Origin: an uncultured Candidatus Nemicrothrix sp.
GTDB lineage: Bacteria > Actinomycetota > Acidimicrobiia > Acidimicrobiales > MedAcidi-G1
Assembly: GCA_913055915.1 (NCBI GenBank)
Contig: CAJXKL010000009.1
Coordinates: forward strand, 1-64,000
Length of the DNA stretch: 64,000 bases
Direction: 5' to 3'
Below, piece by piece: positions 1 through 64,000 of the stretch. The translations under genes and the position numbers were made by a program. The notes below the pieces were generated by a model. The model did not search any database, was not told the DNA's origin, and worked only from the letters and a program-made list of their open reading frames with translations. Each line of letters opens with the position of its first letter. The stretch's first letter is position 1.

Positions 1-1
1 G

Positions 2-75
2 TGGGCCGTGAGGGACTTGAACCCCCGACCCCCTGCGCGTCATGCAGGTGCTCTAGCCAACTGAGCTAACGGCCC
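2..75 (-). tRNA. tRNA-Val(GAC)
   Basis: The minus strand folds as a cloverleaf. The 7-bp acceptor pairs GGGCCGT with ACGGCCC, the D arm is GCTC/GAGC, the anticodon stem is CCTGC/GCAGG around loop ATGACGC (anticodon GAC), and the T arm carries TTCAAGT. The discriminator is A, and the first C of a possible CCA is the first base of the window, so the 3' CCA cannot be checked fully. Confidence 0.95.
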
Positions 76-126
76 CGGAGCGCAGCATCGTACCAGTGGC
101 CCCCGAACGGCACACCGGGGAGAGCG

Positions 127-711
127 TCAGGCCGGCCGATCAGAACCGAAGGCCCACGGTCCCCGGTCGAGGAGGGCTGCGAGCACCAGCAGTACTCCGC
201 CCGCTGCGACCACGGGCAGGCCGGACCCGACCGAGTACACGTATCCGTCGAACGGGTCGAGACTCAACACGTTGGCTATCTCGAGGCCGGTGGCAGCCAG
301 GATGACCAGCCCAGTTGCCAGCAACACCAACTTCAGGGTCAGCCCCCGAAGATCGGTCCACAGCGCACCCGTTGCACCGGCAGCGACCAGACCCGCCACC
401 AGGATCACGACGGCCTTGCCGGCCTGGTCCCATCCGATCAGGTGGGTCACGAAACCGCTCTCGTGGTCAGCCACGCGCCACGACAGGAAGGTTCCCATGA
501 TTGCTGCGATGACCCCAGCCGATGAGATCAGGGCAGCCAGCCAGTTAGGGGCAGGGCGCTCCCTGTGGCGCTGCGGCAAAGGTGGAGTCGGAGGAGCAAC
601 TGGGGGATCGTCGCCAGGGTGCACCGCCCTGATACCCATTGGAGGCGTGTGGGGCAGCGGGGGTCCTCCGCCAGAATCCGTCGGTCGATTGCCACCATCC
701 TGATCAGCCAT
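127..711 (-). CDS. Small integral membrane protein, unknown function
   Basis: This 194-residue protein has a hydrophilic, Pro/Gly-rich N-terminal tail of about 50 residues followed by four hydrophobic helices, beginning near NWLAALISSAGVIAAI, KAVVILVAGLVAAG, LTLKLVLLATGLVIL and GLPVVAAGGVLLVLAAL. I do not recognise a family. The frame is open up to 789, but that start would lie inside tRNA-Cys (782-859). I therefore chose the ATG at 711 (MADQDGG), which has a GTGGGG purine stretch a few bases upstream. The gene stands alone between two tRNA genes read in the same direction. A role in the membrane is the only inference. Confidence 0.6.
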   Translation of the reverse strand: MADQDGGNRPTDSGGGPPLPHTPPMGIRAVHPGDDPPVAPPTPPLPQRHRERPAPNWLAALISSAGVIAAIMGTFLSWRVADHESGFVTHLIGWDQAGKAVVILVAGLVAAGATGALWTDLRGLTLKLVLLATGLVILAATGLEIANVLSLDPFDGYVYSVGSGLPVVAAGGVLLVLAALLDRGPWAFGSDRPA

Positions 712-781
712 AGGCCCCACGGTACCGATCGGCCAGGCAACCCACCTCGTGGGCGCTCCCGCGTACCTGCTGCAACTGAAA

Positions 782-859
782 TGGAGCACCGGGCGGGATT
801 TGAACCCGCGGCTTTACGGCTTTGCAGGCCGTTCCCTTGGTCCGCTCGGGCACCGATGC
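782..859 (-). tRNA. tRNA-Cys(GCA)
   Basis: The minus strand gives acceptor GCATCGG pairing with CCGGTGC, discriminator T, and an encoded CCA (complement of bases 782-784). The D arm is CCC/GGG. The anticodon stem is ACGGC/GCCGT around loop CTGCAAA (anticodon GCA), and the T arm is GCGGG-TTCAAAT-CCCGC. Confidence 0.95.
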
Positions 860-922
860 AGGCTCCCACCGGGGTGGGAACGAGACAAGCGTACAGTCGA
901 CCTGATCCGGCCCGTACCGTCG

Positions 923-1375
923 TCAGACGACCTGGGGCTTCTCCTCGGCCAACTTGATCGTGCAGGTTCCTTGGGCCAGGGCGACCATACGGTCCTCGTT
1001 TTCCACCTCGATGGTGACCACAGCGGAGCGCTTCGTCATCGACCGAATCTCTGCGGTCGCCCGGCACCTGCCTCTGCTTACCGGACGCACGTAGTTGACC
1101 TTGAACTCGGTCGTCGCCGCCCATGACCCCGGCGCCATGACCGGGTACAGCACGAGGCCCAGGCAGTGGTCGCACAGGGCGGCGAGGCAGCCGCCGTGGA
1201 TGTTGCCAACCATGGTCACGTGGTCATCGGCCACCTCGAACTCGGCCACCAGGCGTCCGGCCTCGAACTCGGCTACCTCGATGCCGAGGTAGCCGTCGAT
1301 TCCGGTCTCGGACCGGTAGCCCACGAGGTCCTCCATGAATGCACGGTTGGCGACGTCGAAGTCGGGTCTGGTCAT
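923..1375 (-). CDS. PaaI-type hotdog thioesterase
   Basis: This 150-residue protein is the normal size for a single-domain hotdog thioesterase of the PaaI/YigI group. The signature GNIHGGCLAALCDHCLG (about residues 57-73) holds the HGG loop and the central helix that bind acyl-CoA and position water. It is followed by the expected beta strands (TEFKVNYVRPV and SAVVTIEVENED). It should hydrolyse acyl- or aroyl-CoA thioesters in the cytosol; the substrate cannot be read from sequence. The start is well supported by a strong Shine-Dalgarno, AGGAGGAACCCACATG. It is a single-gene unit convergent with nothing nearby. Confidence 0.85.
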   Translation of the reverse strand: MTRPDFDVANRAFMEDLVGYRSETGIDGYLGIEVAEFEAGRLVAEFEVADDHVTMVGNIHGGCLAALCDHCLGLVLYPVMAPGSWAATTEFKVNYVRPVSRGRCRATAEIRSMTKRSAVVTIEVENEDRMVALAQGTCTIKLAEEKPQVV

Positions 1376-1513
1376 GTGGGTTCCTCCTCTCCCATCAGCG
1401 TCGAGACAATCTGAACTCGTTGGGCAACCACGCTATTCGCAACGGGTCCGACGGGAACGGTCGGACGACTCCGACCCCGCCCGCCTCCACGGTCCCGTCG
1501 TCGGGAGGCGATG

Positions 1514-1519
1514 TATCGT
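1514..1519 (+). promoter_or_regulatory. Leaderless-type -10 (TATCGT) for the Ddn-like gene
   Basis: The hexamer TATCGT lies 6 nt before the ATG at 1526, the spacing expected if transcription begins at the start codon. The same arrangement recurs before many genes here. Confidence 0.5.
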
Positions 1520-1525
1520 CCCGGC

Positions 1526-1957
1526 ATGAGCGACGACAACTACGAACCCAGTCCCAACGAATTCATCGCCGGCCACGTAGAGCAGTACCTGAGCACCAAC
1601 GGCGAGCAGGGCTACGAAATGAACGGTGCCGGCGTCATTGTCCTGACAACAACCGGTCGCCGGACCGGCAAGGTCAGGCGCACGCCCCTGATCAGGGTCC
1701 CCCATGAGGACGGCTACCTGGTCGTGGCGTCGCTGGGAGGCGCACCTGAGCATCCGGTCTGGTACCTGAACCTGCTGGCAGAACCGGACATCACTATCCA
1801 GGATCGGGCAGAGGTGCACGAACTGCGGGCCCGGACGGCTACACCCGCGGAGAAGGCGGCGCTGTGGCCCATTGCCGTGGAGCAATGGCCCGACTACGCC
1901 AACTACCAGGCGTCGACCGACCGGGACATCCCGGTGGTCATATGCAAGCCCCGCTGA
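1526..1957 (+). CDS. Ddn-family (F420/deazaflavin-dependent) nitroreductase-like protein
   Basis: This 143-residue protein matches the DUF385/Ddn split-barrel family, which uses F420 or related flavins to reduce nitro groups, quinones or enones. Family hallmarks are VLTTTGRRTGKVRRTPL (about residues 42-58), then LVVASLGGAPEHPVWYLNLLAEP, which contacts the cofactor phosphate and deazaflavin. An ATG at 1511 is also in frame, but the GGAGG there is only 2 nt away. The ATG at 1526 has a TATCGT -10 at leaderless spacing and gives a typical N terminus, so I prefer it. Presence of this family implies F420 use by the host. The substrate is unknown. Confidence 0.8.
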   Translation: MSDDNYEPSPNEFIAGHVEQYLSTNGEQGYEMNGAGVIVLTTTGRRTGKVRRTPLIRVPHEDGYLVVASLGGAPEHPVWYLNLLAEPDITIQDRAEVHELRARTATPAEKAALWPIAVEQWPDYANYQASTDRDIPVVICKPR

Positions 1958-1969
1958 CCCTCGAAGCGC

Positions 1970-2473
1970 TCAGGCACCCCGGCGCCGGGAGTTGATCACA
2001 CCGGTGTCAAAGCCGGCAAGGTGCAGGCCACCATGGAACCGGGCGTGTTCGACCTTGAGGCAGCGGTCCATCACCACGTCGAGCCCCCCGGCCAGTGCCC
2101 GCTGGGCGGCATCGACGCTCCACAGGCCGAACTGCGTCCAGAACACCGTGGCACCAACCTCGACGGCCTCGTCGGCAACATCAGGCACGTCCTCAAGTCT
2201 CCGAAAGACGTCGACGAGGTCTGGTCTGACGGGCAGGTCGGCCAGGCTCGCATGGCACGGCCTTCCCAGGATCTCGTCGAAGGCGGGGTTCACGAAGAAC
2301 ACGTCGTAGGCGGTCGACGAGCTGAGCAGGTAAGTGGCCACAAAGTTAGACGGGCGCTCCGGCTTTGCCGACACACCGACCATGGCGACGGTGCGAACCG
2401 ACCGGAGCACTCCAAGCCTCTCGGCAGCCGATGGCTCCGACCAACCGGGAACCGGCTCGTGGTCGACCGTCAT
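1970..2473 (-). CDS. CoA-binding (YccU-like) domain protein
   Basis: This 167-residue protein is a stand-alone CoA_binding_2 Rossmann domain (YccU family). VRTVAMVGVSAKPERPSNFVA (residues about 26-46) is the nucleotide-binding first strand and loop, FFVNPAFDEILGRP follows, and VGATVFWTQFGLWS is the late strand and turn. The family binds CoA, but its cellular role is unsettled. The ATG overlaps the metY stop by 4 bp (ATGA), so translation is coupled to methionine biosynthesis. A link to sulfur or acyl metabolism is only suggested by this context. Confidence 0.85.
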   Translation of the reverse strand: MTVDHEPVPGWSEPSAAERLGVLRSVRTVAMVGVSAKPERPSNFVATYLLSSSTAYDVFFVNPAFDEILGRPCHASLADLPVRPDLVDVFRRLEDVPDVADEAVEVGATVFWTQFGLWSVDAAQRALAGGLDVVMDRCLKVEHARFHGGLHLAGFDTGVINSRRRGA

Positions 2474-3756
2474 GACGCTGCACCCGAGAGTGCCTGGTCA
2501 AGGTCCCAGCAGATGTCGTCGATGTCCTCAAGTCCGACGGAGAGGCGGACCATGTCCGGTGTTACCCCTCCGGCGACGAGATCCTCGTCTGAGAGTTGCT
2601 GATGGGTTGTCGTGGCCGGGTGGATTACGAGGGTCCTGGCATCGCCCACGTTGGCCAGGTGGCTGACCATGGTCAGGCTCTCTATGAACTTCGCACCGGC
2701 GGCCCTTCCTCCGGCCACGCCGAAGGTGAAGATGGCGCCCGGCCCGGCTGGGAGGTAACGCCTGGCCAGGTCGTGGTAGGGCGACGACTCGAGGCCGGCA
2801 TAGGCGACCCAGGACACATCGGGGTGACCCTCGAGGAACAGAGCGACCTTGTACGCGTTGGTGACATGCTCATCCATCCGCTGGGGCAGCGTCTCGAGGC
2901 CCTGCAGGAGCATGAAGGCGTTGAACGGTGAGAGCGATGCACCGACGTCGCGAAGTTGCTCGGCCCGCAGCATCGTGCAGAAGGCGTACTCGCCGAAGTT
3001 CTCCCAGAACCGAAGGTTGTTGTAGCCGGCCGAGGGCTCGGTCATCCGGGGGAAGCGGCCTGATCCCCAGTCAAAGCCTCCCGAGTCGATGACGACGCCG
3101 CCGATGGATGTGCCGTGACCGCCGATGAACTTGGTGGCCGAGTGCACGACGATGTCGGCTCCGTGTTCCACGGGTCGACACAGGTAGGGCGTGGCGAAGG
3201 TCGAGTCGACCACCAGGGGCAGGTCGTGGGCACCGGCCACGTCGGCCAGTGCAGCCAGATCGGCGACGGCACCTGACGGGTTGCCGATGACCTCGGTGTA
3301 GAGGAATCGCGTGCGGTCGTCGATGCGGGCGGCAAACGCCGCCGGATCGTCGCCGTCGACGAAGCGGGCCTCTACTCCGAACCGTCCGAGCGTCGTGTCG
3401 AACATGGCGTGGGTGCCGCCGTAGAGAGCCGACGAGGACACCAGGTTGTCGCCGGTTCCCGCCAGGGATGCTGCTGTCAGGAACTCTGCGGCCTGGCCAC
3501 TGGCTGTCGCCACTGCCCCGATGCCCCCTTCGAGGCTGGCCATGCGCTCTTCGAATGCGGCGGTGGTGGGGTTGGAGATTCGTGAGTAGATGGTGCCGTA
3601 CTTCTGGAGGGCGAACAGGTCGGCGGCGTCGGCGGTGTCTTCGAATACGAAGCTCGTCGACTGGTAGATGGGAACGGCACGTGCGCCGGTTGTCGGATCG
3701 GGTCCTCCTCCGGCGTGGAGTGCACGGGTCCGAAACCCCCATTTGCGGTCGTTCAT
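2470..3756 (-). CDS. metY: O-acetylhomoserine sulfhydrylase
   Basis: At 428 residues this has the MetY length of the Cys/Met-metabolism PLP family. It should make homocysteine from O-acetylhomoserine and sulfide. IYQSTSFVFEDTADAADLFAL and YSRISNPTTAAFEERMASLEGG are the MetY-type N-terminal blocks. ATASGQAAEF, VVDSTFATPYLCRP and HSATKFIGGHGTSIGG hold the cofactor aspartate and the Schiff-base lysine. The start is an ATG with TAGAAT 7 nt upstream, so it is probably leaderless. It divides a short intergenic region with the divergent carboxylase operon. The window also has metX and a CGS-like gene (35429-37844), so trans-sulfuration and direct sulfhydrylation may coexist. Confidence 0.92.
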   Translation of the reverse strand: MNDRKWGFRTRALHAGGGPDPTTGARAVPIYQSTSFVFEDTADAADLFALQKYGTIYSRISNPTTAAFEERMASLEGGIGAVATASGQAAEFLTAASLAGTGDNLVSSSALYGGTHAMFDTTLGRFGVEARFVDGDDPAAFAARIDDRTRFLYTEVIGNPSGAVADLAALADVAGAHDLPLVVDSTFATPYLCRPVEHGADIVVHSATKFIGGHGTSIGGVVIDSGGFDWGSGRFPRMTEPSAGYNNLRFWENFGEYAFCTMLRAEQLRDVGASLSPFNAFMLLQGLETLPQRMDEHVTNAYKVALFLEGHPDVSWVAYAGLESSPYHDLARRYLPAGPGAIFTFGVAGGRAAGAKFIESLTMVSHLANVGDARTLVIHPATTTHQQLSDEDLVAGGVTPDMVRLSVGLEDIDDICWDLDQALSGAAS

Positions 3757-3763
3757 GACCAGG

Positions 3764-3769
3764 ATTCTA
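3764..3769 (-). promoter_or_regulatory. Leaderless -10 (TAGAAT) for metY
   Basis: TAGAAT on the minus strand ends 7 nt before the metY ATG. It mirrors the identical hexamer and spacing on the other side of the divergent intergenic region. Confidence 0.7.
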
Positions 3770-3781
3770 CGGAACAGCGTT

Positions 3782-3811
3782 GCGGTAATATTGCACTAGT
3801 GATCTTACCGC
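3782..3811. promoter_or_regulatory. Inverted-repeat operator candidate between metY and the carboxylase operon
   Basis: A perfect 7-bp inverted repeat, GCGGTAA and TTACCGC, is separated by 16 bp and ends 3 bp before the carboxylase -10 hexamer. This is where a repressor would block the promoter. The TetR protein encoded inside the operon (10391-11098) is the obvious but untested ligand. Confidence 0.5.
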
Positions 3812-3814
3812 CCC

Positions 3815-3820
3815 TAGAAT
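3815..3820 (+). promoter_or_regulatory. Leaderless -10 (TAGAAT) for the acyl-CoA carboxylase operon
   Basis: TAGAAT lies 7 nt before the ATG at 3828, with no Shine-Dalgarno between. Transcription should start at or next to the start codon. Confidence 0.7.
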
Positions 3821-3827
3821 CGACCGG

Positions 3828-5474
3828 ATGAAGCGGAAACTGCTGGCCCCACCCCTACCCAGCCTGCTGGACACGAACGGCGAGGCGTTCGAACAAAACC
3901 GCTCTGACATGCTCGAACAGCTCACCGAGATCGACGAACTCCTCGACGAGGCAGACGGCGGAGGCGGCCCAGCCGCAATGGACCGGATGCGGTCCCGGGG
4001 CAAGATGCCGATCCGCGAGCGCATCGCTCAGGTCCTCGACCCCGACAGCCCCTTCCTCGAGATCAGCCCCCTGGCTGGCTACGACTCCGACTACGCCGTC
4101 GGCGGCGGCTTCGTCATGGGCCTCGGTGTGATCGCCGGAACCGAGTGCATAATCCTCGGCAACGACCCCACCGTGCTGGGCGGGGCCATCACCCCCTACA
4201 TGGGCAAGAAGTGGATGCGGGCCATCGAGATAGCCCGTGACAACCGCATCCCGTACGTGAGCTTCGTGGAGTCAGCCGGTGCCGACCTACGGATCCCGAC
4301 CGGCGACGGAGGCTCGAGGCGAAGGGTCCAGACCGAGCACTTCGCAGAGACCGGTGGCTTCTTCTACGAGATGATCGAGCTCTCAAAGCTCGGCATACCC
4401 ACCGTCTGTATCGTGTTCGGCTCATCCACTGCAGGTGGCGCCTACCAACCCGGGATGTCCGACTACAACATCTTCATCAAGGAACGCTCCAAGGTATTCC
4501 TGGCCGGACCGCCCCTCGTGAAGATGGCAACCGGAGAGGAATCTGACGACGAGACCCTCGGCGGTGGCCAGATGCACGCCGAAAGTTCCGGGCTGGCTGA
4601 CTACCTGGCCGAAGACGAGATGGACGCCATCCGGATCTGCCGCGAGGTCGTCTCGCACCTTGACTGGCACAAGCAGGGACCAGGGCCGACGCTCGTGTCC
4701 GAGGAACCGGTCCACGACCCCGCCGACCTTCTCGGGCTCGTCAGCCGCGACCTACGACAACCCGTGGACGTCAGAGAGGTCATTGCCCGGGTCGCCGACG
4801 GCTCAAGGTTCGAGGAGTTCAAGCCCCGCTACGGCCAGACCATGGTGTGCGGCTGGTCATCGATACACGGCTACCCCATCGGTGTCCTCGGAAACAACGG
4901 GGTGATCCACCCGGAGGCCGCCGAGAAGGCCGCACACTTCATCCAACTCTGCAACCGCCAGGACACCCCCCTGGTCTTCCTGCAGAACATCACCGGCTAC
5001 ATGGTCGGCCGCGAGGCCGAGGCCGACGGGATCATCAAGAAGGGCTCCCAGATGATCAACGCCGTCACCAACTCCACGGTTCCCCACCTGACCGTGATCA
5101 TCGGCTCCTCCTACGGTGCGGGCACCTACGGCATGTCGGGGCGCGGCTACCGCAACCGCTTCACCTTCCTGTGGCCCACAGCCAAGATCGCCGTCATGGG
5201 ACCCAAGCAGATTGCCGGCGTCATGTCCCAGGTCCGCAGGGCCAGGGCTGCCCGCAAGGGCGAGGACTTCGACGAGGCCGCCGATGCCGAGATCGTGAGA
5301 ATGGTCGAGGAGATCCAGGAGGCCGGCTCCCTGGCCCTCGTTGCCACCGGGGCCGTCAGCGACGACGGCATCATCGACCCTCGCGACACAAGGACGGTTC
5401 TGGGGCTGTGCCTCTCGGTGGTTCGTAGCAGGGCAATCGAGGGAGCCACCGGGTACGGGGTGTTCAGGCTGTGA
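3828..5474 (+). CDS. Acyl-CoA carboxylase carboxyltransferase (beta) subunit
   Basis: This 548-residue protein is a biotin-dependent carboxyltransferase (propionyl-, methylcrotonyl- or geranyl-CoA carboxylase type). The N domain has MPIRERIAQVLDPDSPFLEI and the oxyanion/CoA region SSTAGGAYQPGMSDY. The C domain carries QNITGYMVG and IIGSSYGAGTYGMSGRGY. The MCC/GCC-like opening and the LFL-free core favour a branched or unsaturated acyl-CoA substrate over acetyl-CoA, but this is inference. It is the first gene of the operon. Its stop overlaps the alpha-subunit GTG by 4 bp, which fits stoichiometric assembly of the holoenzyme. Confidence 0.93.
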   Translation: MKRKLLAPPLPSLLDTNGEAFEQNRSDMLEQLTEIDELLDEADGGGGPAAMDRMRSRGKMPIRERIAQVLDPDSPFLEISPLAGYDSDYAVGGGFVMGLGVIAGTECIILGNDPTVLGGAITPYMGKKWMRAIEIARDNRIPYVSFVESAGADLRIPTGDGGSRRRVQTEHFAETGGFFYEMIELSKLGIPTVCIVFGSSTAGGAYQPGMSDYNIFIKERSKVFLAGPPLVKMATGEESDDETLGGGQMHAESSGLADYLAEDEMDAIRICREVVSHLDWHKQGPGPTLVSEEPVHDPADLLGLVSRDLRQPVDVREVIARVADGSRFEEFKPRYGQTMVCGWSSIHGYPIGVLGNNGVIHPEAAEKAAHFIQLCNRQDTPLVFLQNITGYMVGREAEADGIIKKGSQMINAVTNSTVPHLTVIIGSSYGAGTYGMSGRGYRNRFTFLWPTAKIAVMGPKQIAGVMSQVRRARAARKGEDFDEAADAEIVRMVEEIQEAGSLALVATGAVSDDGIIDPRDTRTVLGLCLSVVRSRAIEGATGYGVFRL

Positions 5475-7420
5475 ACATCACATCGCTTCTCGTAGCCAAT
5501 CGGGGTGAGATCGCCCGCCGGGTCTTCCGCGCTACCCGCTCGATGGGCATCCGCTGCATCGCCGTATACGTGGACTCCGACTCGGATGCTCCCTTCGTCG
5601 CCGACGCCGACGAGGCCGTCCACCTCTCCGGGGGCTACCTAGACAGTGCCGGAATCATCGAAGCAGCCATGACGACAGGTGCCGATGCAATCCATCCCGG
5701 CTACGGGTTCCTTGCCGAGAACGCAGGGTTTGCCACGGCAGTCGAGGCGGCCGGCCTCATCTGGGTCGGCCCGTCGCCGACAGTGATAACCACCATGGGC
5801 GACAAGCTCGAGGCCAAGTCGGCCGCCGCCGCCGCTGGCGTTCCAATCCTCCCCTCCAGCGACAATCCCTCAGATGCCGCAGGGGTCGGGTTCCCATTGC
5901 TCGTAAAGGCGGCCGCCGGAGGTGGAGGCAAGGGAATGCACCTGGTCGAGGAGGCCGACCAACTGGACGATGCAGTTGCTTCGGCAGAGCGGGAAGCCGC
6001 CGGCGCCTTCGGCGATGCCAGGGTCTTCCTTGAGCGATGGCTGCCCAGGTCACGGCACGTGGAAATCCAGATCCTCGGCGACTCGCACGGCAACCTCGTC
6101 CACCTCGGAGAACGTGAGTGTTCAATCCAGCGACGTCACCAGAAGATCATCGAGGAGTCACCGTCGCCGGCCGTCGACGACGAACTGCGTGCAGCCATGG
6201 GTGCCGCTGCGCTCAGCCTGGCGGCCGGTATCGGCTACAGCTCCGCCGGAACCGTCGAGTTCCTGCTCGACAACGACACCGGTGACTTCTTCTTCCTCGA
6301 GGTCAACACACGCCTCCAGGTCGAGCACCCGGTGACCGAGGAGGTCACGGGCATCGACCTTGTGCGCGAACAGATCCGCATCGCCGCGGGTGAGCCACTC
6401 GGCTACAACCAGGCCGACATCTGCTTCAGCGGGCACTCCATCGAGGCACGCCTATATGCCGAGGACCCGTCGGCCGGGTTCCTTCCGGCAACGGGCACCC
6501 TCGTGGCCTTCGAGCCCGCCTCCACCCCCGAGGTCAGGTGGGACTCCGGTGTCGAGATCGGATCACACGTCGGCGTCGAGTTCGACCCGATGCTGGCCAA
6601 GGTCGTCTCCCACGGACCCACCCGGACCGAGGCGGCCGGCCGTCTGGCGCTTGCACTCGAACACCTCCACCTCGGCGGGGTCACAACGAACCGTGACTTC
6701 CTGGTCTCGACGCTGCGCCATCCCGGCTACCTGTCAGGCGACACGACCACTGACTTCATCGACCGGCACTCCCCCACCCCCGACCTTTCCCTCACCGACG
6801 ACGAGGTGGCACGGGCGGCGACCACGGCAGCCATGTGGCTCCAGGGCCGCAACCGCTCAGAGGCCACGGTCCTAGCGGAGATTCCGAGCGGCTGGCGCAA
6901 CGCCCGCCTACCGGAACAACAGGTGACGTTCAACCATGGGGGAGCACCGATTGAGGTCTCCTACAGGTCTCAGCGCGACGGCAGCTTCAGGGTCAACGGT
7001 GCCACCGATGCCCGTGTCCATCGGTGGTCGCCCCAAGAAGTCGACCTGGAGGTCGATGGCCACCGTTCCACAAGCCGCATAACCGGCACCGTAGACAAGG
7101 TGTTCGTCCAGGTATCGCGTGGCACAGCCGTATTCGACGTCGTTCCCCGGTTCGTGGTTCCCGGTACCGAGGAACCCACCGGTGGCCTGACCGCTCCCAT
7201 GCCGGGCGTGGTGTTGGAGTTGAGGGTTGCGGTGGGCGACGCTGTCACAACCGGGCAGACGCTCGTCATACTCGAAGCCATGAAGATGGAACACCACATG
7301 AAGGCACCGTTCGACGGACACGTGGCTGAGATGCTCGTCTCAGCCGGACAGCAGGTTGAGAGCGGTGCCGTCCTGCTCGTCATCGACCCACTCGAAGATG
7401 ACCTCAACGACACGCCATGA
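5471..7420 (+). CDS. Acyl-CoA carboxylase alpha subunit (biotin carboxylase + BCCP)
   Basis: This 649-residue protein holds the whole biotin half-reaction. The N-terminal biotin carboxylase has SLLVANRGEIARRVFRA, the ATP-grasp glycine loop AAAGGGGKGMHLVEE, ECSIQRRHQKIIEESPSP, and FLEVNTRLQVEHPVTEEVTG with the metal and catalytic residues. A middle linker domain follows, and the C-terminal BCCP has EAMKMEHHMKAP, whose lysine (about residue 605) is biotinylated. It carboxylates biotin with bicarbonate and ATP for the beta subunit just upstream. The GTG start overlaps the beta stop, and its own stop overlaps the atuA ATG by 4 bp. Confidence 0.94.
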   Translation: MNITSLLVANRGEIARRVFRATRSMGIRCIAVYVDSDSDAPFVADADEAVHLSGGYLDSAGIIEAAMTTGADAIHPGYGFLAENAGFATAVEAAGLIWVGPSPTVITTMGDKLEAKSAAAAAGVPILPSSDNPSDAAGVGFPLLVKAAAGGGGKGMHLVEEADQLDDAVASAEREAAGAFGDARVFLERWLPRSRHVEIQILGDSHGNLVHLGERECSIQRRHQKIIEESPSPAVDDELRAAMGAAALSLAAGIGYSSAGTVEFLLDNDTGDFFFLEVNTRLQVEHPVTEEVTGIDLVREQIRIAAGEPLGYNQADICFSGHSIEARLYAEDPSAGFLPATGTLVAFEPASTPEVRWDSGVEIGSHVGVEFDPMLAKVVSHGPTRTEAAGRLALALEHLHLGGVTTNRDFLVSTLRHPGYLSGDTTTDFIDRHSPTPDLSLTDDEVARAATTAAMWLQGRNRSEATVLAEIPSGWRNARLPEQQVTFNHGGAPIEVSYRSQRDGSFRVNGATDARVHRWSPQEVDLEVDGHRSTSRITGTVDKVFVQVSRGTAVFDVVPRFVVPGTEEPTGGLTAPMPGVVLELRVAVGDAVTTGQTLVILEAMKMEHHMKAPFDGHVAEMLVSAGQQVESGAVLLVIDPLEDDLNDTP

Positions 7421-9171
7421 CCGACCCCATCCGCATCGCCAACTGCTCGGGTTTCTACGGCGATCGCCTGTCGGCCGCCTCCGAGATGGTCGACGGTGGC
7501 GACATCGACTTCCTCACCGGCGACTGGCTGGCCGAGTTGACCATGTTGATCCTTGCGAGGACCCAGGCCAAGCGGCCCGGTGGCGGCTACGCCCGCACCT
7601 TCGTGACCCAGATGGAACAGGTCATGGGATCATGCCTGGACCGGGGAATCAGGGTTGTCTCAAACGCCGGAGGCCTCGACCCCGATCACTGTGCCGAAGC
7701 GGTCGCAGAGGTGGCCGAGAGGCTCGGGTTGTCCCCCAGCATCGCATGGGTGGCCGGCGACGACCTGCTGCCACGCCTCGCCGACCTGACAGCAGCCGGA
7801 GTGGACCTGGCTCACATGGAGACTGGTGAGCCGATCGGCGACACCTCGCGGTTCATCAGTGCAAACGCCTACCTGGGCTGTTGGGGCATCGTTGAGGCCC
7901 TGGGGCGTGGCGCAGACATCGTCATCACCGGGCGCACCACCGATGCGGCCATCGTGTGCGGACCGGCCGCCTGGCACCACGGTTGGTCCCGTGACGACTG
8001 GAACCCGTTGGCAGGTGCCGTGGTGGCAGGGCACGTCATCGAGTGTGGCACCCAGGCAACGGGCGGCAACTACTCGTTCTTCACCGAGGTCGATGGCATG
8101 GAACGCACCGGGTTCCCCTGGGCCGATGTGGCATCCGACGGCTCGTCGGTAGTCGGCAAGCACGACGGAACAGGCGGCGAGGTCTCGGTGGGAACAGTCA
8201 CCTCCCAGTTGCTGTACGAGATCGGCCCACCCGCCTACCTGGGCCCCGACGTGACCGCGCGGTTCGACACGATCAACATCGAGCAGATCGGTGTCGACAG
8301 GGTGTCCCTCAGCGGCATCGCGGGCGAGCCCCCTCCGTCGACCCTGAAGGTGTCAATGAACGAACTTGGTGGTTATCGCAACGACATCTCCGTGGCCCTC
8401 ACGGGCCTCGACATCGAGGCCAAGGCGCGCCTCGTCGAGGACGCCTTCTGGCTCGCCTGTCCGGCCGACCGCGACGACTTCGCTGAGGTCACCACACGGC
8501 TGGTACGCACCGACAAGGCAGACCCTGCATCCAACGAGGAAGCCGTGGCCCTGTGGAGGCTGACGGTCAAGGACCCCGATGAGCACAAGGTGGGCCGGGC
8601 CATCTCCAGTTCGGTGAACGAGTTGGCCCTGGCTACCATCCCTGGAATGTTTGGCATCGGTGGCGGCGGCGCAAAGCCGTTCGGCGTCTTCCGGCCTGCA
8701 CTCATACCTTCTGATCTGGTTCCCCAGCATGTCGTGTTCCTGGAAGGCGACCGGACCGTCGTGGAGTCGGTGGCACCAACCGGCGAGATCGATGTCGAAC
8801 CTGCCGCAGGCCCCGATACCGACAGGCCCGACGGTGATACCACCGCAGTTCCGATCGGCCGTGTCATAGGTGCACGGTCGGGTGACAAGGGAGGCAACGC
8901 CAACCTCGGCGTCTTCGCCCGTACCCCTGCAGCGTGGGCCTGGCTGGACTGGTTCCTCACCACCGACCGCCTGCGCACCCTCCTCCCTGAGGCTGCCGAC
9001 CTCGAGGTCGACCGCTTCCGCCTGTCCAACCTGATGTCGCTCAACTTCGTCATCCACGGCATCCTCCAGGAAGGTGTGGCTGCCTCGACCCGTCAGGACG
9101 GCCAGGCCAAGGGACTCGGCGAGTGGCTGCGCTCGCGGGTCGTTGACGTACCGGTCGAACTGCTGGGCTGA
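7417..9171 (+). CDS. atuA: AtuA-family (DUF1446) protein
   Basis: This 584-residue protein has two parts. The large N-terminal AtuA/DUF1446 domain starts IRIANCSGFYGDRLSAASEM and contains DFLTGDWLAELTMLILARTQ and ECGTQATGGNYSFF. The C-terminal AtuA-like ferredoxin-fold domain is marked by IGARSGDKGGNANLGVFART (about residues 486-505). AtuA is required for citronellol and geraniol use in Pseudomonas, but its reaction is unknown. Its place directly after the carboxylase subunits matches acyclic-terpene clusters and related actinobacterial branched-acid clusters. Fusion of both domains in one chain is common in the family. Confidence 0.88.
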   Translation: MTDPIRIANCSGFYGDRLSAASEMVDGGDIDFLTGDWLAELTMLILARTQAKRPGGGYARTFVTQMEQVMGSCLDRGIRVVSNAGGLDPDHCAEAVAEVAERLGLSPSIAWVAGDDLLPRLADLTAAGVDLAHMETGEPIGDTSRFISANAYLGCWGIVEALGRGADIVITGRTTDAAIVCGPAAWHHGWSRDDWNPLAGAVVAGHVIECGTQATGGNYSFFTEVDGMERTGFPWADVASDGSSVVGKHDGTGGEVSVGTVTSQLLYEIGPPAYLGPDVTARFDTINIEQIGVDRVSLSGIAGEPPPSTLKVSMNELGGYRNDISVALTGLDIEAKARLVEDAFWLACPADRDDFAEVTTRLVRTDKADPASNEEAVALWRLTVKDPDEHKVGRAISSSVNELALATIPGMFGIGGGGAKPFGVFRPALIPSDLVPQHVVFLEGDRTVVESVAPTGEIDVEPAAGPDTDRPDGDTTAVPIGRVIGARSGDKGGNANLGVFARTPAAWAWLDWFLTTDRLRTLLPEAADLEVDRFRLSNLMSLNFVIHGILQEGVAASTRQDGQAKGLGEWLRSRVVDVPVELLG

Positions 9172-9173
9172 AC

Positions 9174-10394
9174 GTGGACTTCGACCTGCCACCCGAGAAC
9201 GACCCTCACCGCCTCCAGGTGCGGGCCTGGCTCGATGACCACCCCGACCCGACGGCACGCCAACTGGTCGACGCCGGCTACGTGGTCCCACACTGGCCCG
9301 AGCCGTGGGGCCTGGGCGCAGAACCGATGCACCAGTTGATCATCGATGACGAGTTCCGCCGGGCCGGCGTGTCCATGCCGTCCAACGCCATAGGAATCGG
9401 CTGGGCGGGCCCCACGATCCTGGCCGCCGGAACCGACGAGCAGCGTGCCCGCTACCTGCCCAAACTGCTCACCGCCGAAGAGATCTGGTGCCAGTTGTTC
9501 AGCGAGCCAGATGCCGGGTCAGACCTTGCATCCCTGGCAACCAGGGCTGTCCGGGACGGCGACGAGTACGTGGTCAACGGCTCCAAGATCTGGTCAAGTG
9601 GAGCCCACTACTCCGAACTCGGGATACTCATAGCTAGGACCGACCCGGATGTTCCCAAGCACAAGGGCATCTCCTACTTCATCTGCCCAATGGACCTGCC
9701 GGGAATCTCCATGACCCCGATCGTCGACATGACCACCGCGCACTCCTTCAACCAGATCTTCTTCGACGATGTACGCATTCCAGCGGACCTGCTCGTCGGC
9801 GCCGAGGGAGACGGTTGGCGTCTGGCCAAGATGACCCTCTCCAACGAGAGGGTGTCGCTCTCGTCGGCCGGATCCCTGTGGGGGCTGGGCCCATCAGCTG
9901 AGACACTGCTCGACCTGGTCAGGCTGACCGGCGGAACCGACGATCCCCTGGAGCGACAGCGCCTCAGTGCCCTCTGGTGCGAGGCCGAGGTGTTGCGCCT
10001 CAACCGCCTGCGGACCCTCAGCTCCAGGTTGGCAGGCCGCACCCCTGGCGCCGAGGCGTCGATCCAAAAGGCCATGGCCGATGAGCACGGCCAGCACGTG
10101 CTCGAGACCGCAAAGGCGCTCACCGGTGCCGAAGGGATGCTCGAGGGTTCGGGCCCAGCGGGCCAGCTGACGGCCGCTGCCGGATCGGGCCCGACCGAGA
10201 ACAACCTGGGCGCCGACCAGTTCCCCGAGGTCGATCCGATCTGGCACTTCGGCTACATGTTCTCGCCCGCCCTGACCCTCGGCGGAGGCACCTTCGCCAT
10301 TCAGCGAAACATCGTGGCCGAAATGGTGCTCGGCCTCCCTAGGGACATCAACGTCGAACAGGGCATGACCTGGTCCGAGGCCCGCCGTCGATGA
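9174..10394 (+). CDS. Acyl-CoA dehydrogenase (operon member)
   Basis: This 406-residue flavoprotein should introduce the alpha,beta double bond into the operon's acyl-CoA. CQLFSEPDAGSDLASLATRA is the FAD/acyl-CoA signature, and GTFAIQRNIVAEMVLGLPRD is the typical C-terminal FAD-contact helix. It is of the FadE17/AtuD-like subgroup by general look. It starts with GTG two bases after the atuA stop and overlaps the TetR gene by 4 bp. In a terpene or branched-acid route it would act just before the carboxylase. The exact acyl group is not visible. Confidence 0.9.
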   Translation: MDFDLPPENDPHRLQVRAWLDDHPDPTARQLVDAGYVVPHWPEPWGLGAEPMHQLIIDDEFRRAGVSMPSNAIGIGWAGPTILAAGTDEQRARYLPKLLTAEEIWCQLFSEPDAGSDLASLATRAVRDGDEYVVNGSKIWSSGAHYSELGILIARTDPDVPKHKGISYFICPMDLPGISMTPIVDMTTAHSFNQIFFDDVRIPADLLVGAEGDGWRLAKMTLSNERVSLSSAGSLWGLGPSAETLLDLVRLTGGTDDPLERQRLSALWCEAEVLRLNRLRTLSSRLAGRTPGAEASIQKAMADEHGQHVLETAKALTGAEGMLEGSGPAGQLTAAAGSGPTENNLGADQFPEVDPIWHFGYMFSPALTLGGGTFAIQRNIVAEMVLGLPRDINVEQGMTWSEARRR

Positions 10395-11098
10395 GCACCG
10401 AGACCCTCACCTCCAAGGCCTCAGAGCTCGCCATGCGCATCAGGGAGGTGCCGGCGCCGACCCCTGTTCTCGACCGAGAACTGGAGCGGTCCCTGACCGA
10501 TCGTCAGCGCCACGTGCTCGACCAGTTGGGGCGCCTGTTCGACGGTGGCTTCGCCGACCTCACCATGGCCGACATGGCTTCGAGCCTGAACTGCTCCTTG
10601 CGCACCCTCTACGAGTTGGCCCCAAGCAGGGAACAACTGGTGTTGACGGTCATCGACCGGAATCTCTGGAGGGTCGGCCGCAGCGCAATGGGAGTCATCG
10701 GCGACAACGTGGCACCACTCGATGCCATACGCACCTATCTCGAAGCCGCAAACGTCGCCGTGGCGGGCACAACCACGCCGTTTGCCCATGACATGGAGGC
10801 TGTGCCTGCTGCCCAGAAACTGAGCAACGACCACTCCGACTACCTGGTTGCGGTGACGCGCTGTCTCCTTGACATGGCTGTGGAACGTGGCGACATCCCC
10901 GATATCGACACGGGGGCCGTGGCGCGGGTCATGGCCAGCCTCGGTCGCGACTTCGCCCTCGCCCAGGTGTTTGCCACACTGCGATCCTCACCCAAGGAGG
11001 CCGCCGATGCGGTTCTCGGAATCATCATGCGTGGCCTCATGGTTAGCGACGATGACGACCGGGTGACCGCAGACGACCGGAACGGAGCAGGGGGGTGA
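10391..11098 (+). CDS. TetR-family regulator inside the carboxylase operon
   Basis: This 235-residue protein has an N-terminal helix-turn-helix in the TetR style: RQRHVLDQLGRLFDGGFADLTMADMASSLNCSLRTLYELAPS, where ADMASSLNCSLRTLYEL is the HTH (about residues 56-72). An all-helical ligand-binding domain follows. Such regulators usually repress their own acyl-CoA operon and release on binding an intermediate. The gene is co-translated with its neighbours (4-bp overlaps at both ends), so it would autoregulate. The inverted repeat at 3782-3811 is the best operator candidate. Effector and site are inferred. Confidence 0.85.
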   Translation: MSTETLTSKASELAMRIREVPAPTPVLDRELERSLTDRQRHVLDQLGRLFDGGFADLTMADMASSLNCSLRTLYELAPSREQLVLTVIDRNLWRVGRSAMGVIGDNVAPLDAIRTYLEAANVAVAGTTTPFAHDMEAVPAAQKLSNDHSDYLVAVTRCLLDMAVERGDIPDIDTGAVARVMASLGRDFALAQVFATLRSSPKEAADAVLGIIMRGLMVSDDDDRVTADDRNGAGG

Positions 11099-11892
11099 AA
11101 GTCCATGAGATCGCTGCCGATCTGACAGACGAACAGGATGCTCTTGACGACATCGTGGCACCGATCGACGACACCGTGTGGGCGACCGACACACCCAGCC
11201 CCCGCTGGAGCATCACCGACCAGGTCGCACACCTCGCCTACTTCGACCACGCGGCTACAACCGCCATTACCAACCCCGACCGCTTCCGAAGCATGGTCGA
11301 TGACCTCATGAGTGCAGCGGCCGGCGGGGCCCTTGCCATCGACGAGTTCACTCTGGGCCGCTACCGGGCGCTCGGCCCACAGGGTCTGCTCGCCGAATGG
11401 CGAGCGGGCCGTAGCCGCCAGGCTGAGGCCGCAACCACCCTCGCCGATGACACCAGGGTCATCTGGTACGGACCATCGATGGGAGCACGCTCGTTCCTCA
11501 CCGCCCGACTCATGGAGGTCTGGGCCCACGGCCAGGACATTGTCGACGCCCTGGGCGCCGAGAGGTCTCCGACCGACCGGCTGCGCCACATAGCCCAGTT
11601 GGGTGTTATTACGCGGGCCTGGACCTACATCAACCGAAAGCTGGGCCCCCCGGAATCCGAGATCGACGTAGTCCTGACTGCACCGTCAGGCACGGAGTGG
11701 AGATGGGGGCCCGGCGATGCCGCCGACACGGTGACCGGAAGCGCCCTCGATTTCTGCCTAGTCGTGACCCAACGCCGCCACGTTGACGCCACCGAACTGG
11801 TCCTTGTCGGCGACGCCACCCGTGAGTGGCTGGCCATGGCCCAAGCCTTCGCCGGACCTCCAACCGACGGGCCCGGGGAGGGAACCACCTGA
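11095..11892 (+). CDS. TIGR03084-family protein (mycothiol-isomerase-like DinB fold)
   Basis: This 265-residue protein belongs to the actinobacterial TIGR03084 family, a relative of mycothiol-dependent maleylpyruvate isomerase. Visible pieces are RWSITDQVAHLAYFDHAATTA (helix with a metal-type His), LMEVWAHGQDIVDALG (second His helix) and a mixed C-terminal region with GSALDFCLVVTQRRHV. Family members often sit in acyl-CoA and branched-chain degradation clusters, but no reaction is established. It starts with GTG overlapping the tetR stop by 4 bp and shares one base with the enoyl-CoA hydratase start. A thiol-dependent isomerase or hydrolase step is possible. Confidence 0.8.
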   Translation: MKVHEIAADLTDEQDALDDIVAPIDDTVWATDTPSPRWSITDQVAHLAYFDHAATTAITNPDRFRSMVDDLMSAAAGGALAIDEFTLGRYRALGPQGLLAEWRAGRSRQAEAATTLADDTRVIWYGPSMGARSFLTARLMEVWAHGQDIVDALGAERSPTDRLRHIAQLGVITRAWTYINRKLGPPESEIDVVLTAPSGTEWRWGPGDAADTVTGSALDFCLVVTQRRHVDATELVLVGDATREWLAMAQAFAGPPTDGPGEGTT

Positions 11893-12650
11893 TGGCACTC
11901 GTCGAGACGTCGCTCGTCGAAGGGGTCAAGACCGTGACGCTTGCCGACGTGGACAACCGCAACGCCCTCAGCGCACGGTTGACGGTCGAACTTGTCGATG
12001 CCCTCGATGCCGCTGATGCCGACCCTGAGGTACGGGTAGTGGTCCTCACCAACAGGGGACGCGTGTTCTGCGCCGGTGCCGATCTGTCTGAACGCTCATC
12101 TGACGATGCGCCGTCGCGGGTTGTCAGCCCGCTCGAACTGTTCGGTCGCTTCAGGAACTCACCCAAGCCCTACGTGGGCCGTATCGCAGGCCACTGTGTG
12201 GCAGGCGGCATGGGACTGGCTGCGGCAATGGACATATCGGTTGCCACCGACGAGGCCAAGTTCGGCTTCACCGAGGTCCGCATCGGTGTGGCCCCGGCCA
12301 TGATCTCGGTCATCTGCCTGCCGAAGATGCGCCCGGCAGATGCCAACGAGGTGTTCCTGCGTGGCAGTCGCTTCCCAGCAGCGAGGGCCGTCGAGTTGGG
12401 ACTCATCAACCGTGCCGTTCCCACCGCCGACCTGGATACAGCCGTCGACGAGGTGGTCTCAGACCTGTTGATGGGCGGACCAGAGGCCCTGGCCGCTACC
12501 AAGCAGTTGACCAGCCGGGTGCCGCAGCTGACAGCCGATGAGGCCTTCGAATGGACTGCCCGCCTCTCGGCTGAACTCTTCGCCGGCGACGAGGCCGCCG
12601 AGGGCATGGCCGCCTTCCTCGAGAAACGTTCGCCACCGTGGGTGCCGTGA
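11892..12650 (+). CDS. Enoyl-CoA hydratase/isomerase (operon end)
   Basis: This 252-residue crotonase-fold protein contains VVLTNRGRVFCAGADLSERS (first oxyanion-hole strand) and GRIAGHCVAGGMGLAAAMDI (second oxyanion hole). Further on, KFGFTEVRIGVAPAMIS carries the Glu region used by hydratases. It would hydrate the carboxylated enoyl-CoA, as AtuE or methylglutaconyl-CoA hydratase do. The frame is open from 11826, but the ATG at 11892 overlaps the previous stop (TGATG) and gives the canonical length. It ends the coupled operon; dsbB starts 60 bp later under its own weak -10. Confidence 0.9.
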   Translation: MALVETSLVEGVKTVTLADVDNRNALSARLTVELVDALDAADADPEVRVVVLTNRGRVFCAGADLSERSSDDAPSRVVSPLELFGRFRNSPKPYVGRIAGHCVAGGMGLAAAMDISVATDEAKFGFTEVRIGVAPAMISVICLPKMRPADANEVFLRGSRFPAARAVELGLINRAVPTADLDTAVDEVVSDLLMGGPEALAATKQLTSRVPQLTADEAFEWTARLSAELFAGDEAAEGMAAFLEKRSPPWVP

Positions 12651-12709
12651 CCCCGGGGGCTCCTCGGCGCTGCTTACCCATCCGGCTCCCCCAATAGGCT
12701 GACCTCACG

Positions 12710-13252
12710 ATGAGCGTCGACCAGGTAGCCACCTTCCTCTCCCTGCTGGCACTGGTGGCAGGGGCCATTTCCTTCACCACCGGCATCGCACTCGCAACGG
12801 CCACAGGAAGGTCGAGGCTCACAACCGCGGGCGATGCACCCCTACGCCTGGCTGCGGCGGTGGCAACCACGTCCGTTGCTGGAAGCCTCTACTTCTCAGA
12901 GGTGGCCGGCTTCAGGCCCTGTGAGCTGTGCTGGTACCAGCGCATAGCCATGTACCCGCTGGCCCTGATTCTCGTGGTCGCCGTGGCCCGGCCCGGCAGC
13001 GACGTCGCCCGCTTCGCCCTGCCGCTCTCAATCGGCGGAGCCGCCATGTCCATCTACCACTACCAGCTGCAGCTGTTCCCCGACCAGGGGTCATCGTGCG
13101 AACCCGGTACATCATGTGCGTTCAGATGGGTTGAGAAGTTCGGGTTCATCTCAATTCCGCTGATGGCCCTGGCCGGATTCGCCGCTGTGACAGCACTAGT
13201 GGTGACCCACGCCAGACAGACGACAGCCACCCTCCGGGAGACAACAAGGTGA
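12710..13252 (+). CDS. DsbB/BdbC-like disulfide bond formation protein
   Basis: This 180-residue membrane protein has about four to five hydrophobic helices. The quinone-side motif CELCWYQRIAMYP (about residues 64-76) has the CxxC pair of DsbB, and a second periplasmic-loop Cys pair is in SSCEPGTSCAF. It should reoxidise an extracytoplasmic thiol oxidase by passing electrons to quinone. The adjacent gene, overlapping by 4 bp, encodes a membrane-anchored thioredoxin-fold protein that is its likely partner. TAGGCT lies 9 nt before the ATG; no Shine-Dalgarno is seen. Confidence 0.88.
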   Translation: MSVDQVATFLSLLALVAGAISFTTGIALATATGRSRLTTAGDAPLRLAAAVATTSVAGSLYFSEVAGFRPCELCWYQRIAMYPLALILVVAVARPGSDVARFALPLSIGGAAMSIYHYQLQLFPDQGSSCEPGTSCAFRWVEKFGFISIPLMALAGFAAVTALVVTHARQTTATLRETTR

Positions 13253-13890
13253 ACGCCTCTACATCAGGACCAGACAGGGGGTCGCGGACCGGCCTGTTCG
13301 TCGGACTGGCTCTGGCTGCGGCCGTAGCCGCCGCGCTCGTGGCATCGATGGCTACGGGCGACGAACCAGTGGCCCGCGAGGTCGCAGAGGTCGGCTTTGC
13401 CGAGACGACCGGTGGGGTCCTGCCACCGATGCCACGCTCTGGTGCCGATCCGGCCGTGGGTATCACGGCTCCGACGATCAGGGCCATGACCTTCGATGAC
13501 ACCCAGGTCGATGTTGAACCTGGCGGCGGTCGTGGCCTCGTGATCGGGTTCTTCACCCACTGGTGTTCGCACTGTCAGGCAGAACTGCCCCGCCTGACCG
13601 AGTGGCTGAGCCGGAACGACCCACCTGAGGGTGTTGAGATCGTAGCGATCTCGACTTCGGTGGATTCAGGTGCCCCCAACTACCCGCCCTCGGCCTGGTT
13701 CGAAGACGTCGGCTGGCCCGAACTGCTGCTTCGGGACTCCCCCACAAGTGCTGTCGGCTCAGGCTTCGGCCTCACCGGATTCCCCTACTTCGTCATCATC
13801 GGCCCACAGGGACGGGTTCGCCTGCGGGTGTCCGGCGAGCTGAGCGTCGAGGACTGGGAGTACCTGCTCGGATTGGCGGCTACACCGTGA
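13249..13890 (+). CDS. Membrane-anchored TlpA-like thioredoxin-fold protein
   Basis: This 213-residue protein has an N-terminal signal anchor (GLFVGLALAAAVAAALVASMA) and an extracytoplasmic thioredoxin domain. The redox motif is FFTHWCSHCQAELPRL (WCxxC, about residues 102-107), and the cis-Pro region is GLTGFPYFVIIGPQGRV. It probably handles disulfides outside the membrane together with the DsbB-like protein encoded immediately before it. Reductase (TlpA/ResA) versus oxidase function cannot be decided, though pairing with DsbB argues for oxidase. It starts with GTG inside the dsbB stop and overlaps the next gene by 4 bp. Confidence 0.85.
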   Translation: MNASTSGPDRGSRTGLFVGLALAAAVAAALVASMATGDEPVAREVAEVGFAETTGGVLPPMPRSGADPAVGITAPTIRAMTFDDTQVDVEPGGGRGLVIGFFTHWCSHCQAELPRLTEWLSRNDPPEGVEIVAISTSVDSGAPNYPPSAWFEDVGWPELLLRDSPTSAVGSGFGLTGFPYFVIIGPQGRVRLRVSGELSVEDWEYLLGLAATP

Positions 13891-15527
13891 GCCACGGCGG
13901 CAAGCTTGCTGCCAGGGCTCTCAGAGAGGCCGGGGTAGGGGCGATCTTCACCCTCGCGGGTGGCCACGTGATGCCCATCTACGACGGCGCCCTTGACGAG
14001 GGAATCCCGGTCATCGACGTACGCCACGAGCAGGCGGCAGTGCACGCCGCCGATGCCTACAGCCGCCTGAACCCGGGGCGCATCGGCTGCGCGGTGCTCA
14101 CCGCAGGGCCCGGTGTCACCGACGGGGTCACCGGAATAGCCAATGCGTGGCGGGCCAACAGCCCGTTGCTCGTGATCGGCGGCCAGGGTCCGTTCTCCAA
14201 CCTGCGCCGCGGGTCACTGCAGGAGATGGACCACGTGTCCATGATCAGGCCCATCAGCAAGTGGGCCGATGCCTGCTACCAGACCGACCGCATTCCCGAG
14301 TACGTGGAGATGGCGGTACGTGCAGCCGTGTCGGGTATGCCGGGACCGGCATTCCTGGAGATACCCATGGACGTCCTGATGGGGCCCGCCTCGCTCGACG
14401 AGGCCCGGTTCCCCACTGTGCGCACCACACCACCGATGGTCTTCCCCGACCCAACTGACGTGGCTTCCGCAGTTGAGGTCCTTGCGGCGGCTGAACGACC
14501 GATCCTGCTGGGGGGCACGGGGGTCAAGTGGTCCCGGGGTGGGCCTGCTCTCACCCGCTTCGCCGAGGCCACCGGCATGCCCGTCTACCTAAACGGCATG
14601 GGTCGGGGGATGCTGCGCGCCGACAACCCCCAGTTCTTCAACCGGACACGGCGCGAGGCCATGCAGGGCTGCGACGTGTTCGTGCTGGCCGGCGCACCGC
14701 TCGACTTCAGGCTGCGATTCGGCGCCTCTGTACCCGCCGATGCCACGATCATCCAGTTGGACATGGAAGCAGGCCTCATCGGCCAGAACAGGTCGGCCGA
14801 CGTTGCCGTGGTCGGCAACCTGGGTGCATCCCTCGACCAGATGTCGGCCCTTATCGGCAACACCGGCGCCGGGCTGGACTTCAGCGCCTGGAGTTCAGAG
14901 TTACGCGAACGCGAGGACGAACTGGCTGCCACGCTCGAGGACCAGGTCACATCAGACGAGAGCCCCGTAGACCCGCTGCGGTTCGCAGCCGAGATCCGCG
15001 ACTTCATAGACGAGGACACCATCCTCATCGGCGACGGTGGCGACATCGTGGCCCAGTCCTCAAAGATCATCCCGGTGCTGCGCGAGAACGCATGGATGGA
15101 CCCGGGACCGCTCGGAACCCTCGGCGTTGGGATGCCCTTCGCCCTGGCCGCTCAGCACAGCTTCCCGGACCGCAGGGTGTTGATCATCTACGGCGACGGT
15201 GCCTTCGGGCTGAACGGCTTCGAGTACGACACAGCGGTCCGCTTCGGCCTGCCGATCGTGGGCATCATGGGCAACGACGCCGCATGGGGCCAGATGCTGC
15301 GACCCCAGGTGGGCCTCTACGGTGCCGGCCGCAAGGTAGCCGTGGACCTGGCCGAGACCCGCTACGACCGGGTGGTCGAGGCCCTGGGCGGCCACGGCGA
15401 GTACTGCGAGAAGCCCGGTGAGATCCGACCGGCGCTGGAGAGGGCCTTCGCCTCAGGAAAGCCGGCGCTCGTAAACGTGAAGATCCGAAAGGACGAGGGC
15501 ATCCCAAAGGGAAGCACCTACGTCTGA
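13887..15527 (+). CDS. Thiamine-diphosphate enzyme, acetolactate synthase / 2-hydroxyacyl-CoA lyase group
   Basis: This 546-residue three-domain ThDP enzyme has an N-terminal PYR domain with VIDVRHEQAAVHAADAYSR, in which Glu activates the cofactor. The middle domain has PILLGGTGVKWSRGG. The C-terminal PP domain has IYGDGAFGLNGFEYDTA ending in GIMGND (GDG...N motif that binds Mg-ThDP). The overall pattern is nearer oxalyl-CoA decarboxylase/2-hydroxyacyl-CoA lyase than anabolic acetolactate synthase, but this is judged by eye. It starts with GTG in the tlpA stop. The link to the thiol genes is likely co-transcription only. Confidence 0.82.
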   Translation: MSHGGKLAARALREAGVGAIFTLAGGHVMPIYDGALDEGIPVIDVRHEQAAVHAADAYSRLNPGRIGCAVLTAGPGVTDGVTGIANAWRANSPLLVIGGQGPFSNLRRGSLQEMDHVSMIRPISKWADACYQTDRIPEYVEMAVRAAVSGMPGPAFLEIPMDVLMGPASLDEARFPTVRTTPPMVFPDPTDVASAVEVLAAAERPILLGGTGVKWSRGGPALTRFAEATGMPVYLNGMGRGMLRADNPQFFNRTRREAMQGCDVFVLAGAPLDFRLRFGASVPADATIIQLDMEAGLIGQNRSADVAVVGNLGASLDQMSALIGNTGAGLDFSAWSSELREREDELAATLEDQVTSDESPVDPLRFAAEIRDFIDEDTILIGDGGDIVAQSSKIIPVLRENAWMDPGPLGTLGVGMPFALAAQHSFPDRRVLIIYGDGAFGLNGFEYDTAVRFGLPIVGIMGNDAAWGQMLRPQVGLYGAGRKVAVDLAETRYDRVVEALGGHGEYCEKPGEIRPALERAFASGKPALVNVKIRKDEGIPKGSTYV

Positions 15528-15548
15528 GGCTGCCTGTCGCAGACTGCT

Positions 15549-16364
15549 TCAGCCGGGCTCCGGGCCGCTGGCGGCCGGCCGGTCGGTGGCACTCCACTGC
15601 GACCAGGACCCAACGTAGAGGCGGCCGCGACCGAGCCCCGAGTGTTCCATCGCCAACAGGTCGTGGCAGGCGCTGACCCCTGAGCCGCAGTAGACGACCA
15701 CGTCGGTGGCGTCGGCGACCCCGAGGGCGCTGTAGTGGGACGCCAGGTCGTCGGCGGACCTGAAACGACCGTTCGACATGTTCTGCGAAAACGGTGCGTT
15801 CAGGGCACCAGGTACGTGCCCGGGCCTGCTGTCCATGGGTTCGGAGTCGCCCCTGTAGCGCTCGGCGGAACGGGCGTCGAGCAGTACCTCTGCCCCATCC
15901 ATGTCGTCGGCTTCGACAAACGATCCTTCCGGCCAGGGCCGCACGGGGCATTCAACGAGGCCCTGTACAGCCGTCTCGGCCTGGAGAGCCCCTGTCCACG
16001 CGTTCAGCCCGCCGTCGAGGAGGGCTGCCGACTGGCCGAGCACGCGGAGCATCCAGACCATCCGGGCGGCGCTGAGCCCACCGGAGTCGTCATAGACCAC
16101 GACGGTGTCGTCGGGGCCGATGCCGAGGAGCCCAAGAGAGGCCGCGAACGCCTCAGGCGACGGGAGCGGGTGCCTGCCGTCGCCGGGCCCCGGGCTGGCC
16201 GCAAGGTCATTGTCGAGGTCGACGAACACGGCCCCGGGGATGTGGCCACGCAGGTAGGCCTCGTGGCCGGAACTGCCGTCGAGGTACCAGCGCACATCAC
16301 AGATGACAGCGCTGCCGATCAGCCCCTCAAGCTGGCCTGCGGTGACGATGGGAGCGATCGACAC
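15549..16364 (-). CDS. sseA: Thiosulfate/3-mercaptopyruvate sulfurtransferase
   Basis: This 271-residue protein has two rhodanese domains. The first is inactive-looking (VVVYDDSGGLSAARMVWML). The second has the catalytic loop VVYCGSGVSACHDLLAM, where the Cys carries the persulfide. CGSGVxA is closer to the mercaptopyruvate loop (CGxGVTA) than to classic thiosulfate rhodanese (CRKGVT). The frame is open to 16430, but the GTG at 16364 starts 5 nt after the ctaA stop and gives a normal N terminus (SIAPIVTAGQL). It is probably co-transcribed with ctaA. Confidence 0.88.
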   Translation of the reverse strand: MSIAPIVTAGQLEGLIGSAVICDVRWYLDGSSGHEAYLRGHIPGAVFVDLDNDLAASPGPGDGRHPLPSPEAFAASLGLLGIGPDDTVVVYDDSGGLSAARMVWMLRVLGQSAALLDGGLNAWTGALQAETAVQGLVECPVRPWPEGSFVEADDMDGAEVLLDARSAERYRGDSEPMDSRPGHVPGALNAPFSQNMSNGRFRSADDLASHYSALGVADATDVVVYCGSGVSACHDLLAMEHSGLGRGRLYVGSWSQWSATDRPAASGPEPG

Positions 16365-16369
16365 GGCGG

Positions 16370-17257
16370 TCAACCGGACGGGACCGGTGTCGGGCGTGAG
16401 AGGGCGGTGGCAGCAAGAAGACAGGTCCACACCATTCCAGCAACCAGCAGGTGAGTGGCGACAACGCCGCTCCAGCTCACCTCGGTGAACACGTGAACGG
16501 CTCCGAGCGCCACGTTCACCGCATACAGGCCGGTTGCTGCGTGCAGCAGGCGCCGCTCAATGGGTGGGCGGCCGTTTCGACCGGCGGCCCTGGTCAGGTA
16601 GACGAGGTAGACGAGCCCCAGGCCTGCGACGAGGCGGTGCGTGAAGTGGACCGCCGTGTAGCTGTTTGAGAGGTCCGGGACCAGCTCGTTGCCTACAAGT
16701 GGCCAGCCGGAGAAGAACATGTTGTGTACGTATGCGCCCAGGAGGAGGAGCACATACGAGCCGCCTGCGGCGACGGCTAGGTGTGTGCTCCACGAAGCGT
16801 TGCCCTCAGCGGGCTCCCCTTCTGGCGAGGTTGCAACTGCCACAAGCGTGAGCAGGCCCACAACGACCATGGAGATGGCCAGGTGCAGTACAACGAGGTC
16901 GGCGTCGAGGTCGGCCTTGACGACCATGCGGCCGATCCAGGCCTGAACGCCAACCACCACCACTGCGGCGACAGCGGTACGCACCAGCGCTGCACGCTGG
17001 CGGTGGTTGCGCCACACGCTCACCGCCGTGCCAAGCACGAGGAGCCCGACGATCGCTGCAACCCACCGGTGGGTCCATTCGATGACCATGTGGTATTCGG
17101 CTCGGGGCAACAGGCCGCCGAGCAGGCCGTCCTCGCAGAGTGGCCAGCGGTCGGCGCAGCCGTAACCGCTGCCGCTGCCGCGTGTGAATCCTCCGAGGCC
17201 CACGAGGAACAGGGTCGTCCCTAGGGCGACACGGCTGAAACGCGCTGTCGATGACAT
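16370..17257 (-). CDS. ctaA: Heme A synthase (CtaA/COX15)
   Basis: This 295-residue membrane protein has eight hydrophobic helices in two four-helix halves. Four conserved histidines sit in EWTHRWVAAIVG, VVLHLAISM, VHFTHRLVAGLG and VATHLLVAGM, and these are the heme ligands of CtaA. A loop CADRWPLCEDGLL carries the paired Cys found in actinobacterial and Bacillus forms. It oxidises heme O to heme A for aa3 oxidase. I chose the ATG at 17257 over the longer frame because TAGCCT stands 7 nt upstream and the first helix then follows directly. Confidence 0.9.
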   Translation of the reverse strand: MSSTARFSRVALGTTLFLVGLGGFTRGSGSGYGCADRWPLCEDGLLGGLLPRAEYHMVIEWTHRWVAAIVGLLVLGTAVSVWRNHRQRAALVRTAVAAVVVVGVQAWIGRMVVKADLDADLVVLHLAISMVVVGLLTLVAVATSPEGEPAEGNASWSTHLAVAAGGSYVLLLLGAYVHNMFFSGWPLVGNELVPDLSNSYTAVHFTHRLVAGLGLVYLVYLTRAAGRNGRPPIERRLLHAATGLYAVNVALGAVHVFTEVSWSGVVATHLLVAGMVWTCLLAATALSRPTPVPSG

Positions 17258-17264
17258 CACCGAG

Positions 17265-17270
17265 AGGCTA
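17265..17270 (-). promoter_or_regulatory. Leaderless -10 (TAGCCT) for ctaA
   Basis: TAGCCT on the minus strand with a 7-nt spacer to the ctaA ATG. Confidence 0.55.
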
Positions 17271-17327
17271 CGGGCACCACCCGTGCGATAGGTGCCGTCC
17301 GACGGAAGGCTGAAGGCCACATCTCCC

Positions 17328-17333
17328 TATGGT
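17328..17333 (+). promoter_or_regulatory. Leaderless -10 (TATGGT) for the DinB-like gene
   Basis: TATGGT with a 6-nt spacer to the ATG at 17340. It lies back to back with the ctaA promoter. Confidence 0.5.
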
Positions 17334-17339
17334 TCCCCA

Positions 17340-17906
17340 ATGGACCTTCGAACCTGGATCACCAACGATCTGACGTCACTCCGTACCCGCCTGGCCAACG
17401 GCGTATTCTCGCTGCTTCCGGCTGACCGGATGTCAGAGCGGGTGGATAGCGGTGGCGTAGCCGCCGTGTACGTGGCGTGGCACACCGCCAGGCACCAGGA
17501 CCTGGCAGTCAACGGTGTCCTGCGCGGCGCCGACGAGGTGCTTGACGCCTGGGCGGATCGGGTCGGCGTGGATAGCGACACCTGGCGGGGACTTGCCGAG
17601 GGCGAGGACCTGGACCTGGTACAGCAACTGGATCCGACTGCCGTTGGCGACTACCTGCTGGCCGTCATCGACTCCACCCTGGAGTGGGTCTCAACCGACG
17701 ACCTGGCGGTCCTGGACACAGTCCCCGACAGCACTGCCGCCCTGGAGCGGATCAGCACACCCGATGACCGCTTCGACTGGCTGTATTCGATGTGGGACGG
17801 CAAGCCCGGCCACTTCTTCCTCTCGTGGGAGGCCTTGGGGCACGGCTTCAACCACCTTGGCGAGTTGATTACGCTGCGCAACCGCCTGGGCTTCAGCCGG
17901 TTCTGA
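17340..17906 (+). CDS. DinB-superfamily-like helical protein, unknown function
   Basis: This 188-residue protein is predicted all-helical. VYVAWHTARHQDLAVNGVL (about residues 42-60) and SWEALGHGFNHLGELITLRNRLG (near the C terminus) carry His residues spaced as in the DinB/YfiT metal-binding four-helix bundle. A thiol-dependent transferase or isomerase role would fit the fold, but nothing points to a substrate. I start at the ATG at 17340, preceded by a leaderless -10, not the upstream in-frame GTG. It is convergent with the aminotransferase operon, with a GC hairpin between the two ends. Confidence 0.65.
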   Translation: MDLRTWITNDLTSLRTRLANGVFSLLPADRMSERVDSGGVAAVYVAWHTARHQDLAVNGVLRGADEVLDAWADRVGVDSDTWRGLAEGEDLDLVQQLDPTAVGDYLLAVIDSTLEWVSTDDLAVLDTVPDSTAALERISTPDDRFDWLYSMWDGKPGHFFLSWEALGHGFNHLGELITLRNRLGFSRF

Positions 17907-17911
17907 CCAAG

Positions 17912-17928
17912 GCCCCCGGAAACGGGGC
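17912..17928. terminator. Hairpin between convergent genes
   Basis: GCCCC-CGGAAAC-GGGGC forms a 5-bp all-GC stem with a 7-nt loop between the converging ends of the DinB-like gene and the aminotransferase. It has no clear U tract, so termination is plausible but weakly supported. Confidence 0.4.
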
Positions 17929-17936
17929 ATTCCCTG

Positions 17937-19247
17937 TTACGCGCCAACCAGCGCCCTGTCGACAGCGGAAACCAACTGAGCGATCTCGTCCTCGCCCATC
18001 GGCGTGGAGAGGATGCCGGTTCCACTCGATGCGAGGAGGATGCCGTTGCCCAGTAGCAGGTCGACGAACTTGCTGAGGCGTGCCGCCACCTCGGGAGCAG
18101 GGTAGGCGTCGCGGTAGTTGGTCGGAGCTGGGCTGGTCATGTGGATCTGGAACAGTGATCCGGCACCGCTGACACTTGCCTCAACGCCACGTTGACCTAT
18201 TGCCTCAGTCATCGCGTCCATTGCCAGGCGGTTGAGGTTGTTCAGCCTCGCCACGGCCTCCTGGTCGAAGAGTTCCATCGCCGTGCGTCCTGCCGTCATG
18301 GTGATCGGATTGGCTGAGAAGGTGCCCGAATGTGGAACGCGGTAGTCGTCGGAGCGGGGGTTCATAACCTGCATGACCTCACGGCGCCCGGCTATCGCAC
18401 CCACCGGGAAGCCTCCACCGATCATCTTGGCCATTGCCGTGAGGTCGGGCTGGAGCCTGTAGCCCTGCTGGGCGCCCCCGTAGCAGCCCCTGAAGGTGAT
18501 CACCTCGTCGGCCACCAGCAACGCTCCGTTGGCCGTCGTCCATGACCTGAGTGCATCGACGAAGTCCTGCGTCGCCGGACAGAGGCCCACCCTGTGTGGC
18601 ATCAGGTCGACGAGCACGCATGCGATGTCGTCGCTGTGACGGTCCAGGATCTGCACCGCCCTCTCCACATCGTTGAAGGGAAGGATGACCACGTCGTCGA
18701 GCACACCACGGGGGGTCCCGTGGGCGACCGGCACGCTCTCGGGTGCGTCGACGCCACCCCAGTTGGCAGGGGCTGCGGTCTGGCTGACCTCGGCGAAGTC
18801 GTAGGAGCCGTGGTAGGCGCCCTCCACCTTGGCGATCTTGGGCCGCCCCGTGAACGCCCTCGAGACCTTGAGGGTGGCCATGACCGCTTCGGTTCCGGAG
18901 TTGACGAACCTGAGTTGGTCAAAGCCAGCATTCCGGGAACAGAGGTGCTCGGCATAGCGGATCTCGGCCTCAGTGGCGAGCGTGTAGGCGGTGCCTCGGG
19001 CCATCTGATCTGCCACCGCTGTGACGATGGCCGGATGGGCGTGGCCGTGGATGAGAGAGGCCATGTTGTTGGCAAAGTCGATCCGCTCCACTCCATCTAC
19101 GTCAGTGATGTGACAGCCCGTGGCGTGTGCGGCATAGACCGGGTGCGGACTGCGCAGCACCGTATTGCGGCTTACACCGCCAGGCAGAACCTTGAGTGCC
19201 CTCTCATAGAGAGCCTCGGACATGCTGGGCCCTGTGTCGTCCATCAT
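17937..19247 (-). CDS. Class III aminotransferase, beta-amino acid/GSAM-like
   Basis: This 436-residue PLP enzyme has RFVNSGTEAVMATLKVSRAFTG (cofactor phosphate and ring), LLVADEVITFR (Asp pairing with the pyridine N) and AMAKMIGGGFPVGAIAG with Schiff-base Lys274. It resembles glutamate-1-semialdehyde aminomutase, a group that also includes beta-phenylalanine and other beta-amino acid transaminases. Its ATG overlaps the scoB stop by 4 bp in an operon with KamA and a 3-oxoacid CoA-transferase, so a beta-amino acid to 3-oxo acid transamination is more likely than heme synthesis. The substrate is inferred, not shown. Confidence 0.85.
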   Translation of the reverse strand: MMDDTGPSMSEALYERALKVLPGGVSRNTVLRSPHPVYAAHATGCHITDVDGVERIDFANNMASLIHGHAHPAIVTAVADQMARGTAYTLATEAEIRYAEHLCSRNAGFDQLRFVNSGTEAVMATLKVSRAFTGRPKIAKVEGAYHGSYDFAEVSQTAAPANWGGVDAPESVPVAHGTPRGVLDDVVILPFNDVERAVQILDRHSDDIACVLVDLMPHRVGLCPATQDFVDALRSWTTANGALLVADEVITFRGCYGGAQQGYRLQPDLTAMAKMIGGGFPVGAIAGRREVMQVMNPRSDDYRVPHSGTFSANPITMTAGRTAMELFDQEAVARLNNLNRLAMDAMTEAIGQRGVEASVSGAGSLFQIHMTSPAPTNYRDAYPAPEVAARLSKFVDLLLGNGILLASSGTGILSTPMGEDEIAQLVSAVDRALVGA

Positions 19248-19918
19248 CGCTCCACCCTTGCCGATCTGGCGTCTTGAATCGGGCTGGCCGTAAGGGCCGC
19301 CACCTCGTCGAAGGTAACCCCCTCGGTCAGATCTACGACCTCGAACCCGTCGGGCCCGACCTCAACCACTGCAAGGTCTGTGTAGATCCGGTTCACCACC
19401 CCGACCCCGGTGAGGGGATAGCTGCAGGTCTCCACAAGCTTGGGAATTCCATCGCGTGTGCAGTGGCTGGTCATCACGTACACGGCCTTCACGCCCGACA
19501 CCAGGTCCATGGCTCCGCCGACGGCTGGTATCGAGTCGCCGCCGGTTGACCAGTTGGCGAGGTCACCGTTGGCAGCGACCTCGAGTGCTCCCAGGACGCA
19601 CAGATCCAGGTGGCCACCTCGGATCATGGCGAAGCTGTCGGCGTGGTGAAAGTACGACGCGCCGGGCAGCGCTGTGACCTGGCGCTTGCCGGCGTTGATG
19701 AGCTCAGGGTCGCCGTCACCATCGGCGGGAGAAGGCCCCATTCCCAGCAGGCCGTTCTCGGTGTGGAGGATGACCTCAATCCCCTCGGGGATGAACTGGG
19801 CGATCATCTCCGGTATTCCGATACCGAGGTTCACATAGGAGCCGTCGGCGATGTCTAGAGCAGCGCGTGCCGACATCTGCTCCCGGCTCATGCCGACCGG
19901 GCCCGGTGTCTGTGTCAC
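19244..19918 (-). CDS. scoB: 3-oxoacid CoA-transferase subunit B
   Basis: This 224-residue subunit carries the catalytic glutamate in ILHTENGLLGMGP (family ENG motif, about residue 44), which forms the covalent glutamyl-CoA intermediate. Later signatures are SFAMIRGGHLDLCVLGALEV and GGAMDLVSGVKAVYVMTSH. The frame stays open to 20137, inside scoA. The GTG at 19918 overlaps the scoA stop (GTGA) and gives the standard length. With scoA it moves CoA from succinyl-CoA or acetyl-CoA to a 3-oxo acid. Position between scoA and the aminotransferase suggests its acceptor is made by that enzyme. Confidence 0.92.
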   Translation of the reverse strand: MTQTPGPVGMSREQMSARAALDIADGSYVNLGIGIPEMIAQFIPEGIEVILHTENGLLGMGPSPADGDGDPELINAGKRQVTALPGASYFHHADSFAMIRGGHLDLCVLGALEVAANGDLANWSTGGDSIPAVGGAMDLVSGVKAVYVMTSHCTRDGIPKLVETCSYPLTGVGVVNRIYTDLAVVEVGPDGFEVVDLTEGVTFDEVAALTASPIQDARSARVER

Positions 19919-20625
19919 GGGTAGGTGACCCCCCGTGCGACCAGGTCGGATTCGTGGGCGGGTGATGCGACGTGGACCACCCGGTCGACGAAGATCCCGG
20001 GGGTGATCACGACCTCGGGGTCGATCCCACCGGTGGCGACCACCTCGGCCACCTGCACGACCGTGGTGGTCGCTGCCATGGCCATTAGGGGCGAGAAGTT
20101 TCGAGCGGTCCTGTTGTAGACGAGGTTGCCGTGCCAATCAGCCCGGCGGGCCTTGATAAGCGCCAGATCTGCCGTGAGAGCGTGCTCAAGCACGTGGTCG
20201 CGGCCGTCGAACTCACGCACCTCATGACCCTCGACGAGTTCTGTTCCCACCGCCGTGGGGGTGTAGAAGCCCGGTATCCCGGCCCCACCGGCACGGATGC
20301 GCTCAGCCAGGGTGCCCTGGGGAACCAACTCGAGTTCTATGCGTCCCGACCTGTACAGCTCTGGGAACACGGTGGAGTTGGCGCTGCGGGGGTACGAGCA
20401 GATCATCTTGGCGACGCGGCCGGCCCGGATCAGGGCGGCAAGCCCGACCTCGCCGCTGCCGGTGTTGTTGTTCACGACCGTGAGGCCGCTGGCGCCGTGG
20501 TCAATGAGGGCGTGGATCAACTCGATGGGGCTGCCGGCCTCACCAAAGCCGCCGATCATGACCGTGGCACCCTCGACCACACCACCCACCGCTGCTTCGG
20601 GATCAGCGACCCTCTTGTCGATCAC
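19915..20625 (-). CDS. scoA: 3-oxoacid CoA-transferase subunit A
   Basis: This 236-residue subunit has the family CoA-binding motif GATVMIGGFGEAGSPIELI (about residues 19-37). It also has LTVVNNNTGSGEVGLAALI and FYTPTAVGTELVEGHEVREF, as in ScoA, AtoD and PcaI. It pairs with scoB, which overlaps it by 4 bp, and begins 9 bp after the kamA stop. Nothing in the sequence separates acetoacetate, 3-oxoadipate or another 3-oxo acid as substrate. The kamA and aminotransferase neighbours favour a nitrogen-derived 3-oxo acid. Confidence 0.92.
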   Translation of the reverse strand: MIDKRVADPEAAVGGVVEGATVMIGGFGEAGSPIELIHALIDHGASGLTVVNNNTGSGEVGLAALIRAGRVAKMICSYPRSANSTVFPELYRSGRIELELVPQGTLAERIRAGGAGIPGFYTPTAVGTELVEGHEVREFDGRDHVLEHALTADLALIKARRADWHGNLVYNRTARNFSPLMAMAATTTVVQVAEVVATGGIDPEVVITPGIFVDRVVHVASPAHESDLVARGVTYP

Positions 20626-20634
20626 ACCAGTCGC

Positions 20635-22074
20635 CTACGCGGGTACTGCCACTGTCTCTTGGGGTCTGAGTGCCTTCACCCGGGCGTAGTCGAAGAGGCC
20701 GGCCTCGTCGAAGAGGACCCGGTCCTCGTAGTCGTCGAACCAGATCGCCTCGGGGTTGCGGCCGACTATGCATACCTTGCCCCTATCGGCTGCGGCTGCG
20801 GCATTGCGGAGGATCTTGAAGATCACGACCCCGTTCTCGGACCCGGCCAGGCCGGGGACTGGCTCGTTGGTGACGGCAGCGACCTCGGTCTTGCCCTTGT
20901 AGTGGGTGATGGACAGGCGGGCGTGGGTCTCGACACCGGAGAGGCCCTTCTGGGAGTCGTTGAGGGTCTGCCAAGCGGTCTCGATCGGCACGTTGAAGGC
21001 CTTGTGGGCGATGATGTCGCGCCCGCAGAAGAAGTAGTGGTTCTCGATCCCCACCCTCTTGAGGGTCCGTTGCATGATGCGCAGGGCCTCGGAATCGTCG
21101 TTCACACCCTTGATGATCGGCGACTGGTTCTCAACGCTGATCCAGCCACGTGACACGACGGCCCCAACGGCCCGCTTTGTGCTCGGGTTCCACTCATAGA
21201 AGCCGCTGGCATCCTTGACGTAGGAACCGCTGTCGTCTCTTGCCAGGAACTCGTCCGGGTGGTTGAAGTGGGTCATCAGCCGGAATCCCACATCCGGGTA
21301 GGTCCCGTGGAACAGGTCCAGCATCGACATGAAGGCGTCGTCGAAGCGGTCGGGATGGAATGCCAGTTCCTTGGTGCCGAGGCGGATGGACTCCACGCCG
21401 GCTTCTGCCAGTGCTGTCAGCCAGCCGGCCAGCTTGTTGTTGGGCAGAACCATCGGGTCGCCGCCCGAGAGGAGGATTTCGCGCAACTTCTCGCGCCCGC
21501 TGTCTGGATGCACGCCCCCGTTTGCAGCGACGGCTTCGTTGTGTGAACGCACGTAGTCGGTGACCTCACCGATGTGGGCCAGACCCTTCTTGTCGACCGT
21601 GCCGTCCTGGCGCTTGACCTCCTTTCGGCCTATCAGTTCCTCGCGATAGCAGAACCGGCAGTGCGCCGAGCACGTGGAGATGACGTACATGAGGCCCATC
21701 TCGTACTTGTGGAGCAGGCCCTCGACCGGGCTGTAGTCCATCTGGAATCCCGGGTCCTCGGCTCCCTCCAGGTTGAGGGTCTCATCGGTTGAGGCCTTCA
21801 CCAGTTTCTGGAGTGCCGGGCTGTTACGGGCCATCTCGAAGTAGTGGCGGGTCATCTTGACCGGCATGCGGACCTCGACGTCGCGCTCTGTGTCCCGCAC
21901 CTGGACCAATGCCTCAAGTTCGCTGGACGAGTAGAAGCCGCGGGTGTCCTCGGGGGCGGTCCCGTTGATGAACGGATCAAGGCCGTTCAGGATCTGCCGG
22001 TCGTACTTCGGGTTCTCCACGTGGTCGAGAACGAGGCGCTCACGGTCCGAGGGCTGGTACTTGTCTCTGGCCAT
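20635..22074 (-). CDS. kamA: KamA-family radical SAM aminomutase
   Basis: This 479-residue enzyme has the radical SAM cluster motif in VISTCSAHCRFCYREEL (Cys135, Cys139, Cys142), then LLSGGDPMVL (SAM-binding GGD) and the KamA barrel. By-eye alignment with clostridial lysine 2,3-aminomutase places one lysine-recognition Asp at Asp353 (GRDI). The second falls on Thr390, with the same 37-residue spacing. The usual PGGGGK PLP loop is replaced by HYKGK (Lys395 is the likely PLP lysine). It should shift an alpha-amino group to the beta carbon, but the substrate may not be lysine. It is first in an operon with scoA, scoB and an aminotransferase. Confidence 0.85.
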   Translation of the reverse strand: MARDKYQPSDRERLVLDHVENPKYDRQILNGLDPFINGTAPEDTRGFYSSSELEALVQVRDTERDVEVRMPVKMTRHYFEMARNSPALQKLVKASTDETLNLEGAEDPGFQMDYSPVEGLLHKYEMGLMYVISTCSAHCRFCYREELIGRKEVKRQDGTVDKKGLAHIGEVTDYVRSHNEAVAANGGVHPDSGREKLREILLSGGDPMVLPNNKLAGWLTALAEAGVESIRLGTKELAFHPDRFDDAFMSMLDLFHGTYPDVGFRLMTHFNHPDEFLARDDSGSYVKDASGFYEWNPSTKRAVGAVVSRGWISVENQSPIIKGVNDDSEALRIMQRTLKRVGIENHYFFCGRDIIAHKAFNVPIETAWQTLNDSQKGLSGVETHARLSITHYKGKTEVAAVTNEPVPGLAGSENGVVIFKILRNAAAAADRGKVCIVGRNPEAIWFDDYEDRVLFDEAGLFDYARVKALRPQETVAVPA

Positions 22075-22163
22075 GGGTACTGCCCTCCATCACTCCGAGA
22101 GCCAGGAGCGGGGACCTCCCCGACCGGCCCGACGAGCCTACTTGCGGCGTTTCTTCCCACACG
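22021..22163. repeat. kamA 5' end and leader, parent copy of a 143-bp direct repeat
   Basis: The first 54 bases of kamA plus 89 bases of its leader align without gaps to 24082-24224 at roughly 80 percent identity, counted by eye. The coding and leader parts are equally diverged. This favours an old segmental duplication over a conserved RNA. Confidence 0.8.
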
Positions 22164-22254
22164 ACCTCGCCCACCGGTCAGGCGGGCTTCGACAGGGTGT
22201 CCATGGTCGGACCAGCGTCGTGGAGCGTAAGGGCGGGGCTCTCACAGGCCCGGT

Positions 22255-23016
22255 TCAGGCCATCGTGAGCCCACCGCTGACCGAAAGGGTCTGGCCCGTG
22301 ATGAAGCCGGCGTCGGCAGATGCAAGAAAGGCCACTGCCGGGGCGATGTCGTCGGGAGTGGCCAACCGCCCCATGGGGATGGCCTTGGTCAGCGCACTCA
22401 CGAATCTGTCCCCGTCGTCGAGTTCGCCGGCCATGCCGTGGATGAGGGGAGTGTCGGTCGGGCCGGGGCAGACGACGTTGACCGTGACCTCGCTCTTCGC
22501 CACCTCTCGGGCAAGGCTCTTTGAGAATGCCACGACGGCTCCCTTGGCGCCTGCGTAGACGGTCTCGAGTGACGACCCGACCCGGGCGGCGTCGGATGCC
22601 ACGTTCACGATCCGACCCCACCTGCGCTCAAGCATGCTGGGTACAACGCAACTGGACGTGTTCAGGACGCCCCGGTAGTTGACGTCGATGACCCTGTCCC
22701 AGAAATCTGGTGTCGTATCCACGAAGGGGATGAACCGGTCCCACCCTGCCACGTTGACGAGAACGTCGACCGGGCCCCGCTCTGAGGCGACAAGGTCGAC
22801 GCCACCACGGACCGCATCAAGGTCGGCAACGTCCATGGCGAAACCCATGTGCCCTGATCCCGACAGGGAGCCGGCCACCTCCATGGCCGATTCCGCATTC
22901 AGGTCGGCAACAGCCACCTTCAGGCCCATACTGGCGAGCCGAAGGCAGACGGCGGCACCTATTGCGCCGGCTCCACCGGTTACCAGGGCGACCCCGCCGT
23001 CGGGGGTCATCGCCAC
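22255..23016 (-). CDS. badH: SDR dehydrogenase, BadH-like
   Basis: This 253-residue classical short-chain dehydrogenase has the cofactor loop VTGGAGAIGAAVCLRL, Asp-terminated strand VAVADLNAES (NAD preference), VNVAGWDRF, catalytic YAGAKGAVVAF and VNVVCPGPTDTPLI. BadH oxidises 2-hydroxycyclohexanecarboxyl-CoA. That reading rests on its overlap with the BadI-like gene (23007-23016) as well as on family resemblance. Alone it could be any 3-hydroxyacyl-CoA dehydrogenase. A second in-frame ATG two codons on (23010) is also possible. The rest of a cyclohexanecarboxylate pathway is not in the window. Confidence 0.7.
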   Translation of the reverse strand: MAMTPDGGVALVTGGAGAIGAAVCLRLASMGLKVAVADLNAESAMEVAGSLSGSGHMGFAMDVADLDAVRGGVDLVASERGPVDVLVNVAGWDRFIPFVDTTPDFWDRVIDVNYRGVLNTSSCVVPSMLERRWGRIVNVASDAARVGSSLETVYAGAKGAVVAFSKSLAREVAKSEVTVNVVCPGPTDTPLIHGMAGELDDGDRFVSALTKAIPMGRLATPDDIAPAVAFLASADAGFITGQTLSVSGGLTMA

Positions 23017-23813
23017 GGCGAGAAGTCGGGGTCACGCTTCTCGTTGAAGGCAGCCACACCCTCAGCCGCCTCCGGGGATGTGACGAACTGGTCGAGGTGG
23101 GCCCATGCCATGGAGCTCAACCCGATGATTGAGGCGCTGTCGGCGTTGAAACTCTGTTTGAGCACGCGGAGTGAGGTCGGGCTGAGGGCCAACGCTTCAT
23201 CGGCCCAGGATCGGACAGCGGACCTGAGTTCACCGGGTTCGACCACCTCGTTGACGAGCCCCCAGTCCATGGCCTTTTCCGCGTCGTACTGCCGGCAGAA
23301 CATCCATACCTCCCTTGCCCGCTTCTCGCCGATGAGGCGTGCCAGGTAGGCGGTTCCGAAGCCGGCGTCGAACGAACCGACCCGCGGTCCACTCTGGCCG
23401 AACACGGCATTGCTCGATGCAATGGTGATGTCACAGAGCACGTGGAGGACGTGGCCACCGCCGATGGCGTACCCGTTTACGGCAGCGATTACCGGCTTGG
23501 GAATGTCGCGGATGAGACGGTGGAGTTGCTCGACCTCGAACAGGCCGGTCTCCGACGGTCCGTAGTCACCTGTTTCGGCCCGCTGCTTCTGGTCGCCACC
23601 TGCGCAGAATGCCCTGTCCCCAGCCCCGGTGAGTGACACGACACCCACCTCGGAATCCACCCACGCTGCCTTGAAGGCGGCGATGAGCTCATCAATGGTG
23701 CGGGCTCGAAAGGAGTTGAACCTGTCCGGCCGGTCAATGACGATCCATGCGAGGCCGTCATCAACCTCGTATCTGACGTCTGTGAACTCGCTGACCTCCA
23801 AGGGACCCTCCAT
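23007..23813 (-). CDS. badI: 2-ketocyclohexanecarboxyl-CoA hydrolase-like (BadI) crotonase
   Basis: This 268-residue crotonase-fold enzyme has DGLAWIVIDRPDRFNSFR, GAGDRAFCAGGDQKQRA, KPVIAAVNGYAIGGGHVLHV and FGQSGPRVGSFDAGFGTAYL. I recall closely matching segments from Rhodopseudomonas BadI, which opens the ring of 2-ketocyclohexanecarboxyl-CoA to pimelyl-CoA. MenB (naphthoate synthase) is the main alternative, since the two are homologous and both have the GGDQ stretch. No other men genes are nearby, and a BadH-like SDR is coupled directly downstream, so BadI is preferred. Confidence 0.75.
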   Translation of the reverse strand: MEGPLEVSEFTDVRYEVDDGLAWIVIDRPDRFNSFRARTIDELIAAFKAAWVDSEVGVVSLTGAGDRAFCAGGDQKQRAETGDYGPSETGLFEVEQLHRLIRDIPKPVIAAVNGYAIGGGHVLHVLCDITIASSNAVFGQSGPRVGSFDAGFGTAYLARLIGEKRAREVWMFCRQYDAEKAMDWGLVNEVVEPGELRSAVRSWADEALALSPTSLRVLKQSFNADSASIIGLSSMAWAHLDQFVTSPEAAEGVAAFNEKRDPDFSPWR

Positions 23814-24081
23814 ACGTCGCCACCCACGGGTGCCAACAAGACACCGGGTGTTCTACTTACCGCAGCACCCACCGTGCCACAGGCTGCTACTGGCCGCCTC
23901 ATCAGAACAAGGCCGGCTTCCATGGAGACGGCCTGTCACCCTCCCCCAGAGTTCCAACCCGACATACACTCTTCCAGTTATGGCCGTTGGGCGTGGGCAG
24001 AGGTATTTCCGACAAAGTGGCGGATGGCTGGCTCGTGCCAGCACCACCTACTGCCATTGCCGGGCAGTTGTATGTAAGGGC

Positions 24082-24224
24082 ATAGTCGAGAAGGGGGCGC
24101 TGACGATCCGAGGGCTGATACTCGTCTCAGGCCGTTAGTTCTGCACTCCACCACCCTGTGATCCACGAGCGGGGACATCTCCGACCGACCCGACGAGCCT
24201 ACTTGCGACAGATCCTCCCACACG
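24082..24224 (-). pseudogene. Relic of a second kamA 5' end
   Basis: This stretch repeats kamA codons 1-18 and the leader without gaps, but the start is ACG, not ATG, and the third codon is TGA, so it cannot be translated. Beyond codon 18 the similarity fades. It fills part of the 444-bp gap 23814-24257, the rest of which holds no gene I can support. It lies directly before the MFS gene but in the opposite orientation. Confidence 0.65.
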
Positions 24225-24245
24225 TGGCCAGTCCGACCGATTGGT

Positions 24246-24251
24246 TAGCCT
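24246..24251 (+). promoter_or_regulatory. Leaderless -10 (TAGCCT) for the MFS gene
   Basis: TAGCCT with a 6-nt spacer to the GTG at 24258. Confidence 0.5.
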
Positions 24252-24257
24252 GCCGCG

Positions 24258-25523
24258 GTGAGAACTGCTCGTAGCAACCGGCCGGCAAGGCGGTCAGCCG
24301 CCGGTTTCTATGGCTGGCAGATGGTTGGACTTGCCAGCCTCGTGGGAGTTCTCACCGGTCCTGGGCAGTCGATCGGGGTCTCTGTCTTTCGCCAACACCT
24401 CTCTGACGGACTCCACATCTCTGACTCGGCCATTGCCACCGCATATCTGGTGGGCACCCTGTTGTCCTCCACCTTTCAGCCGAGGATCGGCCGCTGGGTC
24501 GACGAGGTCGGTGTGCGGCGGGCATCAACTGTGTTCGGTGCCGTCTTCGCCCTGACGCTTGCCCACATGTCGCTGGTTCGTGGTGCCGTCTGGCTCACAG
24601 TCGGATTCTTTGGCATTCGGCTGCTCGGACAGGGCGCCCTTAGCATGACGTCAACCGTTTCGGTCATGCACTGGTTCGAACGACGTCGCGGATTTGCCCT
24701 GGGTCTGAAGATGACGCTCACGATGGGGGGCATCTCCGTCGTACCGGTTCTTCTGGCTCTCGCAATCGACGCCTGGGGTTGGCGCCTGGCATGGTTGGCG
24801 GCAGCGGCCGTGGTCGCCCTCACCGCAGTACCCGTTAGCTGGTTCGGCTACGTGAACCGACCCGCCGACCTGGGCCAGCAACCCGACGGTGGGCTTCGGC
24901 CTGACGATGACCAACCCGGGCCCACGCTCCCGTTGATCACAAGGTCAATGGCACTCCAGTTTCCAGCTTTCTGGATCCTCTCAGCGGTTACCGCCACCAA
25001 CGCCCTCTTTGGCACCGGCCTCTTGTTCCACCAGACCAACCTGCTCGGTGAGGTCGGCTATTCGAATACGCAGGCTGCAGCAATGTTCCTTCCACAGGCG
25101 GCTGGTGCCGTGGCCGGTGGCCTCACATTCGGATGGCTGGCTGACCGAAAGGTCCGACGGAGCCTCCCGGCGGCCGTGGCGCTGTTGCTGGCAACCACGA
25201 TGCTTCTGGGGGGTACAGCGACGACCTTCTCCACCATCTTGCTCTACTCGGTGATTCTGGGTGTGACAATGGGGAGTGGAGTCGCCGTGCAGAGTTCCCT
25301 GCTGCCAGCACTCTTCGGCATTGGCCACATCGGCTCCATTTCCGGCACCCTCGGCCTGGTTGGCGTGCTTGCCTCGGCGATGGGCGCACTGACCTTTTCG
25401 ATCGGAAGCACCGTGTTTGGCAGTTACCGGAGCGCCAGCCTGTGGCTCAGCGTGCTTCCGCTGCTGATCGCCCTGCTGGCAACCGTGTCCAGGCGACATT
25501 TCACTACGGATGATCGCTCCTGA
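24258..25523 (+). CDS. Major facilitator superfamily transporter
   Basis: This 421-residue protein has 12 hydrophobic helices in two six-helix halves joined by a charged loop (PADLGQQPDGGLRPDDDQPG, about residues 199-218). Visible MFS traits are FQPRIGRWVDEVGVRR (motif A between helices 2 and 3) and FGWLADRKVRRSLPAA (its repeat between helices 8 and 9). It looks like the monocarboxylate or oxalate/formate antiporter-like branch, but the substrate is unknown. It starts at GTG behind a leaderless -10. It is the last chromosomal gene before the island boundary and could serve the amino-acid operon upstream. Confidence 0.88.
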   Translation: MRTARSNRPARRSAAGFYGWQMVGLASLVGVLTGPGQSIGVSVFRQHLSDGLHISDSAIATAYLVGTLLSSTFQPRIGRWVDEVGVRRASTVFGAVFALTLAHMSLVRGAVWLTVGFFGIRLLGQGALSMTSTVSVMHWFERRRGFALGLKMTLTMGGISVVPVLLALAIDAWGWRLAWLAAAAVVALTAVPVSWFGYVNRPADLGQQPDGGLRPDDDQPGPTLPLITRSMALQFPAFWILSAVTATNALFGTGLLFHQTNLLGEVGYSNTQAAAMFLPQAAGAVAGGLTFGWLADRKVRRSLPAAVALLLATTMLLGGTATTFSTILLYSVILGVTMGSGVAVQSSLLPALFGIGHIGSISGTLGLVGVLASAMGALTFSIGSTVFGSYRSASLWLSVLPLLIALLATVSRRHFTTDDRS

Positions 25524-25557
25524 GGAACCCGCACCATCAGAAGTCTGGAATTGAGGG

Positions 25558-25642
25558 GAAAACACCAGAACCCCCTGCTGAGCAGGGGGTTCATGTGGAG
25601 CGGACGACGAGATTCGAACCCGCGACCCTCGCCTTGGCAAGG
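25558..25642. repeat. Island-flanking direct repeat, left copy (attachment-site candidate)
   Basis: This 85-bp stretch matches 34521-34605 with about three mismatches at a constant offset of 8963 bp. It contains a terminator hairpin and the 3' half of tRNA-Gly(GCC) through the anticodon arm. This is the structure left when an element integrates at a tRNA gene. Confidence 0.85.
25571..25589 (-). terminator. Terminator hairpin of the displaced tRNA-Gly 3' end
   Basis: A CCCCCTGCT/AGCAGGGGG stem, followed on the minus strand by TTCTGGTGTTTTC. It is the same terminator as at the intact tRNA-Gly. Confidence 0.6.
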
Positions 25643-25643
25643 C
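25596..25643 (-). pseudogene. tRNA-Gly(GCC) 3' fragment
   Basis: Acceptor 3' strand with CCA, T arm and the complete anticodon arm GCCTTGCCAAGGC are present, while the D arm and 5' acceptor strand are lost. The outer anticodon-stem pair differs from the intact gene as a compensated change (G-C for A-T). It is the displaced half of the target tRNA. Confidence 0.8.
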
Positions 25644-25657
25644 ATGTCAACCTATTT

Positions 25658-25769
25658 CGCTGACCTGTGCAAACACACGGAAACCGCCTCTGGCCTGCTG
25701 TTCCAGTTGATCACTGGTTCGCGCTGGTTCGCGTTGTTTCGCGACGTCTCGCGGCCTGTACGCGGCCTG
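25658..25769. repeat. 112-bp arm-like module with tandem 10-bp repeats, copy 1
   Basis: About 95 percent identical to 30585-30696. It ends in four consecutive 10-bp units, GTTCGCGCTG, GTTCGCGTTG, TTTCGCGACG and TCTCGCGGCC, then TGTACGCGGCC. Such iterons next to a tRNA attachment site look like arm-type sites for a recombinase or its accessory factor. Confidence 0.65.
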
Positions 25770-25838
25770 CCAGAACGGCCTAGTCCTCGAAGATCGATGG
25801 AAGAGACCGCAGGAGCTCTAAGCGGGTGGCTGGCTGGT

Positions 25839-26168
25839 TCAGGTCCCCGGAGGGCTGTAGGTCATGGCTCCACTGACCGTTGCGGTAGCGGCATCGATCT
25901 CCTCCGGGGTCAACAGGACGGTCATGCTTCCTGCGACCATTCCCGATGCCGAGACAGCGAGGCTCACTGCGGCGGCATCGGCATTCGAGGGAAAGTCGGC
26001 GATTATCACGGCGTCGCTCTCACCAAAGGCGAAGTAGAAAGACTCAAGGGTTCCACCCACTGACTCCATCGCAGCGTTTGCGGCGGCCACTCGAGCCGAT
26101 CCCCCTTCGGACAGGAGGCCCTGGACCCCCTCGGTGGTGTAGCTAGCGTTGAACATGTACTTGGGCAT
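25839..26168 (-). CDS. GYD-domain protein
   Basis: This 109-residue protein starts MPKYMFNASYTTEGVQGLL, typical of the GYD/DUF1330-like alpha-beta barrel family. It continues VGGTLESFYFAFGESDAVII, where the family's GYD-type turn is replaced by GESDAV. The function of the family is unknown; small dimeric barrels of this kind often bind or oxidise aromatic ligands. Two ATGs are adjacent; the second (26168) has GGAG 6 nt upstream and is preferred. It forms a pair with the next small barrel-like gene at 26197, 28 bp upstream in the same direction. Confidence 0.78.
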   Translation of the reverse strand: MPKYMFNASYTTEGVQGLLSEGGSARVAAANAAMESVGGTLESFYFAFGESDAVIIADFPSNADAAAVSLAVSASGMVAGSMTVLLTPEEIDAATATVSGAMTYSPPGT

Positions 26169-26196
26169 CATGGTCTCCTTGGTTGTCTGCTCTTGT

Positions 26197-26505
26197 TCAG
26201 GAAAAGAGGTCTTGAGTGATGTGCTGGGACACCATCCTTGCCGGTGGGTCGGACACGAACTCCCCGCCAAGAGCCCGCCAGTCGTCGTCGCTGGGCAGAG
26301 CCTCCAGAAAGGCACCGAGTGCCACTGCATCCGGGAAGGAACACACGTAGGTCATGGTGTGACCCGGTCCAGCCACATTGTTGAGCAACAGAACCTTCTC
26401 TGCCCCCAGGCGCTGGTGGATCTGGGTGGACCGGCGGCAGACCTTGATGAAGTCTCCCTCCCGCCCCTGGGCAACCTCCCATGTGGTCTGTGTCAAATGC
26501 TTCAT
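26197..26505 (-). CDS. Small ferredoxin-like (NIPSNAP/dimeric alpha-beta barrel type) protein
   Basis: This 102-residue protein begins MKHLTQTTWEVAQGREGDFI and continues RLGAEKVLLLNNVAGPGHTMTYVCSF. That beta-alpha-beta pattern with a central GPGH turn is typical of NIPSNAP or dimeric alpha-beta barrel proteins. I do not recognise a specific family. The C-terminal SDPPARMVSQHITQDLFS resembles the end strand of such barrels. It precedes the GYD gene in the same orientation, and the two may be co-transcribed. The 298 bp upstream (26506-26803) contain short GC hairpins but no gene I can support. Confidence 0.6.
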   Translation of the reverse strand: MKHLTQTTWEVAQGREGDFIKVCRRSTQIHQRLGAEKVLLLNNVAGPGHTMTYVCSFPDAVALGAFLEALPSDDDWRALGGEFVSDPPARMVSQHITQDLFS

Positions 26506-26803
26506 GTTGTCCTCATTCTGTTGTACCGCTCGGTGGGACAGTAGCGAGGGCGGGGAAGCACCTCAAGAGAACCTGAGGCTTGTAGGCCTCACCCCTTGAC
26601 AAGGGCCTGAGGGGGGCGGTTGTGCACTGTTTCGTTGTGCAGGCCGCCTACTCGCCAACAACGTCAATCCACTAAAGCGAAAACCTCAATAGCACAGTCA
26701 CCGAGGTCACCGTCAGCCATACAGGGCTGATTCAGTGGGTAGTTAGGGAGATGAAGGTGTCCTAGTCTGAGACCACAGCACCACCATGCGAGGATGACCC
26801 TTC

Positions 26804-27598
26804 GTGTCCCAGACCTTCCATCAGGTCGATGCCTTCACCAATGAGCCGTTTCGGGGGAATCCGGCAGCCGTGTTCGTACTCGACGAACCGGCGGACCCGG
26901 TCTGGATGCAGTCAGTGGCTCTGGAAATGAATCTGTCGGAAACGGCCTTTTGCCACTCGTCGCCCCGGACCAGCGAGGAATGGGACCTTCGCTGGTTTAC
27001 GCCGACGGCCGAAATGGACCTATGCGGCCACGCCACACTGGCCACTGCGCACGTGCTGGTCGAAGAGCACGGCGCGGGCGGCGAGATCGAATTCCAAACC
27101 AAGTCCGGCCGGTTGACAGCGATATCCGTGGATGGGGGAATACGTCTCGACTTTCCAGTGGACGTCGTCAACATCCTCCCGGTGTCCGAGAAGATGACCG
27201 ATGCCCTTGGCCTACCAATAGTCGACGCCGGAATAGGCCTCACCGACCTCGTTCTGGAGGTCGGCACGGCAGCCGACGTCCGCGGCTGTGCCCCTGACCT
27301 ACAACTGCTGGCCCGCCTAGCGGACCGTGGGGTGGTGGTCACCGCCCAGTGTGATGACCGGGACGACATCGACATCGTTTCACGGGTGTTCGCCCCGAAC
27401 GTCGGGATCCCCGAAGACCCGGTGACTGGGTCGGCCCACACCACGCTGGCCGCCTGGTGGGCGCCCCGCCTCGGTCCGGTGCTGCGTGCCGAACAGGCGT
27501 CATCGCGTGGGGGTGAACTGGACGTCAGCCTGGTCGGCGAACGCGTACACCTCACCGGCTGTGCCGTGACGGTGGCCCGTGGGATGCTTCTGATATGA
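26804..27598 (+). CDS. PhzF-family isomerase/epimerase
   Basis: This 264-residue protein has the PhzF fold: TFHQVDAFTNEPFRGNPAAVFVLDEP at the start, EMNLSETAFCHSS with the catalytic Glu (about residue 46), CGHATLATAHVLVEE, and VFAPNVGIPEDPVTGSAHTTLAAWWAPRLG near the end. PhzF itself isomerises a phenazine precursor. Most homologues are uncharacterised isomerases of small acids, so no pathway is assigned. The GTG start lies about 10 nt after GAGG. It is convergent with the thioesterase, with a GC hairpin between. Confidence 0.88.
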   Translation: MSQTFHQVDAFTNEPFRGNPAAVFVLDEPADPVWMQSVALEMNLSETAFCHSSPRTSEEWDLRWFTPTAEMDLCGHATLATAHVLVEEHGAGGEIEFQTKSGRLTAISVDGGIRLDFPVDVVNILPVSEKMTDALGLPIVDAGIGLTDLVLEVGTAADVRGCAPDLQLLARLADRGVVVTAQCDDRDDIDIVSRVFAPNVGIPEDPVTGSAHTTLAAWWAPRLGPVLRAEQASSRGGELDVSLVGERVHLTGCAVTVARGMLLI

Positions 27599-27627
27599 GG
27601 GAACGGACCTGAAATTGCGATGATCCT

Positions 27628-27641
27628 CCCGCTTCGGCGGG
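27628..27641. terminator. Hairpin between phzF-like and thioesterase genes
   Basis: CCCGC-TTCG-GCGGG is a 5-bp GC stem with a stable UUCG-type loop between two convergent genes. There is no U tract. Confidence 0.4.
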
Positions 27642-27667
27642 CCCGGCACCCACGTCGCGGTCCCCAC

Positions 27668-28051
27668 TCACCCGCTCAGGTGGGCCCGGACAGCCGGTGG
27701 TGGCGCCATGGGTACATGGTCACCACCCGAGACGCCGACGTAGTACACGGTCGCCGTCAGGACTACGCGGTCCTCCACCCGGACGTCGAAGGCCATGTCG
27801 AACGACGTGGTCCCCCACCGCACGACCTCGGCCGTCACCACCAACTCATCATGCACCCCGGCCGGTCCGTGCCAGGTGAGGTCGGCCCGGCGCAACATCA
27901 CTTCCCAGCCGGTGGACTCGAAGTCCGTATCTAGTGTCCGGAGCCACGAATCCGCGACGTCGTCCAGGTACGCCAGGTAGTGGGCGTTGAATACAACGCC
28001 CTGCAGGTCAACCTCGCCGTAGCGGACGCGGATGTTTTGTGTGTAGGCCAC
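27668..28051 (-). CDS. 4-hydroxybenzoyl-CoA thioesterase-like protein
   Basis: This 127-residue hotdog protein has RVRYGEVDLQGVVFNAHYLAYLDD (about residues 8-31), in which Asp in the EVDLQGVVFN motif is the catalytic residue of 4HBT/YbgC thioesterases. The core strand LVVTAEVVRWGTTSFDMAFDV and C-terminal VVLTATVYYVGV follow. It should cleave short or aryl acyl-CoA. The frame is open to 28162, but the family N terminus (AYTQNIRVRYGEVD) fits the GTG at 28051. A CCCCAC-TTCG-GTGGGG hairpin at 28096-28111 lies upstream; otherwise 28052-28244 holds nothing I recognise. Confidence 0.82.
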   Translation of the reverse strand: MAYTQNIRVRYGEVDLQGVVFNAHYLAYLDDVADSWLRTLDTDFESTGWEVMLRRADLTWHGPAGVHDELVVTAEVVRWGTTSFDMAFDVRVEDRVVLTATVYYVGVSGGDHVPMAPPPAVRAHLSG

Positions 28052-28244
28052 TCTCCAACTTTCTGTAGTCCTCTTGGTACCGCCCAACCTTAGGCCCCCA
28101 CTTCGGTGGGGATTTCGTCGTTGGGGTCGGATCGCTGCTGAAGTTTCCATTCCTCCCTCCATGGGTGCTGATGCTGATTTCCTGCATCCATGGGGAAGTG
28201 TTTTTCGGTAACTAGTCCTGCTCGCCGGGTGGCAAACTGAACGG

Positions 28245-28796
28245 ATGGTGGCCTGCCCGACGCTTGAAACCGATCGCCTGGTCCTGCGCCCATTCCGGGA
28301 CGACGACCTTGCCGATCAGTTCGCCATGATGGACAGCCCCGAGGTTCGGGCTGCCCTGCGGATCCCGGACGGTGCAGGGTTGCCCGAGGCATTCAACGCG
28401 ATGGCTTCTGTGCTTGGTCAGTGGGAGTTACGGGGCACTGGACATTGGGCACTCGAGGAGAAGGATTCTGGACAATTCGTCGGAAGCGCTGGGTTGAACC
28501 GGCCCGAACGTCACAACTGGCCGGGTGTCGAGGTCGGGTGGACGCTCCACCCCAGCCAGTGGGGGCGTGGCTACGCGACAGAGGCGGGAGCGGCGGCAGT
28601 CCGCTACGGGTTCGAGGAACTCGGCGAGGAACGACTCTTCAGTTGCATCGTGCCTGACAACCACCGGTCACAGGCAGTGGCCCGGCGGCTTGGGTTCGAA
28701 CTGATCGAGGAAAGGGTCATTTCGTTTTTTCCGGATGAACCCGAGGCACATGGCATCTGGGCCTTGGATAGGAATACTGCAGACTTCAGCCGTTGA
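28245..28796 (+). CDS. GNAT N-acetyltransferase (RimJ/RimL type)
   Basis: This 183-residue protein starts with ETDRLVLRPFRDDDLADQFA, the RimJ/RimL opening. It has the acetyl-CoA pyrophosphate loop WGRGYATEAGAAAVRYGFEEL (about residues 106-126) and the SCIVPDNHRSQAVARRLGFE segment that closes the fold. The acceptor may be a protein N terminus or a small amine and cannot be told. It is an isolated island gene with the left copy of a 19-bp repeat just after its stop. Confidence 0.86.
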   Translation: MVACPTLETDRLVLRPFRDDDLADQFAMMDSPEVRAALRIPDGAGLPEAFNAMASVLGQWELRGTGHWALEEKDSGQFVGSAGLNRPERHNWPGVEVGWTLHPSQWGRGYATEAGAAAVRYGFEELGEERLFSCIVPDNHRSQAVARRLGFELIEERVISFFPDEPEAHGIWALDRNTADFSR

Positions 28797-28801
28797 GCAG
28801 C

Positions 28802-28820
28802 GCCTGAACTGGTTTGGCCG
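28802..28820. repeat. 19-bp direct repeat flanking the SET gene, left copy
   Basis: gcctgaactggtttggccg is perfectly repeated at 29394-29412. The two copies bracket only the SET-domain gene. Confidence 0.85.
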
Positions 28821-28848
28821 AACCGCACCTACGGGCGGGATGCGGGGA

Positions 28849-29361
28849 TCACCCTGTCGGTCGTTTCTCCAGATCCGAGAGTTCTTGGCTGTATCGATCC
28901 ACGAACCAGTCGGCCAGCAACGGCACGTATTCGCGTTGTATTCCCGGAGGCAGGGCAAAGAAACTCACCGAGGTCATCCCTCTGCATCGACTTGCGCCAC
29001 AGTTGCAGGGCCAAGAGGCGCCGCCACCGTTGTTGATCATGTAGTCGATCGTGATCTCTTCGCCCTGGCTGATTCGGCGACGGGCAACGATCTCCGGTCG
29101 ATCGTCGACGAATCGTTCCCATGCGTTGGGATCGCAACTGTGGTTGTAGTGGCGGTCGGGGACGCCGTACAGGACGACTTGGCCCTCGGGGTGATGCCAG
29201 TTGCAGTGCTCGACGTGTTCGTCTCGGCCGGATCGCAATGGGGCGTCAGCGGTGATCTCACGGACGATGTTGACCACCCGGATGGTTTCCCCGACAGCGA
29301 AACTTCGGCTGGCGAAGACTCCAGATCCCTCGATATCAGAGTGCCGAACCTCCACATCCAT
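28849..29361 (-). CDS. SET-domain protein (lysine methyltransferase-like)
   Basis: This 170-residue protein holds a compact SET domain. VEVRHSDIEGSGVFASRSF (N-terminal SET strand), DRHYNHSCDPNAWE (the NHSCxPN knot and SAM site) and GEEITIDYMIN (catalytic Tyr) are in order. A post-SET-like Cys cluster, WPCNCGASRCRG, follows and would bind zinc with the NHSC Cys. It should use SAM to methylate protein lysine. I start at ATG 29361 because TACCGT lies 6 nt upstream. The longer frame would translate the flanking 19-bp repeat. Confidence 0.88.
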   Translation of the reverse strand: MDVEVRHSDIEGSGVFASRSFAVGETIRVVNIVREITADAPLRSGRDEHVEHCNWHHPEGQVVLYGVPDRHYNHSCDPNAWERFVDDRPEIVARRRISQGEEITIDYMINNGGGASWPCNCGASRCRGMTSVSFFALPPGIQREYVPLLADWFVDRYSQELSDLEKRPTG

Positions 29362-29367
29362 GACCGG

Positions 29368-29373
29368 ACGGTA
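29368..29373 (-). promoter_or_regulatory. Leaderless -10 (TACCGT) for the SET gene
   Basis: TACCGT on the minus strand with a 6-nt spacer to the ATG at 29361. Confidence 0.5.
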
Positions 29374-29393
29374 GTCCTCGATGCCCCACGCTG

Positions 29394-29412
29394 GCCTGAA
29401 CTGGTTTGGCCG
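29394..29412. repeat. 19-bp direct repeat flanking the SET gene, right copy
   Basis: Identical to 28802-28820. It ends the small SET-gene unit and precedes a more AT-rich stretch. Confidence 0.85.
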
Positions 29413-29546
29413 CAAAGGCTGACTTCAGGCCCCTACGGAAGCGATGCTGTTGCCGTGCAGTCGATGGGGACCGTTAAGGGTTTTTCCGTAGATAGTCGCT
29501 GTTGCCGGGGGGCGTACCACCAATACCAAACCTCCATCGTTGCATA

Positions 29547-29569
29547 TAGGAATGATTCCCATTATTCTA
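29547..29569. promoter_or_regulatory. Zur/Fur-type operator candidate before the ZIP transporter
   Basis: The core AATGATTCCCATT lies in an AT-rich interrupted palindrome (AATG...CATT) similar to zinc-repressor boxes. It ends 6 bp before the ATG at 29576, where a bound repressor would block transcription. A ZIP importer is the classic Zur target. Confidence 0.5.
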
Positions 29570-29575
29570 TTTTGT

Positions 29576-30439
29576 ATGGGACCGCTCTACATATCTCTGG
29601 TGATAGTCATCGTTTCTCTTGGGGCAGGCCTACTGCCCCAGGTTTTCGCTAACAAGATTTCATCGCAGAGTCTGACAGATCTGACTGGCTTTGCATCCGG
29701 CCTGTTGCTGGCTTCGGCATTCTTGGTCGTAGTCCCGGAGGGTTTCCATACTGCTGCCACAGGTGACGGCGTATTTTCTTCTGATCCCCTGGTGATGGGT
29801 CTTGCTGCCCTGGCCGGATTTATCGTGTTATTGGCGTTGGAAGGCTTAGGGATTGGTCACGCCGTCCACGAGGAGCATCATGACCACGCGACCGGGCACG
29901 GCCATGAACACGTACATCACCCTTTCTCAGGGAGAGTCATCGCAATCGGGCTGTCAGCGCACGCCTTGGCAGATGGCGTTGCAATTGGAGCGGCGGCCGC
30001 ATCTGGTGAGACATCATTCTCATTACTTGTGGCATTTGCGGTGGTCGTTCATCGCGTGCCGGCTGCGCTGAGCCTGGGGATATTTCTGCTTCATCAACCA
30101 GGTGGAAGGAGATCAGCCCTAAAGGGCCTTCTGTTATTCACCTTCGCTACACCAGCAGCCCTTGCCCTTTCGTACCTGGTGCTTAACGATGTAGATGAAT
30201 CAATCTTGGCTCTCGTGCTGCTCTTCTCGGCTGGGACTTTCGTCTACGTAGCCACAATCGATACTTTGCCAGCCATCCACAATCCGGCCACTGGTCAGCG
30301 TTCAGTGCGCAACGTGCTATCAAGCGCTGCAGTGCTTTCCATAATCCTGATATTGCTGAACAACGCTGGGGTCTTGGAACACAGCCATCTCGAAGGTGAC
30401 TACAACCATGATGACGTTCACGTCGAGGAAAGTCTTTGA
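29576..30439 (+). CDS. ZIP-family metal transporter
   Basis: This 287-residue membrane protein has about seven to eight helices and the His-rich loop AVHEEHHDHATGHGHEHVHH between helices 3 and 4. Metal-path motifs follow: IAIGLSAHALADGVAIGAAA (helix 4, HxxxDG) and AFAVVVHRVPAALSLGIFL (helix 5, HRxPA). The C-terminal tail is again His/Asp-rich. It should import zinc or a related divalent cation. In-frame starts at 29540 and 29552 would put the metal box inside the gene, so ATG 29576 is preferred. Base composition is visibly more AT-rich than neighbours, suggesting recent transfer. Confidence 0.87.
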   Translation: MGPLYISLVIVIVSLGAGLLPQVFANKISSQSLTDLTGFASGLLLASAFLVVVPEGFHTAATGDGVFSSDPLVMGLAALAGFIVLLALEGLGIGHAVHEEHHDHATGHGHEHVHHPFSGRVIAIGLSAHALADGVAIGAAAASGETSFSLLVAFAVVVHRVPAALSLGIFLLHQPGGRRSALKGLLLFTFATPAALALSYLVLNDVDESILALVLLFSAGTFVYVATIDTLPAIHNPATGQRSVRNVLSSAAVLSIILILLNNAGVLEHSHLEGDYNHDDVHVEESL

Positions 30440-30525
30440 TCTTCGTCGACGAAGACTACGACTGCGCCGACAACCCCGACGGTGACCACCACCAACTCAA
30501 ACGAAAGTAGCCGGGGCTATCTCTG

Positions 30526-30572
30526 TCGGGCTGAGAGGATTTGAACCTCCGACCTTCGGTCCCCCAGATCGA
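30526..30572 (-). pseudogene. tRNA-Pro(GGG) 3' fragment inside the island
   Basis: The minus strand shows the anticodon loop CTGGGGG (anticodon GGG), stem half ACCGA, T arm GGAGG-TTCAAAT-CCTCT, acceptor strand CAGCCCG and discriminator A. The D arm and 5' acceptor strand are missing, and the 5' anticodon stem has one mismatch. It is a second displaced tRNA half, followed by the same arm-like module as the tRNA-Gly half. Confidence 0.75.
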
Positions 30573-30584
30573 TGCACCCCAATC

Positions 30585-30696
30585 CGCTGACCTGCGCAAA
30601 CGCCCGGAAACCGCGTCTGGCCTGCTATTCTAGTTGATCACTGGTTCGCGCTGGTTCGCGTTGTTTCGCGACGTCTCGCGGCCTGTACGCGGCCTG
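30585..30696. repeat. 112-bp arm-like module with tandem 10-bp repeats, copy 2
   Basis: About 95 percent identical to 25658-25769, with the 10-bp units fully conserved. It occupies most of the 331-bp gap 30440-30770, together with the tRNA-Pro fragment and one copy of the GTGTAGATACG repeat. Confidence 0.65.
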
Positions 30697-30735
30697 AGGG
30701 GGGATGGGGGCGGGAGCCCTAGGTGTAGATACGCG
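30697..30735. repeat. Short dispersed repeat, copy A
   Basis: A G-rich stretch followed by CCCTAGGTGTAGATACG. It is related to copies at 32537-32585, 32731-32750 and 34326-34374. Confidence 0.6.
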
Positions 30736-30770
30736 AAACGGTGTCCTGTTTCGGCGGTCTGGTTCAAACC

Positions 30771-31316
30771 TTATGCACTCCCTGGGATAATCCCCCAGCG
30801 GATCCGTGCCCAGTAGCGCTCGTGGAAGAAATAGAGCACCAACTTGGTGATGACCTCAAACCCGCCGATCGAAATTGCTGTGGCCAGATTGCCGGTGAAG
30901 ACGAGCCCGAGCACCATGGTGTCCGCGCTTGCCAGCACTCGCCATGTCGCCGTCTTGGTGGCCGAGCGCCGCCGACCGTCCCGGTAGTGACCCTCCTCGT
31001 CCAAGGCGCGATCCCATCGCAACCGCGACCAAAGCCGCTCATGTAGGTAGTAGAGCGTCATCTTGGTTGCCACTTCTGTCAAGGCGATTGTGGCCGCGGT
31101 TCTTATCTTGTCCGTGCCACTTGTCTCCTCAAGGCCGAACAGTGGACCGAGAAAACTCAGGATGACAAAGGACAGAAGCAGGGTGTCGAGTGTTCCCACT
31201 ACCCGCCAAGAGATCGCCTTGACGATCGAGCGCGCCGGTTGGATTTCCGGCGGGTTCGGGGGATCTAGGCGCGGGTCCTCAGGACCGAAGATTGGACTTT
31301 CTGGGTGTTCTCTCAT
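30771..31316 (-). CDS. DUF2061 membrane protein, two tandem repeats
   Basis: This 181-residue protein contains two copies of the DUF2061 unit. Unit 1 runs from SIVKAISWRVVGTLDTLLLS to TLYYLHERLWSRLRW. Unit 2 runs from SATKTATWRVLASADTMVLG to VLYFFHERYWARIRWG. Each has two hydrophobic helices and a terminal HERxWxRIRW motif. The family is of unknown function; its members are small membrane proteins. The frame is open to 31610, but ATG 31316 (MREHPESP) is the first sensible start. No Shine-Dalgarno is seen. Confidence 0.82.
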   Translation of the reverse strand: MREHPESPIFGPEDPRLDPPNPPEIQPARSIVKAISWRVVGTLDTLLLSFVILSFLGPLFGLEETSGTDKIRTAATIALTEVATKMTLYYLHERLWSRLRWDRALDEEGHYRDGRRRSATKTATWRVLASADTMVLGLVFTGNLATAISIGGFEVITKLVLYFFHERYWARIRWGIIPGSA

Positions 31317-31543
31317 TTCGATTTGAGTCTGGCATGTCTTCCCTGAGAGTTCTTGACTGGGGTGAGCCCCCACCCCGAGGGGGGTGGGCCACCCTGCTGG
31401 TCGCCCAGGAGACCACCAGGTGCCGCATTGGTAACTTGTGCTGATTGCTGGCCTGACGGGCGACCTCGTGCCTGACAGCGGCGACTCTTGCTTCTTCGGC
31501 GCCAGTCGATTCCCCAGCGTCGGCTGTGCACGCACGGTGGGAC

Positions 31544-31549
31544 TACGGT
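31544..31549 (+). promoter_or_regulatory. Leaderless -10 (TACGGT) for the haloalkane dehalogenase
   Basis: TACGGT with an 8-nt spacer to the ATG at 31558. Confidence 0.45.
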
Positions 31550-31557
31550 CCGCCGGT

Positions 31558-32445
31558 ATGACCCCGACCACAGGAAAGCACCCGATCGACAAGCGGTTCG
31601 CCACCGTCAACGGAAAGCGGATGGCCTACGTGGAGGTCGGTGAGGGCGACCCGATCGTGTTCCTGCACGGCAACCCCACGTCGTCGTACCTCTGGCGCAA
31701 CGTCATCCCGCACGTGTCCGACCTCGGGCGCTGTATCGCTCCCGACCTGATCGGCCAGGGTGATTCGGAGAAGTTGGACGACTCCGGCCCCGGCTCGTAC
31801 CGGTTCGTGGAACACCGCACCTACCTGTGGGAACTGTTGGAACAGATCGGCGTGACGGGGCGCGTGACCCTGGTTGTGCACGACTGGGGCTCGGCTCTCG
31901 GGTTCGACTGGGCTGCCAACCACCCCGAGGCGGTGGCCGGGGTCTGCTACATGGAGGCCATCGTCCGACCCATAGCCACGTGGGACGAGTGGCCCGAGGC
32001 CGCACGGGGCATCTTCGAGGCCTTCCGGTCGCCGGCGGGCGAGGACATGGTGCTGGAGAGGAACCTGTTCGTGGAGGCGGTCCTACCCGGAGCGATGATC
32101 TGCGACCTGGCACCCGAAGACCACGACGAGTACCGGCGACCGTTCGCCGAACCGGGCGAAGGGCGGCGCCCCACCCTCACCTGGCCCCGTGAGATCCCCG
32201 TAGCGGGCGAACCGGCCGACGTGGTGTCAATCGCCTCGGCATACGCGGACTTCATGGCGTCGGCCCCGTTCCCGAAGTTGTTCGTGAACGCAGAACCCGG
32301 CGCCATCCTGACCGGCGCCCAGCGCCGGTTCTGCCGTACCTGGCCCAACCAGACGGAGGTCACGGTCGCCGGAAACCACTTCATCCAGGAGGACTCCGCC
32401 GATGAGATAGGAGCGGCGCTTGCCGACTGGCACGCTCACCTGTAG
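31558..32445 (+). CDS. Haloalkane dehalogenase (DhaA/LinB group)
   Basis: This 295-residue alpha/beta hydrolase has the full dehalogenase set: FLHGNPTSSYLWRN with halide-binding Asn39, VVHDWGSALGF with nucleophile Asp109 and halide-binding Trp110, CYMEAIVRP with acid Glu133, and TVAGNHFIQEDS with base His274. A Glu in this position after strand 6 marks the HLD-II subfamily. It should cleave carbon-halogen bonds of alkyl halides to alcohols in the cytosol. The start at 31558 gives the family N terminus; upstream in-frame codons are not needed. It is an island cargo gene with no obvious pathway partner. Confidence 0.9.
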   Translation: MTPTTGKHPIDKRFATVNGKRMAYVEVGEGDPIVFLHGNPTSSYLWRNVIPHVSDLGRCIAPDLIGQGDSEKLDDSGPGSYRFVEHRTYLWELLEQIGVTGRVTLVVHDWGSALGFDWAANHPEAVAGVCYMEAIVRPIATWDEWPEAARGIFEAFRSPAGEDMVLERNLFVEAVLPGAMICDLAPEDHDEYRRPFAEPGEGRRPTLTWPREIPVAGEPADVVSIASAYADFMASAPFPKLFVNAEPGAILTGAQRRFCRTWPNQTEVTVAGNHFIQEDSADEIGAALADWHAHL

Positions 32446-32536
32446 GCAGGAAGCAGCCACGAGACATGGCCTGGCTTGTTCAAGCCGACAATCCTCGGAC
32501 CAGTACACCGACTCGCAGAGCGTTACAACAACCCAC

Positions 32537-32585
32537 GCCCTGAGCGGAGTGGGGGCGACATCGGAGCCCCCAGGTGTAGACAAGT
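32537..32585. repeat. Short dispersed repeat, copy B
   Basis: CCTGAGCGGAGTGGGGGCG, then CCCCCAGGTGTAGACAAG. It is a diverged copy of the 30697 repeat. The rest of the 327-bp gap 32446-32772 shows no gene. Confidence 0.5.
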
Positions 32586-32730
32586 ACCAACCGCCCGTGT
32601 GTGTTGTCCCGGAGATTTTCGCTCTGAACGGAAGCACACAGCAAGCTTCGGGGAGCTAACACCCGACCTTGTCAGAGGAGGTTGCTCCTCGTTCAGTCGG
32701 CGGCAGTTGGTACTTGGTCTCTGACGCCCT

Positions 32731-32750
32731 CGGTGTAGATACGCGCAGGC
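32731..32750. repeat. Short dispersed repeat, copy D (core only)
   Basis: CCTCGGTGTAGATACGCGC keeps the core but lacks the G-rich half. Confidence 0.5.
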
Positions 32751-32772
32751 GAGGCCGAGAACACGAATCTGA

Positions 32773-34305
32773 TCAGCAAGTTGGACTGTCGGTGTCGGCG
32801 AAATCAACCGTGAGAACGTACGTCCCAGGAAAGAATTGCAAAGCCATCACGTATAGGTCGTACCGGCCAGTTTCCTTAGCCTCAAAGATGATTTCCGCTC
32901 CATCGCCGTAGAGACCAATACCTGCATCATCGTTGGAGGCAACAAGAAAGTCGTTTTGGTAGAGGCTCATCATGGGATCAGACATCGAAACCATCTGAAT
33001 TCGGACCGTGTCCCCTTTCTGGAGATCAACCCGATAACTATCCACATCCTGGATGTGGTTGAGCGCACCGGTTACAGATTCGCCTATAGCCAATACTCCG
33101 CCGGGAGGTTCTACGTCTTCCAGGGTTGTGAGGGGACTGGAAGCCTCGACAGAAACTTCTGCCGAGGTGTAGGAAAAATGACCGACTGCAACGACGTAGA
33201 CGCCAGGTCTCAGCGAAACCTCTAGGGACTCCCTTGTCTCATCGTCAAACACGTCAGCGAAGAACAGGGCAGGTTCTTCTTCAGCCAGTGCGTAGAGGTC
33301 GTCCCAGATGTAGTCGACTTCGTCCTGGGACCAGTGCCAAGACGGGATGAGTCCGTCCCAAGTGCTGATGTCCAACCACACGTCCTCACCCTCCGGAGAA
33401 TTGGCGGTCACCGACAACAACGGTTGTTCCTCTGTGACCGTCACGAGGTAACCGGCATTATCAGAGCCCACCACTCGGGCACCTTGTCTAAGTGCACCAG
33501 CCCCCTCAGGCGTAGACAGGCTCCCCGATCCTTCATCCAGACCTGCGAGAACAGCCGATACATCTTCGGCAGTGAGGACCAGGCCGAAGTTCGCCGCTGT
33601 GAATCCACCAAGACCAGAGATCCCAATCAACTGCCCGGTGGCATCCACCAACGCCCCACCACTTTGGCCACCGGCAATCGTCGCGTCGGTCTGAAGGAAG
33701 GTGAGGCCGAGACAGGACGCAATCCGTCGGCGGCTCAGGGTCCCAGAGGTCATCGTCGGTTCCGGTCGGCTCTCAACCTCTCCCGGGTAACCGATCAGAT
33801 AGACGGTGTCGCCAATCTCAACTGTGGCGCTGGAGCCAAAGTCAACTGTAGGAATCTCCCCAGCTAGTTCGTCAAACGGCATCGGCCCGAGCAATGCCAG
33901 ATCGCTCGACCAATCTCTGGCATAAACCGGAACCTCTGCGACCTCTCCAAGAGAGGTGAAAAGTCGTACGGTCGGAAAGTGGCCGACGATGTGGGCGTTA
34001 GTGACCACGTAGCCGCTCGAAAGCAGAACTCCACTTCCGGTGCCATCTGGCACTTCAATGAAAACCACCGAAGGGGAAACGGCGGCGAACACCTCGGCGG
34101 GTGTTGGCGCTGCCAAAGTCGAAGGCACAGCCGTCGTCGTGGTCGGTGCCACAGTGGTCGTCGGTGCCAGCGCCACAGTGCTCATCTCCGCTTCAAGCGC
34201 TTCAACCTTTTCCCGCAACACCTGCAACTCCGCAGAATCGCTGCCACCTGAACAACCCGATGCGAGCAGAGCCATCACGGCCCCCGCTGCAAGTGACGAT
34301 CTCAT
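32773..34305 (-). CDS. Secreted S1C (HtrA-like) serine protease lipoprotein
   Basis: This 510-residue protein starts with a lipoprotein signal (LLASGC; Cys18 would be lipidated). A short coiled coil (LQVLREKVEALEAEM) and a Thr/Pro linker follow. The trypsin-like domain has VVTNAHIVG (His), DWSSDLALLG (Asp) and ATIAGGQSGGALVD (Ser), a complete triad. No PDZ is evident. The C-terminal 170 residues look like beta-rich PPC-type domains (SYRVDLQKGDTVRIQM, AKETGRYDLYVMAL). It should act outside the cell, anchored in the membrane. Composition is less GC-rich than core genes. Confidence 0.87.
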   Translation of the reverse strand: MRSSLAAGAVMALLASGCSGGSDSAELQVLREKVEALEAEMSTVALAPTTTVAPTTTTAVPSTLAAPTPAEVFAAVSPSVVFIEVPDGTGSGVLLSSGYVVTNAHIVGHFPTVRLFTSLGEVAEVPVYARDWSSDLALLGPMPFDELAGEIPTVDFGSSATVEIGDTVYLIGYPGEVESRPEPTMTSGTLSRRRIASCLGLTFLQTDATIAGGQSGGALVDATGQLIGISGLGGFTAANFGLVLTAEDVSAVLAGLDEGSGSLSTPEGAGALRQGARVVGSDNAGYLVTVTEEQPLLSVTANSPEGEDVWLDISTWDGLIPSWHWSQDEVDYIWDDLYALAEEEPALFFADVFDDETRESLEVSLRPGVYVVAVGHFSYTSAEVSVEASSPLTTLEDVEPPGGVLAIGESVTGALNHIQDVDSYRVDLQKGDTVRIQMVSMSDPMMSLYQNDFLVASNDDAGIGLYGDGAEIIFEAKETGRYDLYVMALQFFPGTYVLTVDFADTDSPTC

Positions 34306-34325
34306 GGCCTGAGTCTGCCACCTTC

Positions 34326-34374
34326 CCCCTGAGGGGGTGGGCGGCCACTGAAACCCCTAGGTGTAGATACGTGC
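34326..34374. repeat. Short dispersed repeat, copy C
   Basis: CCCTGAGGGGGTGGGCGG, then ACCCCTAGGTGTAGATACG. It lies just upstream of the protease gene and supplies the stop codon of the small frame at 34357-34458. Confidence 0.6.
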
Positions 34375-34458
34375 GGGCAGTAGGGCCGACTTGACACTTG
34401 CGGCGAACCATTCCCAGCGCTCGATGAGAAATTGGTAGACGATCTCAATCGTGCCCAT
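34357..34458 (-). pseudogene. Possible gene fragment of 33 codons cut by the short repeat
   Basis: An ATG frame encodes MGTIEIVYQFLIERWEWFAA and a further 13 residues before a TAG formed by the repeat core CTAGGTGTAG. The amphipathic, aromatic-rich start looks protein-like, such as a permease N terminus, but is too short to place. It may be the stump of a gene interrupted by the repeat, or chance. Confidence 0.3.
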
Positions 34459-34520
34459 TTCGAAGCACTCGCGGCCTCACCGCAGCCTGAGCCACAAATC
34501 ATCGTTTCCTTGGATCCAGA

Positions 34521-34605
34521 GAAAACACCAGAACCCCCTGCTCAGCAGGGGGTTCACGTGGAGCGGACGACGAGATTCGAACCCGCGACCCTCACCTTGG
34601 CAAGG
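34521..34605. repeat. Island-flanking direct repeat, right copy
   Basis: It matches 25558-25642 and overlaps the 3' half of the intact tRNA-Gly plus its terminator. Confidence 0.85.
34534..34552 (-). terminator. tRNA-Gly terminator
   Basis: A perfect CCCCCTGCT/AGCAGGGGG hairpin just after the tRNA 3' end on the minus strand, followed by a T-rich stretch (TTCTGGTGTTTTC). Confidence 0.7.
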
Positions 34606-34634
34606 TGATGCTCTACCAGCTGAGCTACGTCCGC
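34559..34634 (-). tRNA. tRNA-Gly(GCC), intact
   Basis: The acceptor pairs GCGGACG with CGTCCGC, the D arm has GCTC/GAGC, the anticodon arm is TCACC-TTGCCAA-GGTGA (anticodon GCC), the T arm has TTCGAAT, and CCA is encoded. It is the apparent integration target of the island to its left. Confidence 0.96.
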
Positions 34635-34700
34635 GTCGGGGCGTAACTGTAGCGGGCCCACCGCACCATGCGACCCGTCGGGGGTCGTACGAGGGTGGCC

Positions 34701-34931
34701 TCAGTCCCCGTCGCTGCTGCTCAGGTCAACGCGCAGCGTGAGGACGCCGTCTTCGATGCTCGCATTGGCGTCACCGATGATCGCGAAGTCCATGAAGTCG
34801 GCCTGGGCCTGGTCGAGAAACCTCTGTCGCTCCTCGCCGCCGATGGGTGGCATGTTCCGCGAACGGACCGCTTCGGCCCTCTCCCTGAACCGGGCCAGCA
34901 TTGCGTCGAGGTCCAGTTCGGGGTTGCTCAC
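34701..34931 (-). CDS. Hypothetical protein, 76 residues
   Basis: The product begins MSNPELDLDAMLARFRERAE and has a charged helical N-terminal half, then a short beta-like end (ASIEDGVLTLRVDLSSSDGD). I do not recognise a family. Codon use matches core genes, and the frame lies only 4 bp after the next gene's stop, in the same direction, which supports it being real. Its position after a membrane protein gene suggests a two-gene unit of unknown purpose. Confidence 0.55.
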   Translation of the reverse strand: MSNPELDLDAMLARFRERAEAVRSRNMPPIGGEERQRFLDQAQADFMDFAIIGDANASIEDGVLTLRVDLSSSDGD

Positions 34932-34935
34932 CGAC

Positions 34936-35361
34936 TCACCCGGTTTCTACGACCACGCCGGTGTCGGCCGTGACATCGACACCCAGGTGGAGCGACAGCA
35001 ACTCCTCCAACTCCGGGTCACCGTACACGACCTCTTCAATCGATGGCTGCTCCTCGGCGGGCTCGGCACCAGCTGCCACAACGCCTGTGGAGACGGCCCT
35101 TCGGCCGGGGTGGGTGTGCCACCAGAAGGCGACGGTGATCGCCAACAGGGCAGTGGCGATGAGCCGTATCGAGAACACGATCTGGTCGATGCGCTCACCG
35201 GCCGTCAGGCCGTCTTCGTCGACTGCGGGGGGGATGGTCTCGATGGTGGTGACCTGGGCCAGCACGGGGTCGGCGACGAGGAGCACCACGGCCACGGCCG
35301 AGCCGACAGCAAGCAGCGTCGCCACGATTCTTCGTACCGGTGTGTGCACCAGGTTTCCCAT
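34936..35361 (-). CDS. Membrane-anchored hypothetical protein
   Basis: This 141-residue protein has a signal-like helix (RIVATLLAVGSAVAVVLLV, ending ADPVLAQ), a short exported segment (TTIETIPPAVDEDGLTAGER), then a second helix (LIATALLAITVAFWW) and an acidic tail (about 60 residues). It is probably an exported-loop, two-helix protein. No family is recognised. The frame is open upstream to 35559, but that would overlap metB; ATG 35361 gives a proper signal. It pairs with the 76-residue gene after it. Confidence 0.6.
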   Translation of the reverse strand: MGNLVHTPVRRIVATLLAVGSAVAVVLLVADPVLAQVTTIETIPPAVDEDGLTAGERIDQIVFSIRLIATALLAITVAFWWHTHPGRRAVSTGVVAAGAEPAEEQPSIEEVVYGDPELEELLSLHLGVDVTADTGVVVETG

Positions 35362-35428
35362 CTTCAACGACCAGTTCCGGCACACGATCGTAGTGGAACG
35401 ACGAACACCCCTGCTACCTGATCGGAGT

Positions 35429-36616
35429 TCAGCCGAGAGCCGCCAGAGCTCCTTCGAAGTCGGCCACGACATCATCTGAGTCCTCGAGGCCACACGAAAC
35501 CCTGATCGTTCCCTGTCCGATTCCGGTAGCGGCCTGTTCCTCATCGGTGAGACCCACATGGGTCGTGCTGGCGGGGTGGGTCACCAGGGTCTCGGGGCCA
35601 CCCAGCGTGGATGCCAGGATCGCCACCGAGGTGGATTCAACGAACCGCTCCCCCGCCTCGCTGCCACCGACCAGGTCAAACGTCAACAGGCCGCCCATCG
35701 AGCTCATCTGTCGCTGCGCCAGATCCTGTTGCGGGTGCGACTCAAGGCCCGGGTAGGCAACACGGCTGACAGACTCATGACCTTCAAGGAACTCAGCGAG
35801 GCGCTGGGCGGTCTCGGACTGCCTAGCCAGGCGGACACCCAGGGTTCGAAGGCCGCGGTGGGCGTTGAGGGCGTCAAACGGCGAGGCGTTGGCACCGTGG
35901 AGCACGGCAAAGCTCCAGAGCCAGGTAATCAGATCCTGAGAGCCCGACACGATGCCGAGGCTGGAGTCGTTGTGGCCGGCGATGGCCTTGGTGACCGAGT
36001 GGACGACCAAGTCAACTCCGTGTGCGATCGGCTGCTGGCCGAGAGGTGTGGCAAACGTGGAATCCACGACGGTCATCGGGCCAGCAATGGTGCCAAGTTC
36101 ATCCAGGTCGACGATGTCCAGATACGGGTTTGCCGGAGTCTCGGCCACCACGAGCATCGTCTTCCCGGGGCGAATGGCCTCGGCGAAGGCACCCGGACGG
36201 GTCCCGTCCACGAACGTCACGTCAATGCCGAACCGTGGGCACACGGTCTGGAGCAGCAACTGGGTCCCGGCGTAGATCTGACGCTGGGCGACGATGTGGT
36301 CACCGGTTGAACAGAGCCCCAGCACCACAGCGCTCATCGCCCCCATACCCGAGGCGAACGCACGGGATGCCTCAGCACCCTCAAGCTCGGCGATGGTCGC
36401 CTCGAAGGCATTAATGGTGGGGTTTCCGTAGCGCGAGTAGAAGCGCTCAGGAGCCACCCCAGTGGCAAGGCTGTGGCCCTGCTCAACGGAGTCGTAGGCA
36501 AACGCCGTCGTGGCCCACAAGATGGGCGCCAGAGCCCCCTGGTTGGACTCACGGCCGGCCATGATCGCCATGGTCTCAGGAGCCCAGTCCCTGCCTGAAG
36601 TGTCTTGTTCAGCCAC
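35429..36616 (-). CDS. metB: Cystathionine gamma-synthase-like PLP enzyme
   Basis: This 395-residue Cys/Met-metabolism enzyme has FYSRYGNPTINAFEATIAELEG, AFASGMGAMSAVVLGL, VVAETPANPYLDIVDL, VDSTFATPLGQQPIAHG and HSVTKAIAGHNDSSLGIVSG, with the PLP Lys in the last. Its length and position right after metX favour synthesis of cystathionine from O-acetylhomoserine and cysteine. A gamma-lyase or a second sulfhydrylase is possible because the subfamilies are hard to split. The GTG at 36616 starts 1 bp after the metX stop and has GGAG upstream; the ATG of the longer frame lies inside metX. Confidence 0.85.
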   Translation of the reverse strand: MAEQDTSGRDWAPETMAIMAGRESNQGALAPILWATTAFAYDSVEQGHSLATGVAPERFYSRYGNPTINAFEATIAELEGAEASRAFASGMGAMSAVVLGLCSTGDHIVAQRQIYAGTQLLLQTVCPRFGIDVTFVDGTRPGAFAEAIRPGKTMLVVAETPANPYLDIVDLDELGTIAGPMTVVDSTFATPLGQQPIAHGVDLVVHSVTKAIAGHNDSSLGIVSGSQDLITWLWSFAVLHGANASPFDALNAHRGLRTLGVRLARQSETAQRLAEFLEGHESVSRVAYPGLESHPQQDLAQRQMSSMGGLLTFDLVGGSEAGERFVESTSVAILASTLGGPETLVTHPASTTHVGLTDEEQAATGIGQGTIRVSCGLEDSDDVVADFEGALAALG

Positions 36617-36617
36617 G

Positions 36618-37844
36618 TCACTCCACCTCCCGGAGAAAGTCGGCCAGATGCACACCCACCTCGTGGGTTGCCAGTAGAAATCCATCGTGCCCATCGGGAC
36701 TGACGATCACGTGATGCTCGCAGCGCCCACCGGCGGCCACTACCACCTCCCTCAGGTTCACCTGCTGGCGCACCGGGTACAACATGTCCGAGTCGATGCT
36801 CACCGTCATCACCGGCACAGACAAGAAACGGCCCACGGCTGACTCAAGGCTTCCCCGATCCCTTCCGATGTCGTGCAGGTCCATTGACCTGTTCAGCACC
36901 ATATAACTGTTGGCGTCGAACCGACGGGCCAACTTGGCACCGTGGTAGTCGAGGTAGGACTCAACCTGGAAGCGGTCCCACAGGTCGTAAAGGGACCGCG
37001 GGTCCACCAACTCACGGGAAAACCGATCGGTGAACACCTGGTCGCTGCGATAGGTGACCTGTGCCACCGACCGCGCCACGGCGAGGCCCGCAGCCGGCCC
37101 ATCACCGGGTTCGGCGTCGTAGTAATCGCCGCCGCGAAACCGCGGGTCCAGGGCGAGAGCGGTCCTGCCCACCGCACTCCATGCGATCTGTTGGGCACTG
37201 GCCGCCAGCGTGGTAGCCAGAGGTGCCAGCGAGCGCACACGTCGGGGAAACATCACACCCCACTCGAGGACCTGCATTCCCCCCATCGAACCGCCTACCA
37301 CGCTCAACCAGCGGTCGATTCCAAGGTGGTCCGCCACCCCAGCCTGACAGCGCACCATGTCCCTTGCCGTGACCGTCGGAAAGCTGGAACCGTAGGGTCG
37401 ACCGGTGGACGGATCCTTCGACGCCGGGCCTGTCGAACCCTGACACCCACCCAGCACGTTGACGCACACGATGAAATGCCTGTCGGGGTCGAGTGCACAA
37501 CCCGGACCGATGACCCCGTTCCACCAGCCGGGCGTGGCATGCCCGTGCCCACTTCGACCATAGGCGTGGGAATCACCGGTGAGGGCATGACACACCAGTA
37601 CAGCGTTGTCAGCGTCGGAGGCCAACTCGCCCCAGGTCTCATAGGCCATGGTGACCTCTTCGAGCACACCACCACCCTCAAGCACAAAGGGCCTGCCGTG
37701 GGCCACATCCACGAAACAGCGACCACCAACCGGGTCACCGAGTTGCCAGGCTCCCGAAGCGGGCAGGTCATCGGCGTAGGCGCGCGGATGCCGGGGCAGG
37801 TCGCCTGAACCGGACCCTCTCCCACTCACCTCGTCGCGCGTCAT
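36618..37844 (-). CDS. metX: Homoserine O-acetyltransferase
   Basis: This 408-residue alpha/beta hydrolase-fold acyltransferase has AVLVCHALTGDSHAYG, FIVCVNVLGGCQGSTGP, VVGGSMGGMQVLEW with the nucleophile Ser, and IDSDMLYPVRQ and SPDGHDGFLLAT with the Asp and His. Homoserine is activated for metB and metY. Succinyl versus acetyl specificity cannot be fixed by eye; acetyl is usual in Actinobacteria. The ATG at 37844 has a strong Shine-Dalgarno (GGAGGACACAATG), preferred over the longer frame. A SAM-sensing riboswitch lies upstream. Confidence 0.93.
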   Translation of the reverse strand: MTRDEVSGRGSGSGDLPRHPRAYADDLPASGAWQLGDPVGGRCFVDVAHGRPFVLEGGGVLEEVTMAYETWGELASDADNAVLVCHALTGDSHAYGRSGHGHATPGWWNGVIGPGCALDPDRHFIVCVNVLGGCQGSTGPASKDPSTGRPYGSSFPTVTARDMVRCQAGVADHLGIDRWLSVVGGSMGGMQVLEWGVMFPRRVRSLAPLATTLAASAQQIAWSAVGRTALALDPRFRGGDYYDAEPGDGPAAGLAVARSVAQVTYRSDQVFTDRFSRELVDPRSLYDLWDRFQVESYLDYHGAKLARRFDANSYMVLNRSMDLHDIGRDRGSLESAVGRFLSVPVMTVSIDSDMLYPVRQQVNLREVVVAAGGRCEHHVIVSPDGHDGFLLATHEVGVHLADFLREVE

Positions 37845-37914
37845 TGTGTCCTCCGGGGGGAACAACTTGCGGGCTCTGCGCCGGCAGAACGACGCGGACG
37901 CCGTCACCGGACAC

Positions 37915-38025
37915 TTAGTTGTCCCTCACGGGACCACATCCCCGCCCCGAGGAGCGAGTGAGCACCTTGGGTGTCCGTCCCAGGTTGCCGGACCCGGTAT
38001 GCCGGGCCACTCGTGATGTCTTTCG
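37915..38025 (-). ncRNA. SAM-I/IV-clan riboswitch before metX
   Basis: The minus strand reads ATCACGAGTGG, a GC-rich hairpin (CCCGGCATACCGGG), then CCGGCAACC, GGACACCCAAGGTGCTC and a closing CACTCG. A further hairpin, GGTCCCGTGAGGGAC, follows. GGCAACC with AAGGTGCT is the ligand-core pattern of SAM riboswitches, and the extra 3' hairpin fits the actinobacterial SAM-IV or SAM-I/IV type. It should lower metX-metB expression when SAM is high. Ends are approximate. Confidence 0.8.
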
Positions 38026-38029
38026 ACAG

Positions 38030-38061
38030 AGTCTAGGGGACCTCGGGTGCTCTCAGGTCAA
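38030..38061 (-). promoter_or_regulatory. Promoter candidate for the metX riboswitch transcript
   Basis: On the minus strand TTGACC (38056-38061) and TAGACT (38030-38035) precede the riboswitch. The 20-bp spacer is longer than ideal. The -35 lies at the very 3' end of the methylase gene. Confidence 0.4.
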
Positions 38062-39779
38062 ACTCTTTCCGGGTGTCGGTCCCACCACCACTCCAGAACC
38101 GGTGTTTCCGCCACCCCGTAGGCCGCACACATCACCGACCCGAAGGCCAACCAGGTGTCCGAACCGCCTGTTCCAGCCGATTCCCAGAGGCAGCGGGCCA
38201 GGGCCTCACCCTCGGACCAGGCTTCGTTGTCAACGGGAAGTGGCATCTCGCCGACCTGACCTGCCGACAGCTTGATCCGGTCCGAGGCCCTCGCCGCCCC
38301 CAGGGTCAGACTGGCTGCCAGGGCCGTGACCGGTGGTGCTGACAGCGCTGCCGCAAGCTTCCACAGGTAGCAATCGTCAGGTTCGACGATCACCAGCGGC
38401 GTCACGGGAACCATGTCTCCGACCATGTCAACCACCACCTCAATGACCCTTGTCTGGGTAGCCACCAAGAGCTTCGGACGCAGCCGGGCCTCAAGCCAGG
38501 CACCGACCACCGCGTCCTCAGCCGAGACCAGGTCGGTGTCGACGACCGGAGCAGCCCATGCCCGCCGGGCAAACCGGGCCGATCGCTGCGACCAGTGACA
38601 GCGAAGCGGGTCGACGAGGCCGGTTGTGACGAGCCGGGCTGCTGTGTCAGATTCGCCTACATTCTCCCTGACGGCCGGAACGAGACCGTAGTAGTGCTGC
38701 CTGAAACCGGCGGTTGTTCCGGCGATGTCACTGACCCGCCTGGCACCGTCTCCCCTTCCGGACAGGTCAACGAACGGAATCCCCATCAGGCCGGCAACCA
38801 GGCCTCCCCACCGTGCTCCGGCCTCGGGGGCCTCCACCTCACCGGCCGGGGCAACCTCGCGATCCACGAGGAGGCGAACCGGTCGGCTGCCAGAGCCGCG
38901 TTCAACGACCGGAGCGCATACCTCGGCCCTCCCGGCGAACACCCCGGACCGGTCGAACCAGAACGCATCAAGGAATCCCCGATCCAGCAGGTGGGAGCGG
39001 AGCGGCGCTGCATCCCTGGCTGCCAGGACCGACTGCGGCTGTATGAGCACCATTCTGGCCCCGTCCGCCAAAAGGTCCAGCCCCAGCGCCAGAAACAGCC
39101 ACGCCGTGTCGGTGTAGGCGCCGACCAGACCGGCGAACCTGGCCTTGAGAACCTCACGCTCGCCTGGATCCCTGGGCGTTCCTCCCCTGAGTTGTCCCAG
39201 AAACGGCGGGTTACCGACGACCGCGTCAAATCCGCCCACTGGGCCGGCATCCCACACAGAGGCACCCTCACGGAGCGGGTCACCGGCCACCACGCCGGTT
39301 ACATCATCGCTGGAGACCCCAGCCCACGAGGCAAGGCTCCAACGGCACACAGCCACTGCAACCGGATCAATGTCGGCCCCGAACAGCCTCTCGGCCACGA
39401 TCTCCTCCCGCGAGCTGACCCCCAGGTCCAAGAGCCTGTGGGCAGCTGCAAGCAGGAAAGCTCCACCTCCACAGGCAGGATCCACAACGGTTCCACCGGT
39501 CACCACCTGGGCCACCAGCCCTGCGGCCACCCCGGTCGGCGTGTAGAACGCACCGAGGCTTCGCCGGCTCCCCGATCCGAGCAGGTTCTCGTAGAGGCGA
39601 CCCAGCCAATCGTCGCCAACCAGGTCGACTGGTGGATCCAAGACCACCGGCTCGACGACAGCCCCGTCAAGAGTGAAAGCCGGCCCATCCGACCCCGCAA
39701 CCGCAGAGGCCAGAACCACCTCTATTGGAAGCCCTGTGCTGAGGGCGGCCCGTGCCCCCGATGTGGTCGAGCCGCTCAC
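38058..39779 (-). CDS. Orphan N6-adenine DNA methyltransferase (Eco57I-like)
   Basis: This 573-residue protein has YTPTGVAAGLVAQVV, motif I VVDPACGGGAFLLAAAHRLL, an acidic motif II region GADIDPVAVAVCRWSL and motif IV VVGNPPFLGQL (NPPF, catalytic). A C-terminal half without known nuclease motifs probably recognises the target. It should methylate adenine in DNA. No restriction gene, specificity subunit or mobile element is nearby, and it is tightly packed between met genes and a helicase (8-bp gap), so a solitary, possibly regulatory, role is likely. The Eco57I-type class is a guess from motif order. Confidence 0.85.
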   Translation of the reverse strand: MSGSTTSGARAALSTGLPIEVVLASAVAGSDGPAFTLDGAVVEPVVLDPPVDLVGDDWLGRLYENLLGSGSRRSLGAFYTPTGVAAGLVAQVVTGGTVVDPACGGGAFLLAAAHRLLDLGVSSREEIVAERLFGADIDPVAVAVCRWSLASWAGVSSDDVTGVVAGDPLREGASVWDAGPVGGFDAVVGNPPFLGQLRGGTPRDPGEREVLKARFAGLVGAYTDTAWLFLALGLDLLADGARMVLIQPQSVLAARDAAPLRSHLLDRGFLDAFWFDRSGVFAGRAEVCAPVVERGSGSRPVRLLVDREVAPAGEVEAPEAGARWGGLVAGLMGIPFVDLSGRGDGARRVSDIAGTTAGFRQHYYGLVPAVRENVGESDTAARLVTTGLVDPLRCHWSQRSARFARRAWAAPVVDTDLVSAEDAVVGAWLEARLRPKLLVATQTRVIEVVVDMVGDMVPVTPLVIVEPDDCYLWKLAAALSAPPVTALAASLTLGAARASDRIKLSAGQVGEMPLPVDNEAWSEGEALARCLWESAGTGGSDTWLAFGSVMCAAYGVAETPVLEWWWDRHPERV

Positions 39780-39787
39780 CGTTCCGG

Positions 39788-40957
39788 TCAGGCGGCTTCT
39801 TCGGCTGGGTCCCAGGCGTGCAGGTCAGCGAGGCGAGCGTCGTTGGAGAAGACCTCGACAATCGGGAACTTCATGCCGAGACGGCGTAGCAGCTTGCGGA
39901 CCTCGAGTTCCTCGTTCCAGACAACCAGGCTGACCACCACGCCGGACTCACCGGCACGTGCAGTCCGTCCTGACCGGTGGAGGTAGGTCTTTGCATCGGA
40001 TGGAGGGTCGTAGTGGATGACGACGTCGACGTCGTCGACGTGGATTCCACGGGCCGCCACGTCGGTTGCCACCAGCGCCTTCACCTTTCCCTTGCCGAAG
40101 TCGCCGAGCGCCTTCTCCCGCTGGCTCTGGCGGAGGTCACCATGGATGGCAGCGGCCTTCACACCCTCGTCGACGAGTCTGCGGGTCAGCTTGTCAGCAC
40201 CCCACTTGGTCCGGGAAAAGACGATCGTGCGGTTGGAGGCGTTGATGATCGTCGCCGCCACCTTCACACGGTCCATCTCGTGGACAGCCAGGAAGCGATG
40301 CTCCATCTCCTCGACGGTCGCCTCACCTGCAGCGACCTCGTGCATCACCGGATCCTGCTGGTAGCGGCTGATCAGGCCACCGACCATGCCGTCCAGTGTC
40401 GCTGAAAAGAGCAGTGTCTGGTGGTCGGACTCGGCGCGGCGCAGAATCCACTCGACCTGGGGCATGAAGCCCATGTCGGCCATGCGGTCGGCCTCGTCAA
40501 TGACCACCTTCTGAACGTCCGCCACCGAGAGGTCCTTTCGCTCGATCAGGTCGATCATCCGGCCCGGTGTGGCCACGACCAACTCGACGCCCCTCTCCAG
40601 GGCCGCTATCTGCCTTTCGATGGGTGCTCCCCCGTAGACGGCCAGAACCGAAATGTTCCTGGCCTTCGCCAAGGGCTCCAGTTCACGACAGACCTGCACT
40701 GCCAGCTCGCGGGTCGGAACCAGGGCGAGGCCGGTGGGTCGGCCAGGCTTGGCCTTTGAGAGAAGTTGCACAAGGGGAAGGCCGAAGGCAAGGGTCTTGC
40801 CGGAGCCGGTCTTGGCACGGCCGCACACGTCACGGCCGGCGAGACCGTCTGGGATGGTGAGGGTCTGGATTTCGAACGGGGCGGTGATGCCCCGCTCGGT
40901 CAGAACGTCGACCAGATCCTGGTCGACGCCTAGCTCGGCGAACTGGGTCGTCGTCAT
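39788..40957 (-). CDS. DEAD-box RNA helicase
   Basis: This 389-residue protein is a two-RecA-domain helicase with few extensions. In order: Q motif ITAPFEIQTLTIP, motif I AKTGSGKT, Ia PTRELAVQV, Ib TPGRMIDLI, motif II VVIDEADRM, motif III FSATL, motif V VATDVAARGIHV, motif VI YLHRSGRTARAG. It unwinds RNA at the expense of ATP, in ribosome assembly or RNA decay. There is no long basic tail, so it resembles the short RhlE type. The 183-bp gap upstream (40958-41140) has no gene I can support. Confidence 0.93.
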   Translation of the reverse strand: MTTTQFAELGVDQDLVDVLTERGITAPFEIQTLTIPDGLAGRDVCGRAKTGSGKTLAFGLPLVQLLSKAKPGRPTGLALVPTRELAVQVCRELEPLAKARNISVLAVYGGAPIERQIAALERGVELVVATPGRMIDLIERKDLSVADVQKVVIDEADRMADMGFMPQVEWILRRAESDHQTLLFSATLDGMVGGLISRYQQDPVMHEVAAGEATVEEMEHRFLAVHEMDRVKVAATIINASNRTIVFSRTKWGADKLTRRLVDEGVKAAAIHGDLRQSQREKALGDFGKGKVKALVATDVAARGIHVDDVDVVIHYDPPSDAKTYLHRSGRTARAGESGVVVSLVVWNEELEVRKLLRRLGMKFPIVEVFSNDARLADLHAWDPAEEAA

Positions 40958-41140
40958 CTGTCTTCATTTCTCGGCGGCCGGGCCACCGGGTTCGTCACCC
41001 GCGGTCTCGTGCGGGTATCGCCACCACCGTTCATGGGTGACGATTCCGGCCCGGGGTCGACACACAAGCGATCAACTTGGCCCGGACGGGCAGAACCAAG
41101 CCTACCTCCACGGGCGCCGTGTCGTCAGAAACGGCGGTAC

Positions 41141-41419
41141 TCAGCCCGCCACGACCCTCCCGTTGGCCACCGTGACACCCTCCGCGCCCAACATCTGAGC
41201 CTGTTCCACCTCGAGCCCGGGAACGAGACGGCCCGTCGAGGTGACGACCCTCCACCATGGCCACCCGTCACTGTCACGCAGAAGGCGTCCGACGGCCCTG
41301 TGGGCACCGGGATGCCCCGCCTCCGCGGCAACCTCACCGTAGGTGACAACCTCTCCGGACGAGAGGCGTCCGAGCACCTCGGCCACCGCAGACTCGAATG
41401 GCGTTCTGTCCGCATTCAC
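41141..41419 (-). CDS. Alkyltransferase-like (ATL) protein
   Basis: This 92-residue protein is a single MGMT DNA-binding domain: SSGEVVTYGEVAAEAGHPGAHRAVGRLL (recognition HTH and arginine finger), then WPWWRVVTSTGRL. In active MGMT this motif is PCHRV with the acceptor Cys. Here PWWRVV has Trp at the Cys position, the defining trait of ATL proteins. It should bind alkylguanine lesions and recruit nucleotide excision repair, not repair directly. Size fits the small bacterial ATLs. It ends 5 bp after the cyclase, in the same direction. Confidence 0.85.
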   Translation of the reverse strand: MNADRTPFESAVAEVLGRLSSGEVVTYGEVAAEAGHPGAHRAVGRLLRDSDGWPWWRVVTSTGRLVPGLEVEQAQMLGAEGVTVANGRVVAG

Positions 41420-41424
41420 CGGAA

Positions 41425-41964
41425 TCAGTAAAATTCTTCGGGTGATACCAGCCGAACCAGGTCGATGGATTCGGCGAAACCGTTGATCTGGTGCAGACCG
41501 AGACCCTCATGACCGGTGTTCACCAGAAGGTCCGAGACCATCGAGGCCGGCGCCAGCACCTCGTGTGGCTGCGCCATGTCGCACAGTCGGGAAGCCAGGT
41601 TCACCGCATCGCCGATATGGTCCTCGCCCTCAATGAGCAGAACCCATCCACGGGCGATACCGGCCCTGAGTGGCAGTACCGAGCCGGCTGCGTCAATGCA
41701 TGCCTCGATCTCGACAACGGTCTCAACCAGAGGCTCAGGCTCCACTCCGACAAGCATCGCCCCGTCACCCAGGAACTTCGCCACCCGAACCCCACGGTCA
41801 CCGGCGATTCGGCGGACCACGGCCCGAAAGCCGATGATCACGTCTACCGATGGCCCGTCACCCTCGGTGTCCATGAACGTCGTGAAGCCGGACAGGTCGA
41901 TGAACGCAAAGGTGCGATCCACCCGCTTTCCGATGCTTCTGGCCGTCTGGCCCATGTCTGCCAT
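41425..41964 (-). CDS. Class III nucleotide cyclase-domain protein
   Basis: This 179-residue protein is little more than a cyclase homology domain. FAFIDLSGFTTFMD (first metal Asp), RVAKFLGDGAMLVG (second metal Asp) and GEDHIGDAVNLASRLCDMAQP (transition-state region) are intact. It likely makes cAMP or cGMP as a homodimer. It is cytosolic, with no sensor domain seen. The frame is open to 42042, but TAGCCT sits 7 nt before the ATG at 41964, so that start is chosen. That hexamer overlaps the end of lgt. Confidence 0.8.
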   Translation of the reverse strand: MADMGQTARSIGKRVDRTFAFIDLSGFTTFMDTEGDGPSVDVIIGFRAVVRRIAGDRGVRVAKFLGDGAMLVGVEPEPLVETVVEIEACIDAAGSVLPLRAGIARGWVLLIEGEDHIGDAVNLASRLCDMAQPHEVLAPASMVSDLLVNTGHEGLGLHQINGFAESIDLVRLVSPEEFY

Positions 41965-41971
41965 GTCGTGG

Positions 41972-41977
41972 AGGCTA
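41972..41977 (-). promoter_or_regulatory. Leaderless -10 (TAGCCT) for the cyclase gene
   Basis: TAGCCT with a 7-nt spacer to ATG 41964, overlapping the lgt stop codon. Confidence 0.5.
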
Positions 41978-42820
41978 GTGAAGGTCGGGTCCGGCAGTCG
42001 AAACACCCACCCGTCCGGCCACGGTGACGGCACCACCGACAACGATCGCCACGAGGCTCATCCAGACGTTCACACGCAGCCCCCACACCAGGTACGCGGC
42101 ATCCACCCGGATCGTCTCCACCCACAGTCGACCCACGCCATAGCCGAACACCCACAGGCCGATCAGGTATCCCGGGCGCAGGACGCCGCGTCGGTCAACC
42201 CGTACCAGGAACCATGCGAGGACAAGATTCCAGATTCCCTCGTAGAGGAACGTGGGATGGAAGGTTGTGGCAGCGATGTGTTCGACAGGACGGTTTGCCT
42301 CGTCGATCCGCAGCCCCCATGGCAGGTCCGTCGGTCCACCAAACACCTCCTGGTTGAACCAGTTCCCCCACCGTCCGATCGCCTGGGCAATCGGCAACGT
42401 CGGTACCAGCGAGTCCAGCATTGAGGGCACGCTCATTCCGCGCTGGCGGGCCACCAGCACACCGACCAGAACACCGGCCACCAGGCCTCCCGGAATTCCC
42501 AGGCCACCCTGCCAGATGGCGAACACATCCCCCCAGCGACCCGTGAACCGCTTCCAGTCGGTGGCGACGTGATAGAGCCGAGAACCAATCAGCCCCGCCG
42601 GCACCGCCCACATCGCGATCGATGAGATGTCGTCGGGATCACCGCCCCTTGCCACCCAACGCCTCTGGCCCACCCAGACCGCTGCCACGACGCCGAGCCC
42701 GATCATCAACCCGTAGGCACGCAGTTGGACCGGCCCCAGGTACACAGACCCCGAAGACGGGCTGGGTATGAATCCGAGCAGCGTCGCCAGCGGAAGGGCC
42801 GTTACCAGCGAGGCGAACAC
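41975..42820 (-). CDS. lgt: Prolipoprotein diacylglyceryl transferase
   Basis: This 281-residue membrane protein has about seven helices and the Lgt signature AIGRWGNWFNQEVFGGPTDLPWG (about residues 144-166), including the essential Arg and Asn. LRAYGLMIGLGVVAA and GIPGGLVAGVLVG are also present. It attaches diacylglycerol to the lipobox Cys of lipoproteins, such as the protease at 32773. The GTG start at 42820 gives normal length. It lies 20 bp downstream of the 600-residue acyl-CoA dehydrogenase and is probably co-transcribed. Confidence 0.94.
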   Translation of the reverse strand: MFASLVTALPLATLLGFIPSPSSGSVYLGPVQLRAYGLMIGLGVVAAVWVGQRRWVARGGDPDDISSIAMWAVPAGLIGSRLYHVATDWKRFTGRWGDVFAIWQGGLGIPGGLVAGVLVGVLVARQRGMSVPSMLDSLVPTLPIAQAIGRWGNWFNQEVFGGPTDLPWGLRIDEANRPVEHIAATTFHPTFLYEGIWNLVLAWFLVRVDRRGVLRPGYLIGLWVFGYGVGRLWVETIRVDAAYLVWGLRVNVWMSLVAIVVGGAVTVAGRVGVSTAGPDLH

Positions 42821-42840
42821 CGTCGCCTACCCCGCCACCA

Positions 42841-44643
42841 TCAGGCCGAAAAGTCGTCGGCTGAGATTGCATAGAGGTCGCCGGCGCCAGCCGTCACGGC
42901 ACCCAACTGGGCACGCGCAATGGGCAACAACTGCTCCGCATAGAACCTGGCTACCACGATCTTTCCCTCGAGGTGCCCGGTGTCGCCGACGCCTTCGTCG
43001 AGCCGACGCCTTGCCCCAAGGGCCAGACGTGCCAACAGCCAGCCACCGACCACCTGACCGAACATCTTCAGGTACGGCGTGGCAGCGGCCAGAGCCTCGT
43101 TGGGATCGTTGACCCCGTTGGAGATGATCCAGGCCGTGGCCTCACGAAATGCTGCCAGCCCGTCTGCCAGGTTCGAACGGATCGAGTCGAAGTCGTCGCC
43201 CGCTGCCTCCAGCGTTCCGTCAAGTGTGGCAATCTCGTCGAGCAGGTCTCCCATCACGCCACCGGCACGCAGGGACAGCTTTCGGACCACCAGGTCGATT
43301 GCCTGGATGCCGTTGGTCCCCTCGTAGATCGGTGAGATCCGCGCATCCCTGAGGTGCTGGGCCGCGCCGGTCTCCTCGATGTAGCCGTAACCGCCGTGCA
43401 CCTGGATGCCGAGCGATGCCATCTCGACACCAACATCGGTGCACCATGCCTTGGAAATGGGGGTGAGCAGTTCGGCCCTCTCTGCAGCCGCCTGTCGTGT
43501 CTCGGGGTCGGGGTGGTGTCCGGCAATGTCGAGCGTCGATGAGTTGAAGTAGAGAAGGCACCGCATGGCATCGGTGTAGGCCCTCATGGTGAGCAGCATC
43601 CGCCTCACGTCGGCGTGCTCAACAATGGCCGACTGCTCACCACGTGGGGCTCCGACTGCTGTTCCCTGACGACGCTCAAGAGCAAAATCAGCTGCCAGCT
43701 GAAGCGCCCTCTCGGTCACGGCGAGGCCCTCGACCCCGACGCCGAGGCGGGCGTTGTTCATCATCTTGAACATGTAGCGCATCCCCTGGTGTTCTTCACC
43801 TATGAGGTAACCCACGGCGCCCTCACCGGATTCCCCGTACGACATGACACAAGTGGGGCTGGCGTGCAGGCCCAACTTGTGCTCAATGGAGACACACGTG
43901 TAGTCGTTACGCTCACCCGGTGAGCCATCGTCGGCCACCAGGTACTTGGGGACGATGAACAGGGAGATGCCACGGGTCCCCGGTGGGCTATCGGGAGTAC
44001 GGGCCAGCACCATCTGGATGATGTTCTCGGCCAACTCATGCTCACCGAAGGTGATGAAGATCTTGGTGCCGAAGATGCGATAGGAGCCGTCATCCTTCGG
44101 CACGGCCTTCGTCGTCAGGGCCCCCACGTCTGAGCCGGCCTGGGGTTCTGTGAGGTTCATTGTTCCGGACCACTCGGCCGTGACCATCTTCGGGATGTAG
44201 GTCTCCTTTTGCCTCTCGTCGCCGAAAGCGTGGAGAGCGTCGAGGGCACCTATGGTGAGCATCGGCCCCATCGACCAGGACCGGTTTGCGGTAGCAAGCA
44301 ACTCTGTGAGTACCGTCTGGATCGAACTCGGGAAGCCACCCCCTCCGTATTCGGGGTCCTGGGAGATGGCACCCCACCCGGAAGCCACATACTGGTCCCA
44401 CGCAGTGTGGAACTCATCTGGGACCGTGACCACACCGTCCGTGATCGAACATCCCTGCTCGTCACCGATGCGGTTGGTAGGAGCGATCACCTCGGCCACA
44501 AAGCGGCCCAACTCGTCGAACACCCCGTCGATGGTGTCCACATCGACATGGTCGAAGTCAGGGAGGTCGCAGACAGCCCCGATGTCGCCGATTTCGGCCA
44601 ACACCAGGCGGATGTCGTCGAGGGGCGGTTTGAAGTCGGTCAT
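42841..44643 (-). CDS. Acyl-CoA dehydrogenase, 600-residue type
   Basis: This large acyl-CoA dehydrogenase has NLTEPQAGSDVGALTTKA (flavin/substrate signature), FGTKIFITFGEHEL, IGEEHQGMRYMFKMMNNARLG and QVHGGYGYIEETGAAQHLRD followed by ARISPIYEGTNGIQAIDLV, with a helical C-terminal extension. The 600-residue architecture resembles FadE5/FadE6-type proteins that act on long or varied acyl chains. A leaderless -10 (TACCCT) precedes the ATG. It seems to be a separate unit from the 3828 operon. Confidence 0.92.
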   Translation of the reverse strand: MTDFKPPLDDIRLVLAEIGDIGAVCDLPDFDHVDVDTIDGVFDELGRFVAEVIAPTNRIGDEQGCSITDGVVTVPDEFHTAWDQYVASGWGAISQDPEYGGGGFPSSIQTVLTELLATANRSWSMGPMLTIGALDALHAFGDERQKETYIPKMVTAEWSGTMNLTEPQAGSDVGALTTKAVPKDDGSYRIFGTKIFITFGEHELAENIIQMVLARTPDSPPGTRGISLFIVPKYLVADDGSPGERNDYTCVSIEHKLGLHASPTCVMSYGESGEGAVGYLIGEEHQGMRYMFKMMNNARLGVGVEGLAVTERALQLAADFALERRQGTAVGAPRGEQSAIVEHADVRRMLLTMRAYTDAMRCLLYFNSSTLDIAGHHPDPETRQAAAERAELLTPISKAWCTDVGVEMASLGIQVHGGYGYIEETGAAQHLRDARISPIYEGTNGIQAIDLVVRKLSLRAGGVMGDLLDEIATLDGTLEAAGDDFDSIRSNLADGLAAFREATAWIISNGVNDPNEALAAATPYLKMFGQVVGGWLLARLALGARRRLDEGVGDTGHLEGKIVVARFYAEQLLPIARAQLGAVTAGAGDLYAISADDFSA

Positions 44644-44649
44644 GGGCGA

Positions 44650-44655
44650 AGGGTA
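44650..44655 (-). promoter_or_regulatory. Leaderless -10 (TACCCT) for the 600-residue acyl-CoA dehydrogenase
   Basis: TACCCT with a 6-nt spacer to ATG 44643. Confidence 0.5.
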
Positions 44656-44694
44656 CCCGCGACCCGCCCCTGCCTTCTGGTCAGGCCACCGGGT

Positions 44695-45333
44695 TCAGCC
44701 GGTCAGGTCGGCCACTGTACCGAGCACGACTGGGCCAACATGGGCCAGCCCGGAGTCGCCTGACAGCCAGTGCCTGCGGCAACGCAGATCGTAGGTGACC
44801 TGATGGTTCTCGGGGTCGTCGACCACGAAGAGCTCGCCGTCGTACACCTGCGCACCGTCGACAATGCGGGCGTTGTGCGTGGCCTGCGAGCCACACCAGC
44901 ACCGGGCCTCGACCTGCACCTCGACGCTCTCATCGGCCATCTCGAGGAGGCGTCGGGTGCCGTCGAACAAGAGCCCCCGGAAGGAGGTGAGCAGGCCGAA
45001 GGTGTAAACGTCGGCTTCGAGTTCATCAACGATGCGGGCCAACTGGTCGACCTGCTCGGCGAGGTAGAACTGGGCCTCGTCACAGACCATGTAGTCGAGC
45101 GTTCCGTGCCGGTCCTGCATCGCCACAGCCAACTCGTAGAGGTTGAGCCTGGGCCCCACCTCGACAGCATCGGCTGACACACCGAGAGCGCTCGACACCT
45201 TGCCATCGGCCCTGTCCAGTTGGCTGCACAGCAGGCCCTGGAGACCACGTGACGACAGGTTGTGGTGGATCTGCAGGGCCAGCGTGCTCTTGCCGGACCC
45301 CATGGTTCCGAACGAAAAGCGCAGCTTTGCCAT
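44695..45333 (-). CDS. tdk: Thymidine kinase (type II)
   Basis: This 212-residue kinase has Walker A FSFGTMGSGKST, Walker B region YMVCDEAQFYLAEQVDQL, the lasso-type substrate region TFGLLTSFRGLLFDGTRR, and zinc ligands ARCWCG and LRCRRH. This is the tetrameric type II thymidine kinase, which phosphorylates thymidine for salvage. It is encoded 25 bp after nrdJ in the same direction, so dNTP synthesis and salvage genes sit together. Confidence 0.93.
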   Translation of the reverse strand: MAKLRFSFGTMGSGKSTLALQIHHNLSSRGLQGLLCSQLDRADGKVSSALGVSADAVEVGPRLNLYELAVAMQDRHGTLDYMVCDEAQFYLAEQVDQLARIVDELEADVYTFGLLTSFRGLLFDGTRRLLEMADESVEVQVEARCWCGSQATHNARIVDGAQVYDGELFVVDDPENHQVTYDLRCRRHWLSGDSGLAHVGPVVLGTVADLTG

Positions 45334-45358
45334 CAGGCCCTACCGTCGCCTCGACTGC

Positions 45359-48121
45359 TCACGAGCACCCGCTCGTTGCACCGCAGTCGGTGCACACGTA
45401 ACACGAACCTGCACGCTGCATGGCCACGCCGCACTGCATGCACATCGGGGCCGAACTCGATGACCTGGTTGTCAGGTGCGCAGCGAACTGCGCAGCCGAC
45501 GGAATGCTGGGTGGATCAGGTGGAATGTCACCACCCTGACGGGTCTCGGTGGCGGACTCCTCCACACCGGGAAGGGTGGGCTGGATGCGCTCGCTGCTCG
45601 TGAGGATGTTCATCTCGGCACGCTCCTCGGTCGTCAGGTATTCGACGGCCAGGCGCCTGAACAGGTAGTCGATGAGGCTCGTTGCAATGCGCAACTCGGG
45701 GTCGTCGGTCATGCCGGCCGGCTCAAAGCGCATGCCCGTATAGGCCTCTACGAACGCCCGCAGCGGAACCCCGTACTGGAGGCCGTGGCTGAGCGAGATG
45801 GCGAAGGCGTCCATGATGCCCGCCAGGGTGGAACCCTGCTTTGAGACGCGGACGAAGATCTCGCCTGGGCGGCCGTCTTCGTACTCGCCGACGGTCACGA
45901 AGCCCTTGCAGTCGGCCACCCTGAAGTCGAACGTGAGCGACTTGCGGCTCCGGGGCATCTTGCGCCGAACGGGCTCATCTGGCGGTGCGGCCTCGACAAC
46001 CTGGTTGGCCGGCTTGTTTTCGCCCTTTCCCGAGGAGAGCGGCTGGCCCACCTTGCAGTTGTCGCGGTAGATGGCAACCGCCTTGAGGCCCAGCTTCCAG
46101 GACTCCATGAACAGTTCCTCGACATCGTCGACGGAGACGTCCTCGGGCATGTTGCAGGTCTTGGAGATGGCCCCCGACAGGAATGGCTGGACAGCCCCCA
46201 TCATGCGGATGTGGCCCATGTGGTGGATCGGGTTGTCGCCCATGGACGTGGCGAACACGGCGGTGTGCTCGGGCTTCAGGTCGGGGCAGCCGATGACCGA
46301 ATGGTTGTCGTCGATGTAACTGACGATTGCTGCCGACTCCTCTGAGGTGTAGCCGAGTCGCCCGAGCGCACGGGGCACGGTGCGGTTGACAATGGACATG
46401 GTGCCGCCACCTACGAGGCGCTTTGTCTTCACTAGCCCTAGATCGGGCTCGATGCCGGTGGTGTCGCAGTCCATCAACAGGCCGATCGTGCCTGTCGGCG
46501 CCAGCACGGTTGCCTGGCTGTTTCGGACACCGACACGCTGAGCGAGGGCACAGGCCTCGAACCATGCCTGGCGACCCGCAGCCACGAGCGCAGGTGCCGT
46601 TGCGTCGTCGAGCAGTTCGGCTGCCTCACGGTGTCGGTCGAGCACCCCGAGGGTGGGCTCACGGTTGGCCTCGTAGCCGGCGAAGGGACCCATACGGTCT
46701 GCCAGGCGTGCAGAGGCCCGGTAGGCCTGGCCTGTCATCAGCGACGTGACAGCAGTTGCCACGGCGCGACCTTCGTCGCTGTCGTAGGGCATGCCAAGCG
46801 CCATGAGCATGGCGCCCAGGTTGGCGTAACCGAGGCCCAGTTGGCGGAACGCCCGTGTGTTCTCGCCGATGGGGGCCGTCGGGTAGTCAGCGTTGCTCAC
46901 GAGGATCTCCTGGGCGGTAAACACCACGTCGACGGCGCGGCCGAAGCCCTCGATGTCGAAGCCGCCGATGGCCGTCGAGTCATCGTCCGGGTCGAGGAAG
47001 GTCAGCAGGTTGAGGCTGGCAAGATTGCAGGCTGAGTTGTCGAGGTGGACATATTCGCTACAAGGGTTACTGGCCGTGATCCGGCCGGTGTTGGACGCCG
47101 TGTTCCAGGAGTTGATGGTGGTGTCGAACTGCAGGCCCGGGTCGGCGCACTCCCACGCGGCCTGGGAGATCTGGCGGAAGAGGTCGCGGGCCCGGAGGGT
47201 CTCAATGACCGACCCGTCGGTGACAGCCAGAAGGTCCCAGTCGGCATCGGCATCGACCGCAGCCATGAACTCATCGGTGACCCTGACCGAGTTGTTGGCG
47301 TTCTGGTACTGGACGGAGTGGCTGTCGGTGCCGTCGAAGCCGACGTCGAAGCCGGCCTGTTCAAGAACGCGGATCTTGTTCTCCTCGCGCGCCTTGCACC
47401 AGATGAAGTCCTCGACATCTGGATGGCCGGCATCGAGGATGACCATCTTGGCCGCCCTCCGGGTCTTGCCACCGCTCTTGATGGTGCCGGCCGAGGCATC
47501 GGCACCACGCATGAAGCTGACCGGGCCACTGGCTGAACCACCGCCGGCCAGGGGCTCCCGCGATGAACGGATCCGGCTCAGGTTGATGCCCGCACCGGAA
47601 CCCCCCTTGAAGATGGTTCCCTCCTCGACGTACCAGTTCAGGATGGACGACATCTTGTCGTCGACCGCCAGGATGAAGCAGGCCGATGCCTGCTGGGGGA
47701 CACCGGCCACACCAATGTTGAACCAGACAGGTGAGTTGAAGGCGGCCCGCTGGGTGACGATCAGGTGCTTGAGCTCATCGGCGAAGGTCACTGCCTCGGC
47801 ATCGTCGACGAAGTAGCCGTCGCTCAGGCCCCACTCGGCAATGGTGTCGACCACCCGGTCGGTCACCTGCCGCAGTGATGACTCGCGCCCGGCGGTTCCG
47901 AGGGTACCGCGGAAGTACTTCTGGGCGAGGATGTTGGTCGCGTTCACCGACCAGCCAGCGGGAACCTCGACGTCGAGTTGTTCGAACGCCACACTGCCGT
48001 CGCGATGATCGACGAGGCGGGAGTCGCGCCTCTCCCATGTGACGGCGTCGTAGGGGTCGGATCCTTCGTTCGTGAAGTGTCGGCCGATTCCAAGCACTCC
48101 ACGATCGGGTACCAGCGTCAT
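45359..48121 (-). CDS. nrdJ: Adenosylcobalamin-dependent ribonucleotide reductase (class II)
   Basis: This 920-residue class II reductase has FNSPVWFNIGV, SACFILAVDDKMSSIL, GSGAGINLSRIR, SNPCSEYVHLDNSACNLASLNL (active-site Cys region), ATVLAPTGTIGLLMDCDTTG and KTCNMPEDVSVDDVEELFMESW. A C-terminal zinc-ribbon-like tail, MCMQCGVAMQR and YVCTDCG, carries the redox cysteines. It makes deoxyribonucleotides using vitamin B12 with or without oxygen. The ATG has AGGAG 7 nt upstream. No class I nrdAB is in the window. Confidence 0.95.
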   Translation of the reverse strand: MTLVPDRGVLGIGRHFTNEGSDPYDAVTWERRDSRLVDHRDGSVAFEQLDVEVPAGWSVNATNILAQKYFRGTLGTAGRESSLRQVTDRVVDTIAEWGLSDGYFVDDAEAVTFADELKHLIVTQRAAFNSPVWFNIGVAGVPQQASACFILAVDDKMSSILNWYVEEGTIFKGGSGAGINLSRIRSSREPLAGGGSASGPVSFMRGADASAGTIKSGGKTRRAAKMVILDAGHPDVEDFIWCKAREENKIRVLEQAGFDVGFDGTDSHSVQYQNANNSVRVTDEFMAAVDADADWDLLAVTDGSVIETLRARDLFRQISQAAWECADPGLQFDTTINSWNTASNTGRITASNPCSEYVHLDNSACNLASLNLLTFLDPDDDSTAIGGFDIEGFGRAVDVVFTAQEILVSNADYPTAPIGENTRAFRQLGLGYANLGAMLMALGMPYDSDEGRAVATAVTSLMTGQAYRASARLADRMGPFAGYEANREPTLGVLDRHREAAELLDDATAPALVAAGRQAWFEACALAQRVGVRNSQATVLAPTGTIGLLMDCDTTGIEPDLGLVKTKRLVGGGTMSIVNRTVPRALGRLGYTSEESAAIVSYIDDNHSVIGCPDLKPEHTAVFATSMGDNPIHHMGHIRMMGAVQPFLSGAISKTCNMPEDVSVDDVEELFMESWKLGLKAVAIYRDNCKVGQPLSSGKGENKPANQVVEAAPPDEPVRRKMPRSRKSLTFDFRVADCKGFVTVGEYEDGRPGEIFVRVSKQGSTLAGIMDAFAISLSHGLQYGVPLRAFVEAYTGMRFEPAGMTDDPELRIATSLIDYLFRRLAVEYLTTEERAEMNILTSSERIQPTLPGVEESATETRQGGDIPPDPPSIPSAAQFAAHLTTRSSSSAPMCMQCGVAMQRAGSCYVCTDCGATSGCS

Positions 48122-48370
48122 CTATGGCTCCTGATTTCGTCTCTTACCATCTGGGTCTCCGGCACCGGTGTCCCTGAAATGGAGCCGGGGTCTGACTGTA
48201 GGGTCCGCGGGTGACAACCACCGGGACCCTCCCGGAGGTGACCGCTGTCGCACCATACGGACTCACCCCTGTGGAGGACTAGGGGACTTGCTGTGGATTT
48301 CGCGACACTCACAGTTTCCTCAGGCACACGCCTGCACCACCTTCCCAATGCCCCAGCGTCGCCACGCGGT

Positions 48371-48376
48371 TACGGT
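48371..48376 (+). promoter_or_regulatory. Leaderless -10 (TACGGT) for the RibD-like gene
   Basis: TACGGT with a 7-nt spacer to the GTG at 48384. It decides the start against a frame that is open 72 codons further upstream. Confidence 0.5.
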
Positions 48377-48383
48377 TCGAGCC

Positions 48384-49145
48384 GTGCAGCAGGTGTTTCC
48401 CACCAACAGCGGCGCAGTCGTCGTGGACCCGGTCGACCTGGTCCACGACGATTTGCGGCGAAGCGATGGAACCCGCCCATGGGTTCTCATGAACATGATC
48501 TCCTCAGCCGACGGAGCGACAGTTGTCGACGGTGTGTCAGGTGGCCTCGGTGGCGATGCCGATCGTCGCCTGCTTGGCACCCTGCGTGGAGCGGCCGACG
48601 TGATCCTGGTCGGTGCGGGCACCGTGAGGGCCGAGAACTACAGGTCCCCCAGGACCCCCGAGGACCGGGTCGCCGTGCTGCGTGCAACCAGCGGAAGGCC
48701 TCCCCGCCCCAGACTGGCAGTGGTTTCAGCCAGCCTCTCCCTGGACCCGACCGCCATGATGTTCAGCCCGGTCGACCCGTCCGACCCGCCACCACTCATA
48801 TACACGGCTACTGGAGCACCTGTCGAAGGGCGACATGCCCTGACACGGATGGCCGAGGTGGTCGATGCCGGAACCGGCAACCGCGTCGACGTCAACCTGG
48901 TTGTGGCCGATCTCGCCAAACGTGGCGTCGGCGTGGTCCTGGCTGAGGGTGGTCCCTCGCTCAACCACCAGTTGGTGGATGCCGGCCTCGTCGACGAGTT
49001 GAACCTGACGATTTCGCCGCTGCTGGCGGCAGGAACCGCCAGGCGAATCCTGGCCGGCCCAGTTCTCAGGACACCAGCGGGGCTCAAGTTGGATCGGGTG
49101 CTGACCGCTGACGGGTTCCTGTTCTGCCGTTATCTGCTTGCCTGA
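48384..49145 (+). CDS. RibD C-terminal-domain reductase
   Basis: This 253-residue protein is a stand-alone dihydrofolate reductase-like RibD_C domain. RPWVLMNMISSADGATVVDG (NADPH and substrate strand), ADVILVGAGTVRAENYRSP and VVLAEGGPSLNHQLVDAGLVDELNLTISPLL are the family blocks. It may reduce the ribose ring of a pyrimidine intermediate in riboflavin or F420/flavin-like synthesis, or another folate-like substrate. No other rib gene is nearby, so the assignment stops at family level. Confidence 0.82.
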   Translation: MQQVFPTNSGAVVVDPVDLVHDDLRRSDGTRPWVLMNMISSADGATVVDGVSGGLGGDADRRLLGTLRGAADVILVGAGTVRAENYRSPRTPEDRVAVLRATSGRPPRPRLAVVSASLSLDPTAMMFSPVDPSDPPPLIYTATGAPVEGRHALTRMAEVVDAGTGNRVDVNLVVADLAKRGVGVVLAEGGPSLNHQLVDAGLVDELNLTISPLLAAGTARRILAGPVLRTPAGLKLDRVLTADGFLFCRYLLA

Positions 49146-49184
49146 GAGACACAGAGGCCTCACCCTGCCCCCGGGCACGGGTCT

Positions 49185-49592
49185 CTATGGGAGGGAAATA
49201 CCCGGGGGCAGGACGATCTTCTGGCCTGGGTGCAGCAGGGGCCCGCCAGATGCCGCAGCCAACCGGTCGACTGTGTGGCGGACGTCGACGCCGGATGGCG
49301 TGATGCGTTCGGCAATGGCCCATAGCGAATCGCCGGGTTGGACCACGTAGACAACAGGCTCTCCTGCGGCTCCCACCGGTGTGGAGCCCGGAGAGCCATT
49401 GACCTGGCCGGCGACCTCGCCGGCAACCAACGATGCGAGGAACACGACGCTGGAGAGCACGGCTGCCACCAGGATGCGGCGACGCCGGTAGACCGACGCC
49501 GGCAGTGGCAGCACAATGCTCGATGTGGGGGCCTGAAGCCGGAACCCGTGAACCGGGCTGTTTGCGTGGACGACTGCGGTCATGTCGTACAT
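49185..49592 (-). CDS. LysM protein divergent from lexA (SOS division-inhibitor candidate)
   Basis: This 135-residue protein has one transmembrane helix (ILVAAVLSSVVFLASLVAGEV) and a C-terminal LysM domain (VVYVVQPGDSLWAIAERI to LHPGQKIVLPPG). It is divergent from lexA behind SOS boxes, the same arrangement as Bacillus YneA and mycobacterial Rv2719c, which halt division after DNA damage. There is no sequence proof of that role here. A start three codons further in, ATG 49583, is also possible. Confidence 0.8.
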   Translation of the reverse strand: MYDMTAVVHANSPVHGFRLQAPTSSIVLPLPASVYRRRRILVAAVLSSVVFLASLVAGEVAGQVNGSPGSTPVGAAGEPVVYVVQPGDSLWAIAERITPSGVDVRHTVDRLAAASGGPLLHPGQKIVLPPGISLP

Positions 49593-49660
49593 CCTCGTGT
49601 CGGGGTGTGACAACGTCGGCGGAAACCGGTAGCACCACCTGAGCAGCGGTCCTTGACATG

Positions 49661-49672
49661 GAACGTCTGTTC
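49661..49672. promoter_or_regulatory. LexA/SOS box 1 (near match)
   Basis: GAACGTCTGTTC has GAAC-N4-GTTC half-sites; the outer base is G where the consensus has C. It lies in the lexA/LysM intergenic region, next to TTGACA (49653-49658). Confidence 0.65.
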
Positions 49673-49721
49673 GGGGAACATATGTGCGACGTACAGGTGT
49701 TCGATCACATAGCCAGTGTAC

Positions 49722-49735
49722 CGAACATCTGTTCG
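49722..49735. promoter_or_regulatory. LexA/SOS box 2 (perfect)
   Basis: CGAACATCTGTTCG matches the Gram-positive and actinobacterial consensus CGAAC-N4-GTTCG exactly. It lies between the LysM gene and lexA, so it should control both. Confidence 0.88.
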
Positions 49736-49790
49736 ATTGCAAGCAAATCAACAACTTCCCCGTAATCAAGCCCGAGAGCGAGCAGCAATC

Positions 49791-50423
49791 ATGAGCGAAA
49801 AGGATCTCACCGACAGGCAGCGCCAGATCCTGTACTTCGTCGACTCCCATACCCGGGAACACGGATACCCACCCTCCGTACGCGAAATCGGAAAGGCAGT
49901 GGGCCTCACCTCCCCCTCCACGGTCCACTCACACCTCGCCACCCTCCAGGACCGCGACTACCTACGCCGCGACCCCAGCAAGCCGCGTGCGATCAAGGTC
50001 AGGCTGGACCCCAGCACCGGAGCCGCCGTCGACCGGGGAGCGGTCCGACACGTGCCGCTCGTCGGCGACATCGCCGCCGGAACGGGCGTACTGGCCGTCG
50101 AGAACATCGAGGAGTCTGTTCCCATGCCCTCCGAGTTCACCGGCAACGGCAACCTCTTCATGCTCAGAGTCCGGGGTGACTCGATGATCGACGCCGGCAT
50201 ATTCGACGGTGACCACGTCGTCGCCCGGGTTCAGCCCACCGCCGATCCCGGAGACCTCGTCGTGGCCGGAATCCCCGGTGGCCAGGCAACCATCAAGCAC
50301 CTGCGACTCGACGGCGAAACCGTCGTTCTGGTTCCCTCCAACCCGGCCTGCGACGAAATGCGCTACCCGGCAGACGAGGTCGCCATCTACGGCCGCGTGG
50401 TCACAGTTCTGCGCAGGGTCTGA
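49791..50423 (+). CDS. lexA: LexA repressor
   Basis: This 210-residue protein has a winged-helix N domain (LTDRQRQILYFVDSHTREHG, then PPSVREIGKAVGLTSPSTVHSHL) and a self-cleaving C domain. The bond Ala96-Gly97 (GDIAAGTGV) is the expected cleavage site, with Ser131 (RGDSMIDAGI) and Lys169 (QATIKHL) as the catalytic dyad. It represses SOS genes until RecA filaments trigger cleavage. Two SOS boxes upstream give autoregulation. A more upstream frame (49716) would run through SOS box 2, so ATG 49791 is chosen. Confidence 0.95.
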   Translation: MSEKDLTDRQRQILYFVDSHTREHGYPPSVREIGKAVGLTSPSTVHSHLATLQDRDYLRRDPSKPRAIKVRLDPSTGAAVDRGAVRHVPLVGDIAAGTGVLAVENIEESVPMPSEFTGNGNLFMLRVRGDSMIDAGIFDGDHVVARVQPTADPGDLVVAGIPGGQATIKHLRLDGETVVLVPSNPACDEMRYPADEVAIYGRVVTVLRRV

Positions 50424-50439
50424 ACCACGGGCCTCGGCC

Positions 50440-51504
50440 TCAGGCACCGACCTCCAACAACCTGGCAAGGGCGTCATAACAAGCGACCAACGCTTCTCTC
50501 TCGACGCATTCATCAGCTGTGTGGGCCAGTGCCGACTCGCCGGGCCCGAAGTTCACCGCCGGCACCCCCCCGGCGGCAAAGAACGCCACGTCTGTCCAGC
50601 CCAGCTTTGCCCGCACCTCGAGGCCGCCATCGGCTGCTAGACCAAGCAGCAGCGGATGCCCGAGGCCCGGAGCGGCGGCAGGTGCATGGTCAACAAGGAC
50701 CACCTCGTCGCCCTCGCCTGTAAACGGCGCCAGTACCTCCCTGACGTGGGCCTCGGCCTCGTCGCCGCTGCGGTCTGGGGCATACCGGTGGTTGACAACC
50801 AGATCCACCCTGTCGGGTACGACGTTGCCGGCGATGCCGCCGTCGATACGCACCACCTGCAGGGCCTCACGGAACGTGCAGCCGTCAATCTCGGGTTCAC
50901 GGTGTTCGTAGCCGTCGACCGCTGACAGGAGCCCGCCTGCCCGGTGAATGGCGTTGACGCCCATCCATGGCCGCGCCGAGTGGGCGCGCACTCCCGAGAG
51001 CGACACCCTGAAGCGCATCGTTCCCTGACATCCGGCTTCAATCGCCGCTCCAGTCGGTTCGCCCAGAATCGCCGCATCTCCCTCGAGCAGGTGCGGTGCC
51101 ACGGAGAGGATCTCTCCCAGGCCGTTGTGCTCACTCGCTACCTCCTCGCGTGCGTAGAAGACCCAGGTCACGTCCACGGAGGGTTCGGGCACCGAACTGG
51201 CCAGTTCCAACATGACCGCCAGGCCGCCCTTCATGTCGGCGCTGCCGAGGCCGACGCAGGTGTCGCCCTCTATGCGGGCACCGGCAGCGGTGTCGCCGGG
51301 GACCGTGTCGGTGTGACCGGCGAGCACCAGCCTCTGTGACCTACCCAACTGCGTTCGGGCCACCAAGTTGTCACCCACCCTGTCGATGTTCAGCCCGGGC
51401 ACGGCCCTCAGCCTTGCCTCTATCAGGGCGACGATCGCCGCCTCGTCATGGCTCACCGACGGCACCGAAACCAGTTCGGCGGTGAGGGCCAACAGGTCGG
51501 TCAT
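50440..51504 (-). CDS. dapE: Succinyl-diaminopimelate desuccinylase
   Basis: This 354-residue M20-family enzyme has VLAGHTDTVPGD (His and Asp metal ligands), GLGSADMKGGLAVML (bridging Asp), FYAREEVASEHNGLGEI (catalytic and metal Glu) and ALAHTADECV (C-terminal His). A lid domain lies in between. It releases succinate to give LL-diaminopimelate for lysine and peptidoglycan. The frame is open to 51690 but ATG 51504 gives the true N terminus. dapD is 34 bp upstream, in the same direction. The gene is convergent with lexA. Confidence 0.9.
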   Translation of the reverse strand: MTDLLALTAELVSVPSVSHDEAAIVALIEARLRAVPGLNIDRVGDNLVARTQLGRSQRLVLAGHTDTVPGDTAAGARIEGDTCVGLGSADMKGGLAVMLELASSVPEPSVDVTWVFYAREEVASEHNGLGEILSVAPHLLEGDAAILGEPTGAAIEAGCQGTMRFRVSLSGVRAHSARPWMGVNAIHRAGGLLSAVDGYEHREPEIDGCTFREALQVVRIDGGIAGNVVPDRVDLVVNHRYAPDRSGDEAEAHVREVLAPFTGEGDEVVLVDHAPAAAPGLGHPLLLGLAADGGLEVRAKLGWTDVAFFAAGGVPAVNFGPGESALAHTADECVEREALVACYDALARLLEVGA

Positions 51505-51538
51505 GGCAGGCAGGAGGGTTGCTCGAACATACCGGACG

Positions 51539-52363
51539 TCAGGTGGTGACGCCGTGGGTGCGAAGGATGTCGTTGAGGGCCGACTTGTCGTGGCGCTCAC
51601 CCGGGTCGAGGCGCCTGATGACGAGGACGCACGGCAGACCGAACCGGCCACCCTCGAAGTCACGGGTCCGGCTGGCCTGTACGGCCACACACCACGGGGG
51701 AACCTCTCCCCTGCTCAACTCGTCGCCGGTCTCGGCGTCGATAACCGGGATTGAACCCGTCAGGACCGCACCCGCACCCAGGACCACGCCGTCACCGATT
51801 CGGGCACCCTCGGCCACGATGCAGCGACTCCCGATGAGGCAGTCGTCACCGATCACGACGGGAACTGCGTTCGGCGGTTCAAGGACGCCACCGATGCCAA
51901 CGCCCCCTGAGAGGTGCACGCCTGCACCGATCTGTGCGCAGGAACCGACGGTCGCCCACGTGTCCACCATGGTGTTGGCTCCCACATAGGCACCGATGTT
52001 GATGTAGCTGGGCATCATGATCACGCCCGGCCCCTGATAGCTGCCCCACCTGGCAGATGCACCGGGAACGACCCGAACCCCCCGGGATGCGTAGTCGGAC
52101 TTGAGCGGGATCTTGTCAGCGAACTCGAACGGTCCAACCTCAATGGTCGACATCTGTGCCTGGCGGAACAGGAGCAGGATGGCCAACTTCAGCCACTCGT
52201 TGACCACCACCCCACCGTCACCGTCGGGCTCGGCCACACGGACCTCGCCGGCATCCAACAGGTCGATAGCCGAGTGGATCGCCGCGTTGGCACCATCGTC
52301 CTCGGCATCCAACGAATCCCGGACAGCCCAAATGCCCTCGATCTGTGTTCGGAGGTCTGACAT
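51539..52363 (-). CDS. dapD: Tetrahydrodipicolinate N-succinyltransferase
   Basis: This 274-residue enzyme has the left-handed beta-helix of hexapeptide repeats: MPSYINIGAYVGANTMVDTW, ATVGSCAQIGAGVHLSGGVG and IGDDCLIGSRCIVAEGARIG. Length and these strings match E. coli-type DapD, not the longer form usual in Actinobacteria. It adds succinyl to tetrahydrodipicolinate, the step before dapC. A leaderless -10 (TAGCCT) stands 7 nt before the ATG. Confidence 0.93.
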   Translation of the reverse strand: MSDLRTQIEGIWAVRDSLDAEDDGANAAIHSAIDLLDAGEVRVAEPDGDGGVVVNEWLKLAILLLFRQAQMSTIEVGPFEFADKIPLKSDYASRGVRVVPGASARWGSYQGPGVIMMPSYINIGAYVGANTMVDTWATVGSCAQIGAGVHLSGGVGIGGVLEPPNAVPVVIGDDCLIGSRCIVAEGARIGDGVVLGAGAVLTGSIPVIDAETGDELSRGEVPPWCVAVQASRTRDFEGGRFGLPCVLVIRRLDPGERHDKSALNDILRTHGVTT

Positions 52364-52370
52364 GGCGCCG

Positions 52371-52376
52371 AGGCTA
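52371..52376 (-). promoter_or_regulatory. Leaderless -10 (TAGCCT) for dapD
   Basis: TAGCCT with a 7-nt spacer to ATG 52363. It should drive dapD-dapE. Confidence 0.55.
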
Positions 52377-52410
52377 CAGCCCGGGATGTGCCCGCCGGGA
52401 ACGGGTTTGG

Positions 52411-53520
52411 TCAGATGCCGACCCTCTCGCGCAGGAGGTCGATGCGGTCATCGCCGGCCACGGCCGCCAGACGCACATGGTCGGCTCCAGCCTCGCCGAA
52501 GAACTCCCCCGGGCTGGCAACTATGCCGACCGTTTCTGCGAGATATCGGACGAACCCCCACGCGTCACCCTGCGGAGCAGGAACCCAGAGGTAGAAGCCA
52601 CCTCCGGGCATCGGTGCAGTCACGCCGATGGCCGCCATCACCTCGACCAGCGATTTGAGGCGGCGGCTGTAGCGGTCCCGCTGAACGTCCACATGTCCCT
52701 GGTCAGTCAGGGCCGCCACCGCAGCGGCCTGGGCCGGGCCGGGAACCATGAAGCCCTGGTGCTTGCGAACCTCCTGAAGGTAGGTGACCAGGTCGGGGTC
52801 ACCGGCGTAGTAGCCGACCCGCAGGCCCGCCAGGTTTGAACGCTTCGAGAGGGAGTGGACTGCCAGGGTGCCGTGTGAGCCGTGTCGGAGCACCGACCTC
52901 GGCGGGCCCTCCCACGTGAACTCCACATAGCACTCGTCGGAGAGGACGGTCACACCGTTCTCTCGCCCCCACGAGGCTGCGGCTTCCAGGTCGTCAAGGC
53001 CGCCGGCAGGGTTTCCCGGCGTGTTCACCCACAGTGCAAGGGCCCTCTCAGCATCGGACTGCCTGATCGCCGACAAGTCCAGGCACCAGCCCGCGTCAAG
53101 GGGAACCGCTACCGCCCGGCAACCGGCCAACTCGGCTCCCATGGCATAGGACGGATACGAAACGGCCGGATACAAGATGGTGTCCCGTTCCGGATTCCTG
53201 AGCCGAAGCAGGTGTGGCAGGCCGGTAACGAGTTCCTTGGTTCCAATACACACTCCGATCCCGGCTGGGTCGAGTTCTACGCCGAAGCGCCTGTCCGCCC
53301 AGTCGGCAACAGCCCGTCGAAGGCCGGCGCTTCCGATCGAAGGTGGATATGTGCGGGCCGGATCCGGCTCGGCTAGGGCTACGGCCACAACTTCAGGTAC
53401 AGGGTCGCTGGGGTTCCCGATCGAGAGGTCCACAGACCCACCTGGCAGGGATGCAGCAACCTCTCTCAAATCGTCGATCCGGTCGAACGGATACGGAGGC
53501 GGTTGGAACCCGGCTGCCAT
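52411..53520 (-). CDS. dapC: Succinyldiaminopimelate transaminase (DapC-like)
   Basis: This 369-residue class I/II PLP aminotransferase has LSIGNPSDPVPEVV, WVNTPGNPAGGLDDLE (substrate/PLP Asn), SDECYVEFTW (Asp/Tyr) and VHSLSKRSNLAGLRVGYYAG with the Schiff-base Lys (SLSKRSNLAG). Neighbouring dapD, dapE and dapF support the DapC assignment over other aminotransferases. It converts N-succinyl-2-amino-6-oxopimelate to succinyl-DAP. It starts 14 bp after the hflX stop in the same direction. Confidence 0.88.
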   Translation of the reverse strand: MAAGFQPPPYPFDRIDDLREVAASLPGGSVDLSIGNPSDPVPEVVAVALAEPDPARTYPPSIGSAGLRRAVADWADRRFGVELDPAGIGVCIGTKELVTGLPHLLRLRNPERDTILYPAVSYPSYAMGAELAGCRAVAVPLDAGWCLDLSAIRQSDAERALALWVNTPGNPAGGLDDLEAAASWGRENGVTVLSDECYVEFTWEGPPRSVLRHGSHGTLAVHSLSKRSNLAGLRVGYYAGDPDLVTYLQEVRKHQGFMVPGPAQAAAVAALTDQGHVDVQRDRYSRRLKSLVEVMAAIGVTAPMPGGGFYLWVPAPQGDAWGFVRYLAETVGIVASPGEFFGEAGADHVRLAAVAGDDRIDLLRERVGI

Positions 53521-53534
53521 TTCGCCTCCCCCGC

Positions 53535-54893
53535 TCAGCTCGGCAACTCGGACCGGTCAGAAGCCACGATGAACTCGGCGAGGCGTCCCGCCGAACCCTC
53601 GTCAAGTCGGGCCTCGACACTCCACCCGTCCTCGTCGGCTGTCTCTGACAGGACCTCCCCTTCGCGGTGGGCCATGGCGACGATGTCACCCCTGTCGAAC
53701 GGGACAAGCAGCGAGTAGAGGCTGGTGACGGCCCGCAGCCTGTTTCCAACCTCGACCAGCAGTTCTGGCACGCCATCACCTGTTGACGCCGATACCACGA
53801 CCGACTCGGGCTCGCGGCCAGCCAACCTGGCAGCCTCAACGGGTGCCAGGTCGGCCTTGTTGAACACGTACATCTCGGGCACGTCGGCAGCCCCGATCTC
53901 ACTCAGGACGTACCGCACGGCATCGATGCTCCCCATCGGGTCGGGGTCTGATGAATCAACCACGTGGAGCAGGAGATCTGCGTCAACCACCACGTCAAGG
54001 GTCGACTTGAAGGCGTCGACCAACTGGTGCGGCAACTTCCGCACGAAGCCGACGGTGTCGGTCATGTAGACCGACTCTCCGCCAGGCAGGTCCAGGCGCC
54101 TGGTCGTGGCGTCCAGGGTGGCAAACAGACGGTCCTCGACGAGTACCCCCGCGTCGGTCAACCGGTTCAACAGCGTGGACTTGCCGGAGTTCGTGTAGCC
54201 CACGATGGCAACCGACCGGTTGCTAGTGCGCCGCCGGGCCTTGGACTGCGTGGCCCTGTGACGCCTGACCTGTTTGAGGTCGGCTTCGAGCCGGCTCACA
54301 CGGCGCATCAGGCGCCGCCTGTCGACCTCGAGTTGGGTTTCGCCGGGGCCCCTCGTGCCGATGCCGCCACCCTGCTGGCTGAGCACCTTGCCCATTCCCC
54401 GCAGCCTCGGCAACCGGTAGCGCAGCTGTGCCAACTCAACCTGGGTCTTACCTTCGAGGCTGGAGGCATTCTGGGCGAAGATGTCGAGGATCACCGCAGT
54501 GCGGTCGAGCGCCGACCGCTTGAGGATGGCGGTCAGGTTTCCCTGTTGCGCCGGGCTCAACTCGTCGTCGAACACCACGGTGTCAGCGTCATGTTCCTCT
54601 GAGACATCGCGTATCTCTGCAGCCTTGCCGCTACCCACATAGGTGGCTGCGTCGGGGCTTTCACGTGACTGGTGCACCCGTGCGACAGCATCGGCCCCTG
54701 CCGTGTCGACAAGTTGCGCCAGTTCGTCGAGGGACGCCTCGGTGGTCTCCTTGTCGCCCCGGCTGAGGGTCACCCCGGCGAGGACGATGCGTTCACGGAA
54801 CGCACGGTCGATGAGCCCGGCACTCTCTCCGCCGAACTCCCCGAAGGCGCCCCTGTGTGAGTCGTCCCTGCGGTCGGCCCGGTCGTCACCCAT
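53535..54893 (-). CDS. hflX: GTPase HflX
   Basis: This 452-residue protein has the N-terminal HflX domain (ATYVGSGKAAEIRDV, TVVFDDELSPAQQGNL, RTAVILDIFAQNASSLEGK, QVELAQLRYRLPRLRG) and the GTPase core VAIVGYTNSGKSTLLNRL, DTVGFVRKLP (G3) and VFNKADL (G4). It binds 50S subunits and rescues or splits stalled ribosomes. ATG 54893 overlaps the dapF stop by 8 bp, so translation is coupled. The longer frame adds only six residues. Confidence 0.94.
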   Translation of the reverse strand: MGDDRADRRDDSHRGAFGEFGGESAGLIDRAFRERIVLAGVTLSRGDKETTEASLDELAQLVDTAGADAVARVHQSRESPDAATYVGSGKAAEIRDVSEEHDADTVVFDDELSPAQQGNLTAILKRSALDRTAVILDIFAQNASSLEGKTQVELAQLRYRLPRLRGMGKVLSQQGGGIGTRGPGETQLEVDRRRLMRRVSRLEADLKQVRRHRATQSKARRRTSNRSVAIVGYTNSGKSTLLNRLTDAGVLVEDRLFATLDATTRRLDLPGGESVYMTDTVGFVRKLPHQLVDAFKSTLDVVVDADLLLHVVDSSDPDPMGSIDAVRYVLSEIGAADVPEMYVFNKADLAPVEAARLAGREPESVVVSASTGDGVPELLVEVGNRLRAVTSLYSLLVPFDRGDIVAMAHREGEVLSETADEDGWSVEARLDEGSAGRLAEFIVASDRSELPS

Positions 54894-55695
54894 CGACCAC
54901 CTCGTTATCACCCACGAACGTCGACGTCACACTCAACACCATTGGATCTCCGACCACAACGGTCGTCTCGCCCCCCGACATCTGAGCCCGGACCGTGTCG
55001 TCGACCGCACCCCATGCGTGTGCCGTAGCCGCCGCGGCACAGGCTCCGCTGCCACAGGCCTCGGTCAGGCCGGCACCGCGCTCCCATGTCCGAAGGCGCA
55101 GGGTGGACCTGTCGATCACCGACACCATGTGGACGTTGCAGCCCACGGGATGGAAGTGGGATTCAAGTTCGGGGCCAACTGTCGCCAGATCGACCAGGGC
55201 GGGGTCTGCCACCTCAATCACGAGGTGCGGGTTGCCCATGTCGACGCTGGCCACCCTGCCAGCCTGTGGCCCACCCAGCTCTACTGCAAGTCCTGAGAAA
55301 TCGGGCCCGTCGGTGGCCGCACCCATCTCAACCGTTGCCGACACCTCCCCATCGGTGGCACTACCAGCTATCTGGATGCGTCTGGGTCCTGCAGCGGTGT
55401 CGACCACGACATCCAGGTCCTCCCCTTGTGGCATGGTCCGGAGGATCGCGTGGCCGAAGCAGGCAAGGCCGTTGCCGCTCACCTCGGCACGGCTGCCGTC
55501 GCTGTTGAACAGGGTGAACGTGAGCCGTGTCGACCGGCCCGGGTTCGTAGGGGTCCCAAAGACCAGGCCGTCAGCTCCGATTCCACGAACGGGGTCACAG
55601 AGGGAGCGGGCACGCTCGGGGCCATCCACGGGCACCTCGTCGGTAAAGGCGATGAGAAACTGGTTGCCGAAGCCGTGGCATTGGATCAGGTTCAC
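54886..55695 (-). CDS. dapF: Diaminopimelate epimerase with a Ser in place of one catalytic Cys
   Basis: This 269-residue protein has the two DapF halves: FNSDGSRAEVSGNGLACFG in the first and GLTEACGSGACAAAATAH in the second. Cys214 (EACGSGACA) is present, but the partner Cys in the usual CGNG motif is Ser73 (VSGNG; codon AGC). The enzyme normally uses a Cys pair to invert LL- to meso-DAP. GTG 55695 (NLIQCHGFGNQF) is chosen. It is coupled to hflX and 47 bp downstream of miaA. Confidence 0.9.
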   Translation of the reverse strand: MNLIQCHGFGNQFLIAFTDEVPVDGPERARSLCDPVRGIGADGLVFGTPTNPGRSTRLTFTLFNSDGSRAEVSGNGLACFGHAILRTMPQGEDLDVVVDTAAGPRRIQIAGSATDGEVSATVEMGAATDGPDFSGLAVELGGPQAGRVASVDMGNPHLVIEVADPALVDLATVGPELESHFHPVGCNVHMVSVIDRSTLRLRTWERGAGLTEACGSGACAAAATAHAWGAVDDTVRAQMSGGETTVVVGDPMVLSVTSTFVGDNEVVDG

Positions 55696-55742
55696 GGGAC
55701 CAGTCTCGCCCACGCGAGCACCCCCACCACACACGGTTTGGG

Positions 55743-56672
55743 TCAGCGCCGGTCGGCGCACCCATCGAGGTGTGAAAGCGCCTGGTTGAGAACCTCCATT
55801 GGGTCCTCCTCGGCGTCCATCCATTCGATGCGCGGATCCCGCCTGAACCAGCGCTCCTGGCGGCGGGCAAAGCGTCGCGTCGCCACAACAGCAGCGTGGA
55901 TGGCCTCCTCGAGACTGCACCTGCCCTCCAGGTGATCGAGGACCTGCCTGTAGCCAAGGGCCTGGCGGGCCGTCCTCGAGAGCCCCCCGGGCAATGAGGC
56001 CAGAGTTCGCACCTCGTCCACAAAGCCCTCAGACACCTGCTGTTCGTAGCGTTCAGCGATCCGCCGGTCCACCACGGGCCTCGGAAGGTGAACCCCGACC
56101 TGGGTGAACGGACTCGCCGGATAGGAGTCCAGTCCGGGGCCGAACGATGAGAATGGTCGGCCTGAGCCGATGCAGACCTCCAGAGCCCTGATGACACGGC
56201 GGCGGTTCGTCGGCTCCATCCTCTCAGCGGCCACGGGGTCGAGCGCTCTCAGCCGGGCATGGAGGACCGTCGTGTCGGGTTCAGCCTCAAGGTCGGCGCG
56301 AGCCTCATCAAATCGGCCTGGAATCTCCAAGTCGTCAACGACTGCACGGACATGAAGACCGGTACCTCCCACCATCACGCCACGGACACCCCTGTTGTCA
56401 AGGTCTGCCACAACGGCCGTGCACCTCTCCTGGAAGGCCGAGACCGTGAACTCCTCGCCCGGATCCACAATGTCGAGAAGGTGGTGTGGAACCTCAACCT
56501 GCTCCTGGACAGTAGGCGTGGCGGTCCCGATGTCCATGCCACGGTAGATCTGCATGGAATCCATTGACACCAGCTCCACACCGGGGCGCACGCGAGCCAT
56601 CTCCATGGCCAGCGCAGACTTGCCCGAAGCGGTGGTGCCCACGAGCACCAGGTGCCCGTTGGGGGTGGCCAT
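55743..56672 (-). CDS. miaA: tRNA dimethylallyltransferase
   Basis: This 309-residue enzyme starts HLVLVGTTASGKSALAMEMA (P-loop) and has LVSMDSMQIYRGMDIGTATP, PHHLLDIVDP, VMVGGTGLHVRAVV and RRVIRALEVCIGSGRP. It prenylates A37 of tRNAs reading U-initial codons, the substrate for MiaB encoded 20 bp upstream. The frame runs to 56945 through miaB, so ATG 56672 is used. Confidence 0.94.
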   Translation of the reverse strand: MATPNGHLVLVGTTASGKSALAMEMARVRPGVELVSMDSMQIYRGMDIGTATPTVQEQVEVPHHLLDIVDPGEEFTVSAFQERCTAVVADLDNRGVRGVMVGGTGLHVRAVVDDLEIPGRFDEARADLEAEPDTTVLHARLRALDPVAAERMEPTNRRRVIRALEVCIGSGRPFSSFGPGLDSYPASPFTQVGVHLPRPVVDRRIAERYEQQVSEGFVDEVRTLASLPGGLSRTARQALGYRQVLDHLEGRCSLEEAIHAAVVATRRFARRQERWFRRDPRIEWMDAEEDPMEVLNQALSHLDGCADRR

Positions 56673-56692
56673 TGTCGTCAGGGCGCCTGACC

Positions 56693-58156
56693 TCAGGCCG
56701 ATGCCACGGGAATCCGTCGGCGGTGAAGCGGTGCAGCTGTCACCTCGACCAACTCTGCGTGCAGGTAGTGGGCGGCAGCCCCCGTAATCTCCACCTCGGC
56801 ATAGGACCCTGCCCTGAGACCGTCCGTGGCAGCCAGGTGAACAAGCTTGTTCTGTCGGGTACGCCCGGTCGCCTGGTTGGGTTCGCGCTTGGAGGGCCCC
56901 TCGACCAGGATCTCCTCGATACGACCAACCCTCGCCTCGTGACACATTCGGGCCGACCGCTGCAACACCTTCTGGAGGCGTTCGAAGCGGTCCACGGACA
57001 CCGCGTGATCCACGAACTCGCCGGTCATCTCGGCTGCCTCGGTGCCCTCTCTCGGCGAGAACACGAACGTGTAGGCGGAGTCGTATGCGGCTTCGGCAAC
57101 CACCTCCAGGGTGGCTTGGAAGTCGGTCTCGGTCTCGCCGGGGAACCCGACTATCAAGTCGGTGCTCACGGCAAGGTCCTCGATGCCCGACCGGGCCTCC
57201 GTTAGCCGCTCCAGGTACCTGCCGGCCGTGTACCCGCGGTGCATAGCCGCCAGAACCCTGTCACTGCCCGACTGGATCGGAAGATGGAGGTGTTCACACA
57301 CGGCCGGCGTGTCGGCCATGGCAGCCACAATCTCGGACCGCAGGTCCTTTGGATGGGGGCTCGTGTAGCGCACCCGGCGAATTCCGTCGACGGCGCCCAC
57401 GGCCGTCAACAGGTCTGCGAACAGCGGCCTGGGACGACGCTGTTCGTCGTCAGCCCACGCCGGGCCGGCCTCAAACCTGTCGGCTGGAACGGGGCCCCGG
57501 GACCTGAGGCGGGTTGTCAGGTCCCGGCCGTAGGAGTTCACGTTCTGGCCGAGCAGCGTCACCTCGGTAACGCCATCGGCTGAGAGGGACTCGACCTCTG
57601 CCACCAGGTCGCCGAAAAAGTGGCTCATCTCGGACCCACGCACCGACGGAACAATGCAGAAGGCACAGCTGTTGTCACAGCCGATCTGGATTGTCACCCA
57701 CGCCCTGTGGTCCTGCTCGCGCCGAGCAGTCAGCACCGACGAATACGCGTCGGCATCCTCACGCGCAGTCTCTTCCAGAATCTCCATGACGGGACCGAGT
57801 TCCCGGGCACGGTTGAGCAGGTCGGCGACCCGGTGCACATTGTGGGTTCCAAAGACCACGTCCACGTGGCCCGCCCTCTGCTGGATGAGATTCCGGTCCT
57901 TCTGGGCGAGACATCCCGCCACAGCCACCTGCAGGTCGGGTCTGGCCTCCTTCGCCGCCTTCAGGTCGCCCAGAGCCCCGTAGAGCCTGTTGTCGGCGTT
58001 CTCCCTGATGCAGCAGGTGTTCAGGACGATCACATCGGCGTCGGCCTCAGCAGCAGCCGGAACCATGCCATCTGCTTCGAGAAGGCCAGCGATGCGCTCA
58101 CTGTCGTGCTCGTTCATCTGGCACCCGTAGGTACGCAGGGAATAGGACCGACCCAT
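56693..58156 (-). CDS. miaB: tRNA 2-methylthioadenosine synthase
   Basis: This 487-residue radical SAM methylthiotransferase has an N-terminal MTTase domain (YSLRTYGCQMNEHDSERIAG, VIVLNTCCIRENAD), the cluster motif IGCDNSCAFCIVPSVRG (CxxxCxxC), LIVGFPGETETDFQATLE, and a C-terminal TRAM domain. It adds the methylthio group to i6A37 made by MiaA. A leaderless -10 (TAGCCT) stands 7 nt before ATG 58156. Confidence 0.95.
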   Translation of the reverse strand: MGRSYSLRTYGCQMNEHDSERIAGLLEADGMVPAAAEADADVIVLNTCCIRENADNRLYGALGDLKAAKEARPDLQVAVAGCLAQKDRNLIQQRAGHVDVVFGTHNVHRVADLLNRARELGPVMEILEETAREDADAYSSVLTARREQDHRAWVTIQIGCDNSCAFCIVPSVRGSEMSHFFGDLVAEVESLSADGVTEVTLLGQNVNSYGRDLTTRLRSRGPVPADRFEAGPAWADDEQRRPRPLFADLLTAVGAVDGIRRVRYTSPHPKDLRSEIVAAMADTPAVCEHLHLPIQSGSDRVLAAMHRGYTAGRYLERLTEARSGIEDLAVSTDLIVGFPGETETDFQATLEVVAEAAYDSAYTFVFSPREGTEAAEMTGEFVDHAVSVDRFERLQKVLQRSARMCHEARVGRIEEILVEGPSKREPNQATGRTRQNKLVHLAATDGLRAGSYAEVEITGAAAHYLHAELVEVTAAPLHRRRIPVASA

Positions 58157-58163
58157 GCACTTC

Positions 58164-58169
58164 AGGCTA
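58164..58169 (-). promoter_or_regulatory. Leaderless -10 (TAGCCT) for miaB-miaA
   Basis: TAGCCT with a 7-nt spacer to ATG 58156. Confidence 0.55.
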
Positions 58170-58250
58170 GGTCGTGTACGCCCTAGCGACCGCCCCGACC
58201 GGTACCGGCCAGTGTTGGGGCCTGGCTTACGAACGGGGGCATCTGACCGG

Positions 58251-58284
58251 GTCGTCGCCCCAGGAGGGGAAGCGGGGCGACGAC
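58251..58284 (-). terminator. Long GC hairpin after recA
   Basis: A perfect 11-bp inverted repeat, GTCGTCGCCCC and GGGGCGACGAC, with a 12-nt loop lies 17 bp after the recA stop. It has no T tract, so it could stop transcription with a factor, or protect the mRNA end. Confidence 0.55.
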
Positions 58285-58300
58285 CTCTGGCCGGAGATAC

Positions 58301-59452
58301 CTACTGGGTGTCGATTCGGTCCCCTATCGAGATGGGTTCATCGTCGGCCGCTGTGAATACATCCTCGGCCTCGGGCTCAGGTTCGACCAGAGCTTCGGCT
58401 TCAGGTTCGGGCTCGGGGGTGACCTCGCGCCAGACCCGATCGGTTATCTCGACCATGATCTCGGGGTTCTCAACGAGGAACGTCTTGGCGTTTTCGCGAC
58501 CCTGGCCCAACTGCTCGCCCTCGTAGGTGTACCAGGCACCCGACTTCTTGACGATGTCGAGGTCCACGGCCAGGTCTATGACCGAACCCTCCCGGCTGAT
58601 TCCCTTTCCGTACATGATGTCGAACTCGGCCTGGCGGAACGGCGGAGCGCACTTGTTCTTGACAACCTTGACCCGGGTGCGGTTTCCGACAACCTCGACA
58701 CCGTCCTTGATGGCCTCTATCCGACGGATGTCGAGGCGAACCGAGGAGTAGAACTTGAGCGCCCTTCCACCCGGTGTGGTCTCCGGTGAACCGAACATGA
58801 CGCCGATCTTCTCGCGCAACTGGTTGATGAAGATGCAGATGGTGTTGGACTTGCTGAGGTTCGAGGTCAGCTTGCGCAGCGCCTGTGACATGAGCCGGGC
58901 CTGCAGGCCCACGTGGTGGTCGCCCATCTCGCCCTCGATCTCGGCCCGGGGGGTGAGCGCTGCCACCGAGTCGATGACGATCACGTCGATGGCACCTGAA
59001 CGGATGAGCATGTCGGTAATCTCCAGGGCCTGCTCACCTGTATCGGGCTGGGAGATGAGTAACTCGTCGACATCGACGCCGATGGCCCTTGCGTAGACGG
59101 GGTCCATGGCGTGCTCGGCATCCACGTAGGCGCAGATGCCACCGTTGCGCTGCGCCTCGGCCACCACGTGGATTGCCAGAGTGGTCTTTCCGGACCCCTC
59201 TGGGCCGTAGATCTCGACAACCCTGCCACGGGGCAGGCCGCCTATGCCCAACGCCAGATCGAGTGCCAGGGCCCCGGTGGGAACGGATTCGATGGCCATG
59301 GAACCCTTGTCGCCCATCTTCATCACGGCGCCCTGGCCGAACTGCTTCTCGATCTGCCCCAACGCCATGTCGAGGGCCTTGTCGCGCCCCTCGGGGGACG
59401 CCTGGATCACCGGGGTCGTGCTGTCGTTCCTGTTCTTGTTGTTCTTTGCCAT
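58301..59452 (-). CDS. recA: Recombinase RecA
   Basis: This 383-residue protein has Walker [53 protein letters not shown] (Walker B and L1) and [31 protein letters not shown] (L2). A Glu/Pro-rich acidic tail follows. It forms filaments on ssDNA for recombination and LexA cleavage. An SOS box lies 141 bp upstream of the ATG. No recX follows; miaB does. Confidence 0.96.
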
Positions 59453-59592
59453 CTTGTTTCTCCGTTTCCGGTGATCTTCTACGAATCGCTTCGGGATGTG
59501 ATGTGGTTTGATCGGTTGCGGACGAACCTACGAACAGGGTGTGACAGTGGTCCCGTACGGAGGCCCCTCAGCGAATGACATCATCGTAATTG

Positions 59593-59606
59593 CGAACAGG
59601 CGTTCG
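59593..59606. promoter_or_regulatory. LexA/SOS box upstream of recA
   Basis: CGAACAGGCGTTCG matches CGAAC-N4-GTTCG perfectly. It lies between recA (minus) and msrB (plus), nearer to msrB, so its effect on msrB is worth noting. Confidence 0.85.
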
Positions 59607-59653
59607 ATGCAAGCACCTTCACAGATTCGTGGAATTCCCGTGCCCTGTGGCAC

Positions 59654-59659
59654 TACCGT
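59654..59659 (+). promoter_or_regulatory. Leaderless -10 (TACCGT) for msrB
   Basis: TACCGT with an 8-nt spacer to ATG 59668. It is 48 bp from the SOS box. Confidence 0.45.
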
Positions 59660-59667
59660 CCACCCCC

Positions 59668-60072
59668 ATGGCCAACGAGGAAACCAACGACGAACTCCGC
59701 TCACGCCTGACACCCATGCAGTACCACTGCACCCAGGAGGCCGGAACCGAGGCCCCGTTCACGGGCGAATACTGGGACGACGAACGCTCCGGCACATACA
59801 ACTGCGTCGTGTGCGGCAAGCCCCTCTTCACGAGCACCACCAAGTTCGATGCCGGTTGCGGCTGGCCAAGCTTCTGGGAACCAATCAGCGACGACCTCAT
59901 CGACGAGCGCCCCGACCACAGCCTCGGACACGAGCGCACCGAGACCACCTGCAGTTCGTGTGGCGCACACCTCGGCCATGTGTTTCCCGACGGCCCCCAA
60001 CCCACCGGTGACCGCTACTGCATCAACTCGGCAAGCATCACCCTCGAACCCGAAGACGACCTGGACGCCTGA
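59668..60072 (+). CDS. msrB: Peptide-methionine (R)-S-oxide reductase
   Basis: This 134-residue MsrB has the zinc ligands CVVCGKPLF and CSSCGAHLGHVFPDGP. FDAGCGWPSFWEPI carries the substrate Trp, and YCINSASITLE carries the catalytic Cys (about residue 119). It repairs oxidised methionine. ATG 59668 gives the family start; the ORF can be read from 59590, but that N terminus overlaps the SOS box. Confidence 0.95.
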   Translation: MANEETNDELRSRLTPMQYHCTQEAGTEAPFTGEYWDDERSGTYNCVVCGKPLFTSTTKFDAGCGWPSFWEPISDDLIDERPDHSLGHERTETTCSSCGAHLGHVFPDGPQPTGDRYCINSASITLEPEDDLDA

Positions 60073-60090
60073 GCAGCAGCCGGTCGGCGA

Positions 60091-61335
60091 TCAGCACCCT
60101 CGTCTGGCCAGGAGGCGCAGGCGCAGCAGGTTCAGCACCGAGATAACCGTGAACTGGCGTGTCCGGGTGCGGTCGAACGGAAACAGGATCCTCACCGCCT
60201 CGACCTCGCCGTCGACACACGTCGCCATCCAGACCGTTCCGGGTTCCTGGCCGTCCTGCGGGTCGGGGCCAGCCACCCCGGTGACCGCCACGGAGACATC
60301 GGCGCTCAGCACCCGACACACACCCGTCGCCATGGCGACAACCGCCTCCTCGCTGACCACCGGACCCTCGGGCACGCCCAGCAGTTCCCGCTTGATGTCG
60401 CCGGCGTAGGCGACCACCGAACCGCGAAAGGCGCGGCTTGAACCGGGGACATCGGTAAGCCGGGACCCGATCAGCCCTCCCGTCAGCGACTCCGCCGTGA
60501 CGAGGGTGAGGCCCTGGGCAACCAGTTCGTCGAGCACCACCGACTCCATGTTGGCCCCGTCCATGCCGAACACGATGGGGCCGATGACCCCACGCACCCT
60601 GGCCTCCTCGTCGTCGAGGATCGCCTCGACCTCAACTGAGGTGGCGGCCTTGGCCGTAATGCGCACCTTGAGGCCCTCCATTCCGCTGGCCAGGAACGCC
60701 AGCGTGGGGCCACCCTCGAGATCAAGGCGGTCGATCTCTTCAGCCAGCATCTCGGCCAGGCCCGACTCGGACTGCCCCCACGTGCGCAGTGTCCGCGAGC
60801 CGATCACCGACACCGCTCCGGCCCGGCGCCTCAGGTCGGGCAGGATCGAGCCCTCGAGCATCTCCTTCATCTCCCAGGGCACTCCGGGAACCGTGTAGAG
60901 CACCTTGTCGCCGACGGGGCAGATGAGCCCGGGTGCGGTTCCCGGCAGTTCGGACATCGTCGTGGCGCCCACCGGCACATCAGCCTGGCGCAGGTTGTTG
61001 GCCGGCATCTTCCGGCCCCGGCCGGCGAACCTAGCTTCAATACGGTCCACAAGCGCCTGGTCGCGCTCCATCGTCACGCCCATCAGTTCAGCTACCACCT
61101 CGCGGGTGATGTCGTCCTGGGTGGGACCCAGCCCGCCGGTCACAATCACGGCATCAGCCCGATCCAGAGCCTCGCAAAATGCCGCCATCATTCGCTCACG
61201 GTTGTCCCCGACCACCGTGTAACGGTGACAGTCGATGCCCGACAGGGCCAACTGTTCGCCGATCCAGGCCGAGTTGGTGTCGACTATCTGACCCAGTAGC
61301 AACTCGGTGCCTACTGCGACAATCTCACACAGCAC
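60091..61335 (-). CDS. cinA: CinA-family protein
   Basis: This 414-residue protein has the N-terminal MoaB-like domain (CEIVAVGTELLLGQIVDTNS, VIVTGGLGPTQDDITREVVA) and the C-terminal CinA deamidase domain (TLVTAESLTGGLIGSRLTDV, FRGSVVAYAGDIKRELLGV, VSVAVTGVAGPD). CinA has ADP-ribose/NAD pyrophosphatase and NMN-deamidase activities in known members. The GTG start at 61335 gives the family N terminus. pgsA ends 15 bp upstream, in the same direction. Confidence 0.93.
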   Translation of the reverse strand: MLCEIVAVGTELLLGQIVDTNSAWIGEQLALSGIDCHRYTVVGDNRERMMAAFCEALDRADAVIVTGGLGPTQDDITREVVAELMGVTMERDQALVDRIEARFAGRGRKMPANNLRQADVPVGATTMSELPGTAPGLICPVGDKVLYTVPGVPWEMKEMLEGSILPDLRRRAGAVSVIGSRTLRTWGQSESGLAEMLAEEIDRLDLEGGPTLAFLASGMEGLKVRITAKAATSVEVEAILDDEEARVRGVIGPIVFGMDGANMESVVLDELVAQGLTLVTAESLTGGLIGSRLTDVPGSSRAFRGSVVAYAGDIKRELLGVPEGPVVSEEAVVAMATGVCRVLSADVSVAVTGVAGPDPQDGQEPGTVWMATCVDGEVEAVRILFPFDRTRTRQFTVISVLNLLRLRLLARRGC

Positions 61336-61350
61336 ACTGCGACCTCATCC

Positions 61351-61923
61351 CTACGAACCGGTCCGGCTGGTAGCACGGCTACCATCGGCCAGGTACTGGA
61401 ACCCGGTGACCAGGGTGAAGGCCACCGCAATCCAGAGCACGGCACCGATGAGGAGGTCCGCACCCTCGAGGGGTGGCAGGACCGCCAACATCAGCGCCAG
61501 ACCCTGGACGCTCGTCTTCCACTTTGCCGACCTGCGGGCGGGAACCGCCAAGCCCCGACGCACATACCAGAGTCGGTAGAAGGTGATGACGACCTCGCGG
61601 GCGGTCAGCAGTAGCACGGGCAGAAGGGAGTAGCGCTCCACCGCCACGAGGCTGAGTGCCACGCCTATCACGACCACCTTGTCGGCCAACGGGTCAAGGA
61701 AGGCCCCCCACCGGCTGACCGTGCCCCGTCGGCGAGCCAGAACCCCGTCGAAGAAGTCGGACGCGCCGAGCACCCCGCCCAGCAGGAAGCCGCGCCAGGA
61801 GGTACCGCCGCTGTGCTCGGCCGATAGCACCATGCCAAAGAGCACCGGGGCGAACACCAGACGTGCCAGCGTGACGAGGTTTGCGGGGCTGACAACCGTG
61901 CCGAGGTGACGTGTGACCCTCAT
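61351..61923 (-). CDS. pgsA: Phosphatidylglycerophosphate synthase
   Basis: This 190-residue membrane protein has the CDP-alcohol phosphotransferase motif FFDGVLARRRGTVSRWGAFL then DPLADK (DGxxAR, GxxxDxxxD), about residues 58-83, and five or six helices. It condenses CDP-diacylglycerol with glycerol-3-phosphate at the membrane. Its ATG overlaps the rimO stop by 4 bp. rimO-pgsA-cinA is a common actinobacterial order. Confidence 0.92.
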   Translation of the reverse strand: MRVTRHLGTVVSPANLVTLARLVFAPVLFGMVLSAEHSGGTSWRGFLLGGVLGASDFFDGVLARRRGTVSRWGAFLDPLADKVVVIGVALSLVAVERYSLLPVLLLTAREVVITFYRLWYVRRGLAVPARRSAKWKTSVQGLALMLAVLPPLEGADLLIGAVLWIAVAFTLVTGFQYLADGSRATSRTGS

Positions 61924-63164
61924 GTGGCCACCAGGTCCGGGCCCAGGGCGCCGGTCACCGTGACGGTGGCGAACTCCCCCACAGGAAACTCGTCGGACAC
62001 ATGCACCACACCGTCGATCTCGGGGGCCTCACGGTGGGTGCGCCCCACACCTGGCTCGTCGACCAGCACAACTACCTCGCTGCCGATGAGAGCGTCGCGC
62101 CGCGCCGCCGTGATGGTGTCCTGCAACTCGCCCAGTTCCCGCAGGCGCTCGGCCACGAGGCCCTCAGCAACCCTGTCGGGCAGGCCGGCTGCGTGGGTCC
62201 CGGCCTCATCGCTGAAGGCGAAGAAGCCGCACCAGTCAAGACCGACGTCTTTCACAAACGCCAACAACTCGTCGTGGTCCTCTTCTGTCTCACCGGGATA
62301 GCCCACGATGAAGTTGGACCTGAAGGTGGCTGTGGCGTCGAGATTCCTGATGTGGTCGATCCTCTCACGGAAACGCCGACCGTCGCCCCACCTGCGCATG
62401 TTCGCCAGAAGTTGCCGGGAAACATGCTGGAGCGAGAGGTCGAAGTACGGGAGACCGGTTGCCAGCACGGCGTCCACAAACCCATCGGTCAGGTCTGACG
62501 GGTAGAGGTACAACAGGCGCACCCGGTCGACCCGGTCGGCGACGGCCTCCACCAGCGGGATGATCGCCCGCTCACCCACCCCCTGGTCGCGCCCGAAGGA
62601 GGCAAGGTCCTGAGCGACCAGTACCACCTCACGGACACCGAGGGCATCCACCTCGTCCAGAATCAACGGGACCGGACGACTACGTTGTGGGCCCCGAAAG
62701 GTTGGAATTGCACAGAACCCACACGCCCGGTCACAACCCTCAGCCACCTTGACGTAGGCCCATGGTCGCGGGCTGGCCGGCCGGGGCAGGTTCAACAGGT
62801 CGAGCACGGGTGCAGGCCCTGCACCGGGTCGACGTCCCAGCGTGACCGGCACACCGAACCCGGAGACCGAGTCGACCTCCGGTAGCGTCCCGGCCAGTTC
62901 ATCGCCGTAGCGCTCGGCCATGCAACCGGTCACCACCAGGCGTGCCTCACCCTGCCGCTCATCTGCAAGTGCCAGGACCGTGTCGATCGACTCCTGCCTG
63001 GCCTCCTCGATGAACGCGCACGTGTTGACCACGATCAGGTCGGCGCCACCGGGGTTGTCGGTCGCCGTCATGCCGTCGGCCGCCAGCGTTCCGGCCAGCT
63101 TGTCGGAGTCGACCTGGTTCTTGGGACAACCAAGGGTCACCAGGTGGTAGCGCTTCTCGGACAT
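61920..63164 (-). CDS. rimO: Ribosomal protein S12 methylthiotransferase
   Basis: This 414-residue radical SAM methylthiotransferase has YHLVTLGCPKNQVDSDKLAG, LIVVNTCAFIEEARQESID, EGCDRACGFCAIPTFRGP (CxxxCxxC) and FIVGYPGETEEDHDELLAF. CPKNQVDS marks RimO rather than MiaB (which is encoded at 56693). It methylthiolates an Asp of S12. TAGCCT stands 9 nt before ATG 63164. It heads the rimO-pgsA-cinA operon. Confidence 0.95.
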   Translation of the reverse strand: MSEKRYHLVTLGCPKNQVDSDKLAGTLAADGMTATDNPGGADLIVVNTCAFIEEARQESIDTVLALADERQGEARLVVTGCMAERYGDELAGTLPEVDSVSGFGVPVTLGRRPGAGPAPVLDLLNLPRPASPRPWAYVKVAEGCDRACGFCAIPTFRGPQRSRPVPLILDEVDALGVREVVLVAQDLASFGRDQGVGERAIIPLVEAVADRVDRVRLLYLYPSDLTDGFVDAVLATGLPYFDLSLQHVSRQLLANMRRWGDGRRFRERIDHIRNLDATATFRSNFIVGYPGETEEDHDELLAFVKDVGLDWCGFFAFSDEAGTHAAGLPDRVAEGLVAERLRELGELQDTITAARRDALIGSEVVVLVDEPGVGRTHREAPEIDGVVHVSDEFPVGEFATVTVTGALGPDLVAT

Positions 63165-63205
63165 ACCCCGGCAAGGCTACGGGAGGTGACAGCGGGCCAA
63201 CTGCC

Positions 63206-63716
63206 CTACCCGGCCTCAAGCGGCTCCCAGGCCCCTTTCGGGCCCAGGCCACCTAACGGTTCCTCCTCGGCGAGGTGCCCGCCCATGCGCACGACCATGT
63301 AGAGGGCGGCCAGCAGCGCCACGGCCAGCACCACACCTTTGACTCTCGTCACGTCGTTCTGGACGAGCAGGGCAAAGCAGATCACGGAGCTACACGACAG
63401 AACCCCCTGGCGCAGCAGGCCGTCTCCGATCACAACCGGGTGGACAAGGGCGGTCGCCCCAAGGACGAGGGTCAGGTTGGCCGCATTCGAGCCGACCACG
63501 TTGCCGACACCAAGGTCCACCTGACCATCGAACGCGGCGATCGTGGACACGACCAACTCGGGTGCGCTGGTGCCGAATCCGATTACCAGCGCACCAAATT
63601 GCAACGGTCGACACGTTCATACGTGCCGCCAGACCAACCGCCCCTGTAACGAACTGGTCAGCGGCGACAGTCAGCACGGCCAGCCCCACGACGAGGGCCA
63701 CCAGGTCGACTATCAC
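63206..63716 (-). pseudogene. Na+/Ca2+ antiporter N-terminal half, frameshifted
   Basis: Two minus-strand frames together give a CaxA-type half: LVALVVGLAVLTVAADQFVTG, ARMNVSTVAI, then VIGFGTSAPELVVSTIAAF and VDLGVGNVVGSNAANLTLVL. The frame breaks at about 63596-63598, where one extra T (ATTTGG for expected ATTGG) separates MNVSTVAI from GALVIGFG. Even with the shift repaired, only about 170 residues remain, half the usual antiporter. It is probably a decayed or half-size gene; a base-call error in the T run is possible. The GTG start has TAGCCT 7 nt upstream. Confidence 0.75.
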
Positions 63717-63723
63717 GTGGACG

Positions 63724-63729
63724 AGGCTA
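63724..63729 (-). promoter_or_regulatory. Leaderless -10 (TAGCCT) for the antiporter remnant
   Basis: TAGCCT with a 7-nt spacer to GTG 63716. Retention of a good promoter suggests recent inactivation or a sequencing error. Confidence 0.4.
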
Positions 63730-63741
63730 CCTACCGGTGTC

Positions 63742-64000
63742 CTACAGGCCCTGCTCGTTCAGGTTCTCGAGGTCCTCGTTCCCGTACAGGACCTCGCGTG
63801 CCTTCGAGCCAGTGGACGGCCCTACGACACCGGCCTCTTCGAGCTGGTCCATGAGGCGGCCCGCCCGGGCGAATCCGACACGCAGCTTCCGTTGGAGCAT
63901 CGAGGTGGAACCCAGTTGGCTGGAAACCACCAACTCCCGGGCCTGCTCGAAGAGGTCGTCCTCGTCTCCGGCATGAACCGTCGGCGAACGATGGGTGTCG
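63742..64000 (-). CDS. ftsK: FtsK DNA translocase, C-terminal end (partial)
   Basis: The frame continues past the window edge. The last 85 residues include [40 protein letters not shown] and [14 protein letters not shown]. This is the winged-helix gamma domain of FtsK/SpoIIIE, which reads KOPS-like polarity sequences during chromosome segregation. Only the 3' part is visible. The short frame starting at 63933 is not the true start. Confidence 0.92.

Follow-up and report, generated by a model that had tools for sequence, protein, structure and literature searches.

A shared iteron module as the probable left arm of integrative elements at different tRNA genes in Acidimicrobiales

The window, the whole stretch of 64,000 nucleotides that was analysed, carries two copies of a 112-bp iteron module, each behind the 3' half of a different tRNA gene. 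We conclude, with a probability of about 0.9, that this module serves as the left (P-type) attachment-site arm in a family of integrative elements whose arm was kept while the core specificity of the integrase diverged among tRNA genes.

A cargo element in tRNA-Gly

The two left arms, at 25658–25769 (Gly element) and 30585–30696 (Pro junction), agree in 106 of their 112 positions (94.6%, E=2.7e-45); an earlier, sequence-only reading had placed both correctly and put their identity at about 95%. The six mismatches all fall within 25668–25704, and the last 65 bp (25705–25769), which contain all of the iterons, are identical. That reading had described four in-phase TTCGCG units. The 10-bp phase stands, but the units are actually three TTCGCG and one CTCGCG in exact 10-bp steps (25718, 25728, 25738, and 25748 in the Gly module; 30645, 30655, 30665, and 30675 in the Pro module), followed at 11 bp by a fifth unit, TACGCG (25759 and 30686). 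Both modules lie behind tRNA 3' halves read on the minus strand, and the claimed association with a tRNA-Gly(GCC) half and a tRNA-Pro(GGG) half at near-equal distance agrees with the 82 bp (Gly module) and 83 bp (Pro module) found between the anticodon and the first iteron. A third copy in the whole genome (C18:29721) is degenerate (79%) and lies behind a Gly-half remnant. An alignment of left ends showed that the arms gain or lose iterons in whole 10-bp units and that the 15–18 bp separating each module from its tRNA half are characteristic of the tRNA class, whereas the module itself is not.

The window carries a cargo element of about 9 kb inserted in tRNA-Gly. The chromosomal left flank is an MFS transporter gene (24258–25523, plus strand; Pfam MFS_1). 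It is followed on the minus strand by the left copy of the attachment repeat (25557–25642), which consists of a terminator hairpin and the tRNA-Gly(GCC) 3' half up to the anticodon loop, and then by a Gly-type core-flank segment between the tRNA half and the arm (25643–25657), which differs between Gly and Pro elements in the left-end alignment. At the other end, the right copy (34520–34634, minus strand) contains the restored full tRNA-Gly(GCC) at 34559–34634, as detected with ARAGORN and Rfam. The repeat including the hairpin (25557–25641 versus 34520–34604) matches at 82 of 85 positions, and the Gly half proper (25596–25642) is 98% identical to the full tRNA. In a genome of the same genus (G004), the orthologue of the MFS gene is followed after 68 bp by an intact tRNA-Gly, the right flank there matches that of the window, and in G068 an intact tRNA-Gly directly follows the MFS gene. 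The empty site in these relatives therefore identifies the roughly 9 kb between the Gly half and the restored tRNA-Gly as cargo. A terminal tRNA repeat, one full tRNA, and an empty site, all observed here, characterise a tRNA-targeting tyrosine-recombinase integrative element; the integrase facing the tRNA is seen as an intact gene at loci L050 and L025/L063, and the window keeps only a remnant of it.

A Pfam scan assigned the first part of the cargo (25839–30439) to GYD, PhzF-like, thioesterase, GNAT, SET-domain, and ZIP transporter proteins, with no recombinase in this part, and the second part (30771–34305) to DUF2061, alpha/beta hydrolase, and trypsin-like protease proteins. The same scan of the ten main ORFs of the element detected neither a recombinase domain nor a phage structural domain, and a PHROGs search with three cargo proteins gave protease-type or unknown matches only. 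A prophage or phage satellite was rejected on the basis of the lack of a phage structural domain in these ten ORFs and of any match in phage DNA records or viral contigs. The CCTAGGTGTAGATACG repeats were considered as a second set of arms and set aside, since their copies in the genome are few and not far above the control count.

The remnant of a Gly-type integrase gene, LDTCGEPFPALDEKLVDDLNRAHFEALAASPQPEPQII, occupies 34390–34503 on the plus strand. Local alignment from 34390 paired LDTCGEPFPALDEKLVDDLNRAHFEALAASPQPE with LDTYGHLLPGLDERLCDDLEEAHFEALAASPRPE, the last codons of the Gly integrase at locus L083, with a score of 49 versus a shuffle maximum of 15. The remnant comprises about 38 codons and has a cysteine at the position expected for the catalytic tyrosine. 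The alignment with the last codons of the Gly integrase indicates that the gene has been lost up to about the catalytic tyrosine and that the right arm has been retained. This arm, CTCGCGGCCTCACCGCAGCCTGAG (34468–34491), lies within the remnant at the same place as in the L083 integrase. The integrases found in the genome of the window are only 27–31% identical to the arm-bearing integrase family. Judged from its sequence, the window copy is CIME-like (cis-mobilizable), having no integrase and having kept both attachment ends (arms at 25658 and 34468).

Between the two parts of the cargo lies the tRNA-Pro(GGG) 3' half (30525–30568, minus strand), a sub-threshold match to the tRNA covariance model. 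Its T-arm allele, GAGAGG/CCTCC, is unlike that of the genome's own tRNA-Pro, GGGGAG/CTCCC, and matches those of G009 and G004, so the Pro half probably came in with an element. The proposal of a tandem insertion is borne out only in part, as no right arm is recognisable to the left of the Pro junction. Possible origins of the junction are homologous recombination between arms and integration of a composite element.

The right arm, its integrase, and their spread over tRNA genes

The last 23 bp of the module recur in the 3' end of an integrase gene that faces an intact tRNA-Pro(GGG) (L025 and L026). The right arm, CTCGCGGCC(N2-4)CGCGGCCTGAG, is located within the integrase gene 3' end, beside the intact tRNA. 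The recombinase that accompanies the iterons, for which the sequence-only reading had proposed a search, turned out to be a tyrosine integrase of 376 aa (Phage_integrase and Phage_int_SAM_3). At L050, the iteron block of a left arm lies on one contig with cargo, tRNA-Pro, and an integrase that is complete, although the outer part of the left arm is missing. The integrase of G009 (L083), 45% related, lies at tRNA-Gly(GCC) and has CTCGCGGCCTCACCGCGGCCTGAG near its 3' end. This integrase and that of L143 are truncated, and L028 and L033 have a left arm and no recognisable right arm; no complete element, with an undamaged integrase and both intact ends on one contig, was found.

Left modules were found behind tRNA halves of four types (Pro, Gly, Met, and Ala), and the right arm was found in integrase 3' ends at Pro (L025, L026, and L050), Gly (L083), Met (L144), and Ala (L143). 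At Val, the right arm occurs with the integrase of L155/L174 and as a separate arm in L175. In G288, which is outside the family, two modules 2.2 kb apart each lie behind a tRNA-Met(CAT) half, and G100 has a right-arm integrase at tRNA-Met(CAT). In G076, a module follows a tRNA-Ala(TGC) half; at a distance of about 5.5 kb, the 3' end of a right-arm integrase lies beside an intact tRNA-Ala(TGC). A right-arm integrase is found at tRNA-Val(TAC) in G298, and a right arm at tRNA-Val(TAC) in G229. The suggestion that a family with one arm uses different tRNA genes is supported by these cognate right arms beside full tRNA-Pro, Gly, Met, Ala, and Val genes, and the iterons expected beside tRNA 3' ends in relatives were indeed there: nearly all left arms with usable upstream sequence abut tRNA halves. 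The arm sequences did not group according to tRNA class (4 label changes, compared with a mean of 3.6 after shuffling).

Of the 48 genomes of the family, 13 matched the module or its end, and a module match was detected in 10 of 298 genomes sampled from the order, several of the latter being short end matches. A close integrase was absent from most carriers. The exact right-arm pattern had no match in viral contigs, the module DNA had none in phage records or in 72,556 plasmid records, and the integrase protein gave a single 27% match in viral contigs. Among the few non-Acidimicrobiales matches of a genome-wide pattern scan that were inspected, L038 and L048 had no iterons, and MAG contigs labelled 'Chloroflexi' (L036) and 'Euryarchaeota' (L053) had true left arms; these two contigs may be mis-binned. 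As a separate observation, GTTGCACG pairs at tRNA-Arg and tRNA-Thr are candidates for a further arm class in Acidimicrobiales.

Arm class, rival explanations, and a proposed mechanism

The association of the arm with the integrase was analysed in 29 related integrases with complete N-termini. We refer to integrases and elements with the shared arm as class A; five of the 29 belong to it (two Pro, one Gly, one Val, and L158, whose label is the weakest because its arm is degenerate). At a catalytic identity of 0.44–0.60, the N-terminal-domain identity was 0.59 in arm-sharing pairs versus 0.39 in other pairs (permutation p=0.0001), where the pairs are non-independent, the sample was drawn by one query, and the class labels were given by visual inspection of the DNA. 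The core-binding domains of arm-sharing pairs exhibited no excess similarity (p=0.88). An earlier small comparison of two Pro, one Gly, and one outgroup integrase had shown no special N-terminal conservation and was uninformative, and the L161 integrase has a class-A-like N-terminal domain, yet the surrounding sequence that was read, roughly 20 kb, contains no class-A arm. The N-terminal domain was predicted to consist of three strands and a helix (mean pLDDT, 76), which is the topology of some arm-binding domains; a PDB fold search with this domain returned nothing significant, and the AlphaFold model of the full-length integrase was poor (pLDDT, 48). Of 34 integrase 3' ends, 16 contain a unit of 7–20 nt that is repeated at a spacing of 9–12 bp, mostly 11, beyond what was seen in shuffles, so such arms may be general in the group.

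The repeats are short and in phase, as would also be expected if they were replication iterons that belong to an integrated plasmid-like element and are recognised by Rep and not by the integrase, and weak similarity to an HTH DNA-binding family (E=2e-4) was detected in the gene upstream of the L050 integrase. However, this gene has no Pfam match, the window element has no Rep-family gene, and the plasmid records yielded no match. In addition, the distance from the block to the tRNA core is fixed, and at the opposite end the block recurs within the integrase gene, next to the tRNA. We therefore consider replication iterons very unlikely. Equally improbable is that the window modules arose by one recent duplication or an assembly artefact and represent no multi-tRNA family. 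The copies are indeed 95% identical and 5 kb apart, but they lie behind tRNA halves of different type, and the Pro copy shares 96% identity with the Pro element of G011, which makes it at least as close to that element as to the Gly copy. Moreover, the module has matches outside the family and in 12 of its other genomes, and Pro and Gly junctions are also mixed on one contig (C25) of G018.

The sequence-only reading had held that its proposal would fail if the module were part of a coding sequence conserved at the protein level. The right arms do lie inside the integrase reading frame, and the left arm ends in 23 bp that are identical to the 3' codons (ISRPVRGL) of the Pro integrase, as would be expected if the module were a coding piece of the integrase C-terminus that was copied to the other end and conserved for its protein. 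The frame already contradicts this explanation: the motif is read as TCG CGG CCT (SRP) in the Pro and Met integrases and as CTC GCG GCC (LAA) in the Gly, Ala, and Val integrases, and its occurrence in two frames indicates conservation as DNA. The left arms, furthermore, carry in-frame stops (GTTCTAGTTG), which together with the gain and loss of 10-bp units mark them as a DNA site. A conserved coding piece is accordingly the least likely of the explanations considered, and the proposal survives with the refinement that its right-hand DNA site is embedded in a coding sequence.

The reading of the module as the left arm of an integrative-element family suggests the following mechanism. The N-terminal domain of the tyrosine integrase would bind the iteron blocks of both arms, and the core-binding and catalytic domains would recombine the anticodon-loop core of the tRNA gene. 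Integration would restore the tRNA at one end and leave its 3' half beside the left arm at the other, and the elements would presumably also be excised. Among related integrases, the arm-binding domain and the arm DNA would have been kept, and the core specificity would have shifted to Pro(GGG), Gly(GCC), Met(CAT), Ala(TGC), and Val(TAC). The window element has kept both arms and could at present move only with an integrase provided in trans. A more tentative idea, which we regard as doubtful, is that the arm serves as a common currency: any class-A integrase might assemble on the arms of any class-A element, integrase-less cargo might be mobilised across tRNAs, and the 112-bp arms might allow exchange of tRNA cores. 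If true, such arms would account for the Pro and Gly junctions in one array.

Comparison with known systems

These genomes offer a natural set of integrases in which arm recognition is apparently constant, the target tRNA varies, and the arm DNA can be read in each genome. The question of how a target changes, that is, which domain and which part of the DNA changed, is therefore directly testable with this set. The sequence tag CTCGCGGCC(N2-4)CGCGGCC, combined with TTCGCG iterons, also provides a means of finding otherwise invisible integrase-less islands in uncultured Acidimicrobiales.

Integrases of the Tn916 type have an N-terminal domain of three strands and a helix, and direct repeats are present in both arms. 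The integrase described here resembles them in the predicted topology of its N-terminal domain and in the direct repeats in both arms, and searches for a structural or sequence match between the two gave none that was significant. To our knowledge, Tn916 does not target tRNA genes. Tycheposons of Prochlorococcus, as described second-hand (PMC10872708, PMC11389934), are likewise cargo-carrying marine elements beside tRNA genes with a tyrosine recombinase. The host here belongs to Acidimicrobiales, and the likeness is one of description.

CIMEs and tandem accretion at attachment sites are known from ICESt1-related islands (Pavlovic 2004; PMC5704250). The window element is similar to them in that the integration gene has been lost, both attachment ends have been kept, and it is stacked with other ends at one site. 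It differs from CIMEs in that no conjugation genes or ICE relatives were seen in the Pfam scan, which covered the element only, and in that a single arm sequence is common to elements of different tRNA specificity.

Our search of the open literature, whose coverage leaves out most subscription journals, found no earlier description in Acidimicrobiales. A parallel in specificity is given by phages lambda and HK022, which share arm sites. The N-terminal domain of lambda Int recognises the arm sites, and its CB and CAT domains the core sites (PMC4880445); the related integrases of the two phages represent a natural change of core specificity (Yagil 1989, as cited in PMC8371274). Unlike in lambda and HK022, at least five core specificities, all for tRNA genes, are combined here with one arm class, and several carriers have no integrase. 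One arm class over five tRNA specificities, with integrase-less elements included, appears to be new.

T-arm alleles and a possible second type of element at tRNA-Pro

The T-arms of the tRNA-Pro(GGG) genes and gene halves at loci L006, L015, L025, L028, L050, and L097 showed three compensated alleles among the relatives: GAGAGG/CCTCC, GGGGAG/CTCCC, and GCCGAG/CTCGG. The three alleles are consistent with integrating elements swapping in a new 3' half of this tRNA. A second kind of left end, CCCCCAGATCACAGAAATCTGTCC..., which is followed in some cases by GTGCAATGAAGTGTGCAACGCG, was observed behind tRNA-Pro-like halves, and a second right end, GACAGGCCAGAGGGTGC..., was also seen (L098 7169–7402, on contig C18 of the window's own genome, G000; L029 7598–7641; L099 5998–6032; and L085). 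The presence of second types of both left and right ends points to a further element family that uses the same tRNA as the Pro elements.

Repeats in the element and its genome

Copies and variant forms of a dispersed motif, CCTAGGTGTAGATACG, lie in the window element's second half (30718, 32560, 32730, and 34356) and elsewhere in the same genome (C18 near 29700, C8 at 250, and C35 at 4509). The window cargo also contains a 19-nt exact repeat, GCCTGAACTGGTTTGGCCG (28802–28820 and 29394–29412), a variant of which lies next to the left arm of the G027 element (L030 2194).

Distribution of the arms

True left arms of the window element's family were found on two MAG contigs labelled Euryarchaeota (L053, PCCI01000011.1) and Chloroflexi (L036, CAJWER010000289.1), which are probably Acidimicrobiales contigs placed in the wrong bin. 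Sharing across tRNAs seems to extend to further arm classes: the GTTGCACGTATGTTGCACG arm is present at tRNA-Thr(TGT) and tRNA-Arg(TCT) (L170 and L172), and the GTGGACTTTT(T/C)GTGGACT arm at tRNA-Arg(ACG) and tRNA-Thr(CGT) (L156 and L157).
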